DNA of 64,000 nt from Insolitispirillum peregrinum (lineage in GTDB: Bacteria; Pseudomonadota; Alphaproteobacteria; Rhodospirillales; Rhodospirillaceae). Location of the stretch: assembly GCF_900156605.1 (NCBI RefSeq), contig NZ_FTOA01000006.1, positions 62,001 to 126,000 of the forward strand, given 5' to 3'. Positions 1-64,000 of this stretch are shown here, piece by piece. The first letter of the stretch is position 1, and each line of letters starts with the position of its first letter. The notes beneath the pieces are model-generated. The model saw nothing but the letters and a program-made list of their open reading frames with translations. It was not told where the DNA came from and searched no databases. The translations under genes were made by a program, and so were the position numbers.

Positions 1-282
1 GTCCCAGACGCTTTGTTGCTGGCGGTAGGAAAAGCCGAGGTCGCCGGTGGCGACGTGGCTGACATAGGTGGCGAGCTGTTCGAGCAGCGGGCGGTCAAGC
101 CCGAACTGCTGGCGCAGCTGCTCGACGAATTTCGGATCGGCGGCACCGGCTTCACCGGCCATCACCATGGCGGGGTCGCCGGGGGCGGCGTGAACCAGCA
201 GGAAATTGATCACCACGATGGCGAACAGGATGACGATGGCCTTTATCAGGCGACCGGCGAGAAAGCGGGGAAGTCCAGCCAT
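1..282 (-). CDS. DppB-type ABC transporter permease, N-terminal part (runs off the window)
   Basis: The first 94 codons of an inner-membrane permease for a peptide/opine/nickel-type ABC importer; the rest lies beyond base 1. Residues about 10-32 form a first membrane helix directly followed by the motif LVHAAPGDPA, which is typical of DppB/OppB proteins, and a periplasmic stretch (FVEQLRQQFGLDRPLLEQ) also typical of that family follows. The ATG at 282 is preceded by AGGAGG at good spacing. It lies downstream of the solute-binding protein gene on the same strand, so the two are probably one transport operon. The substrate cannot be told from this fragment. Confidence 0.85.
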   Translation of the reverse strand, partial: MAGLPRFLAGRLIKAIVILFAIVVINFLLVHAAPGDPAMVMAGEAGAADPKFVEQLRQQFGLDRPLLEQLATYVSHVATGDLGFSYRQQQSVWD

Positions 283-329
283 GGGATGACCTCCTGACCA
301 TTTGGGGCGTTTTTTGGGGGGAAACCAGT

Positions 330-367
330 CTGCCCGGAGCGGGAGGGAGTGAAGCCGCTCCGGGCAG
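330..367 (-). terminator. Operon-internal hairpin between binding protein and permease genes
   Basis: A perfect 13-bp inverted repeat (CTGCCCGGAGCGG / CCGCTCCGGGCAG) with a 12-base loop, between the end of the solute-binding protein gene (404) and the permease start (282). There is no strong U-tract. Such stem-loops commonly stabilise or partly terminate the upstream mRNA so that the binding protein is made in excess of the permease; that role is inferred here. Confidence 0.55.
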
Positions 368-403
368 GCCAAAGGTAGAAAATCGTGTTCAGGGAGCGAT
401 TTT

Positions 404-2059
404 CTACCGCTTGGTCATGTAGACGGACTCATAGCTTTCGTTCACACCGATACCGGTGGTGATGACGTTGTTGAATTTCTTGCTGACGAAGGTCGGGAAC
501 TGCATTTCCAGCAACCACGCCACCGGCACGTCATCGACCAGAATGCGCTGGACCTCGCTGTAGAGGGCCTGGCGCTTGACCGGATCGTTTTCCTTGGCGG
601 CCGAGGCAAACAGCTCGTCAACCTTGGGGTTGCTGTAGCCCATGGTGTTGGAGAACATCACGCCCTGACGGATGTTGCTGCTGACATAGGTGCGCGAGAC
701 ACCCAGCGCCGCATCACCATACTGGTAGGTGAAGTTGGCGGTCATGTCGTAGTCCCAGTTGGAGACCTTTTGCACCCAGCCCGCAACGTCGGTGTTTTCC
801 AGCGTCACTTCGACGCCGACCTGCTTCAGCGACACTTTCACGTATTCGGCCAGACGCTGCCAGGTCTCGCCATAGGGCATCACGAGAAAGCGGATGCGGG
901 CGCGGACACCGTTGGCGTCGGGCTTCAGGCCCATCTCGTCAAGCAGGGCTTTGGCCTTGGCGACGTCCTTGGTGTACTTCGGCAGGTTCGGTTCAAAGTT
1001 GTTGGTGTGGCTGTTGATCGGGCTGGTGGCCACCTGACCGAGGCCGAACCAGATCTTGTCGCGGATGAACTGGCGGTCGAGCGAGTACATCAGCGCCTGA
1101 CGGAACCGCTTGTCGTTCAGCGGGGCGTTGCGGTTGTTCAGTTCCAGCCACGACACCGGGGCGACGAATTCATAGCCGTCGGTGGTGAAGTTCAGGTTCG
1201 GCTGGCTTTTCAGGCGGGCGACGTCGAACGGTTCGATGTCGTTGTACTGACTCTGGTCCACCTGACCGCTTTCCAGCGCCAGCGCGCGCGAGGCGGCATC
1301 GGGGATCACACGGAAATAGATGTCGTCGAGGTACGGCAGGCCCGGCTTGTAGTAATCGTCGTTGCGCACCAGATGGATATAGCTGCCCTTGACCCATTCC
1401 TTGAACTTGAACGGGCCGGTGCCGATCGGGGTGGCGTTGGCCGGGTTGTTCTTGTAGTCGGTGTTGGCATCGTACAGGTGCGCCGGGATGATCGGGGCCG
1501 AGGCAACTTCAAAGGCATTGATGAACGACGGGAACGGCTCTTTCAGCTTGAACACCACCGTGTAATCGTCGGGGGCGGTGATCGATTCACAGCGGGCGAA
1601 GTTGGCGCGGGCGCGCGAATGGACTTCGGGCAGGAACTTGGTGGTGGTGAAAATCACGTCCCTGGAGGTAAACGGCTGGCCGTCGTGCCACTTGACGTTC
1701 TTGTGCAGGTGAAAGGTATAGGTTAGCCCATCGGGCGAGATGTCCCAGCTTTCGGCCAGCGACGGCAGCGGCTTCAGCTGTTTGTCATAGGTCAGCAGAC
1801 CCTGATAGATTTTTCCGCCGACGGTCTGGGTCGGGCCTTGCTGGTTCAGGCCCAGTTGCAGGATCGGCGGTTCCGGCTGCACGATGATGTTCATGGTGCC
1901 GCCGCGCGCCGGCTGGTCGGCGGCCAGCGCCGGAGCGGCAGACAGGGCGGCCGCGCCGGACAGCACCGGCAGGCCGAGGGCGGCAGCCATCAGGCTGGCG
2001 GAGAGAAGGTGGCGCAGGCGATCACGGTAACGGCGCTGAGAGGTCTGAACGGTCCTCAT
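404..2059 (-). CDS. Family 5 extracellular solute-binding protein of an ABC importer
   Basis: Periplasmic binding protein of the SBP_bac_5 (DppA/OppA/NikA) family, about 551 residues, which delivers peptides, opines or similar ligands to the permease encoded downstream. The ATG at 2059 is chosen because AGGAGA lies just upstream and a typical Sec signal follows (basic RRYRDRLRHLL, hydrophobic core, cleavage near APALA-ADQP at about residue 46). The mature protein opens with GGTMNIIVQPEPP and later has LAESWDISPDGLTYTFHL and VKWHDGQPFTSRDV, all hallmarks of the family. An in-frame extension to 2143 lacks a ribosome site and overlaps the aldolase gene. Neighbouring aldolase and M20 hydrolase genes hint that the ligand is an amide or acylated compound; this is inference. 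Confidence 0.9.
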   Translation of the reverse strand: MRTVQTSQRRYRDRLRHLLSASLMAAALGLPVLSGAAALSAAPALAADQPARGGTMNIIVQPEPPILQLGLNQQGPTQTVGGKIYQGLLTYDKQLKPLPSLAESWDISPDGLTYTFHLHKNVKWHDGQPFTSRDVIFTTTKFLPEVHSRARANFARCESITAPDDYTVVFKLKEPFPSFINAFEVASAPIIPAHLYDANTDYKNNPANATPIGTGPFKFKEWVKGSYIHLVRNDDYYKPGLPYLDDIYFRVIPDAASRALALESGQVDQSQYNDIEPFDVARLKSQPNLNFTTDGYEFVAPVSWLELNNRNAPLNDKRFRQALMYSLDRQFIRDKIWFGLGQVATSPINSHTNNFEPNLPKYTKDVAKAKALLDEMGLKPDANGVRARIRFLVMPYGETWQRLAEYVKVSLKQVGVEVTLENTDVAGWVQKVSNWDYDMTANFTYQYGDAALGVSRTYVSSNIRQGVMFSNTMGYSNPKVDELFASAAKENDPVKRQALYSEVQRILVDDVPVAWLLEMQFPTFVSKKFNNVITTGIGVNESYESVYMTKR

Positions 2060-2108
2060 GGGCTTTTCTCCTGTGCGAAATCGGGGGTGTGACTGGATAT
2101 GCCTTGGC

Positions 2109-2882
2109 TCAGGCGGCGTAGCCGGGGCCGTCTTCGTGTTCAAGCCAGCGCACCAGAGCTTTCCACTCCAGAACCCCGGCGGCAGGATATTTCTCGACGT
2201 ACTGGCGGGCGGTGCGTTCGCAGACTTCGGGGGTCGGCAGGTGCAGCTCGCGGTTTCCGGCCAGAGTGGCGACCTGCGTCTGGCAGGACTGTTCCAGGTA
2301 GTACATCAGCACGGCGGCTTCGGGGACATCGATGCCGACGGTCAGCAGGCCGTGGTTGCGCAGGATCATCGCATTGTGGCTGCCAAGGTCATTCTGCAGG
2401 CGAATCCGCTCGTCCAGATCCAGTGCGATGCCTTCGTAATCGTGATAGGCGATGCGGTTGTACCAGCGCAGGGCATGCTGGTTCAGCGGCAGCAGGCCGT
2501 CTTTCTGGGTGCTGACCGCCATGCTGGCGGTGGTGTGCAGGTGCATGGCGGCGCTGACATCGGGGCGGGCGCTGTAAATGGCGCTGTGGATGGTGTAGCC
2601 CGCCGGGTTGCAGCCATAGTCCGCTTCGTCAACGATGTTGCCGTCGAGGTCGATCTTCACCAGCGTCGAGGCGCTGACTTCGTGGAACATCAGGCCATAG
2701 GGATTGATCAGGAAATGCTCCGACTCGCCGGGAACACGGGCCGACAGGTGGGTGTAAATGGTGTCGGTCATGCCCCACAGGTGAAACAGCCGGTGAGCAG
2801 CGGCAAGATCAAGGCGGGTCTGCCACTCGGCCTGCGAGCAGCGATCACGCACTTTGGACGGAACGGCGGTGACGGTGGACAT
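2109..2882 (-). CDS. Class II aldolase/adducin family protein
   Basis: A 257-residue class II aldolase/adducin-fold protein, the family of fuculose-phosphate aldolase and ribulose-phosphate 4-epimerase, using a zinc ion for retro-aldol or epimerase chemistry in the cytoplasm. Zinc ligands are visible as His114 and His116 (HLHT) and His177 (NHGLL); Glu68 sits where the catalytic acid is expected, in a GLMFHEVSASTLVKIDLDG-like segment. The specific subtype with this spacing often acts on unphosphorylated hydroxy-acids or is uncharacterised, so the substrate is unknown. GGAG precedes the ATG. It lies between the M20 hydrolase and the ABC binding protein on the same strand with short gaps (about 50-70 bp), so it is likely part of the same catabolic operon. 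Confidence 0.85.
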   Translation of the reverse strand: MSTVTAVPSKVRDRCSQAEWQTRLDLAAAHRLFHLWGMTDTIYTHLSARVPGESEHFLINPYGLMFHEVSASTLVKIDLDGNIVDEADYGCNPAGYTIHSAIYSARPDVSAAMHLHTTASMAVSTQKDGLLPLNQHALRWYNRIAYHDYEGIALDLDERIRLQNDLGSHNAMILRNHGLLTVGIDVPEAAVLMYYLEQSCQTQVATLAGNRELHLPTPEVCERTARQYVEKYPAAGVLEWKALVRWLEHEDGPGYAA

Positions 2883-2950
2883 GGTGTAAAGGCTCCAACC
2901 TCAAGAGTTCTGACCGGAAAACAGCGGGCGGGGGAGACAGGAAAAGGAAA

Positions 2951-4309
2951 TCAGGGGATTATTGGTTCAACACCGCACCAGCCGGCGATGAACAGCGCCA
3001 GCACGCGGGTGACATCGCGCAGGCTGTCCAGCGACACCGATTCATCAATGCCGTGGATGCGGCTGGCTTCGGGGCCATAGCAGGTGGCGGGGGTGTCGCC
3101 GTACAGGCTGAAAAAGCGGCCATCGGTGGTGCAGGTCATGGCGACTTCGCGCGGGGCGTTGCCAAAGACAGCCGTGTGGCTGTCGGCCAGCAGGCGCAGG
3201 ACCGGTTCTTCGCGGTCGATGGCATAGCCTTCGGCCTGAAAGCCGTGGAAGGTCAGCTCGACCGCCACCCCGGCCAGTGCCGGGTCGGTGGCGCAGGCGG
3301 TGTCGATGGTCTGGCGGACGGCGGCCCGCACGCTGTCGAGCGTCTGGCCGGGGAAAAAGCCGATCCGCATGTCGATGTCGCAGGTGGTCGGCACCGACGA
3401 CGGCCATTCGCCACCGCTGATCCGCCCGACGTTGAACTGGGCCGGGTGCGGATGGTCGGCAAAGGCGGCGTGGCGGTGGCAGCAGCCGGGGGCGTTCCAC
3501 TCTGCTTCCAGCGTTTTCAGATGGTTGACCAGCACCGTCGCCGCAGTGATGGCATTGCGGCCCGAGGTGGTATCGAGCACATGCGCCGGGGTGCCGGTCA
3601 GGGTCAGGCGGAACCACATCACCCCCAACTGGGCCAGCATCAGGGTATGGTTGAACGGTTCGGGGATCACCGCCGCATCGGCGCGATAGCCGCGTTGCAG
3701 GCAGGCCAAAGCTCCGTTGCCGGTGCATTCTTCCTCGACCACCGACTGGACATAGACCGGGGCCGCCGGTTGCAGCCCGATATCCCGCAGGGCGGCGAGG
3801 GCGGAAAGGGCGGCGGCAATCCCGGCCTTCATGTCTCCGGCCCCGCGACCGTACAGCCGCCCGTCGTGGATGACCGGCTCGAACGGTGGCGAGGTCCACT
3901 GGTCGGCGGGGCCGGTGGGCACCACGTCAATGTGACCATTGAGGATCAGCGAGCGGCCGGTCTGCTGGCGCGGCTGGTGGATACCGACCACGTTGTCGCG
4001 CCCTTGCAGGCCGGTGGTATCGACATCAAGGGCAGGGGGGGAAAAGGCCGGGTGGTCGCGGATCAGGTCAAGGTCGATCGGAAAGCGGTCGATTTCCAGC
4101 CCCATCGCCCGAAAGGTCTGCTCCATCAGGTCCTGCGCCGATTGCTCGTTGCCCAGCAGCGACGGGCGGCGGACCATCTCGGCCAGCAGGGTCTGGCAGG
4201 CGGCCTGTCGGCGGTCGGCGGCTGCCAGCAATGCCTGTTGCAGCGACGGCGCGGGCAGGGCAGGATAGCTGAGGTCAGGGCAGGGTTTCTGGGCCGGGAT
4301 ACTGGTCAT
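2951..4309 (-). CDS. M20 family metallohydrolase (ArgE/DapE/acylase type)
   Basis: A 452-residue cytoplasmic dizinc amidohydrolase of the ArgE/DapE/carboxypeptidase G2 superfamily. Metal and catalytic residues are in place: LNGHIDVVP (His126, Asp128), GRGAGDMKAG (bridging Asp159) and VEEECTGNG (general base Glu192, metal ligand Glu193). Family members remove an acyl group or amino acid from an amide. The start at 4309 has AGGAG upstream and gives a normal length; the longer in-frame extension to 4486 is AT-rich and looks like leader. It is the first gene of the operon reading toward the aldolase and ABC transporter, and the LysR gene at 4646 is divergent, a usual arrangement for a regulator of the operon. 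Confidence 0.88.
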   Translation of the reverse strand: MTSIPAQKPCPDLSYPALPAPSLQQALLAAADRRQAACQTLLAEMVRRPSLLGNEQSAQDLMEQTFRAMGLEIDRFPIDLDLIRDHPAFSPPALDVDTTGLQGRDNVVGIHQPRQQTGRSLILNGHIDVVPTGPADQWTSPPFEPVIHDGRLYGRGAGDMKAGIAAALSALAALRDIGLQPAAPVYVQSVVEEECTGNGALACLQRGYRADAAVIPEPFNHTLMLAQLGVMWFRLTLTGTPAHVLDTTSGRNAITAATVLVNHLKTLEAEWNAPGCCHRHAAFADHPHPAQFNVGRISGGEWPSSVPTTCDIDMRIGFFPGQTLDSVRAAVRQTIDTACATDPALAGVAVELTFHGFQAEGYAIDREEPVLRLLADSHTAVFGNAPREVAMTCTTDGRFFSLYGDTPATCYGPEASRIHGIDESVSLDSLRDVTRVLALFIAGWCGVEPIIP

Positions 4310-4538
4310 CACAACAGGCTCCTGAGCGGGGGTGTTGCGGGGGGAACGCGGGCAACACCCCAGAGTAAAGGCGCGGAAAATCGTCTTTTTTGTGCAAATG
4401 CACATTTGGTGTGCAATGCGGTAGAAAGCTGATTTTTTCGGCAGGTCGATTACAGCGCCGCAATACCTGATAGAGCAAATTGGCATTTCTCATTGACCCC
4501 ATAAATATGATTTATGGGCTGTGTGTCGCCTTTGTTTT

Positions 4539-4631
4539 AGAGCGTTTTCACACCGAGCGAAAACGCTCTCCCTTTTTAGTGCCGCATTTTCCGAGCCGTT
4601 GACCGGAGACGGTCAACTTGAAAATGCTCTC
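4539..4631 (+). repeat. Intergenic hairpin repeat, family B copy 1
   Basis: About 93 bp nearly identical to a second copy at 23421-23511. It starts with a hairpin (AGAGCGTTTT ... AAAACGCTCT), then a second structure where GCATTTTC pairs with GAAAATGC around the inner stem GTTGACC/GGTCAAC. It lies just upstream of the ribosome site (AAGGAG) of the LysR gene at 4646, so it would be in that gene's leader. Confidence 0.85.
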
Positions 4632-4645
4632 AAGGAGTTCCCCCC

Positions 4646-5626
4646 ATGCCAAGCGAAGATCAGCACGCCCTTGACCGCCTGACGCAGGATCTCGACTGGA
4701 ACCTGTTGCGGACCTTCATGGTGATCGTGCAGGAGGGGGGAATCACCGCCGCCGCCGCCCGGCTGTATCTGACGCAGCCTGCGGTCAGTCTGGCGCTGAA
4801 GCGGCTGGAGGAGCGGCTGGGGCGGCAGTTGATCGAGCGCGGCGGCGGCACGTTCCGCGTTACCGCTGCGGGCGAAGTGCTGTTTTCCGAGGTGGTGGAG
4901 GTCTATGGCGCCATATCGCGCTTTGGCGCGCTGATCCGCGATGTGCAGGATGACATATCAGGGCATGTACGCATCCTGATGACCAGCCGCATCCAGACGG
5001 CGTTGCTGGATGACCTGTTGCGGCTGTTCCACCAGCGTCACCCGCAGGTGACATTCCGCATCGACATCATGGCCTCGGCGGATGTGCATGTGGCCTTGCA
5101 GCAGCGGGTGGGGACTCTGGGGATTTGCCTGCTGCGCGAGCCGATTCCGGGGCTGACCAGCGAAGTGTTCATCCATCAGACCTACCGCCTGTATTGCGGC
5201 CCCGATCACCGGCTGTTCGGCAGGACGGGGATCGACATTGCGGAATTGCGCCACGAGAATTTCGTCTCGTTTACCTCCGACCAGATTGATGGCGCGCTGT
5301 CACCGCTGGCCTTGTTCCGCGCCCGCGAAGGCTTTGCCGGGCGGGTGGTGGGCTCATCGGCCAATCTGGAGGAAATCCGCCGTCTGATTGTCTGTGGTCT
5401 GGGTATTGGCCCGCTGCCCGAACATATCGCCGCGCAGGATGTCGCCGAGGGCCATCTGTGGCCCTTGCCACCAGACGAAGGCATTGCCCCGATCGACGTG
5501 CATATCGTGTGGAACCCGCAGGGGCGCTATAACCGCGCCGAGCGGGCTTTTCTGACCGAGCTGTTGGGGCAGGTGCAGGACATGCCGCCCCAACAGCGTC
5601 TGCCGACGTTGCGGTATCGCGATTAG
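4646..5626 (+). CDS. LysR family transcriptional regulator
   Basis: A 326-residue LysR-type regulator. Residues about 18-77 form the winged helix-turn-helix (LLRTFMVIVQEGGITAAAARL, then TQPAVSLALKRLEERLG), and the rest is the ligand-binding domain with GHVRILMTSRIQ as its beginning. AAGGAG stands about 8 bases before the ATG. It is divergent from the M20-aldolase-ABC operon, separated by about 340 bp that include a hairpin repeat, so it probably controls that operon in response to the imported compound or a product; this is inference. Its stop codon TAG is the first three bases of a downstream repeat element (TAGAGCATTT). Confidence 0.9.
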   Translation: MPSEDQHALDRLTQDLDWNLLRTFMVIVQEGGITAAAARLYLTQPAVSLALKRLEERLGRQLIERGGGTFRVTAAGEVLFSEVVEVYGAISRFGALIRDVQDDISGHVRILMTSRIQTALLDDLLRLFHQRHPQVTFRIDIMASADVHVALQQRVGTLGICLLREPIPGLTSEVFIHQTYRLYCGPDHRLFGRTGIDIAELRHENFVSFTSDQIDGALSPLALFRAREGFAGRVVGSSANLEEIRRLIVCGLGIGPLPEHIAAQDVAEGHLWPLPPDEGIAPIDVHIVWNPQGRYNRAERAFLTELLGQVQDMPPQQRLPTLRYRD

Positions 5627-5733
5627 AGCATTTCTCGGTCTCCAAGGATCACGATAAATGCTCTAATGATTTGTTATTTAAGCAAATACGTCGTCGCAGA
5701 TGTGTCCATCTGCTCGGGATTTGCTCTAACCGG
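5624..5733. repeat. Composite intergenic hairpin repeat, family C copy 1
   Basis: Two adjacent inverted repeats. The first has arms TAGAGCATTT (5624-5633) and AAATGCTCTA (5656-5665). The second runs from AGCAAATACGTCGTCGCAGATG to CATCTGCTCGGGATTTGCT, with GCAGATG/CATCTGC and GCAAAT/ATTTGC stems. The second part recurs twice near 54472-54570. It fills the whole gap between the LysR gene and the convergent ammonium transporter gene and may work as a bidirectional terminator. Confidence 0.8.
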
Positions 5734-5746
5734 GAGATGACCCTGT

Positions 5747-6967
5747 TTACGGGGCCATGTCCTGTTCCGGGGTGGCAGTGATCTGGTGGATCGACAGATC
5801 GGCGCCACGGTGTTCTTCTTCCTGCGACAGGCGAATGCCGACGGTCCGTTTCAGCAGGCCATAGACCACAAAGCCCATTGCTCCGGCATAGCTGACCCCG
5901 GCCAGCGAGCCGATCAGTTGCGACCACGGACTGACGCCGCCCATGCCGCCGAGGGCTTCGAGGCCGAACACCCCAGCCAGAATGCCACCCAGCAGGCCGC
6001 ACAGGCCGTGTAACGGCCACACGCCCAGCACATCATCCAGCTTCCAGTCTTTCTGACAGCGGTCAAAGCCCCAGACGAACAGCGCCCCGGCGGCGCAGCC
6101 AACCACCAGCGCCCCCAGCGGATGCATGACATCCGAACCGGCGCAGACCGCTACCAGCCCGGCCAGCGCGCCGTTGTGGGTAAAGCCCGGATCGTTGCGG
6201 CCAACCACCAGCGCGGTCAGCATGCCGCCGACCATCGCCATCAGCGAGTTCATCGCCACCAGCCCCGAGGCGGTGGCGGTGTTCTGGCTGGACATGACGT
6301 TAAAGCCGAACCAGCCAACGATCAGGATCCACGACCCCAGCGCCAGATAGGGAATGTTGGACGGCGGCACCCCCATCAGACGGCCATCGCGGCTGTAGCG
6401 GCCCATACGGGGGCCGAGATGATGGACAGCCCCCAGCGCCAGCCAGCCGCCGACGGCATGGACGACGATGGACCCGGCGAAGTCGTGGAACGGCGCGTCA
6501 AAGGTATCTTTCAGCCAGTCCTGAATGCCGAAATGGTTGCCCCAGACGATGCCTTCAAAGAACGGATAGACCAGCCCGACCAGAATCGCCGTTGCCATCA
6601 GTTGCGGCACAAAGCGGGCGCGTTCGGCGATGCCGCCCGAGATGATCGCCGGAATGGCGGCGGCAAACATCAGCAGGAAGAAAAAGCGCACCAGATCGAT
6701 GCCCTGCGCCCCCATCGCACCATCAATGCCCGCCTTGCCGGACAGGACGGCGGCGCTGTGGAAAAAGGTCACGCCATACGCAACGGTGTAGCCGACAATC
6801 AGATAGGCCAGCGTCGAGATGCCGAGATCGGCGAGAATCTTCACCAGCGCGTTGACCTGATTTTTCGACCGGACGGTTCCGGCTTCGAGGAAGGCGAATC
6901 CTGCGTGCATCGCAAGGACCATGGCGGCCCCGATCAGCAGGTAAAAGACGTCCAGCCCTGCATTCAT
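5747..6967 (-). CDS. amt: Ammonium transporter (Amt family)
   Basis: An integral membrane Amt/MEP channel of about 406 residues that takes up NH4+/NH3, of the type without a cleaved signal (MNAGLDVFYLLIGAAMVLAMHAGFAFLEAG at the N-terminus, of which only the first residues need be cited). Eleven hydrophobic segments and the conserved DFAGSIVVHAVGG, VFGLEALGG-type regions are visible. Two ATGs compete: 6976 has GAGG only one base away, while 6967 has it at about ten bases, so 6967 is preferred. No glnK gene is adjacent, which is unusual because amtB is often paired with glnK. A sigma-54-like promoter lies about 60 bp upstream, fitting nitrogen control through NtrC. Confidence 0.92.
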   Translation of the reverse strand: MNAGLDVFYLLIGAAMVLAMHAGFAFLEAGTVRSKNQVNALVKILADLGISTLAYLIVGYTVAYGVTFFHSAAVLSGKAGIDGAMGAQGIDLVRFFFLLMFAAAIPAIISGGIAERARFVPQLMATAILVGLVYPFFEGIVWGNHFGIQDWLKDTFDAPFHDFAGSIVVHAVGGWLALGAVHHLGPRMGRYSRDGRLMGVPPSNIPYLALGSWILIVGWFGFNVMSSQNTATASGLVAMNSLMAMVGGMLTALVVGRNDPGFTHNGALAGLVAVCAGSDVMHPLGALVVGCAAGALFVWGFDRCQKDWKLDDVLGVWPLHGLCGLLGGILAGVFGLEALGGMGGVSPWSQLIGSLAGVSYAGAMGFVVYGLLKRTVGIRLSQEEEHRGADLSIHQITATPEQDMAP

Positions 6968-7025
6968 TTTAGGCATGCCTCTTTGTTAAGCAATTGATTT
7001 TCAACGATTTTGAAGCCAAACCCTT

Positions 7026-7041
7026 AGCAAGACAGGGGCCA
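7026..7041 (-). promoter_or_regulatory. Sigma-54-type promoter upstream of amt
   Basis: On the minus strand the sequence reads TGGCCCCTGTCTTGCT. It has the invariant GG and GC separated by exactly ten bases and agrees with the TGGCAC-N5-TTGCW consensus at most positions. It lies 50-75 bp before the amt start. A possible NtrC-like inverted repeat, TGCATA-AAACA-TATGCA, is at 7261-7277, about 220 bp further upstream. Confidence 0.55.
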
Positions 7042-7842
7042 CTTCCTGCTGACCGCCCAACCGGAACGCAGTGCGTTGAAATGGCTGTATTCATCCGTAT
7101 TGCCTGATGAATCATGGCACGGATCATCCGCTCAAAGAATAGGCTGATCATGCCGTTAAAACAGGCTGTCTGGGGGCGCCTCCTGTGGTCGGCCTCGCTT
7201 CCAGCGAAAGATTTTGTTTTAAAGCAAAGTGATACTTGTGGTCCGACAGGACAGACTACATGCATAAAACATATGCACAATGTTGAACAGGGTCGTCTGA
7301 AAGAGCCTGTATATTACGAAGGTATGATAGACTCATGCCTTCCGCCTCTTTGTGTCCTGTGGGACATATGACGAGGTTGATAGATAATCCTTGGGGACAG
7401 CACAGGGCAGAGAGCCAGCGGGATCATATGTGTTGTATCAAAATGGGTTAGCCGGGAGCGGATGGATCACCGCAGCCGGATACTCCTTGTTGTACATTTA
7501 CAATTCTGCCGTATTACAACCATCAAGAAGCTTTCAGCCGCCGTTATTCCACGGCATTCTGCTGTCACCAACCGTAGACATGGTCTGCTGCAGGATGGTT
7601 GGGCAGGGATGATCCCTGATGCGTTCTTCCCGTATTCAAGAGCACACCTGGTGAGGCTTTCCGGCACGGTGTCGCCTGTGGCCTCACTCTTTTTGTCCGG
7701 TGGGGAGGACCGTCCCGCGCTCCCGGACCCATCCGGCGATGATGGCAGAGCGTGGTCCACGATAAATTGCGTTCGACCACAGGCCGGGGCTGTTGCTATA
7801 AGACAGCAGACAGAGACACCTGAGAGTGGGAGACGGCTGGTC
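7042..7842. other. Long non-coding interval between amt and purT
   Basis: About 800 bp without a supportable gene. Open frames here have no ribosome sites and show no recognisable protein. The right half contains an in-frame upstream extension of purT to 7462 that does not look like protein. Besides the sigma-54 site and TGCATA...TATGCA palindrome near its left part, no RNA gene, repeat or clear promoter for purT was recognised; a weak TATAAG box is present near 7798. Confidence 0.5.
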
Positions 7843-9027
7843 ATGGGCGCTACTGCAAAAATTCTGCTGCTGGGATCCGGGGAACTGGGACGCGAGTTTG
7901 TGATTTCGGCCAAGCGCCTGGGGGCGCATGTGATTGCCTGCGATGCCTATCCGCAGGCTCCGGCGATGCAGGTGGCTGACGACGCCGAAGTGTTTTCGAT
8001 GCTGGATGCCGACGCCCTTGCCGCTGCCATCGACAAGCATCAGCCTGACCTGATCGTGCCCGAAGTCGAGGCCATCCGCACCGAAGTCCTGAAGGATTTC
8101 GAGGATCGAGGCTTCAACGTGGTGCCGTCGGCGCGGGCGACCATCATGACCATGAACCGTGACCGCATCCGCGAAGTCGCTGCCAGTGAACTGGGGCTGC
8201 TGACCTCGACCTATCTGTATGCCGAAAGCCTTGATGACATGCGGGCGGCGGTGGACAAGGTCGGCCTGCCGTGCGTGGTCAAGCCGGTGATGTCGTCGTC
8301 GGGCAAGGGCCAGAGCACCGTGCGCAGCGCCGATGCGGTCGATGCCGCCTGGGCCTATGCGGTGGCCGGAATGCGTGGCGACCGCCAGCGGGTGATCGTC
8401 GAAGCCTTCATTCCCTTTGACTACGAAATTACCCTGCTGACCATCCGCACCCGTGACGGTGTGGTGTTCTGCCCGCCGATCGGCCACCGTCAGGAACGCG
8501 GTGACTATCAGGAAAGCTGGCAGCCGGCCGCCATGTCCGCCGCCGCGATTGCCTCGGCGCAGGAGATGGCCAAAGCCGTGGTCGATAACCTCGGCGGTTA
8601 TGGCCTGTTTGGCGTCGAATTCTTTGTGATGGGCGATCAGGTGATCTTTTCCGAACTGTCGCCGCGCCCGCATGACACCGGGATGGTGACGCTGATTTCG
8701 CAGAACCTGACCGAATTCGACCTGCACGCCCGCGCCATTCTGGGGTTGCCGATTCCGTCGATCACCCTGCACGGCCCCAGTGCCTCGGCGGTGATTCTGG
8801 CTGATCGTGATGCCAGCGAGTTCTCGGTGGAGGGTGTGGCCGAGGCTCTGCGCCCGGACAGCGACGGCATTGATCTGGACCTGCGGGTGTTCAACAAGCC
8901 GACCACCCGCCCCTATCGCCGGATGGGAGTGGCGCTGGCGCTGGCCCGGCAGGGCGATGTTGAAGACGCCCGCGCTGCGGCTCGCGCTGCTGCCGCCAAG
9001 GTGTCGATCCGCTACAAGGACGCATGA
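7843..9027 (+). CDS. purT: Formate-dependent phosphoribosylglycinamide formyltransferase
   Basis: A 394-residue ATP-grasp enzyme that makes formyl-GAR from GAR, formate and ATP in purine synthesis, a folate-independent alternative to PurN. The N-terminal part has ILLLGSGELGREFVISAKRLG, and further on VPEVEAIRT, the ATP-grasp lid VKPVMSSSGKGQS and the metal-binding ELSPRPHDTGMVTL are visible. Length matches E. coli PurT (392). The ATG at 7843 has GGGAGA upstream; the open frame extends to 7462 but that part is not conserved-looking. The window also contains purN (57165), so this organism has both GAR formyltransferases. The ArsC-family gene overlaps its stop by four bases. Confidence 0.95.
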   Translation: MGATAKILLLGSGELGREFVISAKRLGAHVIACDAYPQAPAMQVADDAEVFSMLDADALAAAIDKHQPDLIVPEVEAIRTEVLKDFEDRGFNVVPSARATIMTMNRDRIREVAASELGLLTSTYLYAESLDDMRAAVDKVGLPCVVKPVMSSSGKGQSTVRSADAVDAAWAYAVAGMRGDRQRVIVEAFIPFDYEITLLTIRTRDGVVFCPPIGHRQERGDYQESWQPAAMSAAAIASAQEMAKAVVDNLGGYGLFGVEFFVMGDQVIFSELSPRPHDTGMVTLISQNLTEFDLHARAILGLPIPSITLHGPSASAVILADRDASEFSVEGVAEALRPDSDGIDLDLRVFNKPTTRPYRRMGVALALARQGDVEDARAAARAAAAKVSIRYKDA

Positions 9028-9383
9028 TGACCGTCACCCTGTATGGCATCAAGAACTGCGATACGATGAAAAAGGCAATGTCCTGGTTGAAAGACCAGGG
9101 CATTGACTACGCTTTCCATGATTATCGCAAGGATGGCATCACCCGCGCGCATCTGGAACGCTGGTGCGCCGTCTGGGGCTGGGAAAAGGTACTCAACCGC
9201 GCCGGGACCACCTTCCGCGCCTTGCCGGACGAGCAAAAAGCCAACCTCGACACCGAGGCGGCCATTGCCCTGATGCTGGCGGCCCCGGCAATGATCAAGC
9301 GCCCGGTGCTGGAAACGCCCGCGCCGGTGCAGCTGGGGTTCAAGCCTGATCTGTACGCGGCGGTGTTCGGGCGGGGGGAGTAA
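9024..9383 (+). CDS. ArsC family (Spx/YffB-like) thioredoxin-fold protein
   Basis: A 119-residue member of the ArsC/Spx/YffB thioredoxin-fold family. It starts MTVTLYGIKNCDTMKKA, with the single family cysteine in the NCDTMKKA motif and no CxxC; WKDQGIDYAFHDYRKDG and a C-terminal IKRPVLE segment follow, as in YffB. Such proteins are probable glutathione- or thiol-linked reductases; true arsenate reductase activity is not indicated because no ars genes are nearby. Translationally coupled to purT through an ATGATGA overlap (start at 9024 or 9027). Its 3' end overlaps the convergent DUF2267 gene by 44 bp. Confidence 0.85.
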   Translation: MMTVTLYGIKNCDTMKKAMSWLKDQGIDYAFHDYRKDGITRAHLERWCAVWGWEKVLNRAGTTFRALPDEQKANLDTEAAIALMLAAPAMIKRPVLETPAPVQLGFKPDLYAAVFGRGE

Positions 9384-9801
9384 TCCCCGACCAAAAATCC
9401 CGGGCAGACGCAGGCAGGGTTTCCAGACAGCGGTCAAGCTCGCGTGCCTCGACATAGGTGCGAAGCACGCGGGCAACGTCCTGTATCGCCGTATCCGGGG
9501 AAAAATTGTGATTCACGCGCAGCTGTTTGACCTCTGCACGCATTAAATCCCAATCCCACGAGTCCGCCTGTGCTTCATTGGCATCCCAGTGATTGACGAA
9601 CAAGGCTCGCAGCATCGCAGGCAGGATTTGCGCAAACGCAATGGCCTGCGGAAGCGTCAACCGACGTCTGAAACACAGAAAGACGGCTTGGGTCGTGGTA
9701 TAGGCCTGATGCCGTGACCCCAGATTGGTTTCTGTCGCCACATCGGCCAGAAACCTGTCAAAATCCTGTGTGGCGAGCTTGTATTCCATTGGGGTCGGCA
9801 T
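9340..9801 (-). CDS. DUF2267 domain-containing protein
   Basis: A 153-residue protein resembling the DUF2267 family: an all-helical repeat with the pattern FLADVA..., A..TTQAVFLCFRRRLTLPQAIAFAQILPAMLRALFV, then a second similar half. Function is unknown; related proteins are sometimes next to stress or cell-envelope genes. The tail (SGITPPARTPPRTDQA) is low-complexity and lies in the overlap with the convergent ArsC-family gene. The ATG at 9801 is followed closely by a second ATG (MPTPMEY), so the exact start is uncertain by a few codons. The gene is slightly lower in GC than its neighbours. Confidence 0.7.
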   Translation of the reverse strand: MPTPMEYKLATQDFDRFLADVATETNLGSRHQAYTTTQAVFLCFRRRLTLPQAIAFAQILPAMLRALFVNHWDANEAQADSWDWDLMRAEVKQLRVNHNFSPDTAIQDVARVLRTYVEARELDRCLETLPASARDFWSGITPPARTPPRTDQA

Positions 9802-9882
9802 ATTGAAACTCCCTGATCGAAGCCATCACGAAAATTCCGGGCACGATAAAGCCCTTACGCCTGACTGTCTTCGGGGGTTCGT

Positions 9883-10341
9883 TCACGCCCGGTGATACGG
9901 GTGGCCGTCCTGAATTGACTGGGCGCGGTAAAGCTGTTCGGCCAGCATTCCGCGCACCAGCATGTGCGGCCAGGTCATTTGCCCAAAGGCAAACAGCAGG
10001 TCGGCGCGCGAGCGGACCGCCGGAGAATGGCCGTCAGCGCCACCAATCAGGAATGCCACCGCCGGGGTGGCCTGATCGCGCCAGTCAGCGAGGCGCTGGG
10101 AAAAGGCCTCGCTGCCAAACGTCTTGCCGCGTTCGTCCAGCGCCACGATGCGGGCGCCGGGCGGCACGCAGGCCAACAGCAGCTCGCCTTCCCGTTCCAT
10201 GCGCTGGACAACGGGCAGGGGGCGCTTTTCCTCGACTTCACGCAGGATCAGCGGGCTTTTCAGGCGGGCGGCATAATGGTCGTACAGGCTGCGCTCGGGG
10301 CCGGGCCTGGCCCGGCCGACGGCGACAATCAGCAGGTCCAT
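9883..10341 (-). CDS. rlmH: 23S rRNA (pseudouridine1915-N3)-methyltransferase
   Basis: A 152-residue SPOUT methyltransferase that methylates pseudouridine 1915 in helix 69 of 23S rRNA using SAM. It shows MDLLIVAVGR at the start, VALDERGKTFGSEAFSQRL, FLIGGADGHS for the knotted SAM site and QMTWPHMLVRGMLAEQLYRA near the end with the conserved C-terminal HPYHR. Length is normal for the family. The start at 10341 overlaps the rsfS stop by one base, so the genes are coupled. An in-frame extension to 10395 lies within rsfS and is rejected. Confidence 0.95.
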   Translation of the reverse strand: MDLLIVAVGRARPGPERSLYDHYAARLKSPLILREVEEKRPLPVVQRMEREGELLLACVPPGARIVALDERGKTFGSEAFSQRLADWRDQATPAVAFLIGGADGHSPAVRSRADLLFAFGQMTWPHMLVRGMLAEQLYRAQSIQDGHPYHRA

Positions 10342-10742
10342 TACAGGACGCTGGCACTGCTGTCCTGGAGATGGGCCGGAGCAACGCCGCCCCACATTTT
10401 TTCCAGGTTGTAGAAAGCGCGCACTTCGGGGCGGAACAGGTGAACCACCACGTCACCTGCATCCAGCAGGACCCAGTCACAGGTGGTCATGCCTTCGACG
10501 GTGACATCCAGACCGCGGGCTTTCAGCTTGGTCATCAGGTGATCGGCCATCGCACCCACCTGACGGGACGACCGGCCAGAGGCAATCACCATCGCATCGG
10601 CGATGGAGGTTTTGCCTGCCAGATCGATCACCACAATGTCTTCGGCCTTGTCGGAATCGAGGGCCTCGATAACAAAGGCCGCCAGCGGGTCATCGGTATG
10701 CGGCAGGGAAGACGGCGAAACGGTGGACTCGGGGGTAGCTAT
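10341..10742 (-). CDS. rsfS: Ribosomal silencing factor RsfS, with an apparent AUA start
   Basis: RsfS binds L14 on the large subunit and blocks 30S joining, silencing ribosomes in poor conditions. The family core is clear: LAAFVIEALDSDKAEDIVVID, then GKTSIADAMVIASGRSSRQ and a C-terminal WVLLDAGDVVVHLFRPEVRAFY. The problem is the start. The conserved first helix begins upstream of the only in-frame GTG codons (10637-10631), and an in-frame TAG ends at about 10752. Between them there is no ATG, GTG or TTG; the best candidate is ATA at 10742-10740, behind TAGGAG at ideal spacing, giving MATPESTVSP-like reading and 133 residues. A start at the GTG would give only 97 residues and remove conserved sequence. 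Confidence 0.85.
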   Translation of the reverse strand: MATPESTVSPSSLPHTDDPLAAFVIEALDSDKAEDIVVIDLAGKTSIADAMVIASGRSSRQVGAMADHLMTKLKARGLDVTVEGMTTCDWVLLDAGDVVVHLFRPEVRAFYNLEKMWGGVAPAHLQDSSASVL

Positions 10743-10818
10743 GGTCGGCTCCTATGGTAATCCTGGCGGCCAGTGGCCCTACAGGAAGAAAAACAACGGG
10801 TCATGCCTCGCCGGGCGA

Positions 10819-11445
10819 TCAGCCCCAGCCTCCGGCGGCGCGGATGGCGGTGGACGAGGCCGGGTGCGGCCGGATTACCAGATACACCCAGGCAGGCGGT
10901 TCCTGCATCGCAAGCTGTCCGCAACGGCGGTGCGACAGGCGGGCCGCCGCAAAACGGCGGGCTGCCAGACCGGTCACCGCCGGAACAGAATAAGAGCCAC
11001 GATCAAAAATCGCAACGGGCACGCGGTAAAAGATCCCTTGCCAGCGCCGCCAGCGCGGGATCTGAACCATGTTGTCGGCCCCCATCAGCCAGACAAAACG
11101 CAGACGGGGGAATCGGCGTTGCAGGCTGGCGAGGGTATCGACAGTGTAGGTTGACCGCAAGGACTGTTCGATGGCCGTCACCCGAATGGCGGGATGACAG
11201 GCCACCTGTTGCGCCTTTGCGACCCGCTGATCCAGTGCTGCCATGCCCGCACGGGATTTCAGCGGGTTTTGCGGGCTGACCAGCCACCACACCTGATCGA
11301 GTCCCAACCGTTTGAGCGCCTCGAGGCTGATGTGGCGGTGGCCGTCATGGGCGGGATTGAACGACCCGCCCAGCAGGCCGATCCGCCCATGCTGGAGTCC
11401 GCCCCAGTGAGACGGGCCGCGATGTGCCCTGCTCAGGGACGGCAT
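10819..11445 (-). CDS. nadD: Nicotinate-nucleotide adenylyltransferase
   Basis: About 208 residues; transfers AMP from ATP to nicotinate mononucleotide in NAD synthesis. The nucleotidyltransferase signature [15 protein letters not shown] contains the HxGH motif, and the C-terminal ASSTAIR is the ISSTxIR phosphate-binding motif. [11 protein letters not shown] and [14 protein letters not shown] are also characteristic. The start at 11445 overlaps the end of proA by 13 bases, so expression is probably coupled. The protein has an unusual run of arginine-rich residues near the N-terminus only if read from further upstream (11592), which lies in proA and is rejected. Confidence 0.92.
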
Positions 11446-12698
11446 TGCCCGTTGCCACGTATCTTGTACTTGAAGGTGGTCAACTGCTCGACGCCGACCG
11501 GGCCACGGGCATGCAGCTTGCCGGTGGAAATGCCGATTTCCGCCCCCATGCCGAATTCGCCGCCGTCGGCGAACTGGGTCGAGGCGTTCCACATCAGGAT
11601 GGCAGAGTCGATTTCATTCATGAACCGCTCGGCGGCCACCCGGTCTTCGGTGATGATCGCCTCGGTGTGCTGGCTGGAATGGCGCTGAATGTGCTCGATG
11701 GCACGCGCCACGCCGTCAACGACCTTCACCGACAGGATGGCATCGAGGTATTCGGTATCCCAATCCTCGTCGCTGGCTTCGTCGAGCGTCGGCACAATGG
11801 CACGGGCTTCGGCGTCGCCGCGCAGGGTGCAGCCAGCGGCGGCCAGATCGGCCATCAGCACCGGCAGCATCTGCGGCGCAATCGACCGGTCCACCAGCAG
11901 GGTTTCGGTGGAGCCACAAATGCCGGTGCGGCGCATTTTGGCGTTTACCACCACTTGCCGCGCCATCTCGGGATCGGCCTTTTCATGGACATAGGTGTGG
12001 CAGATGCCATCCAGATGCTTGAACATCGGAATGCGGCTTTCGGCGGAAACGCGCTCGATCAGCCCCTTGCCGCCGCGCGGCACGATCACGTCAACGTACT
12101 GGTCCATCGACAGCAAGGCCCCGACGGCAGCGCGGTCCTTGGTCGGCACCATCTGGATGGCGTCGGCGGGCAGACCGGCCTGCGCCAGCCCGACCTGCAA
12201 GGCATCCAGAATGGCGTGCGAGCTGTTGAAGCTTTCCGAGCCACCGCGCAGGATGGCGGCATTGCCCGACTTCAGGCACAGGGCACCGGCGTCGGCGGTG
12301 ACGTTGGGGCGGCTTTCATAAATGATGCCGATCACCCCCAGCGGCGTGCGCACGCGCGAGATTTTCAGGCCATTGGGACGGTCCCATTCCGACATCACCT
12401 GTCCGACCGGGTCGGGCAGTTTGGCGATGTCCTCAAGGCCCTTGGCCATTGCTTCGATGCGCTCGTCGGTCAGCAGCAGGCGGTCGAGCAGGGCCGGGCT
12501 GAGGCCCTTTTCCCGTCCAAAGGCCATGTCTTTGGCGTTGGCTTCCTGAATCGCACGGGCGGCCAGACGCAGGGCCTTGGCCCCTTCGCGCAGGGCGCGG
12601 TCCTTGGCGTCGGCTGGCATGGTCGCCAACACCAGAGCCGCCGTCTTGGCGCGGCGACCCATGTCGGTCATCTGGTCTTGAACGGTCAGCGTATCCAT
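11433..12698 (-). CDS. proA: Glutamate-5-semialdehyde dehydrogenase (gamma-glutamyl phosphate reductase)
   Basis: A 421-residue NADPH enzyme that reduces gamma-glutamyl phosphate to glutamate semialdehyde, step two of proline synthesis. Aldehyde dehydrogenase-fold landmarks are present: [38 protein letters not shown] and [16 protein letters not shown] with the catalytic cysteine. Length is standard. It follows proB by 46 bp on the same strand and overlaps nadD, as part of the obg-proB-proA-nadD-rsfS-rlmH operon. Confidence 0.97.
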
Positions 12699-12744
12699 GC
12701 CTGTCTTCCTTCCTGAGAATATGGCCTTGATTGGGTGTTGCAGG

Positions 12745-15002
<2,258 letters not shown>

Positions 15003-15007
15003 TCATC

Positions 15008-15054
15008 GCACAAGATCAGCGCGGCACAAGATCAGCGTGGCACAGATCAACGGG
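15008..15054. repeat. Triple 16-bp tandem repeat in the obg leader
   Basis: Two nearly identical 16-mers (GCACAAGATCAGCGCG, GCACAAGATCAGCGTG) followed by a decayed third copy (GCACAGATCAACGGG). They lie 24-70 bp upstream of the obg start, between it and the rpmA terminator, where the obg promoter or 5' UTR should be. No function is known to me. Confidence 0.75.
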
Positions 15055-15090
15055 CGGAACAAAAGACGGGGCGTGGCAGGGTAAAAAGCC

Positions 15091-15122
15091 AAAAAGGGGA
15101 ATGGCAGCCCATTCCCCTTTTT
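15091..15122 (-). terminator. Rho-independent terminator after rpmA
   Basis: A perfect 14-bp stem (AAAAAGGGGAATGG / CCATTCCCCTTTTT) around a 4-base loop, ending in a T-run on either strand. It lies 37 bp after the rpmA stop on the minus strand, so it separates the rplU-rpmA transcript from the obg operon. Confidence 0.9.
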
Positions 15123-15158
15123 GTGCCTTGAAAGGCAAAGCGCGGTTGGCTGTCCGAG

Positions 15159-15425
15159 TTATTCGGCAGCCACAGCCGGTTCCACCGACACGAAGATGCG
15201 CTGCTTGAAGCCCTTGTGGAACTTCACAGTGCCTTCGGCGGTGGCGAAGATGGTGTAATCACGGCCCAGACCAACGTTGGCACCCGGGTGCCACTTGGTG
15301 CCGCGCTGGCGGATGATGATGTTGCCAGCAAGCACGCGCTCGCCGCCAAACTTCTTTACGCCAAGGCGTTTGCCTTCTGAGTCGCGACCGTTGCGCGAAG
15401 AACCACCAGCCTTTTTATGTGCCAT
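15159..15425 (-). CDS. rpmA: 50S ribosomal protein L27
   Basis: An 88-residue L27 protein, whose N-terminal tail reaches the peptidyl transferase centre. It begins [20 protein letters not shown], then [22 protein letters not shown] and [10 protein letters not shown], all diagnostic. No Firmicutes-type cleavable extension is present. AAAAGGAG precedes the ATG. It follows rplU by 29 bp and is followed by a strong terminator, giving the usual two-gene rplU-rpmA transcript. Confidence 0.98.
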
Positions 15426-15454
15426 GGTGTGTAACTCCTTTTAAGCTGGACGGA

Positions 15455-15754
15455 TCAACCGTTGATGGCGGTGATCTTGACCAGCGTCATCTGCTGGCGA
15501 TGACCGTTCTTGCGACGGTAGTTCTGGCGACGCTTCTTTTTGAAGACAATCACCTTTTCCGTCTTGAACTGGTCGATGACCTGAGCGGTGACGGAAGCAC
15601 CAGACAGCAGGGGGGCGCCAATCTTGTCGCCAACCATGAGGACTTCGTCGAACGTGATGGCGGCCCCGGCGTCACCGGGCAGCTTTTCGATCGCGATGAC
15701 GTCGTCCATTGCGACCTTGTACTGCTTGCCGCCGGTCTTAATGACTGCGAACAT
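15455..15754 (-). CDS. rplU: 50S ribosomal protein L21
   Basis: A 99-residue L21 protein of the large subunit. [20 protein letters not shown] at the start, [21 protein letters not shown] and the C-terminal [10 protein letters not shown] are diagnostic. The length is close to the short (about 103-residue) form, without the long C-terminal extension seen in some alphaproteobacteria. AAGG lies before the ATG. A near-consensus promoter (TTGACG-16-TATGAT) sits about 80-107 bp upstream. Confidence 0.98.
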
Positions 15755-15833
15755 CGTGCTGCAACCTTACATAACGAAACGGGCGGCCGCCCAAGCCGTC
15801 ATGGCTCCACGGTCCGCATCCAAAGAGGGCGTG

Positions 15834-15861
15834 ATCATACGCAGCAGACACAGGACGTCAA
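15834..15861 (-). promoter_or_regulatory. Sigma-70-type promoter for rplU-rpmA
   Basis: On the minus strand TTGACG and TATGAT are separated by 16 bases, close to the vegetative consensus, with the predicted transcript start near 15827 and about 70 bases of leader before rplU. Confidence 0.7.
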
Positions 15862-16004
15862 GAGGGAAAGACCAGAAAACAGACTCTTTCCCAACGCCTT
15901 GGTCCAACGCCCTGAGATACACCGTTGAATCACGATCCCTGACCATCTGCCAGCCCTGTTTTTCAGGCCGGGCAAAAAAAATGATCAGGGTCGAAAAAAA
16001 GGTC

Positions 16005-16033
16005 TTGCCAGAGGAAAGGTTCGCCGATATGTT
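16005..16033 (+). promoter_or_regulatory. Probable promoter of tRNA-Ser
   Basis: TTGCCA and TATGTT separated by 17 bases, placed so that transcription would start about 40 bp before the tRNA gene. Confidence 0.55.
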
Positions 16034-16083
16034 CCGCCTCCTCTGAACGACCCATGTTGCTTCAAACGAAGTAAACATCCTGC

Positions 16084-16173
<90 letters not shown>

Positions 16174-16197
16174 TCCTTCTCTTGATCGAGAGAAGGA
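16174..16197 (+). terminator. Hairpin after tRNA-Ser
   Basis: A perfect 9-bp inverted repeat (TCCTTCTCT / AGAGAAGGA) with a 6-base loop beginning at the base after the tRNA CCA. The U-tract is lacking, so it may terminate weakly or mark the 3' processing region. Confidence 0.6.
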
Positions 16198-16344
16198 AAT
16201 ACTTCAGGTAAATATGCAAATCACCCTGTCTTCAGCAAGGAATTGCTGGGCGGGGCGTTTTTGCGTTTTTTAGCCTGTTTTCTTTGTTTCGCTGCGGACC
16301 ACTCTGTTATCACATTGCTGTTGCAGGGTGATTCCATCATTAAA

Positions 16345-16372
16345 GACTTGCCGTATTGCAATACGGCAAGTC
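16345..16372. promoter_or_regulatory. 28-bp perfect palindrome upstream of hsdR
   Basis: Two uninterrupted 14-bp arms (GACTTGCCGTATTG and its reverse complement), centred at 16358/16359, 81 bp before the hsdR ATG. A smaller palindrome, GACATATATGTC, lies just downstream near 16389-16400 in an AT-rich stretch that should hold the hsd promoter. A dimeric repressor operator is the simplest reading; no controller gene is next to it. Confidence 0.7.
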
Positions 16373-16452
16373 CAATATATTTTGTGCGCGACATATATGT
16401 CTGTGTTACCGTATGGGTAGTGATACACAAAAATTGTTTTCGGGCGAGCATC

Positions 16453-19400
16453 ATGCAGTCGGTCAACTTTGAAATTCTTCGCAAGGATCGACCTTCCCTT
16501 GCAGACCTTGGCGGATTTGCAGAGCACTATCTGCACACCGATCCGGAAAGCTCCCTTACAAAATTACGCATTTTTGCCGAGCATCTGACGAAAGCTATCT
16601 ATTGGGAGCTTCGGCTGGCAAAGCCTGCCGTACAAACATTGGATGGCTTGCTGTCCAACCCAGACTTCAAAAAAGCCGTTCCCCAAGTCATCCTTGATAA
16701 GCTCCATATTCTTAGAAAAGAAGGTAACGGTGCAGCTCACGGGCAAACCTTAGACAGCAAACGTGCCCTCTGGGTCCTTGAGGAAGCCTTCCAGCTTGGG
16801 GCCTGGTTCCTGGTTCGGTTTATAAGCCGTAAGCCAGCAGATATTCCTTCCTTCCAAGCCATCTCGGCTCCAAAGGCTCCGGTCAGCCGAGCAGATCTTG
16901 AGGAAAAGGAAAAGCAACTGGCCGCAGTCATCGCCGAGCGCGATGCGCTAAAGCAGGATTATCAAGCCCTGGAGCTTAAAGCCGATACGCTGAGCAAAGG
17001 CCAACACGCCGCTGACGTGCTGAAATTAAGCGAAGCTGAAACTCGCAAACGGCTGATTGATACAGCTCTGGCTGATGCTGGATGGAACTTGAATAGTGCA
17101 GGCAGACACACTCCAGAGGTTGGGCAAGAAGTAAAACTGACTGACCAACCGACAGGGTCTGGTACTGGATACGCCGATTATGTGCTCTGGAATGATGACG
17201 GAAAACCCTTGGCCGTTATCGAAGCCAAAAAGGCTGCTGTTGACGCTAAAGTGGGTTTAGAGCAAGCCAAACTCTACGCCGATGCGCTGGAAAAGCAGTA
17301 TGGCCAGCGCCCGGCTATTTTTAGCACCAATGGCTTTGAAATTTGGCTGTGGGATGATGCCCTGGGCTATCCTCCCCGCTCACTTTTTGGCTTTTACTCC
17401 AAAGATAGCCTTCAGCATTTAGTCTGCTTTAAGCGACCTTATCGCCAGCCTCTCAAGAACCTTTCGGTGAATGCGTCGATTGCGGGGCGATTGTATCAGC
17501 TTGAAACCATCAAACGCGTGAGTGAAGCATTTGAGAAGAAGAATACCAAAGCTCTGATTGTCCAGGCAACGGGCACCGGCAAGACACGCGTTGCCATTGC
17601 CTTGTCTGACCTGCTGATTCGCGCCAAATGGGCCAAGCGCATTCTTTTTCTCTGCGACCGCAGTGAATTGCGCAAGCAGGCTAAGAATGCCTTTAGCCAG
17701 CATATCAATGAGCCTGTGACCTTGGTCAACAGCGCTGCGGCCAAGGCGCAGAGCCAGCGTATCTATGTGTCCACCTATCAAAGCATGATGGGGCTGTTTC
17801 AGACCTTTGACGTGGGCTTTTTTGACCTGATTATCGCTGATGAAAGCCATCGCAGCGTTTACAATGTTTACGGCGATATTTTTCGCTATTTTGACGCCCT
17901 GCAAGTTGGCCTCACGGCGACCCCGGTCGAGTTTATCGCCCGCAACACCTTTTCCCTGTTTGGCTGTGAAAGCAAAGACCCTACCGCAGCTTATACACTC
18001 GAAACGGCCATCCGCGAGAAGTTCCTGGTTCCCTACGAGGTCTTTAGCCACACGACCCAATTTCTGCGCAAAGGCATCAAATACGACCAACTGACCGCTG
18101 CTCAAAAGCAGGAAGCCGAAGAAGACGGCCTTCAAAAGGACGATCTGGATTACGAAGCCCCAGAGCTGAGCAAAGAGGTCTTTAACCGCAATACCGAACT
18201 GCTGATCCTGCGCAACCTGATGGAAAACGGCATCCGCGATGCGACGGGCCAAGCCCCAGGCAAGTCGATTATTTTTGCCCGCAGTCATCAACACGCGGTC
18301 TTGCTCGAGGAAATATTCAACCAAGAATACTCGCAATACGGAGGCAAATTCTGCCAGGTTATCGACACCTATAACCCCCGTGCGGAAAGCCTGATCGACG
18401 ACTTTAAGGGCGAAGGCAGCAATGATGAACTGACCATCGCCATTTCGGTAGACATGCTCGATACTGGCATTGACGTGCCCGAGATCGTTAACTTGGTGTT
18501 TGCCAAGCCCGTTAAGTCAAAGGTCAAGTTTTGGCAGATGATCGGGCGCGGCACCCGCCTGTGCGAAGACCTCTTTGGCCCTGGCCAGCATAAGACGGTG
18601 TTTCGCATTTTCGATCACTGGGGGAACTTTGAATACTTTTCCCAAAACAGGCCAGAAGCCAACCCCACCGCCCCCAAGTCACTCATGCAAAGGCTGTTCG
18701 AGGCCCGGCTGGCCCTGGCGAGCACGGCTCTGTCGGCGATGGAGATTGCGACCTTTAACCAATGCATTCGGCTTATCGAGGCAGACATTCGCGCTTTGCC
18801 CCAAGACAGCATTTCCGTCAAAGAAAAGCGCCAGGATATTCACGCCGTCCTTCAACATGGGGTACTATATAGCTTTACCCCCGATACGCAGCAGGTGCTA
18901 AAGCGCACCATTGCCCCACTGATGCAATGGATCAACCTGCGCGGGCATGGCGATGCGGTGGACTTTGACCTACTGGTCACGGACATGCAGACGGCGCTGA
19001 TCGAAAAGTCATCGGATTTTCAGAATTTGCAAGGGGATATGGTCAACCGGGTCAACGGGCTTCAGGTGAGCCTGAACCAGGTCCGCGCCAAAGCCGACGC
19101 GATCAAAAGCGTGAAGTCACCGGAATTGTGGAAGACCATCACCACCGATCAGCTTGAGCACCTGCGGCAAGAGTTGCGCGGGATCATGCAGTTCCAGCAA
19201 ACACTGCGCGGCCCCATTGCCCATAAGCCGACGGTCATCGACATCACCGAAGAGCAGAGCGAAATCAGCAGCCAGAAAATTACCTCGAATCTGCGCTCGG
19301 TGGACCTTGCGGCCTATAAGGCACGCGTTCACGCAGCTTTGACGCAGCTTTTTGCAAACAACCGAACACTGCAAAAAATTCGCGCAGGCCAACCTGTCAC

Positions 19401-19794
19401 CCAAAACGACCTGGATGCGCTGGTGTCTTTGGTGTTAACACAGCATCCTGATGTGGACTTGGCGATCCTCAAGGACTTTTACCCGGAAACGGCGGGGCAT
19501 TTGGATGTGATTATCCGGCAGATTGTCGGTATGGAGCCCGGCGCGGTCCAGGAACACTTTACGGCTTTTGTGCAAAGCTACCCGTCGCTGACAGCCGGGC
19601 AAACGCAGTTCTTGCAACTGCTGCAAAACCATATCGCCCAGAATGGCACCATTGCGCTCGCCCGTTTGGTGGATGCCCCGTTCACCCATCTTGATGACGA
19701 AGGCATTTTCGGCGTATTCCCAAGCGACAAGCAACGCGATGAACTGCTTGCTGTTATCAAGTCTTTTATGCCTGAGGAAATGGTATCCCTATGA
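16453..19794 (+). CDS. hsdR: Type I restriction enzyme R subunit
   Basis: A 1113-residue HsdR, the motor and nuclease subunit that translocates DNA and cuts far from the recognition site. Order of domains: residues about 1-150 a DUF4145-like helical domain ([16 protein letters not shown]..., [11 protein letters not shown]), a coiled coil at about 155-210, the nuclease domain with the PD-(D/E)XK triad ending in LAVIEAKK near 256, then the SF2 helicase motor with Walker [10 protein letters not shown] near 372, DEAD-box variant IIADESHR near 460 and LTATP, and a long C-terminal domain for HsdM binding. ATG at 16453 is the first after the AT-rich leader. The stop overlaps hsdM by four bases. Confidence 0.95.
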
Positions 19795-21299
19795 TCACTG
19801 GCGAGCTGCGCAGCCGTATCGATAAGCTGTGGGAAGAATTTTGGACGGGGGGCATTGCCAACCCTCTGACCGTGATTGAACAAATCACCTTTCTGATGTT
19901 CGCCCGCCTGCTGGATATGGCCGAGCAAAAGAACGAGCGCAAAGCCTCGTTGACCGGGGGCAGCTTTACCGCACTGTTCGGGGCAGACCAGCAACACCTG
20001 CGCTGGTCGCGGTTTAAGAACCTGGGCGCGAGCGAGATGCTGCCCGTGGTCCGCGATGAGGTCTTTCCGCATTTCCGCAGCACCGCTCTGGAAAACAGCG
20101 CCTTTGGCGACACCATGAAAGACGCCCAGATGCTGATCCAAAAGCCCAGCTTGCTGGTGTCTGCGGTCAACATGATTGATGCGCTGCCGCTGGGGAACGC
20201 CGATACCAAGGGCGATCTGTACGAATACCTGCTGTCCAAGCTGACGACAGCGGGGATTAACGGCCAGTTCCGCACCCCGCGCCATATCATCCGCTTTATG
20301 GTCGAGCTGCTGGACCCGACACCGCAGGAAACGGTGGGTGATCCGGCCTGTGGCACCGGCGGCTTTCTGGTCGGGGTGATGGAGTATTTACAGGAGAAAT
20401 ACACCTCCGAGGCTGGCATTCTGGTTGATGCCGAGGGCAACAAGACCTTTACCGGCGACCTGCTGGAGCCCTACCGCGCCCATATTCGCAAGGGCCTGTT
20501 CCACGGCTTTGATTTTGATTCGACCATGCTGCGCATTGCCTCGATGAACCTGATGCTGCACGGGGTCGATGCGCCAGATATTCACTGGCAAGATACCCTT
20601 TCGACCAGCTTTCCCGATAATTTCCCCAACCATGCCCGCGACAGCCTGGACGTGATCCTGGCCAACCCGCCATTCAAAGGCAGCCTCGACGCCGAAGACG
20701 TGCATTCCAGCTTGCTCGCCAAGGTCAAAACCAAAAAGACCGAACTGCTGTTCATGGTGCTGATCCTGCGCATGCTCAAGCTCGGTGGGCGGTCGGCAAC
20801 GGTTGTGCCCGATGGGGTGCTGTTTGGCTCGTCCAAGGCCCATGTCGAGCTGCGCAAGATGCTGCTGGATGATAACCAGCTCGAGGCAGTGATCTCGCTG
20901 CCGTCGGGGGTGTTCAAGCCCTATGCCGGCGTCTCCACCGCGATTGTGGTGTTCACCAAGGGCGGCAAGACCGACAGCGTGTTTTTCTATGATGTCCAGG
21001 CGGATGGTTTCTCGCTGGATGACAAGCGCGACCCGGTCAAGGACAACGACCTGCCCGATGCCCTGACCCGCTGGAAAGCCCGCAACCCGGCGCAGGATAC
21101 CGACCGCACCGGCAAGGCGTTCTGTGTGCCCGCCGATGATATCCGCGCCCAGAAATACGACCTGTCGCTGTCGCGCTACCGCGAAACGGTGCATGTGGAA
21201 GAAGACTACGACCCGCCCAGGCTGATTCTGTCACGCATGAAGGAATTGCATGCGGAGATTGCCAAGGATATGGCCGAGCTTGAGGAGATGTTGGGATGA
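19791..21299 (+). CDS. hsdM: Type I restriction-modification system M subunit (N6-adenine methyltransferase)
   Basis: A 502-residue DNA methyltransferase that, with HsdS, methylates adenines in the bipartite target and protects host DNA. An N-terminal HsdM_N domain ([37 protein letters not shown]) is followed by the SAM motif [10 protein letters not shown] near residue 182 and the catalytic NPPF near 290. The start forms an ATGA overlap with hsdR and the end forms another with hsdS, so all three subunits are translationally coupled. Confidence 0.96.
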
Positions 21300-22432
21300 C
21301 TTGCCTTCGCCCTCTTGCTTGTGCTGCTGATTTTATTAATGGCTATGCATTCAAGCCAAGTGATTGGTGTGATGTTGGAAGGCCAATTATTCGTATCCAA
21401 AATCTTACCGATGGGAGCAAGAAGTTTAATAGGACTTTACTGGAAATTCCATCTAAATATATTGTGAAAAGAGGTGATCTTCTGGTTTCATGGTCTGCCA
21501 CATTGGGAGTTTTTCAATGGGGTGGAGAAGATGGTTTAGTAAATCAGCACATTTTTAAAGTTGTTCCTAAAAGTGGGGTGGATCTTAATTATCTCAGATA
21601 CGCGATAGATTCTTCTCTGCATCAGATGGAGCGTTATACTCATGGCTCCACGATGAAGCACATTAATAGGCAGGAGTTTCTGGAAACTTTAGTGTGGCTC
21701 CCCCCCCTCGACGAACAACGCCGCATCGCCGCCATTCTGGACAAGGCGGATGCCATCCGCCGCAAGCGCCAGCAGGCCCTCGCCCTTGCCGACGACTTCC
21801 TGCGCTCGGCCTTTTTGGAGATGTTTGGTGATCCGGTGACGAATCCGAAGGGGTGGGAGCTGGATACCCTTGGAAACCATTTAGATTACCTAACCAGCGG
21901 CAGCCGAGGGTGGGCCACATATTATAGTGACGATGGATCGGACACTTTTATCCGTATCGGCAACGTTGGCCACAATCAATTGTTGCTAGACGATATACAG
22001 ATGATTCATGCCCCAGATAATGCTGAAGCCCGCCGAACAAAGGTTAAGGCGGGGGATGTTCTACTAAGCATAACAGCTGATTTGGGGCGAACTGCTGTCA
22101 TTCCTGCGGATTTTGGTTCGGCATATATTAACCAGCATCTCGCTATCATTCGTCCCAGAGGGTTTGAGTCTTTGTTCTTGTCGCAATTTTTGGCGTCACG
22201 CGGCGGTCAAACCCAATTTCAACAATTGGATCGATCGGGTGTGAAGTCCGGTCTGAATTTCGATGACATACGGTCATTGAAAATTCCCTTGGTTCCCATG
22301 TCTCAGCAACGCCGTTTCACCGATCTATGGCGTAGGGTTAAATCAGCATCTGATAATTTTTCCCTCAGCGGTCGAACAGCAGACACCCTCTTCGCCTCCC
22401 TCTCTCAACGCGCCTTCCGGGGCGAGTTGTAA
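21296..22432 (+). CDS. hsdS: Type I restriction-modification system S (specificity) subunit
   Basis: A 378-residue specificity subunit. Two target-recognition domains (about residues 1-130 and 180-330) are separated by a conserved helical spacer ([28 protein letters not shown]), and the second conserved segment ends the protein ([16 protein letters not shown]). The first recognition domain (about 21310-21690) and the second (about 21850-22380) are clearly AT-richer than the GC-rich spacer between them, the usual sign of shuffled recognition domains. The target sequence cannot be read from the protein. Only one hsdS gene is seen, so no local phase-variation set. Confidence 0.94.
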
Positions 22433-22453
22433 CCCCGCACGGCAGCCCCCCCC

Positions 22454-23368
22454 ATGAGTGACATCAAACTGTTCCGCCTGTCCCCCAGTGGCCCCAGCGA
22501 AATCGCCGGGGCGTCGGCGGTGCTGGAAAAGTCACTGCAAACGCTGATCGAAACGCACCTCGAGGCCTTTCTCGGGGTGCGCTTTCTGGCGACGGAATAC
22601 ACCACCGGCAGGGACCACGGCAGGCGGATGGATACGTTGGGCATTGACGAGAACGGTTGCCCGGTGATCATCGAATACAAACGGTCGAGCAACGAGAACG
22701 TCATCAATCAGGGCCTGTTTTATCTCGACTGGCTGATGGACCACCGCAAGGATTTCGAGTGGCTGGTGATGGAGAAATACGGCAAGGACGCCGCTGCCTC
22801 GGTCGAATGGTCCTCGCCCCGGCTGTTGTGCATTGCCGGGGACTTTACCAAATACGACCGCCACGCGGTCAAACAGATGAACCGCACCATCGAACTGATC
22901 CGCTATCGCCGCTACGGCGAGGATTTGTTGCTGCTGGACCTTGTCAACAGCCCCTCGGCCCCGTCTGCCGATACGCCTGTGGTGTCGCCGGGCATTGGGG
23001 TGACAAGCCGGGTACGCACGGTCAGCGATTCCCTCGCACAGGCCGATCAGGACCTGAGCGACCGTTACGAGGCCCTGAAAGCTTGGCTGCTGGCCTTGGG
23101 CGACGATGTGCAGTTCAAGGTGCTGAAGCATTACTTTGCCTTCGCCCGCCTGAAGAATTTTGCCTGCGTCGAAGTCCAGAGCAAGACCCGCAACCTGCTG
23201 GTCTATGTCAAGGTCGATCCCAAAACCATCGACCCGATCCCCGGCATCACCCGCGATGTCAGCACCATCGGCCATTATGGAACGGGCGATCTGGAAATCA
23301 CCCTGCGGAGCCGCGCCGATCTGGAAAAGGTCAAATCCCTGCTGGAAAAAAGCTACGAGGCCTCTTGA
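22454..23368 (+). CDS. NucS-like/DUF5655 putative nuclease linked to the hsd operon
   Basis: A 304-residue protein. The N-terminal 130 residues look like the NucS/DUF91 PD-(D/E)XK nuclease fold: MDTLGIDENGCPVIIEYKRS contains the acidic residue, then the E-x-K pair (IIEYKRS). The C-terminal half (YFAFARLKNFACVEVQSKTRNLLVYVKVDP and GHYGTGDLEITLRS) matches what I know of DUF5655. Such proteins commonly sit beside type I restriction genes; their role is unproven, perhaps an accessory nuclease or regulator. It starts 21 bp after hsdS on the same strand and so is likely cotranscribed. Base composition is high in GC like the host core rather than like hsdS. Confidence 0.8.
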   Translation: MSDIKLFRLSPSGPSEIAGASAVLEKSLQTLIETHLEAFLGVRFLATEYTTGRDHGRRMDTLGIDENGCPVIIEYKRSSNENVINQGLFYLDWLMDHRKDFEWLVMEKYGKDAAASVEWSSPRLLCIAGDFTKYDRHAVKQMNRTIELIRYRRYGEDLLLLDLVNSPSAPSADTPVVSPGIGVTSRVRTVSDSLAQADQDLSDRYEALKAWLLALGDDVQFKVLKHYFAFARLKNFACVEVQSKTRNLLVYVKVDPKTIDPIPGITRDVSTIGHYGTGDLEITLRSRADLEKVKSLLEKSYEAS

Positions 23369-23420
23369 TCCCTCCCTCGAACTCCCATTTTTCTTGAAAA
23401 TCAAGGGGGGCCGGGGCCTT

Positions 23421-23545
23421 AGAGCGTTTTCACACCGAGCGAAAACGCTCTTCCCTTTTAGTGCCGCATTTTCCGAGCCGTTGACCGTCGACGGTCAACT
23501 TGAAAATGCTCCAAGGCCCCGGCGAGGTGTGGAGCAGCGCTCCAT
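23421..23545. repeat. Family B repeat copy 2 followed by family D element
   Basis: 23421-23511 matches the repeat at 4539-4631 (stem AGAGCGTTTT/AAAACGCTCT; inner palindrome GTTGACCGTC-GACGGTCAAC is perfect here). It abuts 23514-23545, a 31-base block whose reverse complement recurs at 62435-62465 with 30 of 31 bases identical and contains the small palindrome TGGAGC-AGC-GCTCCA. The pair fills the gap between the DUF5655 gene and the convergent LysR gene. Confidence 0.85.
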
Positions 23546-23609
23546 GATCCTGTTTTCTGTTTGTCGTGGGAATGGTGGGTCATGTTACCGCCCACCCATG
23601 GCACCCCCC

Positions 23610-24491
23610 TCACTCCCGATAGCGCAACGCCTCCAGCAACGCCGTAAAGGCCGGTGTCGGCTGGCGGCGGTGGGGGTAAAACAGGTGCAGGCCGGGGCAA
23701 CGCAGGCTCCACGGCTCCAGCACTTCGATCAGGGCACCGCTGGCGATGTGCGGGCGGGCCATGTCTTCGGGCAGATAGGCCAGACACAGGCCATCCAGTG
23801 CGGTCTGCAAGCCCGGCATGATGCTGTTGCAGATCAACTGACCATCGACCCGCACGGTGAAAATCTTGCCCTGATCGTCCTGAAATTCCCACGCCCACAG
23901 GCCGCCGCCAGTGGTAAAGCGCAGGCAGGCGCAGTTGTGGCGGGCGAGGTCATAGGGGGTTTCGGGGGGCGCATGGCGGCTGAAATAATCCGGGCTGCCG
24001 ACCAGCGCAAAGCGCCAGTCGGGGCCGATGCGGCTGGCGATCATGTCGCGGCTGACCATGTCGCCCGAGCGGACTCCGGCATCAATGCGCTCGCCGACAA
24101 TATCGGTCAGGCCGTAATCGAGGCAGATTTCCACCTTGATATCGGGATAGCGGCGCAAAAAGGCCATCAGGCGATCATGCAAAACATATTGGCTGGCGTG
24201 GTCGGTGCAGGTCAGCCGCACAATCCCGGCGGGGCGGTCGCGCAGGTCGCCGAGGGCTGTAACCTGCACATCAATTTCATCGAACAACGGCCCGATGCTC
24301 TGCAACAGCCGCTCGCCGGCGGCGGTGGGGGCTACTTTGCGGGTGGTGCGGGTCAGCAGGCGAATGCCCAGCCGTTCCTCCAGCCCGCGCATGGTGTGGC
24401 TGAGGGCTGACGGCGTGACCCCCAGCTTGTTGGCGGCACGGGTAAAGCTGGCCTCGCGGGCGATGGCGATGAAGGCGGCGAGATCATTCAT
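23610..24491 (-). CDS. LysR family transcriptional regulator (operon-distal)
   Basis: About 293 residues (303 if started at 24521). A winged helix-turn-helix is at the N-terminus (FIAIAREASFTRAANKLG, then TPSALSHTMRGLEERLG), followed by the substrate domain (GIVRLTCTDHASQYVL). It resembles the AaeR/YafC-like subgroup whose members often regulate nearby oxidoreductases. Neither start has a strong ribosome site; the MNDLAAF start matches family N-termini. It is the last gene of the minus-strand amine-catabolism operon, about 110 bp after the cupin gene, so it may be cotranscribed and feed back on the operon. Confidence 0.85.
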   Translation of the reverse strand: MNDLAAFIAIAREASFTRAANKLGVTPSALSHTMRGLEERLGIRLLTRTTRKVAPTAAGERLLQSIGPLFDEIDVQVTALGDLRDRPAGIVRLTCTDHASQYVLHDRLMAFLRRYPDIKVEICLDYGLTDIVGERIDAGVRSGDMVSRDMIASRIGPDWRFALVGSPDYFSRHAPPETPYDLARHNCACLRFTTGGGLWAWEFQDDQGKIFTVRVDGQLICNSIMPGLQTALDGLCLAYLPEDMARPHIASGALIEVLEPWSLRCPGLHLFYPHRRQPTPAFTALLEALRYRE

Positions 24492-24600
24492 CGAGCCGTG
24501 AGACGGGATGGGTGGGGGCATCGGGGGCTCTGCTGCCTGGGGGACGGGAACCCGGCTATGTGGGGCTTCTTTGCCTACCCGCGCAAGCCCCCGTGCCCGA

Positions 24601-24966
24601 TCACGCCGCCGGATTGGACACGATCACCCACAGCTTGCGCACGGTTTCGATGGTTTTCCACTGGCCGACAAAGCCCGGACGCAGGGTAAAGCTGTCACCG
24701 GCCTGAAAACGGTGGCTGGGGCCGCCGTCTTCGGTGATCTCGACCAGCCCGGACAGAATCACACAGAATTCCCACGTTGTGCCCTTGATGGAGAGGGTGG
24801 TGCCGGGGGTGGCTTCCCACAGACCGGCGCGGATGCGGTCGCCATCGACGCTGTCCATCTCCCATGTCTTGTACTGCGGATTGCCGTCAATCAGGCGCTC
24901 GGGCAGGGCGTGCGACAGACGCGGCTCGCCGGGGGCGGTGATGGTGAACGGGATGATGTGGCTCAT
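24601..24966 (-). CDS. Cupin domain protein (DUF861/EutQ-like)
   Basis: A 121-residue single-domain cupin. The barrel is visible in IKGTTWEFCVILSGLVEITEDGG, then HRFQAGDSFTLRPGFVGQWKTIETVRKLWVIV, the pattern of the small DUF861/(S)-ureidoglycine aminohydrolase-like cupins. The usual metal histidines are not all present (one WEF replaces the H-x-H), so catalysis is uncertain; it may bind a small molecule. ATG at 24966 is chosen because it aligns with family start and lies just before the GMC stop (24983); the operon position suggests a role in handling the same substrate as the GMC and DAO enzymes. Confidence 0.82.
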   Translation of the reverse strand: MSHIIPFTITAPGEPRLSHALPERLIDGNPQYKTWEMDSVDGDRIRAGLWEATPGTTLSIKGTTWEFCVILSGLVEITEDGGPSHRFQAGDSFTLRPGFVGQWKTIETVRKLWVIVSNPAA

Positions 24967-24982
24967 GGTTGGCTGGTCCTGT

Positions 24983-26701
24983 TCAGTTCTGGCCTGCGCG
25001 GACAAAGGCGGCAATCCGTTCGGCAATCATCAGGGTGGGCATGTTGGTGTTGGCGCAGGGGATCGACGGCATCAACGAGGCATCGGCAACCCGCAGGCCG
25101 TCCACACCATGGACGCAGCCGGTGGCCGAGGTGACGGCAGCCGGGTCATCGACATGCCCCATGCGACAGGTGCCGGACGGGTGCCATGTGCCGCCGACGT
25201 TCTGGCGCACAAAGTCGGTCAGGCGGGCGTCGTCGTCCAGCAGGCCGCGCAGGGTGGTCCCCAGCGTGACCACCGTATGGATCAGCGCCGGACGCAGCGG
25301 CCCGGCCAGATCGAGCAGCGCCGATAATGTCCCGCGCTGGAGGGCATTCCACCGTCCCGGCACGGCAATGCGCGACACACGCGGGGTATAGCTGGCCGGG
25401 AAGGCCGCATCGCAAAAACCGCGCATGTGATCGTGCAGCAGGGTTTCGGCCCCCATGCGCACCGCCAGCTTCAGGCGTTGCAGGTCGCGTTCGTCGCTGA
25501 GCATGCGGAAATCGACGGCGGGGGCTGCGGTTGCCTCGCTGCTGGTCAACTGCACGGCCCCACGGGACCAGGATTTGTTGACCCAGAAAAACAGGCTGCC
25601 AGTGCGCTGGCCGACCGAATGCCATCCGGCGCGCGACAGGATGGCGCCGTGCATGTCGCCCGCCGGAGCCCCCGGCATGCCGGAGGAAAAGCGCCAGATG
25701 GCCTGTTCGTGGTGCTCGTCAAGGTCGCGGACGCGGGCGGCTGGCGGCAACCAGGCCGCAACGGCGATCGAGGGATGTTCCATCAGGTTACGCCCGACGG
25801 CGGGCAGGGCATGAACCGGGGCGATCCCCAGCGCCGCCAGCGCGGCCGGGTCGCCAACGCCAGAGCGCAACAGCAGGGCAGGGGAATGGATGGCGCCGGC
25901 AGACAGGATCACCGTGCGGGCGTGAACGGTGATTGTGCGCCCGTCGGGGGTCAGCAGGTGGGCTCCGGTGCAGCGTTTGCCGTCAAACACCAGCGTCAGG
26001 GCTTGGTGGTCGGTCAGCAGACGCAGGTTGCGGCGCTGGCGCACCGCAGGCGTCAGATAGGCCAGCGAGGTCGGTTGCCGTTCGCCGTGGTCGCTGATGG
26101 CCACCACTCCGCGATAGGTGCCATCCCGCCATGCACCGTTCTGGTCGCTGCCAATCGGATGGCCGCTGCGGTCGAGGGTTTCCATCACCCGCTGAACAAA
26201 CGGCGACAGGGCATGGTCGGGGGTGCGGCGGACGATGATCGGGCCATCTTGTCCGTGAAAGTCGTCGTTGATGTCGCGGTCGCTTTCCAGCGCCCGGAAC
26301 ACCGGCAGGCAGTCCTGCCAGCTCCAGCCGTTGGCCCCCAGCGCCTGCCACTCGTCATAGTCGGCGGGCGCGCCGCGATTGGCCATCAGGGCGTTGATCG
26401 CCGAGCCGCCACCCAGCAGGCGGGCCTGTTCGTACCGCCGCGACGGGCGGGGGCGGTCGCTGCGACCCATCCCCATCAGCGCCTGCAACGAGGCCCAGAT
26501 GTTGCGGGTATCGAGGTAGGCCCGTCCGGGATAGCGGGCCTTCACCGCATCGGGGACGGTTTCGGGGGTGATGTCGCGCCCGGCCTCGACCAGCAGGACG
26601 TGGCGCTGGCTGTCTTCGGACAGGCGGGCGGCCAGCACGCAGCCCGCCGAGCCGCCGCCCAGCACCAGAACGTCGGTTTCCAGAGCCTCAGGCGTCATCA
26701 T
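24983..26701 (-). CDS. GMC family oxidoreductase (choline dehydrogenase-like)
   Basis: A 572-residue FAD-dependent GMC oxidoreductase which oxidises alcohols to aldehydes. Seen: FAD site VLVLGGGSAGCVLAARLSE at about residue 12, the GMC signature region GGGSAINALMANRGAPADYDEW, and near the end the catalytic pair in the segment GGTWHPSGTCRMG (active His) plus NTNMPTLMIAERIA. It resembles choline dehydrogenases and alcohol dehydrogenases; the alcohol is unknown. The first ATG pair (26701/26698) overlaps the permease stop (26688) by 11-14 bases. No membrane anchor is present. Confidence 0.92.
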   Translation of the reverse strand: MMTPEALETDVLVLGGGSAGCVLAARLSEDSQRHVLLVEAGRDITPETVPDAVKARYPGRAYLDTRNIWASLQALMGMGRSDRPRPSRRYEQARLLGGGSAINALMANRGAPADYDEWQALGANGWSWQDCLPVFRALESDRDINDDFHGQDGPIIVRRTPDHALSPFVQRVMETLDRSGHPIGSDQNGAWRDGTYRGVVAISDHGERQPTSLAYLTPAVRQRRNLRLLTDHQALTLVFDGKRCTGAHLLTPDGRTITVHARTVILSAGAIHSPALLLRSGVGDPAALAALGIAPVHALPAVGRNLMEHPSIAVAAWLPPAARVRDLDEHHEQAIWRFSSGMPGAPAGDMHGAILSRAGWHSVGQRTGSLFFWVNKSWSRGAVQLTSSEATAAPAVDFRMLSDERDLQRLKLAVRMGAETLLHDHMRGFCDAAFPASYTPRVSRIAVPGRWNALQRGTLSALLDLAGPLRPALIHTVVTLGTTLRGLLDDDARLTDFVRQNVGGTWHPSGTCRMGHVDDPAAVTSATGCVHGVDGLRVADASLMPSIPCANTNMPTLMIAERIAAFVRAGQN

Positions 26702-27491
26702 CGGCGACCACCCGCGCGCTGTCGTTGCGGGCACTGAGCGCGACCAGCATCACCACCAGGAACGAGGTGGCGGTCAGCAAGGTGCTGATGGCAGCAATGG
26801 TCGGGTCGATTTCATCGCGCAGGGCGGTGAACATCCGCTTGGTCAGGGTCTGGTTCTCGCCGCCGGAGATGAACAGCGCCACCACCGTTTCATCAAGGGC
26901 CGAGATGAAGGCGAACAGCAAACCGGAAATGACGCTGGGGCGGATTTGCGGCAGCACGACGATAAAGAAGGTGCGCAGGCGGTTCATGCCCAGACTGCGC
27001 GAGACCATTTCCTGCGCCGGATCAAACTTGCGCAGGCCGACCAGCACCGACGTCACCACATAGGGCAGGCCGAGCATCACGTTGGCCAGCACCAGTCCGG
27101 TCATGGTGGCCAGCAGTCCGACGTTGGCATAGACCACGAACACCCCGACGGCGGTGATGATGATCGGCACCACCACCGGCAGGAACAGCAGGACTTGCAG
27201 GTTGCGCACCAGCTTTGAGCCGCTGAGGTTGAGGGCATAGGCGGCGGCGGTGCCCAGCACGGTGGCAATCACCGCACTGAGGACGGCCAGCGTCAGGCTG
27301 ACCTTGGTGGCGTCCATCCATGCCGCGCTGGCAAGATAGGCTTCGTACCAGCGGGTGGACCACGACGGCGGCGGAAAGCTGAGAAACCGGGCGCTGGAAA
27401 ACGACATCGGCATCACGATGACCACCGGAATGATCAGCCACAGCAGGATCAGGCCAACGGTGCCGTTCAGGATCAGTTTGGATGGTTTCAT
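26688..27491 (-). CDS. PotC-like ABC transporter permease
   Basis: A 267-residue inner-membrane permease of the spermidine/putrescine (PotC) subfamily with six predicted helices; the EAA loop is recognisable around EMVSRSLGMNRLRTFFIVVLPQIRPS. It is paired with the PotB-like gene 4 bp upstream and overlaps the GMC oxidoreductase gene, so transport and oxidation are made together. ATG at 27491 abuts the PotB-like stop. Confidence 0.92.
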   Translation of the reverse strand: MKPSKLILNGTVGLILLWLIIPVVIVMPMSFSSARFLSFPPPSWSTRWYEAYLASAAWMDATKVSLTLAVLSAVIATVLGTAAAYALNLSGSKLVRNLQVLLFLPVVVPIIITAVGVFVVYANVGLLATMTGLVLANVMLGLPYVVTSVLVGLRKFDPAQEMVSRSLGMNRLRTFFIVVLPQIRPSVISGLLFAFISALDETVVALFISGGENQTLTKRMFTALRDEIDPTIAAISTLLTATSFLVVMLVALSARNDSARVVADDDA

Positions 27492-27494
27492 GGA

Positions 27495-28370
27495 TCAGCG
27501 AGCCCCCATGATGCGTTCAAAGGGAATGATCATGCTGGCGAGGCGGAAAATGCCGAATACGCACAACAGCAGCACCACACTGATCGACGACGCCGCACCC
27601 CATTCGCTGTACAGCTCGATGTTGCGCGATACCAGCATCGACACCATGTAGGTCCGGCCACCGCCGAGCAGTTCGGGGGTGATGTAAAAACCCAGTGCCA
27701 GCACGAACACCAGCACCGTCCCGGCCAGCACGCCGGGCAGCGACAGCGGCAGGAACACCCGCCAGAACACATGGGCCGGTGATCCGCCAAGACTGGACCC
27801 GGCCATCATCAGGTCGGCGGGAATTTTCTGCATGGCGGCATACAGCGGCAACACCATGAACGGCAGCAGGATATGGGTGGTGGCGATCACCGTGCCCAGT
27901 TCGTTGTTGACCAGAATCAACGGCTGATCAATCAGTCCCATGCCATCAAGGGCGCTGTTGACCAGCCCCCGGCGCTGCAACAGGATCAGCCAGGCATAGG
28001 ACCGCACCAGCACGCTGGTCCAGAACGGCAGGATCACCATCGCCAGAATCAGGATGCTCATCCGGCGCGAGGCACTGGCGGCAACATAGGCCACCGGATA
28101 GGCCAGCAGCAAAGTGGCGACCGTCACCACAAAGGCAATACGGAAGGTCTGGAGAAAGGTTCTCCAATAGACATCATCCGACACAAACCGCGCGTAGTGG
28201 GCGAGGGTAAAGCCGCCATCCTGACGGAATGACTGCCAGGCCAGCCAGCACAACGGCACAATCAGCAGCCCGATCACCACCAGCAAGGCCGGAGCCAGCA
28301 ACATCAGGATCAGGCGTTGTTCGCGCCGTTCATGCAGCACCGATGGATCGACGGCGGATGATATCGCCAT
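27495..28370 (-). CDS. PotB-like ABC transporter permease
   Basis: A 291-residue inner-membrane permease of the PotB/PotH subfamily: cytoplasmic start with ERREQRLILMLLAPALLVVIG, six helices, and the EAA-type loop MMAGSSLGGSPAHVFWRVFLPLSLPGV. GGGAGG stands eight bases before the ATG at 28370. Together with the PotC-like subunit it forms the channel for the substrate delivered by the binding protein at 28481-29521. Confidence 0.92.
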   Translation of the reverse strand: MAISSAVDPSVLHERREQRLILMLLAPALLVVIGLLIVPLCWLAWQSFRQDGGFTLAHYARFVSDDVYWRTFLQTFRIAFVVTVATLLLAYPVAYVAASASRRMSILILAMVILPFWTSVLVRSYAWLILLQRRGLVNSALDGMGLIDQPLILVNNELGTVIATTHILLPFMVLPLYAAMQKIPADLMMAGSSLGGSPAHVFWRVFLPLSLPGVLAGTVLVFVLALGFYITPELLGGGRTYMVSMLVSRNIELYSEWGAASSISVVLLLCVFGIFRLASMIIPFERIMGAR

Positions 28371-28480
28371 GGAAAGCCTCCCTTCCTGCAACAGGGGTCC
28401 AAAAAACAGAAGCTCTGCCCCGTCAGGCGGTCATGGAGAACAGGATCAGCCCGACGGAACAGGAACACGCGCAGGGATCG

Positions 28481-29521
28481 TTATTTCTGAATGAACGATG
28501 CCCAGCGTTTCATCGCTTCTTCACCAGCCGACGAACTCCACCAGTCCACCGACACCAGAACCTGCTTCATGGCATTGTCCGGGGCGCTGGGCATTTCAGC
28601 GGTGCGTTCGGGGCTGATCTTGCCGGTTTCATAGGCGCGCGGGTTGCCCGGGCCATAGTCGATATGGGCCGGGAAATTGGCCTGAATCTCTGCGCTGATG
28701 GCGGCGTTGATGAACTTGATGGCGGTTGGCAGGTTGGGGGCACCCTTCAGGATGCACAGCGAGGTGTGCTGCAACATGCCCTCGTTATAGGTGAACTTGA
28801 CCGGAGCACCTTCCTTGGCCACCGCCGACACACGGCCGTTCCACGCCATTTCCATATCGACTTCGCCGTCGGCCAGCAGTTGCGCCGACTGGGCGCCCGA
28901 GGTCCACCAGGTGGTGATATAGGGCTTGATTTCTTCCAGCTTTTTGAACGCCCGGTCCACGTCGATCGGATAAATCTGGTCCGGCGGCACGCCATCGGCC
29001 AGCAGGGCCGCTTCCATCGTGGCCAGCGGGTGGTTGCGCAGGGCGCGGGTGCCGGGGAACTTCTTCACGTCCCAGAAGTCAGCCCAGCTCTTGGGCGGAT
29101 TGTCGCCGTACTTTTTGGCGTTGTAGGCCAGCACCGACGAATAGAACTCATAGGCGACCGAATAGGGCGTCTTGTAGCCGGTCGGCAGGTCGGCGGCGTT
29201 GGGAATCTGCGAAAAATCGAGCTTTTCGATCATCCCCTGCTCGCCGCCACGGATACAGTCCTTGGTCGGAGTGTCAACGACATCCCACGTCGGCTTTCCG
29301 GTGGCGGTCTGGGTCTTGATCACCGGCCAGGCGTCAGGGGCGCTGTCCTGATTGACGGTAATGCCCAGCAGCTTGGCGACCGGGTCCAGAATGGCCTTGG
29401 TTTGCGCTTCCTGATAGGCACCGCCCTGGGAAACAAAGGTAACCTGCTCGGCCTGTGCTGCGGCGACGGTCAGGATGGCAAGGGAAGCGGAAAGCATCGC
29501 AACAGAAAGGGGCTTACGCAT
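28481..29521 (-). CDS. PotD-like extracellular solute-binding protein
   Basis: A 346-residue periplasmic binding protein of the spermidine/putrescine family. A signal peptide (MRKPLSVAMLSASLAILTVAAAQA, cleaved before EQ) precedes EQVTFVSQGGAYQEAQTKAILDPV, which is characteristic. The acidic/aromatic pocket residues cannot be assigned safely, so the ligand (polyamine, opine, amino alcohol or betaine-like amine) is open. AGGAG precedes the ATG. It lies 110 bp after the DAO oxidase and about 110 bp before the PotB-like gene in one operon. Confidence 0.92.
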   Translation of the reverse strand: MRKPLSVAMLSASLAILTVAAAQAEQVTFVSQGGAYQEAQTKAILDPVAKLLGITVNQDSAPDAWPVIKTQTATGKPTWDVVDTPTKDCIRGGEQGMIEKLDFSQIPNAADLPTGYKTPYSVAYEFYSSVLAYNAKKYGDNPPKSWADFWDVKKFPGTRALRNHPLATMEAALLADGVPPDQIYPIDVDRAFKKLEEIKPYITTWWTSGAQSAQLLADGEVDMEMAWNGRVSAVAKEGAPVKFTYNEGMLQHTSLCILKGAPNLPTAIKFINAAISAEIQANFPAHIDYGPGNPRAYETGKISPERTAEMPSAPDNAMKQVLVSVDWWSSSAGEEAMKRWASFIQK

Positions 29522-29632
29522 GGGGAGTCTCCTTCTGGCGGCCTGTCGGGCCTTGAGTGAATGGGGGCAGCATGGATGATGATATGGGCAACGGGTCCTT
29601 GTTTTTGAACGATATGGTGTGCTTTCAGGTGA

Positions 29633-30937
29633 TCAGCGTCCGATTGCATCAAGAAACTGATACCAGCCTGCGACCAGCCGAACCGCCGGTTCGCGCAGGC
29701 CATAGGCCGGAATACGCTGTAGTGGCAAGGCGGTGATCAGGCCCAGATCAGGGGCCTGACCGGTGACGAGGGCGGCGACATGGCGGCCAATGCCCGATGC
29801 CAGCGCCACGCCGGTGCCGTTGTAGCCGACCGAGTACACCACCCGGTCGTCCAGCCGCCCCAGATGGGGCAGGCTGTCGATGGTCATGGCGACCAGCCCG
29901 GACCAGCGATGGGTGATCCTGACGTCCGCCAGTTCGGGGAACTGACGGACCATGGCGGTTTCAAGGGCGGCAAAGGCAGACTCTGAATCGGTTTTGCCAA
30001 AGGCTCCCCGGCCACCATACAGCAGCCGGTCGCCGGATTTGCGGAACCAGCGCATCATGCGGCGGGTTTCGGTATAGCTGCGGCCGGTCGGTAACAAACG
30101 AGCCCCCGCCGTACCGGCAAGGGGCTCGGTGGCAATCATCGCCGAGCGAAAAGGAATGATCGAGGTTTTGACCGCAGCGGTGGCGGAGGTCAGGTCGGAA
30201 TAGGAATTGGTGGCAATCACCACCTGTTTGGCGGTGACGGTGCCGTGGGGGGTTTCCACCAGCACGCCTGCGCCGTCGCGGCGGAAGCGCAGGACCGGTG
30301 TTTGTTCAAAGATATCCACACCCGCAGCCTGCAGGCCCCTGGCAATGCCGAACACGAAATTCAGCGGGTGGATCACCCCGCCATGGGTGTTCAGCATGCC
30401 GCCCACAAAGTCGGTGGCACCGGTTTCGGCGGCCACCTGGTCTGCCGACAGGATGGACACCGCCGTGTCCCCCATCGTTTCGCGCAGCCAGGCGGTTTCC
30501 GCTTTCAGCTGGGCGAAGGTATGCTCGTTATAGGCACAACGGAGCGAGCCGGTCGGGCGATAGTCGGCATCGGCAATGCCGTAATCGCTGACCAGTTCCC
30601 CGACATGCTCGATGGCGTCGATGCCCAGATCGTGCATGGCGCGGGCGGTGTCCAGCCCATGGCGGGCGGCGATCTCGCGGAACGGCACCCGGAATTTGCC
30701 GGACACCACCCCGCCGGTGCGCCCGCTTGCTCCCCAGCCGATCCGGTTGGCTTCCAGAACCACCGGCGACAGTCCGGCTTTCGCCAGAGAGCGGGCGGTG
30801 GACAGGCCGGTGTATCCCCCACCGATGATGGCAACATCACAGGTGCGATCGCCGTTCAGGCGTGACAGCAGGGGGCGTGTTCCGGCGGTTGCCTGCCACA
30901 GCGAGGCAACATCGGACTGAGGAGCAAGGTCACCCAT
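29633..30937 (-). CDS. DAO-family FAD-dependent amine oxidase (PuuB-like)
   Basis: A 434-residue FAD oxidoreductase of the D-amino-acid-oxidase superfamily (gamma-glutamylputrescine oxidase or glycine oxidase-like). The FAD site is DVAIIGGGYTGLSTARSLAKAG near residue 34, followed by GWGASGRTGGVVSGKFRV which is typical of PuuB-like enzymes, and DRVVYSVGYNGTGVALASGIG at the C-terminus. Members oxidise secondary or primary amines to imines and aldehydes. The operon with a Pot-type transporter, GMC enzyme and a HAD enzyme suggests amine degradation. AAAGGAC precedes the ATG. Confidence 0.9.
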   Translation of the reverse strand: MGDLAPQSDVASLWQATAGTRPLLSRLNGDRTCDVAIIGGGYTGLSTARSLAKAGLSPVVLEANRIGWGASGRTGGVVSGKFRVPFREIAARHGLDTARAMHDLGIDAIEHVGELVSDYGIADADYRPTGSLRCAYNEHTFAQLKAETAWLRETMGDTAVSILSADQVAAETGATDFVGGMLNTHGGVIHPLNFVFGIARGLQAAGVDIFEQTPVLRFRRDGAGVLVETPHGTVTAKQVVIATNSYSDLTSATAAVKTSIIPFRSAMIATEPLAGTAGARLLPTGRSYTETRRMMRWFRKSGDRLLYGGRGAFGKTDSESAFAALETAMVRQFPELADVRITHRWSGLVAMTIDSLPHLGRLDDRVVYSVGYNGTGVALASGIGRHVAALVTGQAPDLGLITALPLQRIPAYGLREPAVRLVAGWYQFLDAIGR

Positions 30938-30964
30938 GGGACCGTCCTTTTATGACAGAGGGGA

Positions 30965-31693
30965 TCAGGCAGCGACGGTTGCCGCAGCGGCCAGTTCGGC
31001 GTCCACTGCATCGGCCAGCTCTTTGAGGGTCGAGAAGTGGAAATCCGGGGTGGTGAATTCCTTCGGGGCCGGAGTACCGCCCCAACCCGGCTGTTCCTTG
31101 CGGCGCTGGATCCAGCAGGTAGTATAGCCTTCGGCCTTGGCAACGCCGATGTCGTGATACTGGCTTTGGGCGACGTGCAGGATTTCCGACTGCTTGTACC
31201 CAAAGCCCGACTGACGGCCCTTGTTGAACGAGAAGAAACGCGGATCGGGCTTGGCGCAATCGGTTTCGTCACAGGTCACGCTGTCGTGGAACGGATTGCC
31301 AAGGGTGGCCGAATAGGCCGAAAAGGCGGTCCGGTCGGCGTTGGTCATCGCCACCAGCCGGAAATTCTGCCGCAGGCGGCGCAGGGCATCGACCGAGTCC
31401 GCAAAGGCCGGCCAGCGCATGACCGACAACTGGAAGGCATCGGCGGTGGCGGCATCGGTGTTGAAACCGCATTCGGTGGCCAGCGACAGATAGACATCCT
31501 TCATGGCGAACGACGAACGACCGTAAAACTTGTCGCGGCCACGCTTGTACGGCTCGAAAATCTCGTCATCCGAGGCTGCCGCTGCCTTTGGGCCGCCAAG
31601 GGAACGGACCGCCGACAGAATGCCGCTTTCGAAATCGATCAGCGTGCCGACGACATCAAAGGTCATAACCTTGAAATCGGTGATCTTGACCAT
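30965..31693 (-). CDS. HAD hydrolase, haloacid dehalogenase type II-like
   Basis: A 242-residue HAD-fold protein of the type II (L-2-haloacid dehalogenase-like) subgroup. Motif I is VMTFDVVGTLIDFESG with the nucleophile Asp13; motif II is VAMTNADR; motif III/IV lie around CAKPDPRFF and later QSQYHDIGVAKAEG. The family includes true dehalogenases and many enzymes of unknown substrate. AAAGGA lies before ATG 31693; a longer frame to 31777 is not coding. Its place between the transport ATPase and the amine oxidase genes argues for a catabolic step of this pathway rather than a stray dehalogenase. Confidence 0.88.
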   Translation of the reverse strand: MVKITDFKVMTFDVVGTLIDFESGILSAVRSLGGPKAAAASDDEIFEPYKRGRDKFYGRSSFAMKDVYLSLATECGFNTDAATADAFQLSVMRWPAFADSVDALRRLRQNFRLVAMTNADRTAFSAYSATLGNPFHDSVTCDETDCAKPDPRFFSFNKGRQSGFGYKQSEILHVAQSQYHDIGVAKAEGYTTCWIQRRKEQPGWGGTPAPKEFTTPDFHFSTLKELADAVDAELAAAATVAA

Positions 31694-31757
31694 CTTGGAT
31701 CCTTTAAGTGCTCTGGGAGAGAGAGGAAACAGGAGAAGGAAACAGGAAAAGGACGTG

Positions 31758-32849
31758 TCAGGAGGCCTGCGGGACAACCACGGTGTCGTCCGGGTGCAGG
31801 CGAACCGTGATCCGGTCGCCGGGGTGTTTCATCAGGGTACGGCCCGTGTGGTTGCTGGGCACACGCACGCTGATCCGTTCGCCGCCGGGCAGATCAAGGA
31901 AAATGCGGATGCTTTCGCCCTGATACAGTGTTTCATGCACGATACCGGTCAGCAGGTTGGGGCCGCTGGTATCGCCATCGGCGGCGACGGTGATCTTTTC
32001 CGACTGTACAACCAGGAACAGGTGAATGGTGTTGGGGACCGGCTTGCTGCTGACCAGCCGGGTTCCGGCCAGGGTCACGCTGTGCTCATCAACCCGCTGG
32101 ACAGGGACCAGCGTTGCCTCACCGATGAAGCCGGCGACGAACGAGTCAACCGGATTGTCGTGGAGCTGTTCGGGGGTGTCGATCTGGACGATCTGCCCCT
32201 TGCGCATCACTGCGATGCGGTCGCTCATGGTCAACGCTTCGCGCTGGTCATGGGTGACGTAAATGATGGTGGCATCCAGCTTGCGGTGCAGGTGCTTCAG
32301 TTCGATCTGCATGCTTTCACGCAACTGTTTGTCCAGCGCCGACAGCGGTTCATCCATCAGGATCAGGCGTGGCTCGAAAATCATCGCGCGGGCCAGGGCA
32401 ACACGCTGGCGCTGACCGCCGGACAGCTCGTGAATCTTGCGGTTGCCGTATCCGGTCAGTTCGACCATCTCCAGCGCCGCCTTTAGTTTGGCGGGCCACC
32501 CGGATTTGGGGATGCGGCGGGCGCGCAATGGAAAGGTTACATTTTCTGCCACATTCATGTGCGGGAACAGGGCGTAGTTCTGGAACACGATCCCGATGTC
32601 ACGCTTGTGCGGTGGTTCGAGGGTAATGTCCCGCTCGCCCAGCAGAATGGCCCCGGAGGTGGGCTGGACAAAGCCGCCCAGAATGCCGAGAAAGGTGGTC
32701 TTTCCCGACCCGGATGGCCCGAGGATGGAAACGAACTCACCGGCTTTGACTTCGAGATCAACATGATCAAGAGCGCAAAAAGCGCCATACATCTTGGTCG
32801 CTGACCTAATGGAAACCCCGACCTTTTCCGCGTGTGTCGATTGTGACAT
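31758..32849 (-). CDS. PotA-like ABC transporter ATP-binding protein
   Basis: A 363-residue ATPase of the spermidine/putrescine transporter type. Walker A GPSGSGKT, Q-loop VFQNYALFPHM, signature LSGGQRQRVALARAM, Walker B LILMDEPLSALD and switch His (THDQREA) are all intact; a TOBE_2 domain follows from about residue 285. It is the first gene of the nine-gene minus-strand operon ending at the LysR gene 23610-24491. The ATG at 32849 has AAGGGC upstream; the frame extends to 32918 without a ribosome site. A divergent LysR gene starts at 33082. Confidence 0.94.
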   Translation of the reverse strand: MSQSTHAEKVGVSIRSATKMYGAFCALDHVDLEVKAGEFVSILGPSGSGKTTFLGILGGFVQPTSGAILLGERDITLEPPHKRDIGIVFQNYALFPHMNVAENVTFPLRARRIPKSGWPAKLKAALEMVELTGYGNRKIHELSGGQRQRVALARAMIFEPRLILMDEPLSALDKQLRESMQIELKHLHRKLDATIIYVTHDQREALTMSDRIAVMRKGQIVQIDTPEQLHDNPVDSFVAGFIGEATLVPVQRVDEHSVTLAGTRLVSSKPVPNTIHLFLVVQSEKITVAADGDTSGPNLLTGIVHETLYQGESIRIFLDLPGGERISVRVPSNHTGRTLMKHPGDRITVRLHPDDTVVVPQAS

Positions 32850-33068
32850 GGTCTGCTTGCCCTTTTGAATACTACTTAACCACGCGAGTATCACGGGGTT
32901 CCGGTGCGTATTTAGCAAAAGTTTGTTAGGCGTTTTCTGTTCCGGGGTAAAAATATTTTCCGTTGCCCCGAAAGACCTTTGCTCGACTGTGTGAATACAT
33001 CAGCTCTGTGCCTACAAATGAAGCCAGCGAACGGGCTGTCATGCAATTGAAAAAAAATCGCGAAGCAG

Positions 33069-33081
33069 TTACATTATGTAA
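33069..33081. promoter_or_regulatory. Palindrome touching the start codon of the divergent LysR gene
   Basis: TTACAT-T-ATGTAA is a perfect inverted repeat that ends at the base before the ATG at 33082. No Shine-Dalgarno sequence is seen ahead of this ATG. It could be an autoregulatory site. Confidence 0.5.
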
Positions 33082-34047
33082 ATGCGCAAACTCAGACTCG
33101 CCCTGCCGTCGATGAACGGCTTTTTCACCTTCGAGGCCGCTGCCCGCTGCGGAAACTTCGCACGCGCCGCCGATGAGCTGAATGTTACACCTGCTGCCGT
33201 CAGCCGGATGATCGGACGGCTGGAGGATCATCTCGGCTCGGCCCTGTTTCACCGCTTGTCTGGCGGGGTAACGCTGACCGATGACGGCAGAATCCTCTAC
33301 GAGGCAATCTCGCGCGGGTTTTCCGGCATCGAGCAGGCCTTGCGGGAAATCGACGACCGCAAGACCGGGCACGAGACCATCACCCTGTCGGTCTCCACCG
33401 GCTTTACCACTCACTGGATCATGCCCCGGATGGCCGAGTTCAAGCGGGAATTCCCGACCGTGGAACTCAGATTCCAGTTGATTACCTCGGCGCTGGTCGG
33501 GCCGGTGGATGATGTGGACCTGGGGATGCGATTCGTCAGCGGCTCGGATGACCGCCACGAAGCGACGTTTGTGATGCCGGAAATTCTGCTACCGATTTGC
33601 AGCCCCGGCTATGACCGCCAGCGCAAGGAGGTTGATCAGGCCGATGCCAGCGCCGCCACCCTGATCAATCTCAGCGAAGCGCAGCCCGACTGGTCACACC
33701 TGTTCTTCCCCAACGAGCCGGGGGGAGGACTGAACTCGATGATCTTTTCCGATTACGCCATCGTGGTGCAGGCCGCCCTGCTGGGGCAGGGGGTGGCGCT
33801 GGGCTGGCTGAACGTGGTGGTACACTGGCTGCGGCAACAGGCACTGGTGCCTGCCAGTCCCAATATCATGCTGACCGGACGGCTGTGCCACTTCGTCCGC
33901 AGTCTGGACAAGCCGCGCCGTCCGATCGTGGCGGCGGTGCGCGACTGGATGATCAACCATTTGCATCAGGATCTGGCGCAGGTGGCGGCGCTGTACCCGG
34001 AACTGGGGCTGGCCGAGGCGTTGCGCAAGGCAGGGGCTGCGGTGTAA
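33082..34047 (+). CDS. LysR family transcriptional regulator (GcvA-like)
   Basis: A 321-residue LysR-type regulator of the GcvA-like group: HTH in FEAAARCGNFARAADELN, then TPAAVSRMIGRLEDHLG; substrate domain from TITLSVSTGFTTHWIMPRMAEF. The gene is divergent from the nine-gene amine operon (32849 and below) with a 231-bp AT-rich divergent promoter region between them, which strongly suggests it controls that operon. No ribosome site is apparent before the ATG; an exact palindrome occupies that position, so translation may be weak or leaderless. Confidence 0.9.
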   Translation: MRKLRLALPSMNGFFTFEAAARCGNFARAADELNVTPAAVSRMIGRLEDHLGSALFHRLSGGVTLTDDGRILYEAISRGFSGIEQALREIDDRKTGHETITLSVSTGFTTHWIMPRMAEFKREFPTVELRFQLITSALVGPVDDVDLGMRFVSGSDDRHEATFVMPEILLPICSPGYDRQRKEVDQADASAATLINLSEAQPDWSHLFFPNEPGGGLNSMIFSDYAIVVQAALLGQGVALGWLNVVVHWLRQQALVPASPNIMLTGRLCHFVRSLDKPRRPIVAAVRDWMINHLHQDLAQVAALYPELGLAEALRKAGAAV

Positions 34048-34050
34048 CCG

Positions 34051-34087
34051 CCACCAGCGCAGGGACGAATGGCCCCTGCGCTGGTGG
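34051..34087. terminator. Bidirectional terminator between convergent lysR and proX genes
   Basis: A perfect 14-bp stem (CCACCAGCGCAGGG / CCCTGCGCTGGTGG) with a 9-base loop, filling the 46-bp gap between stops of two convergent genes and followed by TTT on the plus strand. Confidence 0.8.
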
Positions 34088-34093
34088 TTTGCG

Positions 34094-35119
34094 TTATTTG
34101 CTGCTCTGGGCCGCTTTGGTGGCTTCGGTCAGCCAGCCATCAAAGACGGCCTGATGGGCCTTGATCCACGCCGCCACATGGCGGTCGATGTCAGCCGAAG
34201 ACTTTTCCCCGTCGTGCATCAGGGTGTTTTCGGCGGAAATGTCGTTGACGTCGATGGATGCCAGCTCGAAGAACTTTTTTGCCGCCGGATTTTTGTCGAG
34301 CCAGGCCTTGTTGGCAACAATCCGCTGTTCATTGACCGCAAAGCCGACGTTCCGGCCATCGGGCAACGAGGTGTTGGTGTCTTTTCGCCCATCGGGCAGG
34401 CTGGTGAACGGGACGGTCAGCCACTCGACATCCTTCCCCGGGACCAGCACCCCGGACACCCACAGCGGGGTCCAGGTGTAATACAGGATTGGCTCGCCCT
34501 TTTTGTGGCGGGCGATGGTATCGGCCATCAGGGCGAAATAGCTGCCCTGATTATGGGTCACGGTGTCGGACAGTTTGTAGGCTTTCAACTGGTGCTCAAT
34601 CACCGCTTCACAGCCCCAGCCGGGGTTACAGCCGGTCAGGTCGGCCTTGCCGTCGCCGTTGGCGTCGAACAGTCTGGCAATTTTGGGGTCCTTGAGCTGT
34701 TCGACCGAGGTGATGTGGTGGGCGTCGGCGGTCTTTTTGTCGATCAGATAGCCTTGCAGGCTGTTCAGAACCAGATGACCGACCTTGCCCATCCTGGCGT
34801 CACCACCGGCCTTGTCGTAAAACGCGCTGTGCAGCGGGTCCCAATGGACGGCGGTCCACTGAACGTCCCCATTGGCCAGTGCCAGATGACCGGCGGCATA
34901 TTCGACTTCCATCGCTTCGGGGACGTCATAGCCCAACCGGCGCAGGCCTTCGGCAACAATGCGGGTCTGGAATTGCTCTTCGGCGACAGAACTGACGACC
35001 GGGATGGCGGTGATGCCTTTGCCCGGCAGGTCTGCGGCATGGGCCGAAACAGCCGAGGCCGTCGAAAGGGCCAGCGATACACCGGCGACGGCCAGAGCAA
35101 AAGGTTTGATCAGGGACAT
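34094..35119 (-). CDS. proX: Glycine betaine/proline ABC transporter substrate-binding protein
   Basis: A 341-residue periplasmic betaine-binding protein of the ProX type. A signal peptide (cleavage near SAHA-AD at about residue 28) is followed by PVVSSVAEEQFQTRIVAEGLRRLGYDV, and NPGWGCEAVIEHQLKAYKL, which in ProX contributes the tryptophan cage and disulfide cysteines. ILYYTWTPLWVSG and VEWLTVPFTSLPDGRKD follow. A duplicated TSLPDGR segment is the normal ProX loop. AGGAG precedes the ATG. It is the last gene of proV-proW-proX; uptake of betaine serves osmoprotection, or carbon and nitrogen supply. Confidence 0.92.
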   Translation of the reverse strand: MSLIKPFALAVAGVSLALSTASAVSAHAADLPGKGITAIPVVSSVAEEQFQTRIVAEGLRRLGYDVPEAMEVEYAAGHLALANGDVQWTAVHWDPLHSAFYDKAGGDARMGKVGHLVLNSLQGYLIDKKTADAHHITSVEQLKDPKIARLFDANGDGKADLTGCNPGWGCEAVIEHQLKAYKLSDTVTHNQGSYFALMADTIARHKKGEPILYYTWTPLWVSGVLVPGKDVEWLTVPFTSLPDGRKDTNTSLPDGRNVGFAVNEQRIVANKAWLDKNPAAKKFFELASIDVNDISAENTLMHDGEKSSADIDRHVAAWIKAHQAVFDGWLTEATKAAQSSK

Positions 35120-35160
35120 CAGAGGCTCCTTGTAGAAGGGGAATGTGGAAAAAGGAAAAA

Positions 35161-36093
35161 TCAGGCCGGGCGGCGACCAGCCAGCCGGAACAGGAACCCG
35201 GCCGGGCCGTGGTCTTTCCAGTTCTGCCAGCCCTTGTCTTTGGCCGGTGTCCCGAGGGCCTGGGTCAAGCGGTCCAGCACGATCGCCAGCAGGACAATGC
35301 CCAGACCCCCGACAGCAGCCAGACCCATGTCGAGGCGGCCAATGCCGCGCAGCACCATCTGCCCCAAACCGCCGACGGCAATCATCGAGGCAATCACCAC
35401 CATCGACAGGGCCAGCATCAGGGTCTGGTTCAGGCCGGCCATGATGGTGCGCATGGCAAGGGGAAGCTGGACTTTCATCAACAATTGCATCGGGGAGGCG
35501 CCAAAGGCATGGCTGGCTTCGATGACATCGGTGGGAACCTGCCGGATGCCCAGATTGGTCAGGCGAACCAGTGGCGGCAGGGCAAAGATGATGGTCACCA
35601 CCACGCCGGGGACATTGCCGATGCCAAACAGCATCACGATCGGGACCAGATAGACAAAGGCCGGGGTGGTCTGCATGGCATCAAGCAACGGCCGGATCCA
35701 GCGTTCGGCACGGTCGGAGCGGGCCAGCGCAATTCCCAGCGGGATACCGATGATGGTGCAGAACAGCACCGCCGTCAGCACCAGCGACAGCGTGACCATC
35801 GCCTGCGACCAGGCACCGATGGCACCAATCAACAGCATGAAGGCCAACGACAGGATACCGGTCTTGCGGCCTGCCACCTGCCAGGCGAGCAGGAATACCA
35901 ACAGGCACAGCGCCGTCTGTGGAATGGCCAGCAACAGGCTTTGCACGCCGACCAGAACCTGATCAATCGGCCAGCGGACGGACTGAAAAAAGGGGCGGGT
36001 GCTGTCAACCAGCCATGACAGGGCATCGGTAACCCACAGATCGACCGGCAGCAGGGCCTGTTGAAAGGGATTGAGCAGATCGTTGAGGGTCAT
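35161..36093 (-). CDS. proW: Glycine betaine/proline ABC transporter permease
   Basis: A 310-residue permease of the ProW/OpuAB family. An amphipathic N-terminus ([21 protein letters not shown]) precedes several membrane helices; the core region [42 protein letters not shown] and the EAA loop [23 protein letters not shown] are characteristic (cited only in part). AGGAGG lies ten bases before the ATG inside the end of proV, and the two genes are two bases apart, so they are translationally coupled. Confidence 0.93.
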
Positions 36094-36095
36094 GG

Positions 36096-37403
36096 TCAGT
36101 GTGCCTCCTGTCCGGCGGATGAGGCAGGGCGGGGCGGTTCCGCTGCCGGGATGGGGGTTTCGGGATCAAGGGTTTGCAGCAGCAGGCTGCGCGAAATGGC
36201 CCCCAGATAACGGCCCGCATCATCGATCACCGGGACGGGGAAGGGGGCTTCGGCCACCACGCCCAGCACTTCGGCAATCGGCGTGCCGGCTTGCAGGGTC
36301 GGGGCGGACTCCAGCAAGGCGGTACGGAAGCGGGGTTCGGGATCGCGCAGGGCGCGGGCGAGGGAGGTCGCCGAAACCACTCCGTGGAAATTGCGTTGCC
36401 GGTCCACCACCACCGCAAAATCATAGGCGTGGGCGCGGACCCGCTCGGCGGCGACCCGCACGCCGGTATCGGCCCGGTCGATCACCTCTAACTGACTGCG
36501 GCGGCAGACATCGGCGGCGGTCAGGACCCGCGATATGTCCACGCCCTTGAAAAAGCTGGCGACATAGTCGTCGGCCGGGTTGCGCAGGATGTCTTCGGGG
36601 GTGCCGACCTGTACGATGCGACCGCCTTCCATGATGGCGATACGGTCGCCAATGCGCATGGCTTCGTCCAGGTCGTGGGAAATAAAGATGATGGTCCGGC
36701 GGCTGTCGCTTTGCAGGCGCAGGATTTCGTCCTGCATTTCGCTGCGGATCAGGGGGTCAAGGGCCGAAAAGGCTTCGTCCATCAACAGGATGGAAGGATC
36801 ATTGGCCAGCGCCCGCGCCAGTCCGACCCGCTGCTGCATCCCGCCGGACAGATTGACCGGATAGCTGTTGGCCCAGGCAGACAGGCCAACGGCGGCCAGA
36901 GCGTCGCCAGCCCGTTGCAGGCGTTCGGCTTTGGGGGTTCCGGCCAGTTCCAGCCCAAAGGCGGCATTGTCCAGCACCGTCATGTGCGGCATCAGGGCAA
37001 AGGACTGGAAAACCATGGCAAAATCCTGTCGGCGCAACGCCCGCAGGTCGGCACTGTCCAGCCGGGTGATATCGCGCCCATCAACCAGAATTTCGCCACA
37101 GGTGGGTTCGATCAGGCGGTTCAGCAGGCGGACCAGGGTCGACTTGCCGGACCCGGACAGCCCCATGATGACGAATATTTCGCCTTCGTGGACGGTGAAA
37201 TTGGCATCCATGACGCCAACTGTCTGGCCGGTCTGCCCGAAAATTTCCTGCTTGCTGTGGCCGCTTGCCAGCAGGGGCAGGGCTTGATCCGGGTGGGGGC
37301 CAAAAATCTTGTACAAAGACCGGACCACCAGTTTTTCGCGCGGCGGGGCTGTGTCAGGACATGCCGGGGGGCGGGGGGTGGTGGACGGCTGTGTTTCAGG
37401 CAT
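36096..37403 (-). CDS. proV: Glycine betaine/proline ABC transporter ATP-binding protein with CBS domains
   Basis: A 435-residue ATPase. The N-terminal part carries the ProV-specific stretch [28 protein letters not shown], then Walker [21 protein letters not shown], signature [16 protein letters not shown], Walker [21 protein letters not shown], and after residue about 285 two CBS domains (for example [16 protein letters not shown] near the end) that in OpuA-type transporters sense ionic strength. ATG at 37403 is preferred; the frame reaches 37646 but that part reads as leader. First gene of proVWX; divergent from an aldehyde dehydrogenase. Confidence 0.94.
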
Positions 37404-37919
37404 CAGGGAGTTCCGGTGCTGTTGAAAAATCGTCTGAAGAGAGGCGATCAGCCACAGGAGGGCATTCCGGCAGAGCGGACTCTGACGGTGCACAGGCAAG
37501 GGCTGTGAAAGCGCGCACGAGAACAGGGCTGCCTTCAGAAAGCAGCAGTCAATCGTAGCGACATGGGTCTGCAAAAGCAGACGTTTTGATGATGCGGATC
37601 GAATGCCGAAAGGCGATTCGTCGCTGATGTGTGATTTTTGTATCATGATGTGAGCGGATTTGTCAAATTTGTACTATTTAATTTTTATTTGTGTCGTCAA
37701 TTATATTTGACATTTAACTTCTTGTTCTGCGGGAATATCTTTTTATTCTGAAAGTATGGGGTGGATTTATTGTAAGTTTTTGGCGGCCGGTTTGTTGCCT
37801 CTGGTGCAAAAAATGCAGTGTTTTACTTGGAGCAGCGGAAAAAAATGCCCCACCTTCTGCCGGGGGCATCCACTGTTTTGGGGGCTGGAAAAGTGGGGCC
37901 GTTACCCACAATCATACCA
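37404..37919. other. AT-rich divergent regulatory region between proV and the aldehyde dehydrogenase
   Basis: About 515 bp without a gene. Bases 37630-37760 are strikingly AT-rich for this genome, with runs such as TTTGTACTATTTAATTTTTA and ATTATATTTGACATTTAAC, and must contain the promoter region for proVWX (minus) and perhaps for the dehydrogenase (plus). TTGACA-like hexamers occur on both strands but no single promoter is convincing. A hairpin repeat lies to the right. Confidence 0.5.
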
Positions 37920-38017
37920 GTGTCCACGGACGCGGGATGGTTCCACGCCGGTCTAACCTTTTGGTGTGCCGCATTGTTGTTGCGAAAACCGGTTCCCACT
38001 TTTCGCACAATGCTCTC
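37920..38017 (-). repeat. Intergenic hairpin repeat, family A copy 1
   Basis: On the minus strand it reads GAGAGCATTGTGCGAAAAGTGG, AACCGGTTTTCGCAACAACAATGC and so on. Outer stem GCATTGT/ACAATGC, inner stem GCGAAAA/TTTTCGC. Same family as 39561-39664, 54894-54976, 62318-62553 and 62551-62654. It lies in the leader of the aldehyde dehydrogenase gene. Confidence 0.85.
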
Positions 38018-38107
38018 CTGACATTCTGCCCTGAGGATATCCGCCCCCCCCCTTTTGCCCCTGTCCAGCCCGATAGGCCGACAGACGGGCACACGAAGGA
38101 TTCCCGC

Positions 38108-39547
38108 ATGAGCAACCATCTGAAGTTTTACATTAACGGCGAATGGGTTGATCCCGTCACACCGGCGACCATCGAGGTGATCAATCCGGCCACCGAGCAA
38201 CCGTTTGCCCTTATTTCTGCCGGATCGGCGGCGGATGTGAACCGTGCCGTTGCCGCCGCCCGTGCGGCCTTCCCGGCCTTCAGCAAGACCAGCCGGGCGG
38301 ATAGGCTGGTATTGTTGCGGCGCATTCTGGAGGCCTATAACGCCCGCACCGATGACTTCACTCTGGCGGTCAGTCAGGAAATGGGCGCGCCGCTGGAGCA
38401 CGCCCGCAACCGCCAGACGTGGAGCGGACGGGCGCACCTTGAAACCACCATCGCGGCGCTGGAAAAATTCGTCTTCGAGGAGCCGCGCGGCTCGACGCTG
38501 ATTGCCAGGGAGCCGATCGGGGTCTGTGCCCTGATCACCCCGTGGAACTGGCCGCTGAACCAGATCATGTGCAAGGTGGCTCCGGCGCTGGCAGCAGGCT
38601 GTACGGTGGTGCTGAAGCCATCCGAAGTCGCGCCGCTGGATGCGATCATCTTTGCCGAAGTGCTCGATGCCGCCGGCGTGCCGCCCGGTGTGTTCAATCT
38701 GGTCAACGGCACCGGCCCGGATGTCGGGCAGGTGATGGCCGAACACCCGGACGTGGACATGGTGTCGTTTACCGGTTCAACGCGCGCCGGGGTGATGGTG
38801 GCCAAGGCCGCCGCCGATACGGTCAAGCGGGTGTCGCAGGAACTGGGCGGCAAGTCGCCGAACATCATCCTGCCCGATGCCGATCTGGCGGCGGCGGTCA
38901 GTCAGGGCGTGCGCGCCTGCTTTGGCAATTCGGGGCAGTCGTGCAATGCGCCGACCCGCATGCTGGTGCCGCGCGACCGCCACGACGAAGCCCTTGCCAT
39001 CGCCCGGCAGGCCGCCGAGGCGCTGGTGGTGGGCGATCCGACCGCGCCGGGTGTTGATCTTGGGCCGGTGGTGAGCGACATCCAGTTCAGCAAGATTCAG
39101 GCCCTGATCCAGAGCGGCATCGACGAAGGCGCCACGCTGGTGGCCGGGGGCGTGGGCCGTCCGCAGGGGCTGGAGCGCGGCTATTTCGTCCAGCCGACGG
39201 TGTTTGGCAACGTTACCCCCGCCATGACCATCGCCCGCGAGGAAATCTTTGGGCCGGTGTTGTCGATCATGCCCTATGACGACGAAGCCGACGCCATCCG
39301 CATCGCCAACGACACGGTGTTTGGTCTGGCGGCCTATGTGCAGTCCGGCAGCCTTGACCATGCCCGGGCGGTGGCGCGCGAGCTGCGCGCTGGCGGGGTA
39401 CAGATCAACTATCCGGCATGGGATGCGTGGCAGGCTTTTGGCGGCTACAAGCAGTCGGGCAATGGTCGGGAATATGCCGATTTCGGCATTCACGAATTCC
39501 TCGAAACCAAGAGCATGATCGGTTACGGGGCGCTGATCAGCGCGTAA
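38108..39547 (+). CDS. Aldehyde dehydrogenase family protein
   Basis: A 479-residue NAD(P)-dependent aldehyde dehydrogenase. Seen: TPWNWPLNQIMCKVAPALAAGCTVVLKPSE, the cofactor segment SFTGSTRAG, the catalytic Glu in VSQELGGKSPN and catalytic Cys in FGNSGQSCNAPTR; the EEIFGPVLSIM and GGYKQSGNGREYADFG regions complete the family pattern. GAAGGA precedes the ATG by eight bases. Substrate not assigned; the divergent betaine importer makes a betaine-aldehyde or related amino-aldehyde possible but this is inference. No partner choline oxidase is adjacent. Confidence 0.93.
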   Translation: MSNHLKFYINGEWVDPVTPATIEVINPATEQPFALISAGSAADVNRAVAAARAAFPAFSKTSRADRLVLLRRILEAYNARTDDFTLAVSQEMGAPLEHARNRQTWSGRAHLETTIAALEKFVFEEPRGSTLIAREPIGVCALITPWNWPLNQIMCKVAPALAAGCTVVLKPSEVAPLDAIIFAEVLDAAGVPPGVFNLVNGTGPDVGQVMAEHPDVDMVSFTGSTRAGVMVAKAAADTVKRVSQELGGKSPNIILPDADLAAAVSQGVRACFGNSGQSCNAPTRMLVPRDRHDEALAIARQAAEALVVGDPTAPGVDLGPVVSDIQFSKIQALIQSGIDEGATLVAGGVGRPQGLERGYFVQPTVFGNVTPAMTIAREEIFGPVLSIMPYDDEADAIRIANDTVFGLAAYVQSGSLDHARAVARELRAGGVQINYPAWDAWQAFGGYKQSGNGREYADFGIHEFLETKSMIGYGALISA

Positions 39548-39560
39548 AAGGCAGGTGCGG

Positions 39561-39664
39561 CTGGACCTGCGTGCGTTCAATCTGGCGCAGGCACGCTGGT
39601 CCGACCTTTTTTTGTCGCAGTGATTTTGCGCAGAACCGGAACCACTTTTGCGCTCACTGCTCTG
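39561..39664 (-). repeat. Intergenic hairpin repeat, family A copy 2
   Basis: On the minus strand AGAGCAGTGAGCGCAAAAGTGG, TTCCGGTTCTGCGCAAAATCACTGCG. The outer stem is GCAGTGA/TCACTGC and the inner one GCGCAAAA/TTCTGCGC, so base pairs differ from copies 1, 3 and 4 while pairing is kept. It follows the aldehyde dehydrogenase stop by 14 bp and may serve as its terminator. Confidence 0.85.
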
Positions 39665-39729
39665 GTGTGAATGTCACGGGCAGCGAAGGGGAGCCCTTTG
39701 CTGCCCGTTGTCAATCGACGCCCCCGGGA

Positions 39730-40101
39730 TTACCGGCAGGTGGTTCTGCCAAACGAGTCCCGTTGGCAGTTGGCACGTTGATTGCCAAAGCTCCCTGTGG
39801 TGCGGCCAAACTGATCCGTATAGGTGTTGACGCGATTGTTTCCGATGGTTCCGGTCGTCCTGCCCATGGAATCCTGATGCGTGTTAACGCGGTTATCTCC
39901 GATGTAGCCAGTTGTCCTTCCCGTTTGGTCAGTCCTTACATATCCTCTCTGTCCATCACTGCAATTGATATAGGCTGACCCAAAGGTCGTTTGGGTCGTG
40001 GTGCAGCTTGCCATGGATGCATTTCCGGTGAATTGCATGGCAATAATGGTCAATGATGATAGTAGAATAGCCTTCTGCTTATTTCTCATTCTCTTGTACA
40101 T
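39730..40101 (-). CDS. Secreted protein with 19-residue tandem repeats, function unknown
   Basis: About 123 residues. A signal peptide (basic MRNKQK, hydrophobic LLSSLTIIAMQF, cleavage after about NASMA) is followed by CTTTQTTFGSAYINCSDGQRGYV and then three and a half copies of a 19-residue unit: DQTGRTTGYIGDNRVNTHQ, DSMGRTTGTIGNNRVNTYT, DQFGRTTGSFGNQRANCQR and DSFGRTTCR. Four cysteines in the mature part could form two disulfides. The regular GRTTG...NRVNT spacing suggests a beta-propeller-like or beta-solenoid fold. I do not recognise a named family with certainty. The start is 40101 or 40089; ribosome sites are weak. The upstream DNA (40030-40260) is AT-rich. Confidence 0.75.
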   Translation of the reverse strand: MYKRMRNKQKAILLSSLTIIAMQFTGNASMASCTTTQTTFGSAYINCSDGQRGYVRTDQTGRTTGYIGDNRVNTHQDSMGRTTGTIGNNRVNTYTDQFGRTTGSFGNQRANCQRDSFGRTTCR

Positions 40102-40308
40102 CCATTTTCTGGGAATAGTTGTATGTGTACTTACACATATCTTCATTGAAGATGATGGTATGTTATATTGTTTGGGAAATTAAATTTAGCAGATTTCATT
40201 ACTGTCCTCGTACCAATCATCGAAACCCTCATCGATGGGGTCAAAGCCGGTGACTTTGACCAGCCGTGCATGGCTGGTAGAGCGTAAATTATGCTTGAAT
40301 GTCATGAG
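40102..40308. other. AT-rich spacer upstream of the repeat protein gene
   Basis: About 200 bp, low in GC, probably holding the promoter of the 19-residue repeat protein. A 39-codon frame (40186-40305, minus) ending GFDDWYEDSNEIC has no ribosome site and is not called. Confidence 0.4.
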
Positions 40309-40350
40309 TCGAACCAGGGCTGTGAGCCTTTTTACACAGCCCTGGTTCGA
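40309..40350. terminator. 16-bp perfect hairpin downstream of the protease gene
   Basis: TCGAACCAGGGCTGTG and its exact complement flank a 10-base loop (AGCCTTTTTA). It begins 14 bp after the stop of the minus-strand protease gene and is the obvious transcription end for it, although the T-run lies in the loop. Confidence 0.75.
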
Positions 40351-40363
40351 GTGTTGTTCTTGT

Positions 40364-41494
40364 TCACGGCCCCAGATAGGACTCGATGAAAACCACTGAG
40401 GATTCATAGGCATCCGGGTTTTTCAAGGCCCCCGAGGCGGGTTTGGCGGCCTGTCCGGTGATCGTGGCGAAGCGCAGCAGCGGCTGGATGTATTCCGATT
40501 TGACCGCATAGTTCACGTTCTGCGGCATTGCTCCGGTTGTTCTCAAGGTGTTGATACCGTTCAGGCTGGCGGACACAATGCCGATGACCTGCCCCTGATC
40601 GGTGATCAGGGGGCCGCCCGAATTCCCGGGTTGAATCGGCACATCAATCTGGAAATAGCGGATATCCCCATGTATGCCGCTGAGCGCATTGACCCGGCCA
40701 TAGGTGGCTTTCAGTTCCTGCCCCTGCAGGGAGGGGATGGGGTAGCCCAGAGTAAAGACTTCGGTGCCCCTTTTGATGTCGGCGGCGGCGATGACCGGCA
40801 GGGGATTGGTGATCGCGTCGATTTTCAGCAAGGCAACATCATTGCTGGCGTCACTGCTGATGACGGTGGCGGGATGCTTTTGCTTGTCGCTGGTGGTGAC
40901 CTCGATTTTTTTGGCCTTGTCGATGACGTGGTGATTGGTCAGCAGATAGCCATCCTTGCTGACAAAAAAGCCGGTGCCGGAGGCAACGCCTGTGGCGTCT
41001 GTGTCGCCGGTCGCGCCTGTCGAACCGGTACCACGGTCGTCGGTCACGTTGTTCAGCATGACGACGGGAATGTCACGCTCCTGCAGGACGCCTTGGAATT
41101 CTCCAACAAACGGCGTGATGAAACGGGTTTCGGCAAAAGCATGTGTCCCGGATGAGGTGATCGTGTATCCCCAGCCTGAAACCCGGCCCTTGTCCGGTGA
41201 ATCCCCAACCTGGGGGGTAAACTGCATGCGGATGGTGGTTACATCAATCCCCGGCTGCACTCTCCAGCTATAGCCGACGTCTGGCTTGGGGAGCGGAGCG
41301 GCGGTTGAGAACGGAAAAGTCCGCAGGATGGCCGCGCGGGCGGCGGCCAGGACATCGGCTTTCGGGGCCAGAATGACCTCTGCCGTTCCATCCGGGGTAT
41401 GCGAAGAGGAGGTGGACGACGTTATGCAGGCTGTAAGGGATGTTGCCACCAGAAAAAGGCAAACGACGGAAATAAGTTTTCTCAAATATGACAT
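40364..41494 (-). CDS. Lipoprotein trypsin-like (S1C, HtrA-type) serine protease
   Basis: A 376-residue envelope protein. The N-terminus is a lipoprotein signal with lipobox LTAC (Cys23), followed by a Ser/Thr-rich linker, an unassigned domain of about 120 residues (30-155), then a trypsin domain with catalytic triad His189 (TNHHVID), Asp219 (SNDVALLKID) and Ser292 (GNSGGPL). There is no PDZ domain after it, unlike DegP; the last 50 residues are short and unassigned. The fusion of an N-terminal domain with a lipoprotein anchor suggests a membrane-tethered protease with its own substrate or sensor domain. AGGGA precedes the ATG. Confidence 0.88.
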   Translation of the reverse strand: MSYLRKLISVVCLFLVATSLTACITSSTSSSHTPDGTAEVILAPKADVLAAARAAILRTFPFSTAAPLPKPDVGYSWRVQPGIDVTTIRMQFTPQVGDSPDKGRVSGWGYTITSSGTHAFAETRFITPFVGEFQGVLQERDIPVVMLNNVTDDRGTGSTGATGDTDATGVASGTGFFVSKDGYLLTNHHVIDKAKKIEVTTSDKQKHPATVISSDASNDVALLKIDAITNPLPVIAAADIKRGTEVFTLGYPIPSLQGQELKATYGRVNALSGIHGDIRYFQIDVPIQPGNSGGPLITDQGQVIGIVSASLNGINTLRTTGAMPQNVNYAVKSEYIQPLLRFATITGQAAKPASGALKNPDAYESSVVFIESYLGP

Positions 41495-41521
41495 GCCGGT
41501 CCCTGCTTTTGGAGTCGCGTC

Positions 41522-41553
41522 CCCCTGATGGCAAGGAGAACAGCCATCAGGGG
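41522..41553. terminator. Hairpin between the TetR and protease genes
   Basis: A perfect 11-bp inverted repeat (CCCCTGATGGC / GCCATCAGGGG) with a 10-base loop, after the tetR stop (41613) and before the protease start (41494) on the minus strand. No U-run. Confidence 0.55.
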
Positions 41554-41612
41554 AGGCAAGAATAGGGTATTGATCGGGGATTGTGGAATGTTTTTCCTGA
41601 GAATATCCGGGA

Positions 41613-42200
41613 TCACCGATGATCTTCGCCGGAAAGATCAGTAGGCGGGATCACGCCGGTTCGGCTCTCGATCCAGGCGCGGGTCTGCTCCAGAATCTCG
41701 TCGGAAAGCCCCGGATCATCGATGGCCCGTGAGAGAATGAGGGCTCCCACGCACGCCGCCCAGCTTCCGATGGCCGCGCGGCGTGCGTCGGGGGTGCCAT
41801 CCTCGACCAGAGCGTGCTCGATAAGGGCGATCTGGGTGCGCAGGCCGTCTGTCATGGTGGCTTTTGCGGCTGGCGTCTGGTGACGGATGGCGTCGGCCAG
41901 ACCGGCTGTCGGGCAGCCTCTGGCCGGATTGTCGCGGTGGCGGGGGGCCAGATAGGCCCGGACAAAATCGTTGAAGCGGTCCTCTCCGACACTGTTTGCT
42001 TCCAGTGCGTGCGCCAGTGTCTGCGCCACCAGATCATCCTTTGAGCTGAAGTGTCCATAAAAGCCGCCATGGGTGAGGCCCGCGGCCTTCATCACCTCGG
42101 CGACGCTGACCGCATCAAACCCCCTGTCCTTGAACAGGCCGCTGGCGACATCCAGGATCCGGCGGCGGTTTTCTGCCATCTGTTCACGGCTGACCTTCAT
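41613..42200 (-). CDS. TetR family repressor of the adjacent redox cluster
   Basis: A 195-residue TetR/AcrR regulator. The N-terminal HTH reads RRRILDVASGLFKDRGFDAVSVAEVMKAAGLTHGGFYGHFSSKDDLV; only pieces are needed to recognise it (AGLTHGGFYGHFSSK). The rest is the ligand domain (NPARGCPTAGLADAIRHQ is typical of the NemR/YxaF-like subgroup that responds to electrophiles). It is divergent from the SDR gene at 42311 across a 110-bp region with two inverted repeats, so it very probably represses itself and the SDR-OYE-SDR-MDR cluster. NemR-type sensing would fit the OYE next door but the sensing cysteine was not verified. Confidence 0.9.
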   Translation of the reverse strand: MKVSREQMAENRRRILDVASGLFKDRGFDAVSVAEVMKAAGLTHGGFYGHFSSKDDLVAQTLAHALEANSVGEDRFNDFVRAYLAPRHRDNPARGCPTAGLADAIRHQTPAAKATMTDGLRTQIALIEHALVEDGTPDARRAAIGSWAACVGALILSRAIDDPGLSDEILEQTRAWIESRTGVIPPTDLSGEDHR

Positions 42201-42224
42201 GTTCAGAATTCTCCACGGCGACCG

Positions 42225-42278
42225 TTGACTTTTACATGATGACCATCATATTTAGATCAATCATGATGATGATCATGA
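42225..42278. promoter_or_regulatory. Promoter and two TetR-type operators
   Basis: TTGACT (42225-42230) and TATTTA (42249-42254), 18 bases apart, form a plus-strand promoter for the SDR gene. Between them lies the inverted repeat ATGAT-GACC-ATCAT, and a second one, TCATGAT-GATG-ATCATGA, lies at 42261-42278. Both are placed to block RNA polymerase, as expected for the divergent TetR protein. Confidence 0.65.
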
Positions 42279-42310
42279 ATATAGGATCAACGACAGAAAA
42301 GAGCAATTCG

Positions 42311-43099
42311 ATGACCCAACGCCCCGCAGTCTTGATCACCGGCGCCTCCACCGGCATTGGCGCCACCTATGCCGAGCGGTTTGCCCGACGCGGACACGAT
42401 CTTGTGCTGGTCGCACGGAACGTAGCGCGCATGGAGACGCTTGCCAGCCGTTTGCGGCAGGAAACCGGTGTGGCGATTGACATTTTTCAGGCCGACCTCA
42501 CCCAGACGAGCGATCTTGCCAGGGTTGAAAGCAGGCTGCGTGACGATGCGCGCATCGGCATCCTCGTCAACAATGCCGGAACCGCCATTGGTGGCAGCTT
42601 TCTGGAGCAGGACGTTGACGACATGACCCGGCTCGTTGCGCTCAATGCGACCGTACTGGTCCGGCTTGCCAGCGCCATCGCGCCGCGTCTTGCCGCCGCT
42701 GGCGACGGCGCGATTGTCAATATCAGTTCTGTCGTTGGCCTGATCCCTGAATTCGGCTCGACGGTTTACGGCGCGACCAAGGCCTTTGTCCTGTTCCTGT
42801 CGCAGGGGCTTGCGCACGAACTGGGGCCGAAGGGGGTTTATGTCCAGGCGGTGCTCCCCGCTGCGACCCGGACTGAAATCTGGGATCATGCCGGTGTTGA
42901 CGTCAATACCATGGGCAATGTCATGGAAGTGGCTGATCTGGTTGATGCGGCTCTGGTCGGGTTCGATCGCCGCGAACCGGTGACCATCCCGCCGCTGCAC
43001 GATGCCAGCCAGTGGGACGCGCTCGACGGTGCGCGCAAGGCCATCATTGGCAGTTTTGGCAACGCGCAGCCCGCCGAGCGGTACCGCTCGCCCGTCTGA
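42311..43099 (+). CDS. Short-chain dehydrogenase/reductase
   Basis: A 262-residue classical SDR, NAD(P)-dependent. Cofactor motif VLITGASTGIGATYAERFA near the N-terminus, NNAGTAIGG, and the catalytic Ser...Tyr-x-x-x-Lys in ISSVVGLIPEFGSTVYGATK. The substrate is unknown. It is the first of four cotranscribed redox genes (43157, 44323, 45156 follow) controlled by the divergent TetR gene; AGAG about eight bases before the ATG at 42311 is a modest ribosome site, and the in-frame upstream methionines fall inside the operator region. Confidence 0.9.
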   Translation: MTQRPAVLITGASTGIGATYAERFARRGHDLVLVARNVARMETLASRLRQETGVAIDIFQADLTQTSDLARVESRLRDDARIGILVNNAGTAIGGSFLEQDVDDMTRLVALNATVLVRLASAIAPRLAAAGDGAIVNISSVVGLIPEFGSTVYGATKAFVLFLSQGLAHELGPKGVYVQAVLPAATRTEIWDHAGVDVNTMGNVMEVADLVDAALVGFDRREPVTIPPLHDASQWDALDGARKAIIGSFGNAQPAERYRSPV

Positions 43100-43156
43100 G
43101 CATCGCGCACGCACCGCACTCCCACCGCGACAGCGGAAAAAGCACAGGGAAACATT

Positions 43157-44251
43157 ATGACCAGCACCACCCTTTTTGACCCCTGCACCCTCGGTGCCAT
43201 TCCCTTGGCGAACCGGGTCGTCATGGCCCCCCTGACCCGCAACCGTGCTGGTGTGGGCTTGGTTCCCGGCGACATCACCGCCGAGTATTACGCCCAGCGC
43301 GCTTCGGCTGGACTGATCATTTCCGAGGCCAGCCAGATTTCACAGCAGGGGCAGGGCTATCAGGATACGCCGGGCATCTATACCCGGGCGCAGATTGACG
43401 GCTGGCGCAAGGTGACTGCCGCCGTGCATGAACAGGGCGGGCGCATCGTGCTCCAGCTGTGGCATGTCGGTCGTGTCAGTCATGTGGATCTTCAGCCCGA
43501 TGGTGGCCAGCCGGTCGCGCCCTCTGCCATCCGCGCGGCGACCAAGGTGGTTGTCCACAATACGTTTGTCGATGTTTCCGAACCGCGCGCGCTGGAGATT
43601 GACGAGCTGCCGGGGATCATCAATGACTTCCGTCAGGCGGCTGCCAACGCGATCGAGGCCGGTTTCGATGGGGTCGAGGTGCACGGGGCCAACGGCTATC
43701 TGCTCGAGCAATTCGCCAAGGACGGGGCCAATGCCCGGACCGATGCCTATGGTGGCTCGGTGGAAAACCGCGCGCGCCTGATGCTCGAGGTGACGGCGGC
43801 GGTGGCGCAGGAAATCGGTGCCGAACGCACCGGTATCCGCATTTCGCCGGTCTCGCCTGCCAATGGCATGTCCTGCAGCGATCCTCAGGCACAATACGAC
43901 CATATCGTTGACCGGCTTGATGCGCTGGGGATTGCCTACATTCACGTCGTCGAAGGCGCGACTGGCGGCCCGCGGGATGCGGCGCCCTTTGACTACGACT
44001 CGCTGCGTCGCCGTTTTCGTGGAACCTATATCGCCAACAATGGCTATGACCTTGATCTTGCAACCTCGCGTCTGGCCGCGGGCAAGGCTGATCTGATCGC
44101 CTTTGGACGTCCGTTCATTGCCAACCCGGACCTGGTGGAACGGCTGCAACGCGGAGTGCCGCTGGCGGAAATGACACCGGCCACCCTCTACGGCGGCGGT
44201 GCTGCGGGCTATACCGATTATCCCCGCGCCACCGACCCCTCCGGCCATTGA
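43157..44251 (+). CDS. Old Yellow Enzyme family alkene reductase (NemA-like)
   Basis: A 364-residue FMN-dependent ene-reductase; family members reduce activated alkenes, N-ethylmaleimide, nitrate esters and quinones. Seen: MAPLTRNRA, IISEASQISQQGQGYQDTPGIYT, LQLWHVGRVSH and the diagnostic HGANGYLLEQFAKDGANARTDAYGGSVENRARL (partly cited), with active-site residues in this fragment. AGGGA precedes the ATG. Second gene of the TetR-controlled redox cluster, 57 bp after the first SDR. The next gene starts 71 bp later, or by a shorter overlap if a frame at 44248 is used. Confidence 0.94.
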   Translation: MTSTTLFDPCTLGAIPLANRVVMAPLTRNRAGVGLVPGDITAEYYAQRASAGLIISEASQISQQGQGYQDTPGIYTRAQIDGWRKVTAAVHEQGGRIVLQLWHVGRVSHVDLQPDGGQPVAPSAIRAATKVVVHNTFVDVSEPRALEIDELPGIINDFRQAAANAIEAGFDGVEVHGANGYLLEQFAKDGANARTDAYGGSVENRARLMLEVTAAVAQEIGAERTGIRISPVSPANGMSCSDPQAQYDHIVDRLDALGIAYIHVVEGATGGPRDAAPFDYDSLRRRFRGTYIANNGYDLDLATSRLAAGKADLIAFGRPFIANPDLVERLQRGVPLAEMTPATLYGGGAAGYTDYPRATDPSGH

Positions 44252-44322
44252 GCCATCATCACTCCCTGACACGTCCCAAGGCGGTGCGGCCAGATGCCGC
44301 GTGCCGGATCGAGAGACAAGAC

Positions 44323-45147
44323 ATGGCGACTTTTGACACAAAAGGGCAGAAGACTGCCTTCGTGACCGGCGCATCCAGCGGTATCGGCAAGGCGGCAGCC
44401 GTGGCGCTCAGCCGGGCGGGGTACCGGGTGATCGGCACCAGCCGCAAGGCCGAACCCGGCGAGGTGCGCGACGGCATCCGCATGATTGCGTGTGACGTGA
44501 CGTCGGACGCCTCTGTTGTTGCCGCCGTGGCGCTGGCTCACGCCGAACTCGGCCGCATCGACCTGCTGGTCAACAACGCTGGCTATGCCGTGTCAGGGGC
44601 CGCAGAGGAAAGCTCGATCGAACAGGTGCGGGCCCTGTTTGATACCAACGTTCTGGGCGTGGTGCGGGTGACCAACGAAGTCCTGCCGCTGATGCGTCAG
44701 CAGGGGGGCGGGCGGATTTTGAACATCGGCTCGGTGGTGGGGATCATCCCCGGTCCTTTTGGCACCCATTACACGGCGACCAAGCACGCGATCGAAGGCT
44801 ATTCCGAATCGCTGGATCATGAGGTGCGGCCGTTCGGCATCCGGGTTGCGGTGATCGAGCCATGGGCCACCAAGACCTCCATCGAAGCCAACTCGCCGCG
44901 CGGGGATCGGCCTGTTGCGGCCTATAGCCAGACATTCGCCCGCTATCAGGCCGCCTTTGCGGCGGCCATGGCCGATGGCGACACCGCCGAGGAGGTCGCT
45001 GCGACCATCGTTGCGGCGGCGCAGGCCCGCACACCACGGCTGCGCTATCCCTCGGGCAAGGCGGCCCGGCAAACGGTCTTTGTCCGGCGCTTTCTTCCGC
45101 GCGCCCTGTTTGATCGCATTCTGCGCAAGCAATTCAACATCGCCTGA
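44323..45147 (+). CDS. Short-chain dehydrogenase/reductase
   Basis: A 274-residue classical SDR: FVTGASSGIGKAAAVALSRAGY, CDVTSD, NNAGYAVSG, and active site IGSVVGIIPGPFGTHYTATKHAIEG. The C-terminal extension (AARQTVFVRRFLPRALFDRILRKQFNIA) is typical of the oxidoreductase subgroup that includes retinol/17-beta-type reductases, with no clear substrate. The ATG at 44323 has GAGAG upstream; a 25-codon longer reading from 44248 overlaps the OYE stop. Third gene of the redox cluster; nine bases before the MDR gene. Confidence 0.9.
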   Translation: MATFDTKGQKTAFVTGASSGIGKAAAVALSRAGYRVIGTSRKAEPGEVRDGIRMIACDVTSDASVVAAVALAHAELGRIDLLVNNAGYAVSGAAEESSIEQVRALFDTNVLGVVRVTNEVLPLMRQQGGGRILNIGSVVGIIPGPFGTHYTATKHAIEGYSESLDHEVRPFGIRVAVIEPWATKTSIEANSPRGDRPVAAYSQTFARYQAAFAAAMADGDTAEEVAATIVAAAQARTPRLRYPSGKAARQTVFVRRFLPRALFDRILRKQFNIA

Positions 45148-45155
45148 GAACACCG

Positions 45156-46157
45156 ATGAAAGCTTTTATCCTCGACGCCTACAAAAAGAACGGGGCGCTG
45201 CGTCTGACCGACATGCCCGAGCCACAGATGGGCGCCAATGACGTGCTGGTTCGCATCCACGCCACCGGGCTCAACCCTCTTGATGCCAAAATTCGGGACG
45301 GGGTCTTCAAGCTGTTCCTGCCCTATCGCCCGCCCTTTATCCTCGGCCACGATCTGGCCGGAACGGTTGTGGGCGTCGGCGACAGTGTGCAGCAGTTCAG
45401 GGTCGGTGACGAGGTTTACGCCCGTCCGCGCGACCACCGGATTGGCACCTTTGCCGAGATGATTGCGGTTGATGCCGCCGATCTGGCGCTGAAGCCAAAG
45501 ACCCTTTCGATGACACAGGCGGCCTCGATTCCGCTGGTCGGGCTGACCGCCTGGCAGGCGCTGGTCGAGGTGGGGCAAGTCAAGCCCGGCCAGAACGTGT
45601 TCATTCAGGCCGGTTCCGGCGGTGTTGGCAGCTTTGCCATTCAGCTTGCCAAACATCTGGGGGCCACCGTGGCAACCACCACCAGCGCCGCGAATGCCGA
45701 ACTGGTTAAAAGCCTCGGCGCGGATGTGGTGATTGATTACAGGACGCAGGATTTCGAACAGCTGTTGTCCGGGTACGATCTGGTGCTGAACAGTCAGGAT
45801 GACAAGACGCTGGCCAAGTCGCTGACCGTGCTGAAGCCGGGAGGAAAACTGATCTCGATCTCCGGGCCGCCGGACGGTGCCTTTGCCAAATCCCTGCGGC
45901 TGAACCTGTTCTTGCGCTTTGTGATGTGGATGCTCAGTCGGGGCCTGTTGAAAAAGGCACGCCGCCGGGGCATCGACTATTCATTCCTGTTCATGCGCGC
46001 CGACGGGCAGCAACTGGGCGAGATCACGCGGCTGATCGAGGCGGGCGTCATCCGCCCGGTCATCGATGGGGTGTTTCCCTTTGCGCAGCTGGCCGAGGCT
46101 CTGGCCCGTGTCGAGAGCGGGCGCGCCAGGGGAAAGGTTGTGGTCAGCGTTCCATGA
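45156..46157 (+). CDS. Zinc-free medium-chain dehydrogenase (quinone oxidoreductase-like)
   Basis: A 333-residue MDR-superfamily NADPH enzyme: GroES-like N-terminus (MPEPQMGANDVLVRIHATGLNPLDAKI), HDLAGTVVGVGDSV, and cofactor site VFIQAGSGGVGSFAIQLAKHLGA. The zinc ligands of alcohol dehydrogenases are absent, placing it with quinone and enone reductases. Fits the set of OYE and SDRs as a detoxification or reductive module for electrophilic carbonyl compounds. Its 3' end overlaps the convergent EamA gene by 14 bp. Confidence 0.92.
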   Translation: MKAFILDAYKKNGALRLTDMPEPQMGANDVLVRIHATGLNPLDAKIRDGVFKLFLPYRPPFILGHDLAGTVVGVGDSVQQFRVGDEVYARPRDHRIGTFAEMIAVDAADLALKPKTLSMTQAASIPLVGLTAWQALVEVGQVKPGQNVFIQAGSGGVGSFAIQLAKHLGATVATTTSAANAELVKSLGADVVIDYRTQDFEQLLSGYDLVLNSQDDKTLAKSLTVLKPGGKLISISGPPDGAFAKSLRLNLFLRFVMWMLSRGLLKKARRRGIDYSFLFMRADGQQLGEITRLIEAGVIRPVIDGVFPFAQLAEALARVESGRARGKVVVSVP

Positions 46158-47115
46158 CCGCCGTTTCTTGCCGGAACGGTCGGCTCCGGCTGCTGATGGC
46201 GGCGTAAACCATCCCGGTAACGATCAGCCCCAACCCCAGCAGGAACGGGGTTGACAGGCGGCTGCCCAGAAAGGCCACCGACGCGGCGATGCCGACCAGC
46301 GGCACCCCCAGTGTCAGGTTGGACATGGCAAACGGGGTGATGCGGCGACCGTGTTCGGCGGCAATCACAAAACAGGCCGAGGTTGCCACCGGACCAATGA
46401 ACAGCAACAACTTGATCAGGGTGGCATCAACCGGAATCGCCAGCGGGCTGCCTTCGGTGAGACAAGCGGCGATGGTCAGCGGGATGGCGGCCAGCAGCAT
46501 CTGCCACGGTGCCAGCGCCAGCGGTGACGAAGTCCAGCGGTGGCGACGGACGTGCAGGATCACCACCGACCAGAAAACGGCTCCGATCACCAGCAGGCCA
46601 CTGCCCAGCATCGCCTGCGGCGCGGTCCAGTCGATTTCCAGCGGCGAGCAGATGATGACAATGCCGCTGATACCAATCGCCAGCGCGGCGGCCTGCTGAC
46701 GGCTGGGGGCCTGCCGGAACATCAGCCAGTTGACCACCACCGCCCACAACGGCGTGGTGTAGGCCAGCACCACCGCCCGGCTGGTGTCGGTGTGGGTCAT
46801 GGCAATCATGCCCAGCCCGGTAAAGGCCATCATCTGCAACAGGCCGATGCTGGCAACAATCGGCCAGTCGGCCTTCGGCGGCAGGCGCAACTGTCCCTTG
46901 ACGGCAACGACTGCAAACAGGCACAGCGCCGCCGAGGCAAAGCGCAGGCTGGCCAGCCACAGCGGCGGCACGCTGACCAGCGCCAGCTTGGTGGCGGGCC
47001 AGCTCAGCCCCCACAGCACCACCATCACCCCCAGCCAGGCGGCCGTATTCAGCCCGACCGGCAGCGGCGCAGGGCGGGTGGTTTCGGCAAAAGCAGGCTG
47101 GCGCTGGTGGATCAT
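46144..47115 (-). CDS. EamA/DMT family transporter
   Basis: A 323-residue inner-membrane protein of the drug/metabolite transporter superfamily with two EamA repeats of five helices each (LGVMVVLWGLSWPATKLAL begins the first, LGSGLLVIGAVFWSVVILHV the second). Members export amino acids, metabolites or purines. The N-terminus is short and cytoplasmic. It is divergent from the Lrp-type regulator at 47247, and Lrp/AsnC regulators frequently control neighbouring amino-acid exporters; so amino-acid export is plausible. Confidence 0.9.
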   Translation of the reverse strand: MIHQRQPAFAETTRPAPLPVGLNTAAWLGVMVVLWGLSWPATKLALVSVPPLWLASLRFASAALCLFAVVAVKGQLRLPPKADWPIVASIGLLQMMAFTGLGMIAMTHTDTSRAVVLAYTTPLWAVVVNWLMFRQAPSRQQAAALAIGISGIVIICSPLEIDWTAPQAMLGSGLLVIGAVFWSVVILHVRRHRWTSSPLALAPWQMLLAAIPLTIAACLTEGSPLAIPVDATLIKLLLFIGPVATSACFVIAAEHGRRITPFAMSNLTLGVPLVGIAASVAFLGSRLSTPFLLGLGLIVTGMVYAAISSRSRPFRQETAVMER

Positions 47116-47246
47116 CGGAGGCTCTCCGCACCGAAAGGGACTACGAAGAGTTTAGGGCCTGGGGGGACGAATTTTTCTCCTATCTGTTTCCAAAGCAGCG
47201 AATGATAAGGTAGTTTTTCCTCAAAATGGCCTTTTCAGGAAAAAAT

Positions 47247-47738
47247 ATGCCCAAGCCTTCCGAGCTGCTGGATGAGACCAGCCTGCGCATTCTTGATGCC
47301 CTGCAACAGAACGCCGACCTCAGCAATGCCGATCTGGCCGAGCTGGTCGGTTTGTCGCCCTCGCCCTGCTGGCGGCGGGTGAGCGACATGAAGGCGCACG
47401 GGGTGATCCGCGGATCGGTGGCGCTGGTGGACCCGCTGAAGCTGGGGTTGGCGGTCAACGTGTTTGTCCATGTGACGCTGACCAGTCAGGACAAGGAAAC
47501 GCTGGAACGCTTTACCCGCGCCATCGCCACCCGCCCGGAAGTGATGGAATGCTATCTGATGACCGGCGACGCTGATTTCATGCTGCGGGTGGTGGTTGAA
47601 GACCTGATCAAGTATCAGGAACTGATGGTCGATTGCCTGACCCAGATTCCCGGTGTGCTGAAAATCCGTTCCAGCTTTGCCATCAGTCAGGTCAAATACA
47701 CCACCGCCCTGCCGACCGGCCATCTGCGCAGCCGTTGA
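47247..47738 (+). CDS. Lrp/AsnC family transcriptional regulator
   Basis: A 163-residue leucine-responsive-type regulator: HTH in RILDALQQNADLSNADLAELVGLSPSPCWRRVSDM, followed by the RAM (effector-binding) domain (VFVHVTLTSQDKETLERFTRAI, then VMECYLMTGDADFMLRVVV, and IPGVLKIRSSFAI at the end). The ATG at 47247 has AGGA seven bases upstream; 47226 is a less likely start. It is divergent from the EamA transporter gene and is likely its regulator. Confidence 0.92.
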   Translation: MPKPSELLDETSLRILDALQQNADLSNADLAELVGLSPSPCWRRVSDMKAHGVIRGSVALVDPLKLGLAVNVFVHVTLTSQDKETLERFTRAIATRPEVMECYLMTGDADFMLRVVVEDLIKYQELMVDCLTQIPGVLKIRSSFAISQVKYTTALPTGHLRSR

Positions 47739-47801
47739 CCCGGCGCACCCCGGCGGTTTTTTGTGATGAAGGGGGCCGGGCTCTGCCGTATAGTGCCGGG
47801 C

Positions 47802-50129
47802 ATGATGGACGATCCTTTTGACCTCTCCGACGATTTCCTGCCTGAACCGGTGCCTGCGGCTGACCGCAGGGCGCGCCCGTCGTGGCTGGATGGCCTGAAC
47901 CCCGAGCAGTTGCAGGCGGTGACCACCACCGAAGGCCCGCTGCTGGTGCTGTCCGGGGCCGGAACCGGCAAGACGCGGGTGTTGACCACCCGCCTGTCGC
48001 ACATTCTGGCCCAGCGGCTGGCGCCGCCGTGGGGCTGCCTGTGTGTGACCTTTACCAACCGTGCCGCCCGCGAAATGCGCGAGCGCGTCGGCCAGATGAT
48101 TGGCCCGGTGGCGGAACAGGTCTGGCTGGGCACCTTCCATGCGCTGGGCGTGCGGATTCTGCGGCGGCACGGCGAGCTGGTCGGCGTGCGGGCGGGCTTT
48201 ACCATTCTGGACAGCGACGACCAGAACCGGCTGCTCAAACCGCTGGTCGAACAGGCCGGAGTCGATCTGAAGAAATGGCCGCTGCCCGCGCTGATGGGGA
48301 TCATCCAGCGGTGGAAGGATCGCGGCTGGCTGCCGGATGCGGTCTCGAAAAGCGAAGCATCGCGCGATGCCGCCAATGGCCGGATGGTGGAGCTGTACAC
48401 CGCCTATCAACAGCGCCTGCACGAGGTCAACGCCTGCGACTTTGGCGACTTGCTGCTGCACTGTCTGACCCTGTTCCGCACCCACCCCGAGGTGCTGGCC
48501 AGCTATCAGCAGCAGTTCCGCTATATTCTGGTCGATGAGTATCAGGACACCAACGTCGCGCAGTCGTTGTGGCTGCGGGCGCTGGCGCTGGGCCATCGCA
48601 ATATCTGCTGCGTTGGCGACGACGACCAGTCGATCTATTCCTGGCGCGGGGCCGAAGTCGCCAACATCCTGCGATTCGAGCACGATTACCCCGGTGCGCA
48701 GATCATCCGTCTGGAGCGCAACTACCGCTCGACCCCGGCCATTCTGGGGGCGGCGTCAGGCCTGATCCGCCACAACAGCGACCGTCTGGGGAAAGACCTG
48801 CGGGCCGCCGGAGACGCGGCGCAGGAGCGCGGCGACCGGGTGGCGATCCATGGCCTGTGGGACGGCGAAGCCGAAGCCCGCTGGGTGGTGGACCGCATCG
48901 ACGACCAGCAGCGCGCCGGTGTATCGCTGGCCTCGATGGCGATTCTGGTGCGGGCCGGATTCCAGACCCGCGAATTTGAAGAACGCCTGATCATGACCGG
49001 CACGCCCTATCGGGTGGTCGGCGGCTTGCGCTTTTACGAACGGGCGGAAATCCGCGATGCGGTGGCCTATCTGCGGCTGATCGAACAGCCCGCCGATGAT
49101 CTGGCCTTTGAGCGGGTGATCAACACTCCCAAACGCGGCCTGGGCGATGCGGCGTTGCAGACCATCCATCTGGCCGCCCGTGCCGAAGGCGTGCCGCTGT
49201 TGACCGCCGCCCGGCGTCTGCTCGACACCGATGAAATGAAGCCCAAGCCGCGCAAGGCGCTGGCGCAGTTCGTGGCGATGATCGATGAATGGGCGGCCTT
49301 GCGCTCGGCGATGGGGCCGGGAGAGTTGACCGGCCAGATGCTGGCCGAGTCCGGCTATCTCGACATGTGGAAAAAGGACCGCTCGCCCGAGGCTCCGGGG
49401 CGGGTGGAAAACCTGCAGGAACTGGTGGCGGCGCTGGAGGAATTCGACAGCCTGACCGGATTCCTCGAACACATCGCGCTGGTGATGGAAAACGACGCCA
49501 AGGCCGGGCAGGGGGCAGCGGTGACGGTGATGACCCTGCACGCCGCCAAGGGGCTGGAATTCGACGTGGTGTTCCTGCCCGGCTGGGAAGAGGAAGTGTT
49601 CCCCAACCGCCGCGCCCTTGATGATGGTGGCCTGAAGTCACTGGAAGAAGAACGCCGTCTGGCCTATGTCGGCCTGACGCGGGCGCGCAAGCGGGTGTTC
49701 GTCACCCATGCCGCCAACCGACGGGTCTTCAACCAGTGGCAGAACAACCTGCCCTCCCGCTTCATCGAGGAAATCCCCGACGAGATGAAGGAAGTCAGCA
49801 GCGATACCGGCCTGATGGCCGGTTCGCACGGACGCAGCGAAAGCTGGTCGAGCTGGAACGGTCAGTGGGATACATCCCGCCCGCCGTCAACCGGCTGGCA
49901 GGAACGCAAGGCCCGCTTCAACGACCGCGAGGGCCTGAGCTGGCAGGGGGCGGGCAAAAAAGCCTCGTCGCAGCCGTCCCTGCAACGGGGCGACCGGGTG
50001 GTGCATGACAAGTTCGGCTATGGCGATGTGGTGATCACCGATGGCGACAAGCTGGAAGTGATGTTTGATACCGTCGGACGCAAAAAGGTGGTGGCCAGCT
50101 TTGTGACGGTGGTTCCCGATCCGGAATAA
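47802..50129 (+). CDS. uvrD: UvrD/PcrA-type ATP-dependent DNA helicase
   Basis: A 775-residue superfamily 1A 3'-5' helicase for nucleotide-excision and mismatch repair. LSGAGTGKTRVLTTRLSH (Walker A, about residue 52), TFTNRAAREMRERV, VDEYQDTN, VGDDDQSIYSWRGAE, LERNYRSTPAIL, VMTLHAAKGLEFDVVFLPGWEEEVFP and LAYVGLTRARKRV are all present. The C-terminal segment (GDRVVHDKFGYGDVV) is the tudor-like PcrA tail that contacts RNA polymerase. The start is 47802 or 47805 (ATGATG), with no strong ribosome site. Not in an operon. Confidence 0.96.
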   Translation: MMDDPFDLSDDFLPEPVPAADRRARPSWLDGLNPEQLQAVTTTEGPLLVLSGAGTGKTRVLTTRLSHILAQRLAPPWGCLCVTFTNRAAREMRERVGQMIGPVAEQVWLGTFHALGVRILRRHGELVGVRAGFTILDSDDQNRLLKPLVEQAGVDLKKWPLPALMGIIQRWKDRGWLPDAVSKSEASRDAANGRMVELYTAYQQRLHEVNACDFGDLLLHCLTLFRTHPEVLASYQQQFRYILVDEYQDTNVAQSLWLRALALGHRNICCVGDDDQSIYSWRGAEVANILRFEHDYPGAQIIRLERNYRSTPAILGAASGLIRHNSDRLGKDLRAAGDAAQERGDRVAIHGLWDGEAEARWVVDRIDDQQRAGVSLASMAILVRAGFQTREFEERLIMTGTPYRVVGGLRFYERAEIRDAVAYLRLIEQPADDLAFERVINTPKRGLGDAALQTIHLAARAEGVPLLTAARRLLDTDEMKPKPRKALAQFVAMIDEWAALRSAMGPGELTGQMLAESGYLDMWKKDRSPEAPGRVENLQELVAALEEFDSLTGFLEHIALVMENDAKAGQGAAVTVMTLHAAKGLEFDVVFLPGWEEEVFPNRRALDDGGLKSLEEERRLAYVGLTRARKRVFVTHAANRRVFNQWQNNLPSRFIEEIPDEMKEVSSDTGLMAGSHGRSESWSSWNGQWDTSRPPSTGWQERKARFNDREGLSWQGAGKKASSQPSLQRGDRVVHDKFGYGDVVITDGDKLEVMFDTVGRKKVVASFVTVVPDPE

Positions 50130-50132
50130 GGG

Positions 50133-50162
50133 CAGGGCGGCGGGGTATCCCCGGCCGCCCTG
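50133..50162. terminator. Convergent terminator between uvrD and the sigma factor gene
   Basis: A 9-bp stem (CAGGGCGGC / GCCGCCCTG) capping an inner GGGG-TAT-CCCC hairpin, right after the uvrD stop and facing the convergent sigma factor gene. Confidence 0.7.
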
Positions 50163-50193
50163 ATTGCCAAGGCGCTTGTTGTTGGGCGCTTGC

Positions 50194-50796
50194 TTATTGA
50201 AGCGCACCTCCTGGTCTGGCGGCGGAGTCTCTGGCGGCGGAGTCCATGGCCTGCAAGGCGGCCTGGCACAGGCCGTGCACCTTTTTGACAATGGTGCAGA
50301 CCGCTGCGGGCGACAGCCGGAAATGGGCGGCAATGTCCTTTTGCGCGACTCCGTCCAGGCGGTGTTGGGTGAAAATGGCGCGATCCCGCGCGGACAAGCC
50401 AGCCAGAGCCATTTCTATGGCCCCCAGTGCCTGCGAGCCGATCAGTTCCTGTTCGGCGGTGAGGCTGTCGGCGGATGAGTCGCTGTGGGTATCGTCGAGA
50501 TCGGTGAACAGCCGCTCTTCCAGCTGCTGTCGTCGGGTGCGGTCAATCGCCAGATTGCGCACCATCCGATACAGATAGGCCTCGTTGATGTCGTCGTGAA
50601 ACGGGGCACCGACGGGCAGAAGTTTCAAAAAAACATCCTGAACCACGTCTTCGGCTTGAAATGGACAGCCGGTGATTCGTCTTGCTATGGACAGCAATGT
50701 CGGACGGGCAGCCGTCGCGAGGTCCAGCAAGTACGCCGCAGGGCGTGAAAGGCTAGTCGGCGGACAAAGATCATCGGTTTTCGTGGAATGAAACAC
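50194..50796 (-). CDS. FecI-type ECF RNA polymerase sigma factor
   Basis: A 200-residue ECF sigma factor. Region 2 is around FQAEDVVQDVFLKLLPV and AYLYRMVRNLAIDRTRRQQ; region 4 around LARDRAIFTQHRLDGVAQKDIAAHFRLSPAAVCTIVKKV. The GTG at 50796 is the start (GGAGGG eight bases upstream). FecI-type factors activate genes for ferric siderophore receptors; here the TonB receptor gene starts divergently at 51108 with Fur boxes in between. No FecR anti-sigma/sensor gene follows, which would normally be next to fecI; the nearest gene downstream is the convergent uvrD. So control may be by iron (Fur) alone, or by an unlinked FecR. Confidence 0.9.
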   Translation of the reverse strand: MFHSTKTDDLCPPTSLSRPAAYLLDLATAARPTLLSIARRITGCPFQAEDVVQDVFLKLLPVGAPFHDDINEAYLYRMVRNLAIDRTRRQQLEERLFTDLDDTHSDSSADSLTAEQELIGSQALGAIEMALAGLSARDRAIFTQHRLDGVAQKDIAAHFRLSPAAVCTIVKKVHGLCQAALQAMDSAARDSAARPGGALQ

Positions 50797-50998
50797 GGCT
50801 TCGGCCCTCCAGCAGGATGCAAGACAACTTGGTGGCGATCATGCTGCTGGAGATGCATCGGAAGGTCATCGCGTGGTGCTCCTGAAAGCGTCAAAGTGGT
50901 AGAAAAAGAGGGGCTTTTGCCCATGACGGCGGGGGGAATGGCCGCAGATCGGTGCGGCGGACCCCTGTCGTGATGGAGGCAACGCTAGCAAGGTTGCG

Positions 50999-51029
50999 AT
51001 TTTCATTCAAGAATGAAAATCATTCTCAT
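50999..51029. promoter_or_regulatory. Staggered Fur boxes between sigma factor and TonB receptor genes
   Basis: ATTTTCATTC-AA-GAATGAAAAT is a perfect inverted repeat (50999-51020), and GAATGA-AAA-TCATTC (51011-51025) overlaps it; the 19-mer at 51009-51027 agrees with the GATAATGATAATCATTATC Fur consensus at 15 positions. It lies 80-110 bp before the receptor gene start and about 200 bp before the sigma factor start. Confidence 0.8.
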
Positions 51030-51107
51030 GGATTGAATTCTCCCGCACATCATCCGTTTTCCCTGTAGACCCGCGATCAACACGGCACGCAAGCTGGGGA
51101 ATGAGGT

Positions 51108-53405
51108 ATGAATAAGGGATTGCTTTTAAAAGAGAATATGTCTGGTCGTCCGCGACCGTCCGCGCATCGCAGCGGGCGACAGGCCCTGTTGAACGGCAGC
51201 GCGCTGGGGTGGCTGGCATTGGCCCTGGGGGGCGTGATGTTCGGTTTGCCACAGGCTGCCGACGCCCAGCAGGCGCAGACCTCTTCCAGTGATCCGGCCT
51301 CTGCCACTCAGGCGGGTAACGGGATTCAGCTCAATACGGTGACGGTGCAGGGGACGGCCAGCACGGAAACCGGTGCCGCCGATCCGGTCAGCTATGTGGC
51401 GACCAGCGGCAGCACCGCCACCAAGACCGATACGCCGCTGATCGAAGTTCCGCAATCGGTGTCGGTGATCACCGAAAAGGAAATGAGTGATCGCGGGGTC
51501 AAGGATCTGGAAGACGCCCTGGCCTATACCGCCGGGGTGCAGGCCGACCAGTGGGGCCGCGATGACCGCTATCAGAGCTTTGTGATTCGCGGCTTTGACG
51601 AAGGCACCAAGGGTGTTTACCGCGATGGCATGAGCGAAAACATCGGCGGCTGGTTCACCACCTCGCGCATGGAGCCCTATGGGCTGGAGCGGGTGGAGGT
51701 GTTCAAGGGCTCGACCTCGACCCTTTATGGCAGCAACGAACCGGGCGGGATGGTCAACGCCACCACCAAGCGCCCGACCACCGAGCCGCTGCACGAGGTC
51801 GAGGTGTCCTATGGCTCGTTTAACCAGAAGGAAATCAAGAGCGATTTCTCGGGCGCGGTGGACAGCAAGGGCGAGTGGTCCTATCGCCTGACCTCATTGC
51901 TGCGCGATGGCGACACGCAGGAAGACTATTCGCAGAACAACCGCCTGTATGTGGCTCCGGCGCTGACCTGGAGGCCGAACGAAAAGGCCGAAATCACCTT
52001 CCTCAGCGATTACTACAAGGTCGAGACCACGGCGGCCAACGGAGTGCCCGAGCAGTTGATCGGGGCGCTTGACCGCGAAGCCTTTCTGGGTGAGCCGGGC
52101 TCGAACTTCTTCAATACTGACCAGAAGACGCTGGGCTATCAGGCCAGCTACACGCTGGACAATGGTCTGAAGATCAGCAACAGCGCCCGTTACAGTCACA
52201 CGGATGTGGATTACGAGACGGTCTATCAGCGGGCCTATGATGCCACCACCGACAGCATGACCCGCACCGCCTTTGTGCTGTCCGGCACCTCCGACCGGAT
52301 GAGCATGGACACCAACGCCCAGTACGACTGGAATACGGCGTGGTTCAAGAGCAAGCTGCTGGGCGGGGTCGAACTGCGCCGGACCCACACCGACGAAAGC
52401 TATCAGACCGGCGAAACCACCGGCCTGAACAACGTCAGCTCCGGGTCGTACAGCTATGCCGGAACGCCGGCGATCACTGCGCTGGACACTGATTTCGACT
52501 GGGATGTCGATCAAACCGCCGTCGCCCTGTATGTGCAGGACCAGATCAAGATCGCCGATCACTGGGTGGTGACTGCCGGGGGCCGTCAGGACTGGGTGAA
52601 GACCACCGTGCGCGGCAATGAAAAGGTGGCAGGCAGCAGCCTGGACGAAGACCTGAAGGATCAGGCATTCACCATGCGCGGCGGCCTGTCGTACCTGTTC
52701 AACAACGGCCTGACTCCCTATGTCAGCTATTCGGAGTCGTTCAACCCGGTGGTGTTCAATGCCGCCAACGGCTATACCGATGCCGACGGCAACCGCGTCC
52801 GCCCCGAACCGACCGAAGGCAAGCAGTATGAAGTCGGCCTGAAGTATGTGCCGACCTTCATGGATGCGGTGTTCACCGTTGCCGGGTTTGACCTGACCCA
52901 GACCAACGTGGTGAAGACCGATCCCAACACCGGGGCTGCCTCGCAGATTGGCGAAGTGCAGGTCAAGGGGATCGAGCTGGAAGGCCGCATCAACATGTGG
53001 GACGGCTGGAGCGCGGTGGCCAGCTATACCGTTCAGGACGCGGAAGTCACCAAAAGCCTGACCGCCTCGGAAGTCGGCACCCGCCCGGACCGGGTGGCCG
53101 ATCAGATGGCCTCGGCCTGGCTGAGCTATGCGTTCGGGTCGGGCATTGCCAAGGGCCTGACCCTCGGCGGCGGTGTGCGCTATACCGGCGATACCGTTGG
53201 TTATGACGGCAACGGCGACAAGCAGGTCTATAACGGCTATGCCCTGTTTGATGCCTCGGTCAATTATCAACTGTTCGACGGCCTGACCTGGTCGTTGACC
53301 GGCAAGAACCTGGCCGACAAGCAGTATGTTTCCACCTGCTATTACGGCACCTGCTATTACGGCGATGCGATGACCATCAACACCTCGCTGAAATACAGCT
53401 GGTAA
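51108..53405 (+). CDS. TonB-dependent siderophore receptor
   Basis: A 765-residue outer-membrane receptor of the ferrichrome/ferrioxamine type. After a signal peptide (hydrophobic ALGWLALALGGVMFGLPQ, cleaved near DAQ-QAQ), a TonB box-like TVTVQG, the plug domain (LIEVPQSVSVITEKEMSDRG, QSFVIRGFDEGTKGVYRDGMSE, LERVEVFKGSTSTLYGSNEPGGMVN) and a 22-strand barrel ending in the aromatic SLKYSW follow. A CYYGTCYYGD segment near the C-terminus is usual for FhuA-like receptors. Start 51108 or 51138. Fur boxes and a divergent FecI-type sigma factor gene point to iron control. No siderophore synthesis genes are nearby. Confidence 0.94.
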   Translation: MNKGLLLKENMSGRPRPSAHRSGRQALLNGSALGWLALALGGVMFGLPQAADAQQAQTSSSDPASATQAGNGIQLNTVTVQGTASTETGAADPVSYVATSGSTATKTDTPLIEVPQSVSVITEKEMSDRGVKDLEDALAYTAGVQADQWGRDDRYQSFVIRGFDEGTKGVYRDGMSENIGGWFTTSRMEPYGLERVEVFKGSTSTLYGSNEPGGMVNATTKRPTTEPLHEVEVSYGSFNQKEIKSDFSGAVDSKGEWSYRLTSLLRDGDTQEDYSQNNRLYVAPALTWRPNEKAEITFLSDYYKVETTAANGVPEQLIGALDREAFLGEPGSNFFNTDQKTLGYQASYTLDNGLKISNSARYSHTDVDYETVYQRAYDATTDSMTRTAFVLSGTSDRMSMDTNAQYDWNTAWFKSKLLGGVELRRTHTDESYQTGETTGLNNVSSGSYSYAGTPAITALDTDFDWDVDQTAVALYVQDQIKIADHWVVTAGGRQDWVKTTVRGNEKVAGSSLDEDLKDQAFTMRGGLSYLFNNGLTPYVSYSESFNPVVFNAANGYTDADGNRVRPEPTEGKQYEVGLKYVPTFMDAVFTVAGFDLTQTNVVKTDPNTGAASQIGEVQVKGIELEGRINMWDGWSAVASYTVQDAEVTKSLTASEVGTRPDRVADQMASAWLSYAFGSGIAKGLTLGGGVRYTGDTVGYDGNGDKQVYNGYALFDASVNYQLFDGLTWSLTGKNLADKQYVSTCYYGTCYYGDAMTINTSLKYSW

Positions 53406-53424
53406 GAGGTGGTTCGGGATGGGG

Positions 53425-53465
53425 CGATGGCGCGGCGGAAACATCCAGCTGCGCCATCGTGCTTT
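53425..53465. terminator. Terminator between receptor and cation efflux genes
   Basis: CGATGGCGC / GCGCCATCG (9 bp) around a 17-base loop, followed by TGCTTTT on the plus strand; lies between two convergent stops (53405 and 53476). Confidence 0.75.
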
Positions 53466-53475
53466 TCGTCTTGTA

Positions 53476-54435
53476 TCAGGCCGGATTGCATTCGACCGTC
53501 ACATGGGACAAGCCCCCCAGATGGGCGAGCTTTTGTTTGTAGTGGCTGGGAGGCTGTGGGGCCGGGCTGCTGAGGGCAATGATGGCGGCGTGATGGCCGG
53601 GGCCGACTTGCCAGACATGCAGGTCGGTAATCCGGGTCTCATCGCCTTCCAGACTGTGGCGGATGGCCGCGGGCAGGGTGTCTTCCGTGCTCGCACTGTC
53701 CAGCAGAATGGCGCCGGTGGTGCGGATCAGCGACCACGACCAGTGGCAGATGACCAGTGCCCCGATGATCCCCATCAGCGGATCGGCCCACACCCAGCCG
53801 GTGACCTGGCCGAGCAGCAAGGCGGCTATCGCCAGCACCGAGGTCAGGGCATCGGCCACCACATGCAGATAGGCCGCGCGCAGGTTGTTGTCATGGCCGT
53901 GGTGGGCATGGTGCTGATGGTCGTGATCATCATGGTCGTGGTGTTCATGATCATGGTGTTCATGGTGCCCGTGCCCGTGCCCGTGGTGATGGTCATCCTT
54001 CAGCACCCAGGCACTCAGCAGGTTGACCGCCAGCCCGATGGCGGCCACCACCATCGCCTGCCGGAAATCAATCGGTACCGGTTGCGCCAGCCGGTGCAGG
54101 CTTTCCCAGCCGATCAGGGCGGCGACCAGCGCCAGCAGCACCGCACTGGCAAAGGCGGCCAGATCGCCCAGCTTGCCGGTGCCAAAGGAAAAGGCCGGGT
54201 CGGTGCTGTGGCGACGGGCAAAGGCATAGGCGATGGCGGCAATCAGCATGGCGGCGGCATGGGTGGACATGTGCCAGCCATCGGCCACCAGCGCCATCGA
54301 GCCGAACAGGCTTCCGGCGATGATTTCCACCACCATCGTCACCGAGGTCAAGGCGATCACCAGCCAGACCTTGCGGGCGTTCTGGCGGTGCTGGTCGCCC
54401 AGAAAGTCGTGGGTATGAGACAGCGGAGCGGTCAT
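53476..54435 (-). CDS. dmeF: Cation diffusion facilitator, Co/Ni efflux (DmeF-like)
   Basis: A 319-residue CDF-family inner-membrane antiporter. Six transmembrane helices, the HxxxD/DxxHD-type metal sites in ALVADGWHMSTHAAAM (helix 2) and HVVADALTSVLAI (helix 5), and a strikingly His/Asp-rich cytoplasmic loop (DDHHHGHGHGHHEHHDHEHH and beyond) place it in the DmeF subgroup for Co2+/Ni2+. AGGAAAGG precedes the ATG at 54435. dmeR lies 132 bp upstream on the same strand; the pair resembles the dmeRF operon described in rhizobia. A twin hairpin repeat lies between them. Confidence 0.9.
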   Translation of the reverse strand: MTAPLSHTHDFLGDQHRQNARKVWLVIALTSVTMVVEIIAGSLFGSMALVADGWHMSTHAAAMLIAAIAYAFARRHSTDPAFSFGTGKLGDLAAFASAVLLALVAALIGWESLHRLAQPVPIDFRQAMVVAAIGLAVNLLSAWVLKDDHHHGHGHGHHEHHDHEHHDHDDHDHQHHAHHGHDNNLRAAYLHVVADALTSVLAIAALLLGQVTGWVWADPLMGIIGALVICHWSWSLIRTTGAILLDSASTEDTLPAAIRHSLEGDETRITDLHVWQVGPGHHAAIIALSSPAPQPPSHYKQKLAHLGGLSHVTVECNPA

Positions 54436-54471
54436 GGGTGAGCCTTTCCTGTCAGTGCAGTGTGTGTTCCG

Positions 54472-54570
54472 CGCAAATGCGTCGTCGCGGATTGTCATCT
54501 GCTCGGGATTTGAGTCTGTTCATTCAGCAAATACGTCGTCGCAGATGGTCCAACCGCTCGGGGTTTGCTA
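54472..54570 (-). repeat. Family C hairpin repeat, two copies between dmeR and dmeF
   Basis: Two head-to-tail units on the plus strand: GCAAATGCGTCGTCGCGGATT...CATCTGCTCGGGATTTG (54475-54513) and GCAAATACGTCGTCGCAGATG...CCGCTCGGGGTTTGC (54534-54569). The single copy near 5679-5727 has the same body. The right-hand end (TAGCAAAC on the minus strand) contributes the UAG stop of dmeR. Confidence 0.8.
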
Positions 54571-54840
54571 TTTCAGATACGAGCGGATGACCTCGATCAT
54601 TTCCTCCACCGCCTGTCGGCGCTCAGGCTCGCTGTCAGCCTCCAGAACGTGTTCGCGCAGGTGGTCTTCCATCACTTCGGCGGTCAGGCCGTTCATTGCG
54701 CCTCGGGCCGAAGCCAGTTGGCGCAGGACTTCGCTACAGGGGGCTTCGGCCAGCAGGGCGCGTTCGATGCCGTCCATCTGCCCGCGCAGGCGGCGGACGC
54801 GGGCCAGCAGCTTGTCTTTGTCCCGGAGTGTGTGTGACAT
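54568..54840 (-). CDS. dmeR: RcnR/DmeR-type metal-responsive repressor (CsoR/DUF156 family)
   Basis: A 90-residue all-helical CsoR/RcnR-family repressor. The N-terminal MSHTLRDKDKLLARVRRLRGQMDGIERAL is typical, and the metal-site residues of RcnR are all here: His3, Cys35, His60 and His64. This fits nickel/cobalt sensing rather than formaldehyde (FrmR, Pro2/Cys35) or copper sensing. It should bind the G-tract site at 54868-54892 and repress itself and dmeF until Ni or Co binds. The stop is inside a hairpin repeat. Confidence 0.93.
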   Translation of the reverse strand: MSHTLRDKDKLLARVRRLRGQMDGIERALLAEAPCSEVLRQLASARGAMNGLTAEVMEDHLREHVLEADSEPERRQAVEEMIEVIRSYLK

Positions 54841-54867
54841 GGTTGGGGTCCGTATAAGGCGACTCGG

Positions 54868-54892
54868 ATAGTATGGGGGACTATACCATACT
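54868..54892. promoter_or_regulatory. RcnR-type operator upstream of dmeR
   Basis: ATAGT-ATGGGGG-ACTAT: inverted A/T-rich half sites flanking a G-tract, the layout recognised by RcnR/FrmR-like repressors. A wider inverted repeat, AGTATGG...CCATACT, overlaps it (54870-54892). It lies about 30-50 bp before the dmeR ATG. Confidence 0.65.
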
Positions 54893-54893
54893 G

Positions 54894-54976
54894 GAGCTGT
54901 GAGCGCAAAAGTGGGAACCGGTTTTGCGCACCATCACTGCGACAAACCAAAAACTGGACCAGTGAGTCTGCGCTTT
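54894..54976 (+). repeat. Intergenic hairpin repeat, family A copy 5
   Basis: Begins GAGCTGTGAGCGCAAAAGTGG. The inner stem GCGCAAAA/TTTTGCGC is perfect and the outer one GCTGTGA/TCACTGC has one mismatch; the tail GCGACAAACCAAAAACTGGACC matches the other copies. It lies between dmeR and the phosphopantetheinyl transferase gene. Confidence 0.85.
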
Positions 54977-54994
54977 TTTGACGAAAGGATGACC

Positions 54995-55636
54995 ATGGGG
55001 CGGGTGTTTACGGCGACCTTGCCGGTTGATGACCACGCGGCAGAGCACGGTTGGAACCAGTGGCTGGATGACGACGAGCAGGCTCGTGCGGGCCGCTTTG
55101 TGGTTCTGGCGGACCGGCAGGCGTTTCGGGCCGCCCATGCCTTGCGGCGGGCGATGGTGACGGCGGTGCTGGGGTGTGCTCCGGCTGATGTGCGCTTTAC
55201 TGTCGACCAGCCGGGCGGCAAGCCTCGGCTGGTGGGCGAGGGCGGGCTGGATGTCAGCCTCAGCCATTGCCGGGGAGCGGTGGCCTGTGTGGTCGGCGAG
55301 GGCTGTCGGGTCGGCATTGATGTTGAACGCAGCGACCGGCCATTTCCGCCCGAGGTACTGGCGATGATCACCGCCCCGGCAGAGCTGCCATGGGCGGCAG
55401 AGCGGGCGGTACCGCTGTGGACGCTGAAAGAGGCGCTGACCAAGGCGGTGGGCTGGGGGTTGGCGATTGACTTTACCAGCCTGTCTCTTGCGCCTGACCC
55501 GTGGCGGGCCGACAGCCTGCCACCCCAGTTTGCCGGGGCCGCATGGCGTCTGCGCCAGTGGTCGCCGTACCCGGGGATTCAGGCGGCGCTGGCGGTGGGG
55601 AAGGCTGTTACAGACGAATCAATCCTCGCGCCATGA
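54995..55636 (+). CDS. 4'-phosphopantetheinyl transferase (Sfp/EntD-like)
   Basis: A 213-residue transferase that loads the phosphopantetheine arm of CoA onto carrier proteins. Family motifs: FRAAHALRRAMV, GKPRLVGEGGLDVSLSHCRGAVACVVG, the metal site GIDVERS, and WTLKEALTKAVGWG. The ATG at 54995 is selected (AAGGA, six bases upstream) over 54989 and the long extension that runs through the repeat. No PKS or NRPS is in the window; the partner could be unlinked or the malonate decarboxylase/fatty-acid carriers; this is open. The 3' end overlaps the convergent DUF2214-like gene by 29 bp. Confidence 0.9.
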   Translation: MGRVFTATLPVDDHAAEHGWNQWLDDDEQARAGRFVVLADRQAFRAAHALRRAMVTAVLGCAPADVRFTVDQPGGKPRLVGEGGLDVSLSHCRGAVACVVGEGCRVGIDVERSDRPFPPEVLAMITAPAELPWAAERAVPLWTLKEALTKAVGWGLAIDFTSLSLAPDPWRADSLPPQFAGAAWRLRQWSPYPGIQAALAVGKAVTDESILAP

Positions 55637-56048
55637 GGACGGCAAACACCGGCAGCAGGGCAAACAGGGCCACCTCCAGCGTGACCAGACGCCGGACCAA
55701 CACCAACTGGGTTGCTGGAATGACTCCCGCGCGCAGCCAGCGGCGGAACAGGAGGGTCGGCACAACCGACAGCCCGCCAATGACGGCAAACAGGGCCATC
55801 TTGGCCCAGAAGGCGGCGTTGAGGGCATAAAACTCCCAGCCCTTGGCGGCAAAGGACACCCGCAGCCCGCCAATGACCAGAATGGCAAGCGCACTCAGGC
55901 CATAGCCGAGATCAATCCGGGCCAGCATGGGCACCGACTGCTGGCAAAGCGGAGCCTTGAGCAGGGTCAACTGGGCAACCAGAGAGGCCAGCAGGGTCAG
56001 AGCGGCGAGGTGGTGCAGAATGGCGAGCACAAGGTCAAGATCAGGCAT
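55608..56048 (-). CDS. DUF2214 family membrane protein
   Basis: A 146-residue predicted inner-membrane protein with four hydrophobic segments; the pattern HHLAALTLLASLVAQLTLLK at the N-terminus, GLSALAILVIGGLRV and FWAKMALFAVIGGLSVVPTLLFRRWLR matches what I know of DUF2214. Function unknown; some members are near heme or metal genes. It is divergent from the TetR gene at 56131 with a 42-bp inverted-repeat region between them, so it is likely to be that repressor's target. Confidence 0.75.
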   Translation of the reverse strand: MPDLDLVLAILHHLAALTLLASLVAQLTLLKAPLCQQSVPMLARIDLGYGLSALAILVIGGLRVSFAAKGWEFYALNAAFWAKMALFAVIGGLSVVPTLLFRRWLRAGVIPATQLVLVRRLVTLEVALFALLPVFAVLMARGLIRL

Positions 56049-56088
56049 CTCTCGGTCTCCGGCGGGCCTTGCGAAGGGGAGGGTGAAT

Positions 56089-56130
56089 GTTTACAGTGTC
56101 ACCATAGCGACAAAAGGTAACGGTGTAAAC
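56089..56130. promoter_or_regulatory. TetR operator between DUF2214 gene and TetR gene
   Basis: GTTTACAGTGTCACC and GGTAACGGTGTAAAC form an imperfect 15-bp inverted repeat (12 of 15 pairs) around a 12-base spacer; the right arm ends at the base before the TetR ATG. Confidence 0.65.
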
Positions 56131-56691
56131 ATGGAGCCTCGCCCCTATCACCATGGCGATCTGCGCGCTGCCCTGATCCACGAGGGGCTTCGGCTTTTGG
56201 AGGAAAAGCGCGGCGAAGAACCATCTCTGCGCGAAGTGGCGCGGCGGGCGGGCGTTTCGGCCACCGCCGTTTATCGCCATTTCCCCGACAAGCAGGCCCT
56301 GATGGCCGCCTTGGCGCAGCAAGGCCTGCAACAGCTTGCCACCGTCCAGAACGCGGCCTCGGACAGCGTGGGGGGAGGCGATGAAGGGTTTGCCGCCACG
56401 GGCCGGGCCTATGTGCGCTTTGCACTGGCCCATCCGGCCCTGTTCCGGCTGATTTTTACCTCGCCGGTTCTGGCGGCAGTCCGCGAGGATGGCGTGCTGG
56501 ACTCCGATGCCGGGGCATTGCTGTACGCCAACGCCGCCGCCTTTGCCGCCCGCGCGGGCGGGGAAGCCCATGCCCGCGCCATTCGGGCATGGTCACTGGT
56601 GCACGGGCTGGCAATGCTGATGCTGGACGGACAGATTCCGGCTGACGAGGCCCTGATTGATCAGTTGATCCGGGTGCAGAAACAGGCGTAA
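56131..56691 (+). CDS. TetR family regulator (WHG domain type)
   Basis: A 186-residue TetR regulator: PYHHGDLRAALIHEGLRLL, HTH in PSLREVARRAGVSATAVYRHFPDKQALM, and the short C-terminal WHG-type domain (RAIRAWSLVHGLAMLMLDGQI). The ATG at 56131 follows an inverted repeat directly. It probably represses itself and the divergent membrane-protein gene; the ligand is unknown. The VOC gene at 56703 is convergent and close (11 bp). Confidence 0.9.
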   Translation: MEPRPYHHGDLRAALIHEGLRLLEEKRGEEPSLREVARRAGVSATAVYRHFPDKQALMAALAQQGLQQLATVQNAASDSVGGGDEGFAATGRAYVRFALAHPALFRLIFTSPVLAAVREDGVLDSDAGALLYANAAAFAARAGGEAHARAIRAWSLVHGLAMLMLDGQIPADEALIDQLIRVQKQA

Positions 56692-56702
56692 GGACGACCG
56701 GA

Positions 56703-57086
56703 TCAGCGGATATATTCCGACAGCTCGATCAGGTTGTGATCGGGGTCGCGGACATAAACCGACCGGATTGGCCCGATTGCGCCGGTTCGGACCACCGGGC
56801 CTGCCTCGACGGCGATCTGATGGGCGGCCAGATGGGCCATAATATCGCCGTTACCCGGATCGACAATCAGGCACAAATCGGCAGAACCGGCTGTCGGGCG
56901 GTTGGCTTTGGGTTCAAACTCGCGCCCAACCTGATGCAGGTTGATTTTCTGGTTCCCGAAGCTCAGGGCGGTGCGTCCTTCGCCAAAGGTGACCACCTCC
57001 ATGCCAAGGACCCGGCTGTAAAACTCACAGGTGGCCGGAATGCTGGCAACGGTGAGGACAAGGTGGTCAATCCGCAGTGTGTGCAT
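56703..57086 (-). CDS. VOC family protein (glyoxalase/dioxygenase fold)
   Basis: A 127-residue protein with the glyoxalase/bleomycin-resistance/dioxygenase fold: TLRIDHLVLTVASIPATCEFYSRVLGMEVVTF at the N-terminus and SVYVRDPDHNLIELSEY at the C-terminus. Likely metal ligands are His8, a central His (INLHQVG) and the C-terminal Glu (LIELS). Specificity is unknown; it is of the kind found near fosfomycin-resistance-like or catechol dioxygenase homologues. No operon partner; 79 bp downstream of purN region on the same strand (purN is upstream). Confidence 0.88.
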   Translation of the reverse strand: MHTLRIDHLVLTVASIPATCEFYSRVLGMEVVTFGEGRTALSFGNQKINLHQVGREFEPKANRPTAGSADLCLIVDPGNGDIMAHLAAHQIAVEAGPVVRTGAIGPIRSVYVRDPDHNLIELSEYIR

Positions 57087-57164
57087 GGGTGTTGGCCTTC
57101 AGACAGAAGACAGACAGGCAGACGACAGGACAATGGCGAGGTGTACGGTCTTCGCCATTCCCCC

Positions 57165-57821
57165 TCAGGCGTCGGGCACCACCAGCGCGCCGCTGGCCGT
57201 GCAGCCATCGGTCAGGGCACGGTTGCCGACCACCCGCACCTTGCCATCGGCAATCAGGCGCAGGGCGAGTGGGTAAATGCGGTGTTCCTGTTGCAGCACG
57301 CGGGCGGCGAGGCTGTCGGCGGTGTCGTCATCCAGCACCGGCACGGCGGCTTGCGCAATCAGCGGGCCTTCGTCACAGGCAGGGCGGACGAAATGGACGG
57401 AACAGCCGTGCAGCTTGCCGCCATCGGCCAGCACCCGTTCATGGGTGTGCAGACCCTTGTAGCTGGGCAGCAGCGACGGATGGATGTTGATCATCCGGTC
57501 CTGCCATCCTTGCACAAAGCCCTCACTCAGCAGGCGCATGAAGCCTGCCAGACAGACGAACTCGACCCCGGCGGCCCGCAGGGCGCGGTCCATGGCGGCA
57601 TCAAAGCTTTCGCGGTCGGGGAAATCCTTGTGGCTGATCACCGTGGTGGAGATCCCGGCCTGTTCCGCCCGCACCAGTCCATAGGCATCGGCCTTGTTGG
57701 ACAGGACGTGGACGATCTCTGCCGGGAAGGCCGGGTCCTTGCAGGCGTCAAGCAACGCCTGCAAGTTTGACCCGCGCCCGGACACCAGCACGCCGACTTT
57801 CAGCCGGGGAGCAGTGGACAT
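57165..57821 (-). CDS. purN: Phosphoribosylglycinamide formyltransferase (folate-dependent)
   Basis: A 218-residue GAR transformylase that uses 10-formyltetrahydrofolate. Visible: KVGVLVSGRGSNLQALLDACK, FVCLAGFMRLLSEGFVQGWQDRMINIHPSLLPSYKGLHTHERVL (only key parts needed) and SVHFVRPACDEGPLIAQAAVPV. Catalytic Asn, His and Asp are in the INIHPS and DEGPLI motifs. The start lies three bases from the purM stop, so they are translationally coupled as purMN. purT (7843) is a second, formate-dependent enzyme for the same step. Confidence 0.96.
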   Translation of the reverse strand: MSTAPRLKVGVLVSGRGSNLQALLDACKDPAFPAEIVHVLSNKADAYGLVRAEQAGISTTVISHKDFPDRESFDAAMDRALRAAGVEFVCLAGFMRLLSEGFVQGWQDRMINIHPSLLPSYKGLHTHERVLADGGKLHGCSVHFVRPACDEGPLIAQAAVPVLDDDTADSLAARVLQQEHRIYPLALRLIADGKVRVVGNRALTDGCTASGALVVPDA

Positions 57822-57823
57822 CC

Positions 57824-58969
57824 TTACAGACCCCAGGCCGCATCCAGCCCCGCGATGCGCACGGCTTCGCCGTCGCCACGGGCGGCCAGACGGCCAATCA
57901 CGCGGGCCTGCTCGCCGTGTTCGGTGAACAGGGCCACGGCGGCATCGGCATGATCGGCGGGAACCACCAGAATCATCCCGACGCCACAGTTGAAGGTCCG
58001 CGCCATTTCGGTGGCCGAAACGCCGCCGGTTTTTGCCAGCCAGCGGAACACCTCGGGCAACGGCAGGGCATCGGCATCCAGCTCGGCGGCGATGTCATCG
58101 GGCAGCACGCGCGGGATGTTTTCCCAGAACCCGCCGCCGGTGATGTGGGCCAGCGCCTTGACGTGACCGGCACGGATGGCGGCCAGACAGCTTTTCACAT
58201 AGATGCGGGTCGGGGTCATCAGCGCCCGGCCCAGGCTGGTGCCGGGGGCGAACGGGGCGTCGTCGGTCCAGTCCAGACCGCTCTTTTCGACGATGCGGCG
58301 CACCAGCGAATAGCCGTTGGAGTGTACGCCCGACGAGGCGAGACCGATCAGGGCATCGCCCGGCTGGCAGCCCTTGCCGTCAAGCAGGGTGCCGCGTTCG
58401 GCGGCGCCGACGGAAAAACCGGCCAGATCGTAGTCACCGGCCTTGTACATGCCGGGCATTTCGGCGGTTTCGCCGCCGATCAGGGCACAACCGGCCTGCT
58501 TGCAGCCTTCGGCGATCCCGGCGATCACCGTGCGGGCCTGTTCGACCTCCAGCTTGCCGGTGGCGAAGTAATCGAGGAAGAACAGCGGCTCGGCGCCCTG
58601 CACAACCAGATCGTTGACACACATCGCAACGAGGTCGATACCCACGGTGTCGTGAGTGTTGGCATCGATTGCAATCTTGAGCTTGGTGCCGACGCCATCG
58701 GTGGCGGCACACAAGATCGGGTCTTTGAAGCCAGCGGCGCGCGGGTCGAACAAGGCCCCGAAGCCCCCGAGGTCAGAATCGGCCCCGGAGCGCACAGTGG
58801 ACTTGGCCAGCGGCTTGATGGCTTGCACGAGAGCGTTTCCGGCGTCAATGTCAACGCCAGCATCTTTATAGCTCAGACCCTGTTTGTCGGAAGGAGTGGA
58901 AATGGCGGCCTCACTGAGTGGCTTTGGGTGGACGGATAGAGTGAGGAAAATACTGAAACCGGCACGCAT
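57824..58969 (-). CDS. purM: Phosphoribosylformylglycinamidine cyclo-ligase
   Basis: AIR synthetase, which closes the imidazole ring in purine synthesis. Conserved parts: [70 protein letters not shown] (in part), [11 protein letters not shown] and [13 protein letters not shown]. The first canonical ATG gives 58969, but its N-terminal 22 residues ([13 protein letters not shown]...) do not resemble PurM and overlap the divergent gene. The family-like beginning is at an ATT codon (58903-58901) reading [10 protein letters not shown], with GTGAGG six bases upstream, giving 359 residues. The coordinates given use the conservative ATG; the ATT reading is favoured by homology. Confidence 0.93.
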
Positions 58970-60335
58970 TGCAACGGCGCTTGGCAGGGCCGTGGGTGGT
59001 TTTTGCCTGTTTGTGGCAGCAATGACCGCTGAAACGGCCATTTTCCCGACACATGCCGGGGCGCAAAGCCTGCAGGTTCTGGGTTCTGGCCCCGCCGCTC
59101 CGCCGCCCAGCAGCAAAACACCGGGGCAGGATCAGGTGCAGGCTGCCTATCAGGTGAGCGATGTGCCGGTCGATGCAACGGCGGCCAATGCGGCACAGGC
59201 ACGCGAAAGCGCCATTGCCAGCGGGCAGGTCAAAGCCTTGGAGATGCTGCTGCAGCGGCTGGTTGATCCCAGCCAGTTCGACCGTTTGCCGCATCCGTCG
59301 GCGGCGGATGTGGACCGGATGGTGCTGCGGTTGTCGATTCGCGATGAAAAGACCTCGGCGGTGCGCTATCTGGCGAAGATTGATGTCACCTTCATGCCGC
59401 AGGCGGTGAAGGCGCTGCTTGATCGCTCGCATATCAGCTATATCGAAACCGCAACCCGGCCCTCTCTGGTGTTGCCGGTGTGGTATGCCGCAGCCGATGC
59501 CCCGGCGACCCTGTGGGAAGAGCCGAATCCGTGGCGGCAGGCGTGGGCGACGCGCCGCAGTGGCGGACTGGTCAGCACCGAGGTTCCGTTGGGCGATCTG
59601 GCCGACATCGGATCGATTGATGCCGCCCGCGCGGTGGCACTTGATCAGGCCGCCTTGAGCGCGCTGGCGCAACGCTATGCCGCTGACAGTGTGCTGGTGG
59701 TCGAAGCCCATGCGCACAAGACGCCGCAGAGCATCGCCTCGAACCCGGACCTGCCCGCCCTCGACATTCGGGTGCGGCGGGTGTCGGCAACACCGGAAGA
59801 GGCGATTGCCCTGACCGTGCTGCCGGAAACCGGCGAAGACATTAGCCGCTTTCTGGCGCGGGCGGTCAGCCTGACCGCGCAGTCGCTGGACAAGGGATTC
59901 CGGGCGCAGGCGGTGACCGCTGCCGCTGCCGGGCCGATCAATGACACGCCGGTGCTGCTGGAATTCAGCAGCCTGAACGAATGGGCTGGTCTGCGCCAGA
60001 GTCTGGACCAGACACCGGGGATGAAGGACTGGAAGCTGACCGAGCTGCGCCGCAGTGCCGCTCAGGCCAGCCTGCGCTATACCAGCACCTTCGAGGAACT
60101 GGTGGCCGGGCTGGCCTCGGTCGGCCTGTCGGCAACGCTGGAGCCGCAAGGCTGGGTGATCCGCCGCGAAGTGCCGCAGACCACCATCCCCGGTGGACAG
60201 AGCATGCCGTCGATCCTGACCCCGGCATCACCGCAAGGCTCTGCCCCGGTGTCCACTCCCGGTGTGACACCGGCCAGTCCGGTGGCTCCGGCGGCGGGCT
60301 ATCCGGGCAGCCAGAGCAGCGTGACCATTCGCTAA
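58902..60335 (+). CDS. DUF2066 domain-containing protein
   Basis: A 477-residue protein of the DUF2066 family found mainly in proteobacteria. A hydrophobic segment ([21 protein letters not shown]) near residues 35-55 is a signal/anchor; the DUF2066 region follows ([50 protein letters not shown]), then a second domain and a Pro/Ser-rich tail. Function unknown. GGAAGGAG six bases upstream selects the ATG at 58902; the TTG at 58884 is not needed. Its start codon overlaps the proposed ATT start of divergent purM. The same three genes (DUF2066, AI-2E, Hda) follow one another, as in many alphaproteobacteria. Confidence 0.85.
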
Positions 60336-60342
60336 AGCCTGA

Positions 60343-60384
60343 GACCGCACACCATCGCACGCCGACGCGCTATGGTGTGCGGTC
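60343..60384. terminator. Hairpin between DUF2066 and AI-2E genes
   Basis: A perfect 13-bp inverted repeat (GACCGCACACCAT / ATGGTGTGCGGTC) with a 16-base loop starting eight bases after the DUF2066 stop. No U-tract. Confidence 0.6.
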
Positions 60385-60457
60385 GCGAAACCTGCTATTC
60401 CTTTGTCTTCCTTGCGTGCTTTTCGCCGCAGCCCAGCAGCATCAGAGTCCGGTCGCC

Positions 60458-61603
60458 ATGAGCAAGACCCCTGTTCCATCCGCCCCGGGAGACGATGCCC
60501 AGCATCTGCATCCCCCGCGCCATTGGCGTTTCTGGCTGGTGGTGGCGACCCTGACCCTGGCAGGCATTTATGTCCTGCGTAGTGTCCTGCTGCCCTTTGT
60601 CGCCGGGGCGGCGGTGGCCTATTTCCTCGATCCGCTGGCCGACTGGCTGGAACGGCGCGGCCTGTCGCGGACCATGGCGACGGTGTTGATCACGATGATT
60701 TTCCTGCTGGTGTTCAGCATTGCCCTGTTGCTGTTGATCCCGGCGATCCACACCCAGATCACCGACTTCGTCCATCGCCTGCCGGGCTATTTGCAGGCGC
60801 TGGAACAGCGGGTCGAACCGGTTGTGCGCCACGTCAAGGCCCTGTTGCCGCCTGATCAGGTGGCAAAGCTGCGCGACGGGGTGATGTCGATGGTTGGCGA
60901 TGCTGCCAGCTGGGGGCTGAGAGTGGTCAAAAGCGTGCTGACCAGTTCTCTGGCGCTGATCAACATCCTGTCGTTGCTGGTGGTGACACCGGTGGTGGCC
61001 TTTTACCTGCTGCGCGACTGGGACCGGATGGTGGGCAAGGTTGATAGCTGGCTGCCCCGCCACCATGTGGCAACGGTCCGTTCCCTCGCTTCGGAAATCA
61101 ACGAGATGCTGGCCGGTTTCGTGCGCGGTCAGGCAACGGTCTGTCTGGCGCTGGGCAGCATTTATGCCATCGGCCTGTCGCTGGTCGGGCTGGATCTGGG
61201 GCTGGTGGTCGGGCTGGGGGCCGGGATGGCTTCGGTGGTGCCCTATGTCGGGGCAATCAGCGGTCTGGTGATTTCGCTGGGGCTGGCACTGGCGCAGTTT
61301 TCCGACACTTTGCATGTGGTGCTGGTGGCGGTGGTGTTTGCCATCGGCCAGTTTCTGGAAGGCAACGTGCTGTCGCCGTTGCTGGTCGGCGAGCGCATCG
61401 GCCTGCATCCGGTGTGGCTGATCTTTGCCCTGTTGGCCGGGGCGGCGCTGTTCGGCTTTGTCGGGCTGTTGCTGGCGGTGCCGGTGGCGGCGGTGATCGG
61501 GGTGCTGATCCGCCATTTTCTCGCCCGCTATCTGGCCAGCCCGCTGTATCACGGCGGCGTGCCGCCCGACACTGCCGCGGCTGATGACCGCGTAGAGGGC
61601 TGA
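60458..61603 (+). CDS. AI-2E family transporter (PerM/YdiK-like)
   Basis: A 381-residue inner-membrane protein of the AI-2E/PerM family with about eight helices. Characteristic parts: VLRSVLLPFVAGAAVAYFLDPLADWLERRG, TPVVAFYLLRDWDRM and GLDLGLVVGLGAGMASVVPYVGAISG, plus EGNVLSPLLVGERIGLHPVWLIFALLAGA near the end. Substrates in this family range from autoinducer-2 to ions; the substrate here is unknown. The gene is followed by hda with a 6-bp gap, suggesting cotranscription. The ribosome site before 60458 is weak. Confidence 0.93.
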   Translation: MSKTPVPSAPGDDAQHLHPPRHWRFWLVVATLTLAGIYVLRSVLLPFVAGAAVAYFLDPLADWLERRGLSRTMATVLITMIFLLVFSIALLLLIPAIHTQITDFVHRLPGYLQALEQRVEPVVRHVKALLPPDQVAKLRDGVMSMVGDAASWGLRVVKSVLTSSLALINILSLLVVTPVVAFYLLRDWDRMVGKVDSWLPRHHVATVRSLASEINEMLAGFVRGQATVCLALGSIYAIGLSLVGLDLGLVVGLGAGMASVVPYVGAISGLVISLGLALAQFSDTLHVVLVAVVFAIGQFLEGNVLSPLLVGERIGLHPVWLIFALLAGAALFGFVGLLLAVPVAAVIGVLIRHFLARYLASPLYHGGVPPDTAAADDRVEG

Positions 61604-61609
61604 GGGGCA

Positions 61610-62320
61610 ATGGCGCAGCAACAGCTTCCCCTGCCTCTGGAGCACCGTCCGGCGCTGGAACAGGAAGATTTTCTGGTCGCCCCCAGCAATGCCGAAGCCG
61701 TCGCCTGGCTGGACCGCTGGCCGGACTGGCCCGCCCCGGCGTTGATCCTGCTGGGCGAAAGTGGCAGCGGAAAAAGCCATCTGGCACAGGTGTTTGCCGC
61801 CCGTTCCGGCGCACCGGTGATCGCGGGCGAGCTGGGCTTGCGGCTTGATCCACCTGCCTTGCTGGCTGCCAACGATGCGGTGGTGATCGATGATGTCGAT
61901 GCCGGAGTCCACGAAACCGATCTGTTTCACCTGTACAATCTGGCCAAGGAAACCGGCGCGACGCTGTTGCTGACCTGCACCACCCCGCCGTCGCTGTGGG
62001 TGACCCTGCCGGATTTGCGCTCGCGGCTGTCGGCGGCTCCGGCGGTGTCAATCGGACCGCCGGATGATACGGTGATGGCGGCGGTGCTGATCAAGCTGTT
62101 CAGTGACCGCCAGCTCAAGATCGGCGTCGAGGTGATCAGCTATCTGTTGCGCCACATGGAACGCAGCCATGCCGCTGCCCGGCTGGTGGTGGATGCCGCG
62201 GACCATCTGTCTCTGGTGCGGCAGCGACCGGTCACCGTGCCGCTGGTGCGCGAAATTCTGGAAAGTGTCCGCCCCAAGGGGGCCGGTGCGCTGTCCGACG
62301 AGGACGAGGACGACGAGTAG
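61610..62320 (+). CDS. hda: DnaA regulatory inactivator Hda (HdaA-like)
   Basis: A 236-residue AAA+ protein homologous to the DnaA ATPase domain; with the loaded sliding clamp it stimulates DnaA-ATP hydrolysis and prevents re-initiation. The N-terminal QQLPLPLEH is the clamp-binding motif, followed by LGESGSGKSHLAQVF (Walker A), VVIDDVD (Walker B) and an arginine finger region near SRLSAAPAVSIGPPDD. The acidic tail (SDEDEDDE) is unusual. The TAG stop is the first three bases of a family A hairpin repeat. Confidence 0.92.
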   Translation: MAQQQLPLPLEHRPALEQEDFLVAPSNAEAVAWLDRWPDWPAPALILLGESGSGKSHLAQVFAARSGAPVIAGELGLRLDPPALLAANDAVVIDDVDAGVHETDLFHLYNLAKETGATLLLTCTTPPSLWVTLPDLRSRLSAAPAVSIGPPDDTVMAAVLIKLFSDRQLKIGVEVISYLLRHMERSHAAARLVVDAADHLSLVRQRPVTVPLVREILESVRPKGAGALSDEDEDDE

Positions 62321-62553
62321 AGCGTTGTGCGAAAAGTGGGAACCGGTTTTCGCAAAAACAATGCGACAGAGCAAAAGGCCAGACCAGCGTGCCTGCGTCC
62401 GATCACAGTACAGGACAATTTGGGAACAAGGACGTGGAGCGCTGCTCCACACCTCGCTGGGGCCTCAGGTCCCGAATGGGTCTGGGCGATAGCCCATTCT
62501 TTTCCACCAACTGTCATGTATCGTGGCGTCAGGTTTAACGCACGATGGTCTAG
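62318..62553 (+). repeat. Family A repeat copy 3, interrupted by a nested element
   Basis: The left part (62318-62403) is the family A hairpin and tail (TAGAGCGTTGTGCG... GCGTGCCTGCGTCCGAT); the right end (62534-62553) is the family A end, TTTAACGCACGATGGTCTA. Copy 4 shows these parts are normally contiguous (CCGATTTAACGCACG). Between them lies about 130 bp that includes a 31-base block also found, inverted, at 23514-23545. Confidence 0.85.
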
Positions 62554-62654
62554 AGCATTGTGCGAAAAGTGGGAACCGGTTTTCGCATAAACAATGCGAC
62601 AGAACAAAAGCTTAGAGCAGCGTGCCCGCGTCCGATTTAACGCACGCTGCTCTA
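62551..62654 (+). repeat. Family A repeat copy 4 (intact)
   Basis: 104 bp bounded by TAGAGCATTGTGCG and CGCACGCTGCTCTA, an imperfect terminal inverted repeat (12 of 14). Contains the hairpin GCATTGT-GCGAAAA / TTTTCGC-ATAA-ACAATGC. The right end overlaps the UAG stop of mdcH. It touches copy 3 directly. Confidence 0.9.
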
Positions 62655-63557
62655 GTCTGCCGCCTGCACCCAGTCGATCACCCCGGCGATGGAGCGGAAT
62701 TCTGACACTGAACGCACGGGCAGGTCGGGAAAGCGGTCGCGGACCATGCGGGCCAGCCCGTTGCCCGGCCCCAGTTCCAGCAGGACGGTGCAGCCTGCCT
62801 CCCGCAGGGCGGTCATGCAGCCGGACCAGTCCACCGGCCGGGCAATCTGCGCGGCAAGAGTCTCCACCGCTCTGGCCTTGCTCCGGATCATCGAAGCGTC
62901 GATTCCGGCCACCACCGGGGCCTCATGGGCGGTCCAGCAGGCGGCAGACAGGTCCCGCCGAAAGGGCTCGACGGCGGACGCCATCACCGAGGTGTGCGAG
63001 GCGATGGTGATTTTCAACGGCGTGACCTTGGCACCACGGGTGATCAGGTCGCCTTCCAGCGCGGCCAGTTCCTCTGTCGGGCCGCCAACCACCAGCCGGT
63101 CGAGGTCGTTGATGATCGCCAGTTCGCAGGAGCGGGCCGCCAACAATGGCTCCAGCTCCGGTTGCCGCAACCCACGCACCGCCATCAATCCGCCCGCACG
63201 GGCCGACGCCGCATCCATCAAGGCCGCCCGTCTGGCCGCCAGTGCGATCACCGCCTCGGGCGCCAGGGCTCCGGCACAGCCGTGGGCGGCCAGCTCGCCG
63301 ACACTGTAGCCCGCAAGGATGCACGGGTCGGGCAGATGGGGCCGCAGAACCTGCCAGATCGCCAACTGATAGGCGCACAACGCCGGTTGCGCCACGGCAT
63401 TGAGAACCAGACGGTCCGGGGCGATGGCGCCAAGGGGCTCTTCCAGCAGGGTGGCGGCACCATCGAGAACGGGAGCGGCGGCAGCCTGTCCGGCCAGACT
63501 GTCGAACATCGCCGGTGTCTGATCCCCCTGACCGGGGCAGAGAAGACCGAGTCTCAT
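62652..63557 (-). CDS. mdcH: Malonate decarboxylase-associated acyltransferase, MdcH (epsilon subunit)
   Basis: A 301-residue acyl-carrier-protein malonyl-transferase-like protein. LLCPGQGDQTPAMF, the nucleophile Ser in AGYSVGELAAHG, and TIASHTSVM with the active His form the malonyl/acyl transferase pattern. In malonate decarboxylase systems MdcH activates the carrier with malonyl-CoA. ATG at 63557 forms a 4-base ATGA overlap with the upstream mdcB-like gene. Could also be a FabD-like protein, but the neighbour favours MdcH. Confidence 0.85.
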   Translation of the reverse strand: MRLGLLCPGQGDQTPAMFDSLAGQAAAAPVLDGAATLLEEPLGAIAPDRLVLNAVAQPALCAYQLAIWQVLRPHLPDPCILAGYSVGELAAHGCAGALAPEAVIALAARRAALMDAASARAGGLMAVRGLRQPELEPLLAARSCELAIINDLDRLVVGGPTEELAALEGDLITRGAKVTPLKITIASHTSVMASAVEPFRRDLSAACWTAHEAPVVAGIDASMIRSKARAVETLAAQIARPVDWSGCMTALREAGCTVLLELGPGNGLARMVRDRFPDLPVRSVSEFRSIAGVIDWVQAAD

Positions 63558-64000
63558 TCCTCCAGATCCTTCAGAAAGCAGGCCGCCGCCAACACATCGG
63601 CCGCGCCGCCGGGTGACAGGTGCCGCTGGACACAGGCCCGGTGCAGCGCGACGGCCCGCTCCATCCAGTCTGGCGCATGGACACCCCCCCGTTCAAGAAA
63701 GAGGCGCGCCTCGCGCTGAACAAAGGCCAGCCCGTCCGGGCCGCCCCGGTGCAGCAGGTTGGTGTCCTCCAGCTCTGCCATCACCGCGAACAGCGCCTGC
63801 ACCCGCGCGCGTCGGGCGCAGTCCAGACCGGTCTGGACCTCATCAAGGGCGGGCAGTGCCACCGTGATCAGGGTGGGAAAGCCCTCCAGCACTTCCTCCC
63901 GCGCCCCGCGTGCGCCATAGCGTCGCACTGCCCGGCTGCCGTTGCTGGTGCGCGACAGGCTGCCGGCTTCGGCGATGGCTTCGCCCCAGAGCTCCACCAC
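63554..64000 (-). CDS. mdcB: Triphosphoribosyl-dephospho-CoA synthase MdcB (3' part; runs off the window)
   Basis: The C-terminal 148 residues of a CitG/MdcB-family enzyme, which makes the precursor of the prosthetic group of the malonate decarboxylase carrier protein. Seen: LITVALPALDEVQTGLDCARRARVQALFAVMAELEDTNLLHRGG and SPGGAADVLAAACFL, a pattern typical of the family's C-terminus. The 5' end is beyond base 64000. It is coupled to mdcH and implies an mdc operon upstream on the minus strand. Confidence 0.85.
   Translation of the reverse strand: MVELWGEAIAEAGSLSRTSNGSRAVRRYGARGAREEVLEGFPTLITVALPALDEVQTGLDCARRARVQALFAVMAELEDTNLLHRGGPDGLAFVQREARLFLERGGVHAPDWMERAVALHRACVQRHLSPGGAADVLAAACFLKDLEE

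Follow-up and report, generated by a model that had tools for sequence, protein, structure and literature searches.

Five places in the stretch of the Insolitispirillum peregrinum genome analysed here (contig NZ_FTOA01000006.1, positions 62,001 to 126,000; 64,000 nucleotides, hereafter the window) carry a short hairpin repeat, and the intact copy at 62551-62654 raises the question of what kind of element this is: a structured RNA, a cruciform or the end of a mobile element, the three possibilities named in an earlier note on this DNA. That note had assigned the five places to one repeat family, and a covariance model trained on 41 intact copies from the genome indeed finds all of them, with scores of 44 to 129 bits. 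Copy 1 (37910-38019, reverse strand; 77 bits) has a degraded right half, and copy 2 (39559-39666, reverse strand; 73.5 bits) carries the stem GCAGTGAGCGCAAAA ... TCACTGC. Copy 3 (54890-54972, forward strand; 44 bits) is truncated and has lost its right hairpin. Copy 4 (62318-62552, forward strand) is a composite; its length (236 bp as first delimited) is due to another repeat inserted in it, which interrupts the loop of its right hairpin, and the model match at 62316-62447 (forward strand) is the start of the interrupted copy. Copy 5 (62551-62654, forward strand) is intact including the terminal TA on either side (62551-62552 and 62653-62654), the first of which it has in common with copy 4, and is matched by the model at 62549-62657 with 129 bits. 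Two stem classes had been described, and both exist, but their membership has to be redrawn: copy 5, with the stem GAGCATTGTGCGAAAA...TTTTCGCATAAACAATGC, goes with copies 1 and 4 in the common class (GCATTG...CAATGC, TGCGAAAA...TTTTCGCA), and the second class consists of copies 2 and 3. Likewise, the core said to be common to all five copies is absent from copy 2, which has GTGGTTCCGG instead of GTGGGAACCGG. The earlier observation is, therefore, partly confirmed, being correct in the main but with two copies placed in the wrong class.

The element is non-coding, ca. 105 bp long (104-109 positions in intact copies) and consists of two hairpins, an intact copy reading Y-TAGAGCATTGTGCGAAAA-GTGGGAACCGG-TTTTCGCANNAACAATGC-GACAGAACAAAAGGT-TAGAGCAGCGTGC-loop-GCACGCTGCTCTA-R. 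Its ends follow the pattern Y-TA-GAGC...GCTC-TA-R; the outer ends are mutual inverted repeats (TAGAGCANNGTGCG), and the terminal inverted repeats TAGAGCATTGTGCG / TAGAGCAGCGTGCG are identical at 12 of 14 positions. In copy 5, folding and pair counts place the left hairpin at 62555-62597 (forward strand), with the conserved core GTGGGAACCGG as its loop at 62569-62579, and the right hairpin at 62613-62654 (forward strand), where a stem of 13 bp pairs 62613-62625 with 62642-62654. Compared with dinucleotide shuffles, this two-hairpin fold has z values of -6.4 (DNA) and -5.4 (RNA). In some copies (L061, L028, L084 and L040) the left hairpin alone is tandemly multiplied in steps of 57-58 bp, with up to four units.

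The claim that stem changes are paired, and that the folded form is kept beyond the sequence alone, is borne out by the numerous changes that affect both sides of a pair, chiefly in the right hairpin, where covariation is strongest. In a sequence-only MAFFT alignment of the 41 copies, 98.5% of the cells pair and 10 of the 30 pairs show a two-sided change, against 3.5 in shuffles and 0-5 with slid partners; eight of these 10 lie in the right stem (8 of the 13 pairs of helix 4), one pair of which occurs as GC in 22 copies, CG in 12 and UA in four. With 93 model-aligned copies, nearly all of them absent from model building, the count rises to 25 of 30 (shuffles 9.7, slid partners 7-13), in an alignment that leans towards structure. 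Because of this leaning, because the copies are paralogues and because the first 41 were gathered by their exact core, these counts are of cells, not of events. The same pattern could have arisen by template switching between the arms of imperfect palindromes instead of by selection on folding, a possible though doubtful explanation that is compatible with a mobile element. It would require no function of the fold, and it suits a set of copies that are all paralogues and whose stem haplotypes (including GAGCAGCG, GACCAGCG, GATCAGCG and GAGCTGTG) each occur with a matched partner; however, many single mismatches persist (ca. 7% of the cells in the 93 copies), and the architecture is kept across orders although the stems differ. 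Covariation among mobile palindromes is by itself no evidence for an RNA.

The genome-wide covariance model search proposed in the earlier note returned at least 150 copies in this genome, with the covariation above background just described. A search of the genome (4.6 Mb) gives 122 copies of the exact core and none of the backwards pattern. Each of 24 other genomes of the same family has the exact core 0-1 times, and among 385 sampled genomes of the class none besides the present one has a near-identical core more than twice. This lineage-specific burst of copies fits a mobile element best. In each of two genomes of the family, a single copy joins this core to another stem (e.g., GAGCGTGATC...GATCACGCTC). 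Plasmids of Sphingobium, Sphingomonas, Terrarubrum and Agrobacterium carry full-length relatives that have both hairpins and the same ends, and more diverged ones are present on plasmids of Methylobacterium and Rhizobium, so that the same architecture with different stems extends across orders, on plasmids of Sphingomonadales and Hyphomicrobiales. Literature searches with the core sequence yielded only unrelated papers.

Only 9 of 133 copies lie inside a predicted gene, the repeat being mostly intergenic. The location of 55 of the 133 beside gene 3' ends and between convergent genes would, together with the strong covariation, suit a structured RNA or a transcribed regulatory element (a 3' UTR hairpin, a terminator or an RNase-blocking stem) selected for RNA pairing. 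So would the right hairpin, where 61 G-U cells stand against 27 A-C cells, a modest excess of events that are not independent, and the T-rich stretch that follows the reverse strand of this hairpin; one copy of the element gives a terminator-like match. The left hairpin, by contrast, has no wobble preference (ca. 30 G-U and ca. 30 A-C cells once a constant T-G pair is set aside), all orientations to the genes are represented among the copies, and at gathering score no Rfam family matches the repeats, the window giving only a tRNA. An intrinsic terminator was also considered and rejected, as the terminator-like matches, including those near 62380-62496, are no commoner than in shuffles. An RNA thus finds little support and seems improbable; a role of the element as a cruciform or as single-stranded DNA is possible.

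The flanks of the copies point to insertion into DNA. In 84 clean copies a C or T precedes the left terminal dinucleotide in 88% and an A or G follows the right one in 95%; beyond this first base there is little bias, and left and right bases combine freely. TA is found on both sides in 39 of the 84 copies and otherwise there are mostly transitions on one side, as compared with paralogous empty sites only; a true empty site was not found, the genus being represented by this genome alone among those examined. Copies lying end to end have one TA in common, and a copy nested in another repeat, flanked by the dinucleotides TA and CA, fits a 2-bp target. The left and right terminal dinucleotides vary independently, and TA could, therefore, belong to the element instead of being a duplication; since the far-end dinucleotide sometimes differs from the near one, strict target duplication is unproven. 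Three copies (L045, L058 at 5690-5788, and L084) interrupt the loop of a repeat with the palindrome GGGGCC...GGCCCC and have one junction and an unusual right hairpin in common. They probably go back to one founder composite that was then copied and were, for that reason, left out as evidence for an empty site. The passages on IS711 in PMC2266754 and PMC3163539 describe duplication of TA at YTAR and insertion into Bru-RS repeats, a pattern that the TA-flanked YTAR target of the present element resembles.

The junctions also bear on the genes next to them, which were called by a simple codon model. About a third of the copies sit in the stop codon of a gene: of the 85 left ends that have TA, 31 terminate a frame open for 200 codons or more when read in the frame of the TAG, each of the two other frames giving 2, and 9 of 67 right ends close a frame at the element's TAG, against 1 and 2. 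In the window, the hdaA-like gene at 61610-62320 (forward strand), an open reading frame whose NCBIfam HdaA match runs to profile position 224 of 228, stops with a TAG (62318-62320) that is the left end of copy 4, that is, TA plus the first G of the element. On the other side, the TAG (62654-62652) of the acyltransferase gene at 62652-63557 (reverse strand) is the right end of copy 5; proteins similar to the product of this open reading frame are annotated as malonate decarboxylase subunit epsilon or as acyltransferase. With these two genes stopping on copies 4 and 5, the whole interval between them is element-derived. At 12 frame ends on the left terminus the trinucleotide at the far end of the element is TAA in eight and TAG in two; TAA at this position in other copies is limited to 13 of 72 (p = 0.001), an excess expected if a TAA is split and its TA duplicated. 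There are exceptions, with TGA at the far end of one in-frame site and TGA opposite at three right-end sites. Such exact junctions would need an insertion explanation even if the element were an RNA.

The proteins are not shortened: the 12 genes that have a usable NCBIfam model and a stop in the element reach the end of the model or nearly so (among them MadM 254/254, GlgB 606/607, DnaJ 373/374, PhnN 178/179 and HdaA 224/228). An annotated gene on one Sphingobium plasmid also ends in the element's TAG. In the sampled stretches, free YTAR sites number 43 in stops, 138 within 150 nt downstream of genes, 308 in other intergenic positions and 181 inside genes, as against 52 stops provided by the element, 38 of them preceded by C or T; once only tolerated sites are counted, the excess at stop codons is moderate. 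C or T precedes 41 of 156 free TAA/TAG stops here (26%), compared with 89 of 147 (about 60%) in two relatives, and 102 of 143 TGA stops here. The low value would fit a partial using-up of such sites, which we offer as a lead only, because the sampled stretches were chosen around elements. A literature search on insertion into stop codons found nothing on point, and this relation of the element to stop codons appears to be new.

Taking together what is directly observed (copies, termini, target context, stop-codon fusion and stem covariation), we consider it likely, with a probability of ca. 0.78, that the repeat is a non-autonomous mobile element acting at the DNA level, MITE-like and of the Bru-RS/RIME kind, which inserts at YTAR and rebuilds stop codons. 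Among the three possibilities of the earlier note it is the mobile element that fits best, with its Y-TA and TA-R junctions, the one TA between adjacent copies and the stops that are split and rebuilt. Insertion at the TA within YTAR would leave TA on both sides, as Y-TA-[GAGC...GCTC]-TA-R. Where this TA belongs to a TAA or TAG stop, TA and the element's G would form a new in-frame TAG and the old stop codon would end up beyond the far end of the element. As the TAG is rebuilt in frame, the genome would tolerate insertions in stops and between gene 3' ends, and these would build up over time. The hairpins probably persist because they are acted on by the moving machinery or by repair between the palindrome arms. 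We are somewhat inclined to think that YTAR and a first-base G make stops safe landing sites, that the stops of many genes have been replaced in this way and that the right loop is the preferred site of the second element discussed below. The genome would then offer many natural records of insertion sites, pointing to YTAR and an IS711-like mechanism, and would show how at least 150 gene-end insertions can be carried without shortening proteins.

What moved the element may have been a transposase, now lost or unrecognised and possibly of the IS5/IS427 (IS711-like) kind. The IS5-type, IS630 and Y1 searches of the genome brought up no transposase whose ends match. An IS5-type source was rejected, the two degraded remnants having no GAGC ends, and so was an origin as an IS630 MITE: the single intact IS630-like transposase gene (L097 1378-2439, G000:C4) has TATAC-type ends. 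The short intergenic hairpins, and the tandem multiplication of the left one in steps of ca. 57-58 bp, recall REP/BIME-like palindromes that are moved as single-stranded DNA by a RAYT (Y1 transposase). This origin is, however, very unlikely, as Y1_Tnp (PF01797) has no match in the whole genome and was found in 5 of 14 control genomes; inverted termini and junctions at a defined YTAR are also unlike REPs.

RUP and other TA-target MITEs are non-coding and about 100 bp long, with inverted ends and a TA target, all of which holds for the present element as well. RUP is, as is generally known, tied to IS630, whereas the IS630-like gene here has other termini. The element also resembles the repeats of Brucella and the rhizobia, which presumably have the core GAAAAGTGGGAACCGGTTTTC in common. 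Repeats of this kind have been on record for some 30 years, to our knowledge with no settled account of how they spread. Bru-RS1 and Bru-RS2 of Brucella (Halling and Bricker, 1994; cited in PMC2267715, PMC10800456 and PMC3163539) are, according to passages in these citing papers, palindromic, multicopy intergenic repeats of 103-106 bp with a conserved stem-loop, and are a target of mobile elements. The present element differs in its genome, its number of copies (at least 150) and its stem sequences; its right loop has been entered by a 179-bp palindromic element and not by IS711, and those passages make no mention of a fusion with stop codons. RIME, the Rhizobium-specific intergenic mosaic elements (Osteras et al., 1995; cited in PMC2573895 and PMC2245857), are likewise described in the citing passages as intergenic, mosaic and palindromic repeats of rhizobia, and unannotated copies on Rhizobium and Agrobacterium plasmids match our element model over its whole length. 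IS711 of the IS427 group (IS5 family) has the same YTAR target and TA at both ends in the passages of PMC2266754 and PMC3163539, but the present element has no transposase and the IS5-type fragments of the genome have no GAGC termini. The two hairpins, the ends, the YTAR target and the same architecture on other plasmids make the element, going by published descriptions of these repeats, best read as belonging with Bru-RS and RIME.

The repeat inserted in copy 4 is a second palindromic element (62404-62525, forward strand) with the form CACAGTACACGACA...TGTCGTGTACTGTG; it measures 122 bp here and usually 178-179 bp. In copy 4 it is bordered by an imperfect 9-bp target duplication (GCGTCCGAT at 62395-62403 and GCGTCAGGT at 62526-62534). 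Matched 9-bp duplications elsewhere (GCGTCCGGT/GCGTCCGGT, GCGTCAGAT/GCGTCAGAT and GCGTCATGT/GCATCATGT) differ between loci, which indicates several independent insertions into the same loop. Exact CACAGTACACGACA termini number 125 in the genome, and most sampled copies (loci L016, L039, L055, L108, L155 and L192-L221, besides that in the window), as assigned by reading their flanks, sit in right-hairpin loops; one is inserted in a different GC-rich palindrome and is flanked by an exact 9-bp duplication. The right loop as a repeated target of this second element appears to be new. A further repeat family with TTAGAGCG...CGCTCT hairpins occurs in the window at 4537-4629 and 23419-23511, in copies that are 96% identical. 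It has the same TAGAGC terminus as the present element, and both may be moved by the same machinery.
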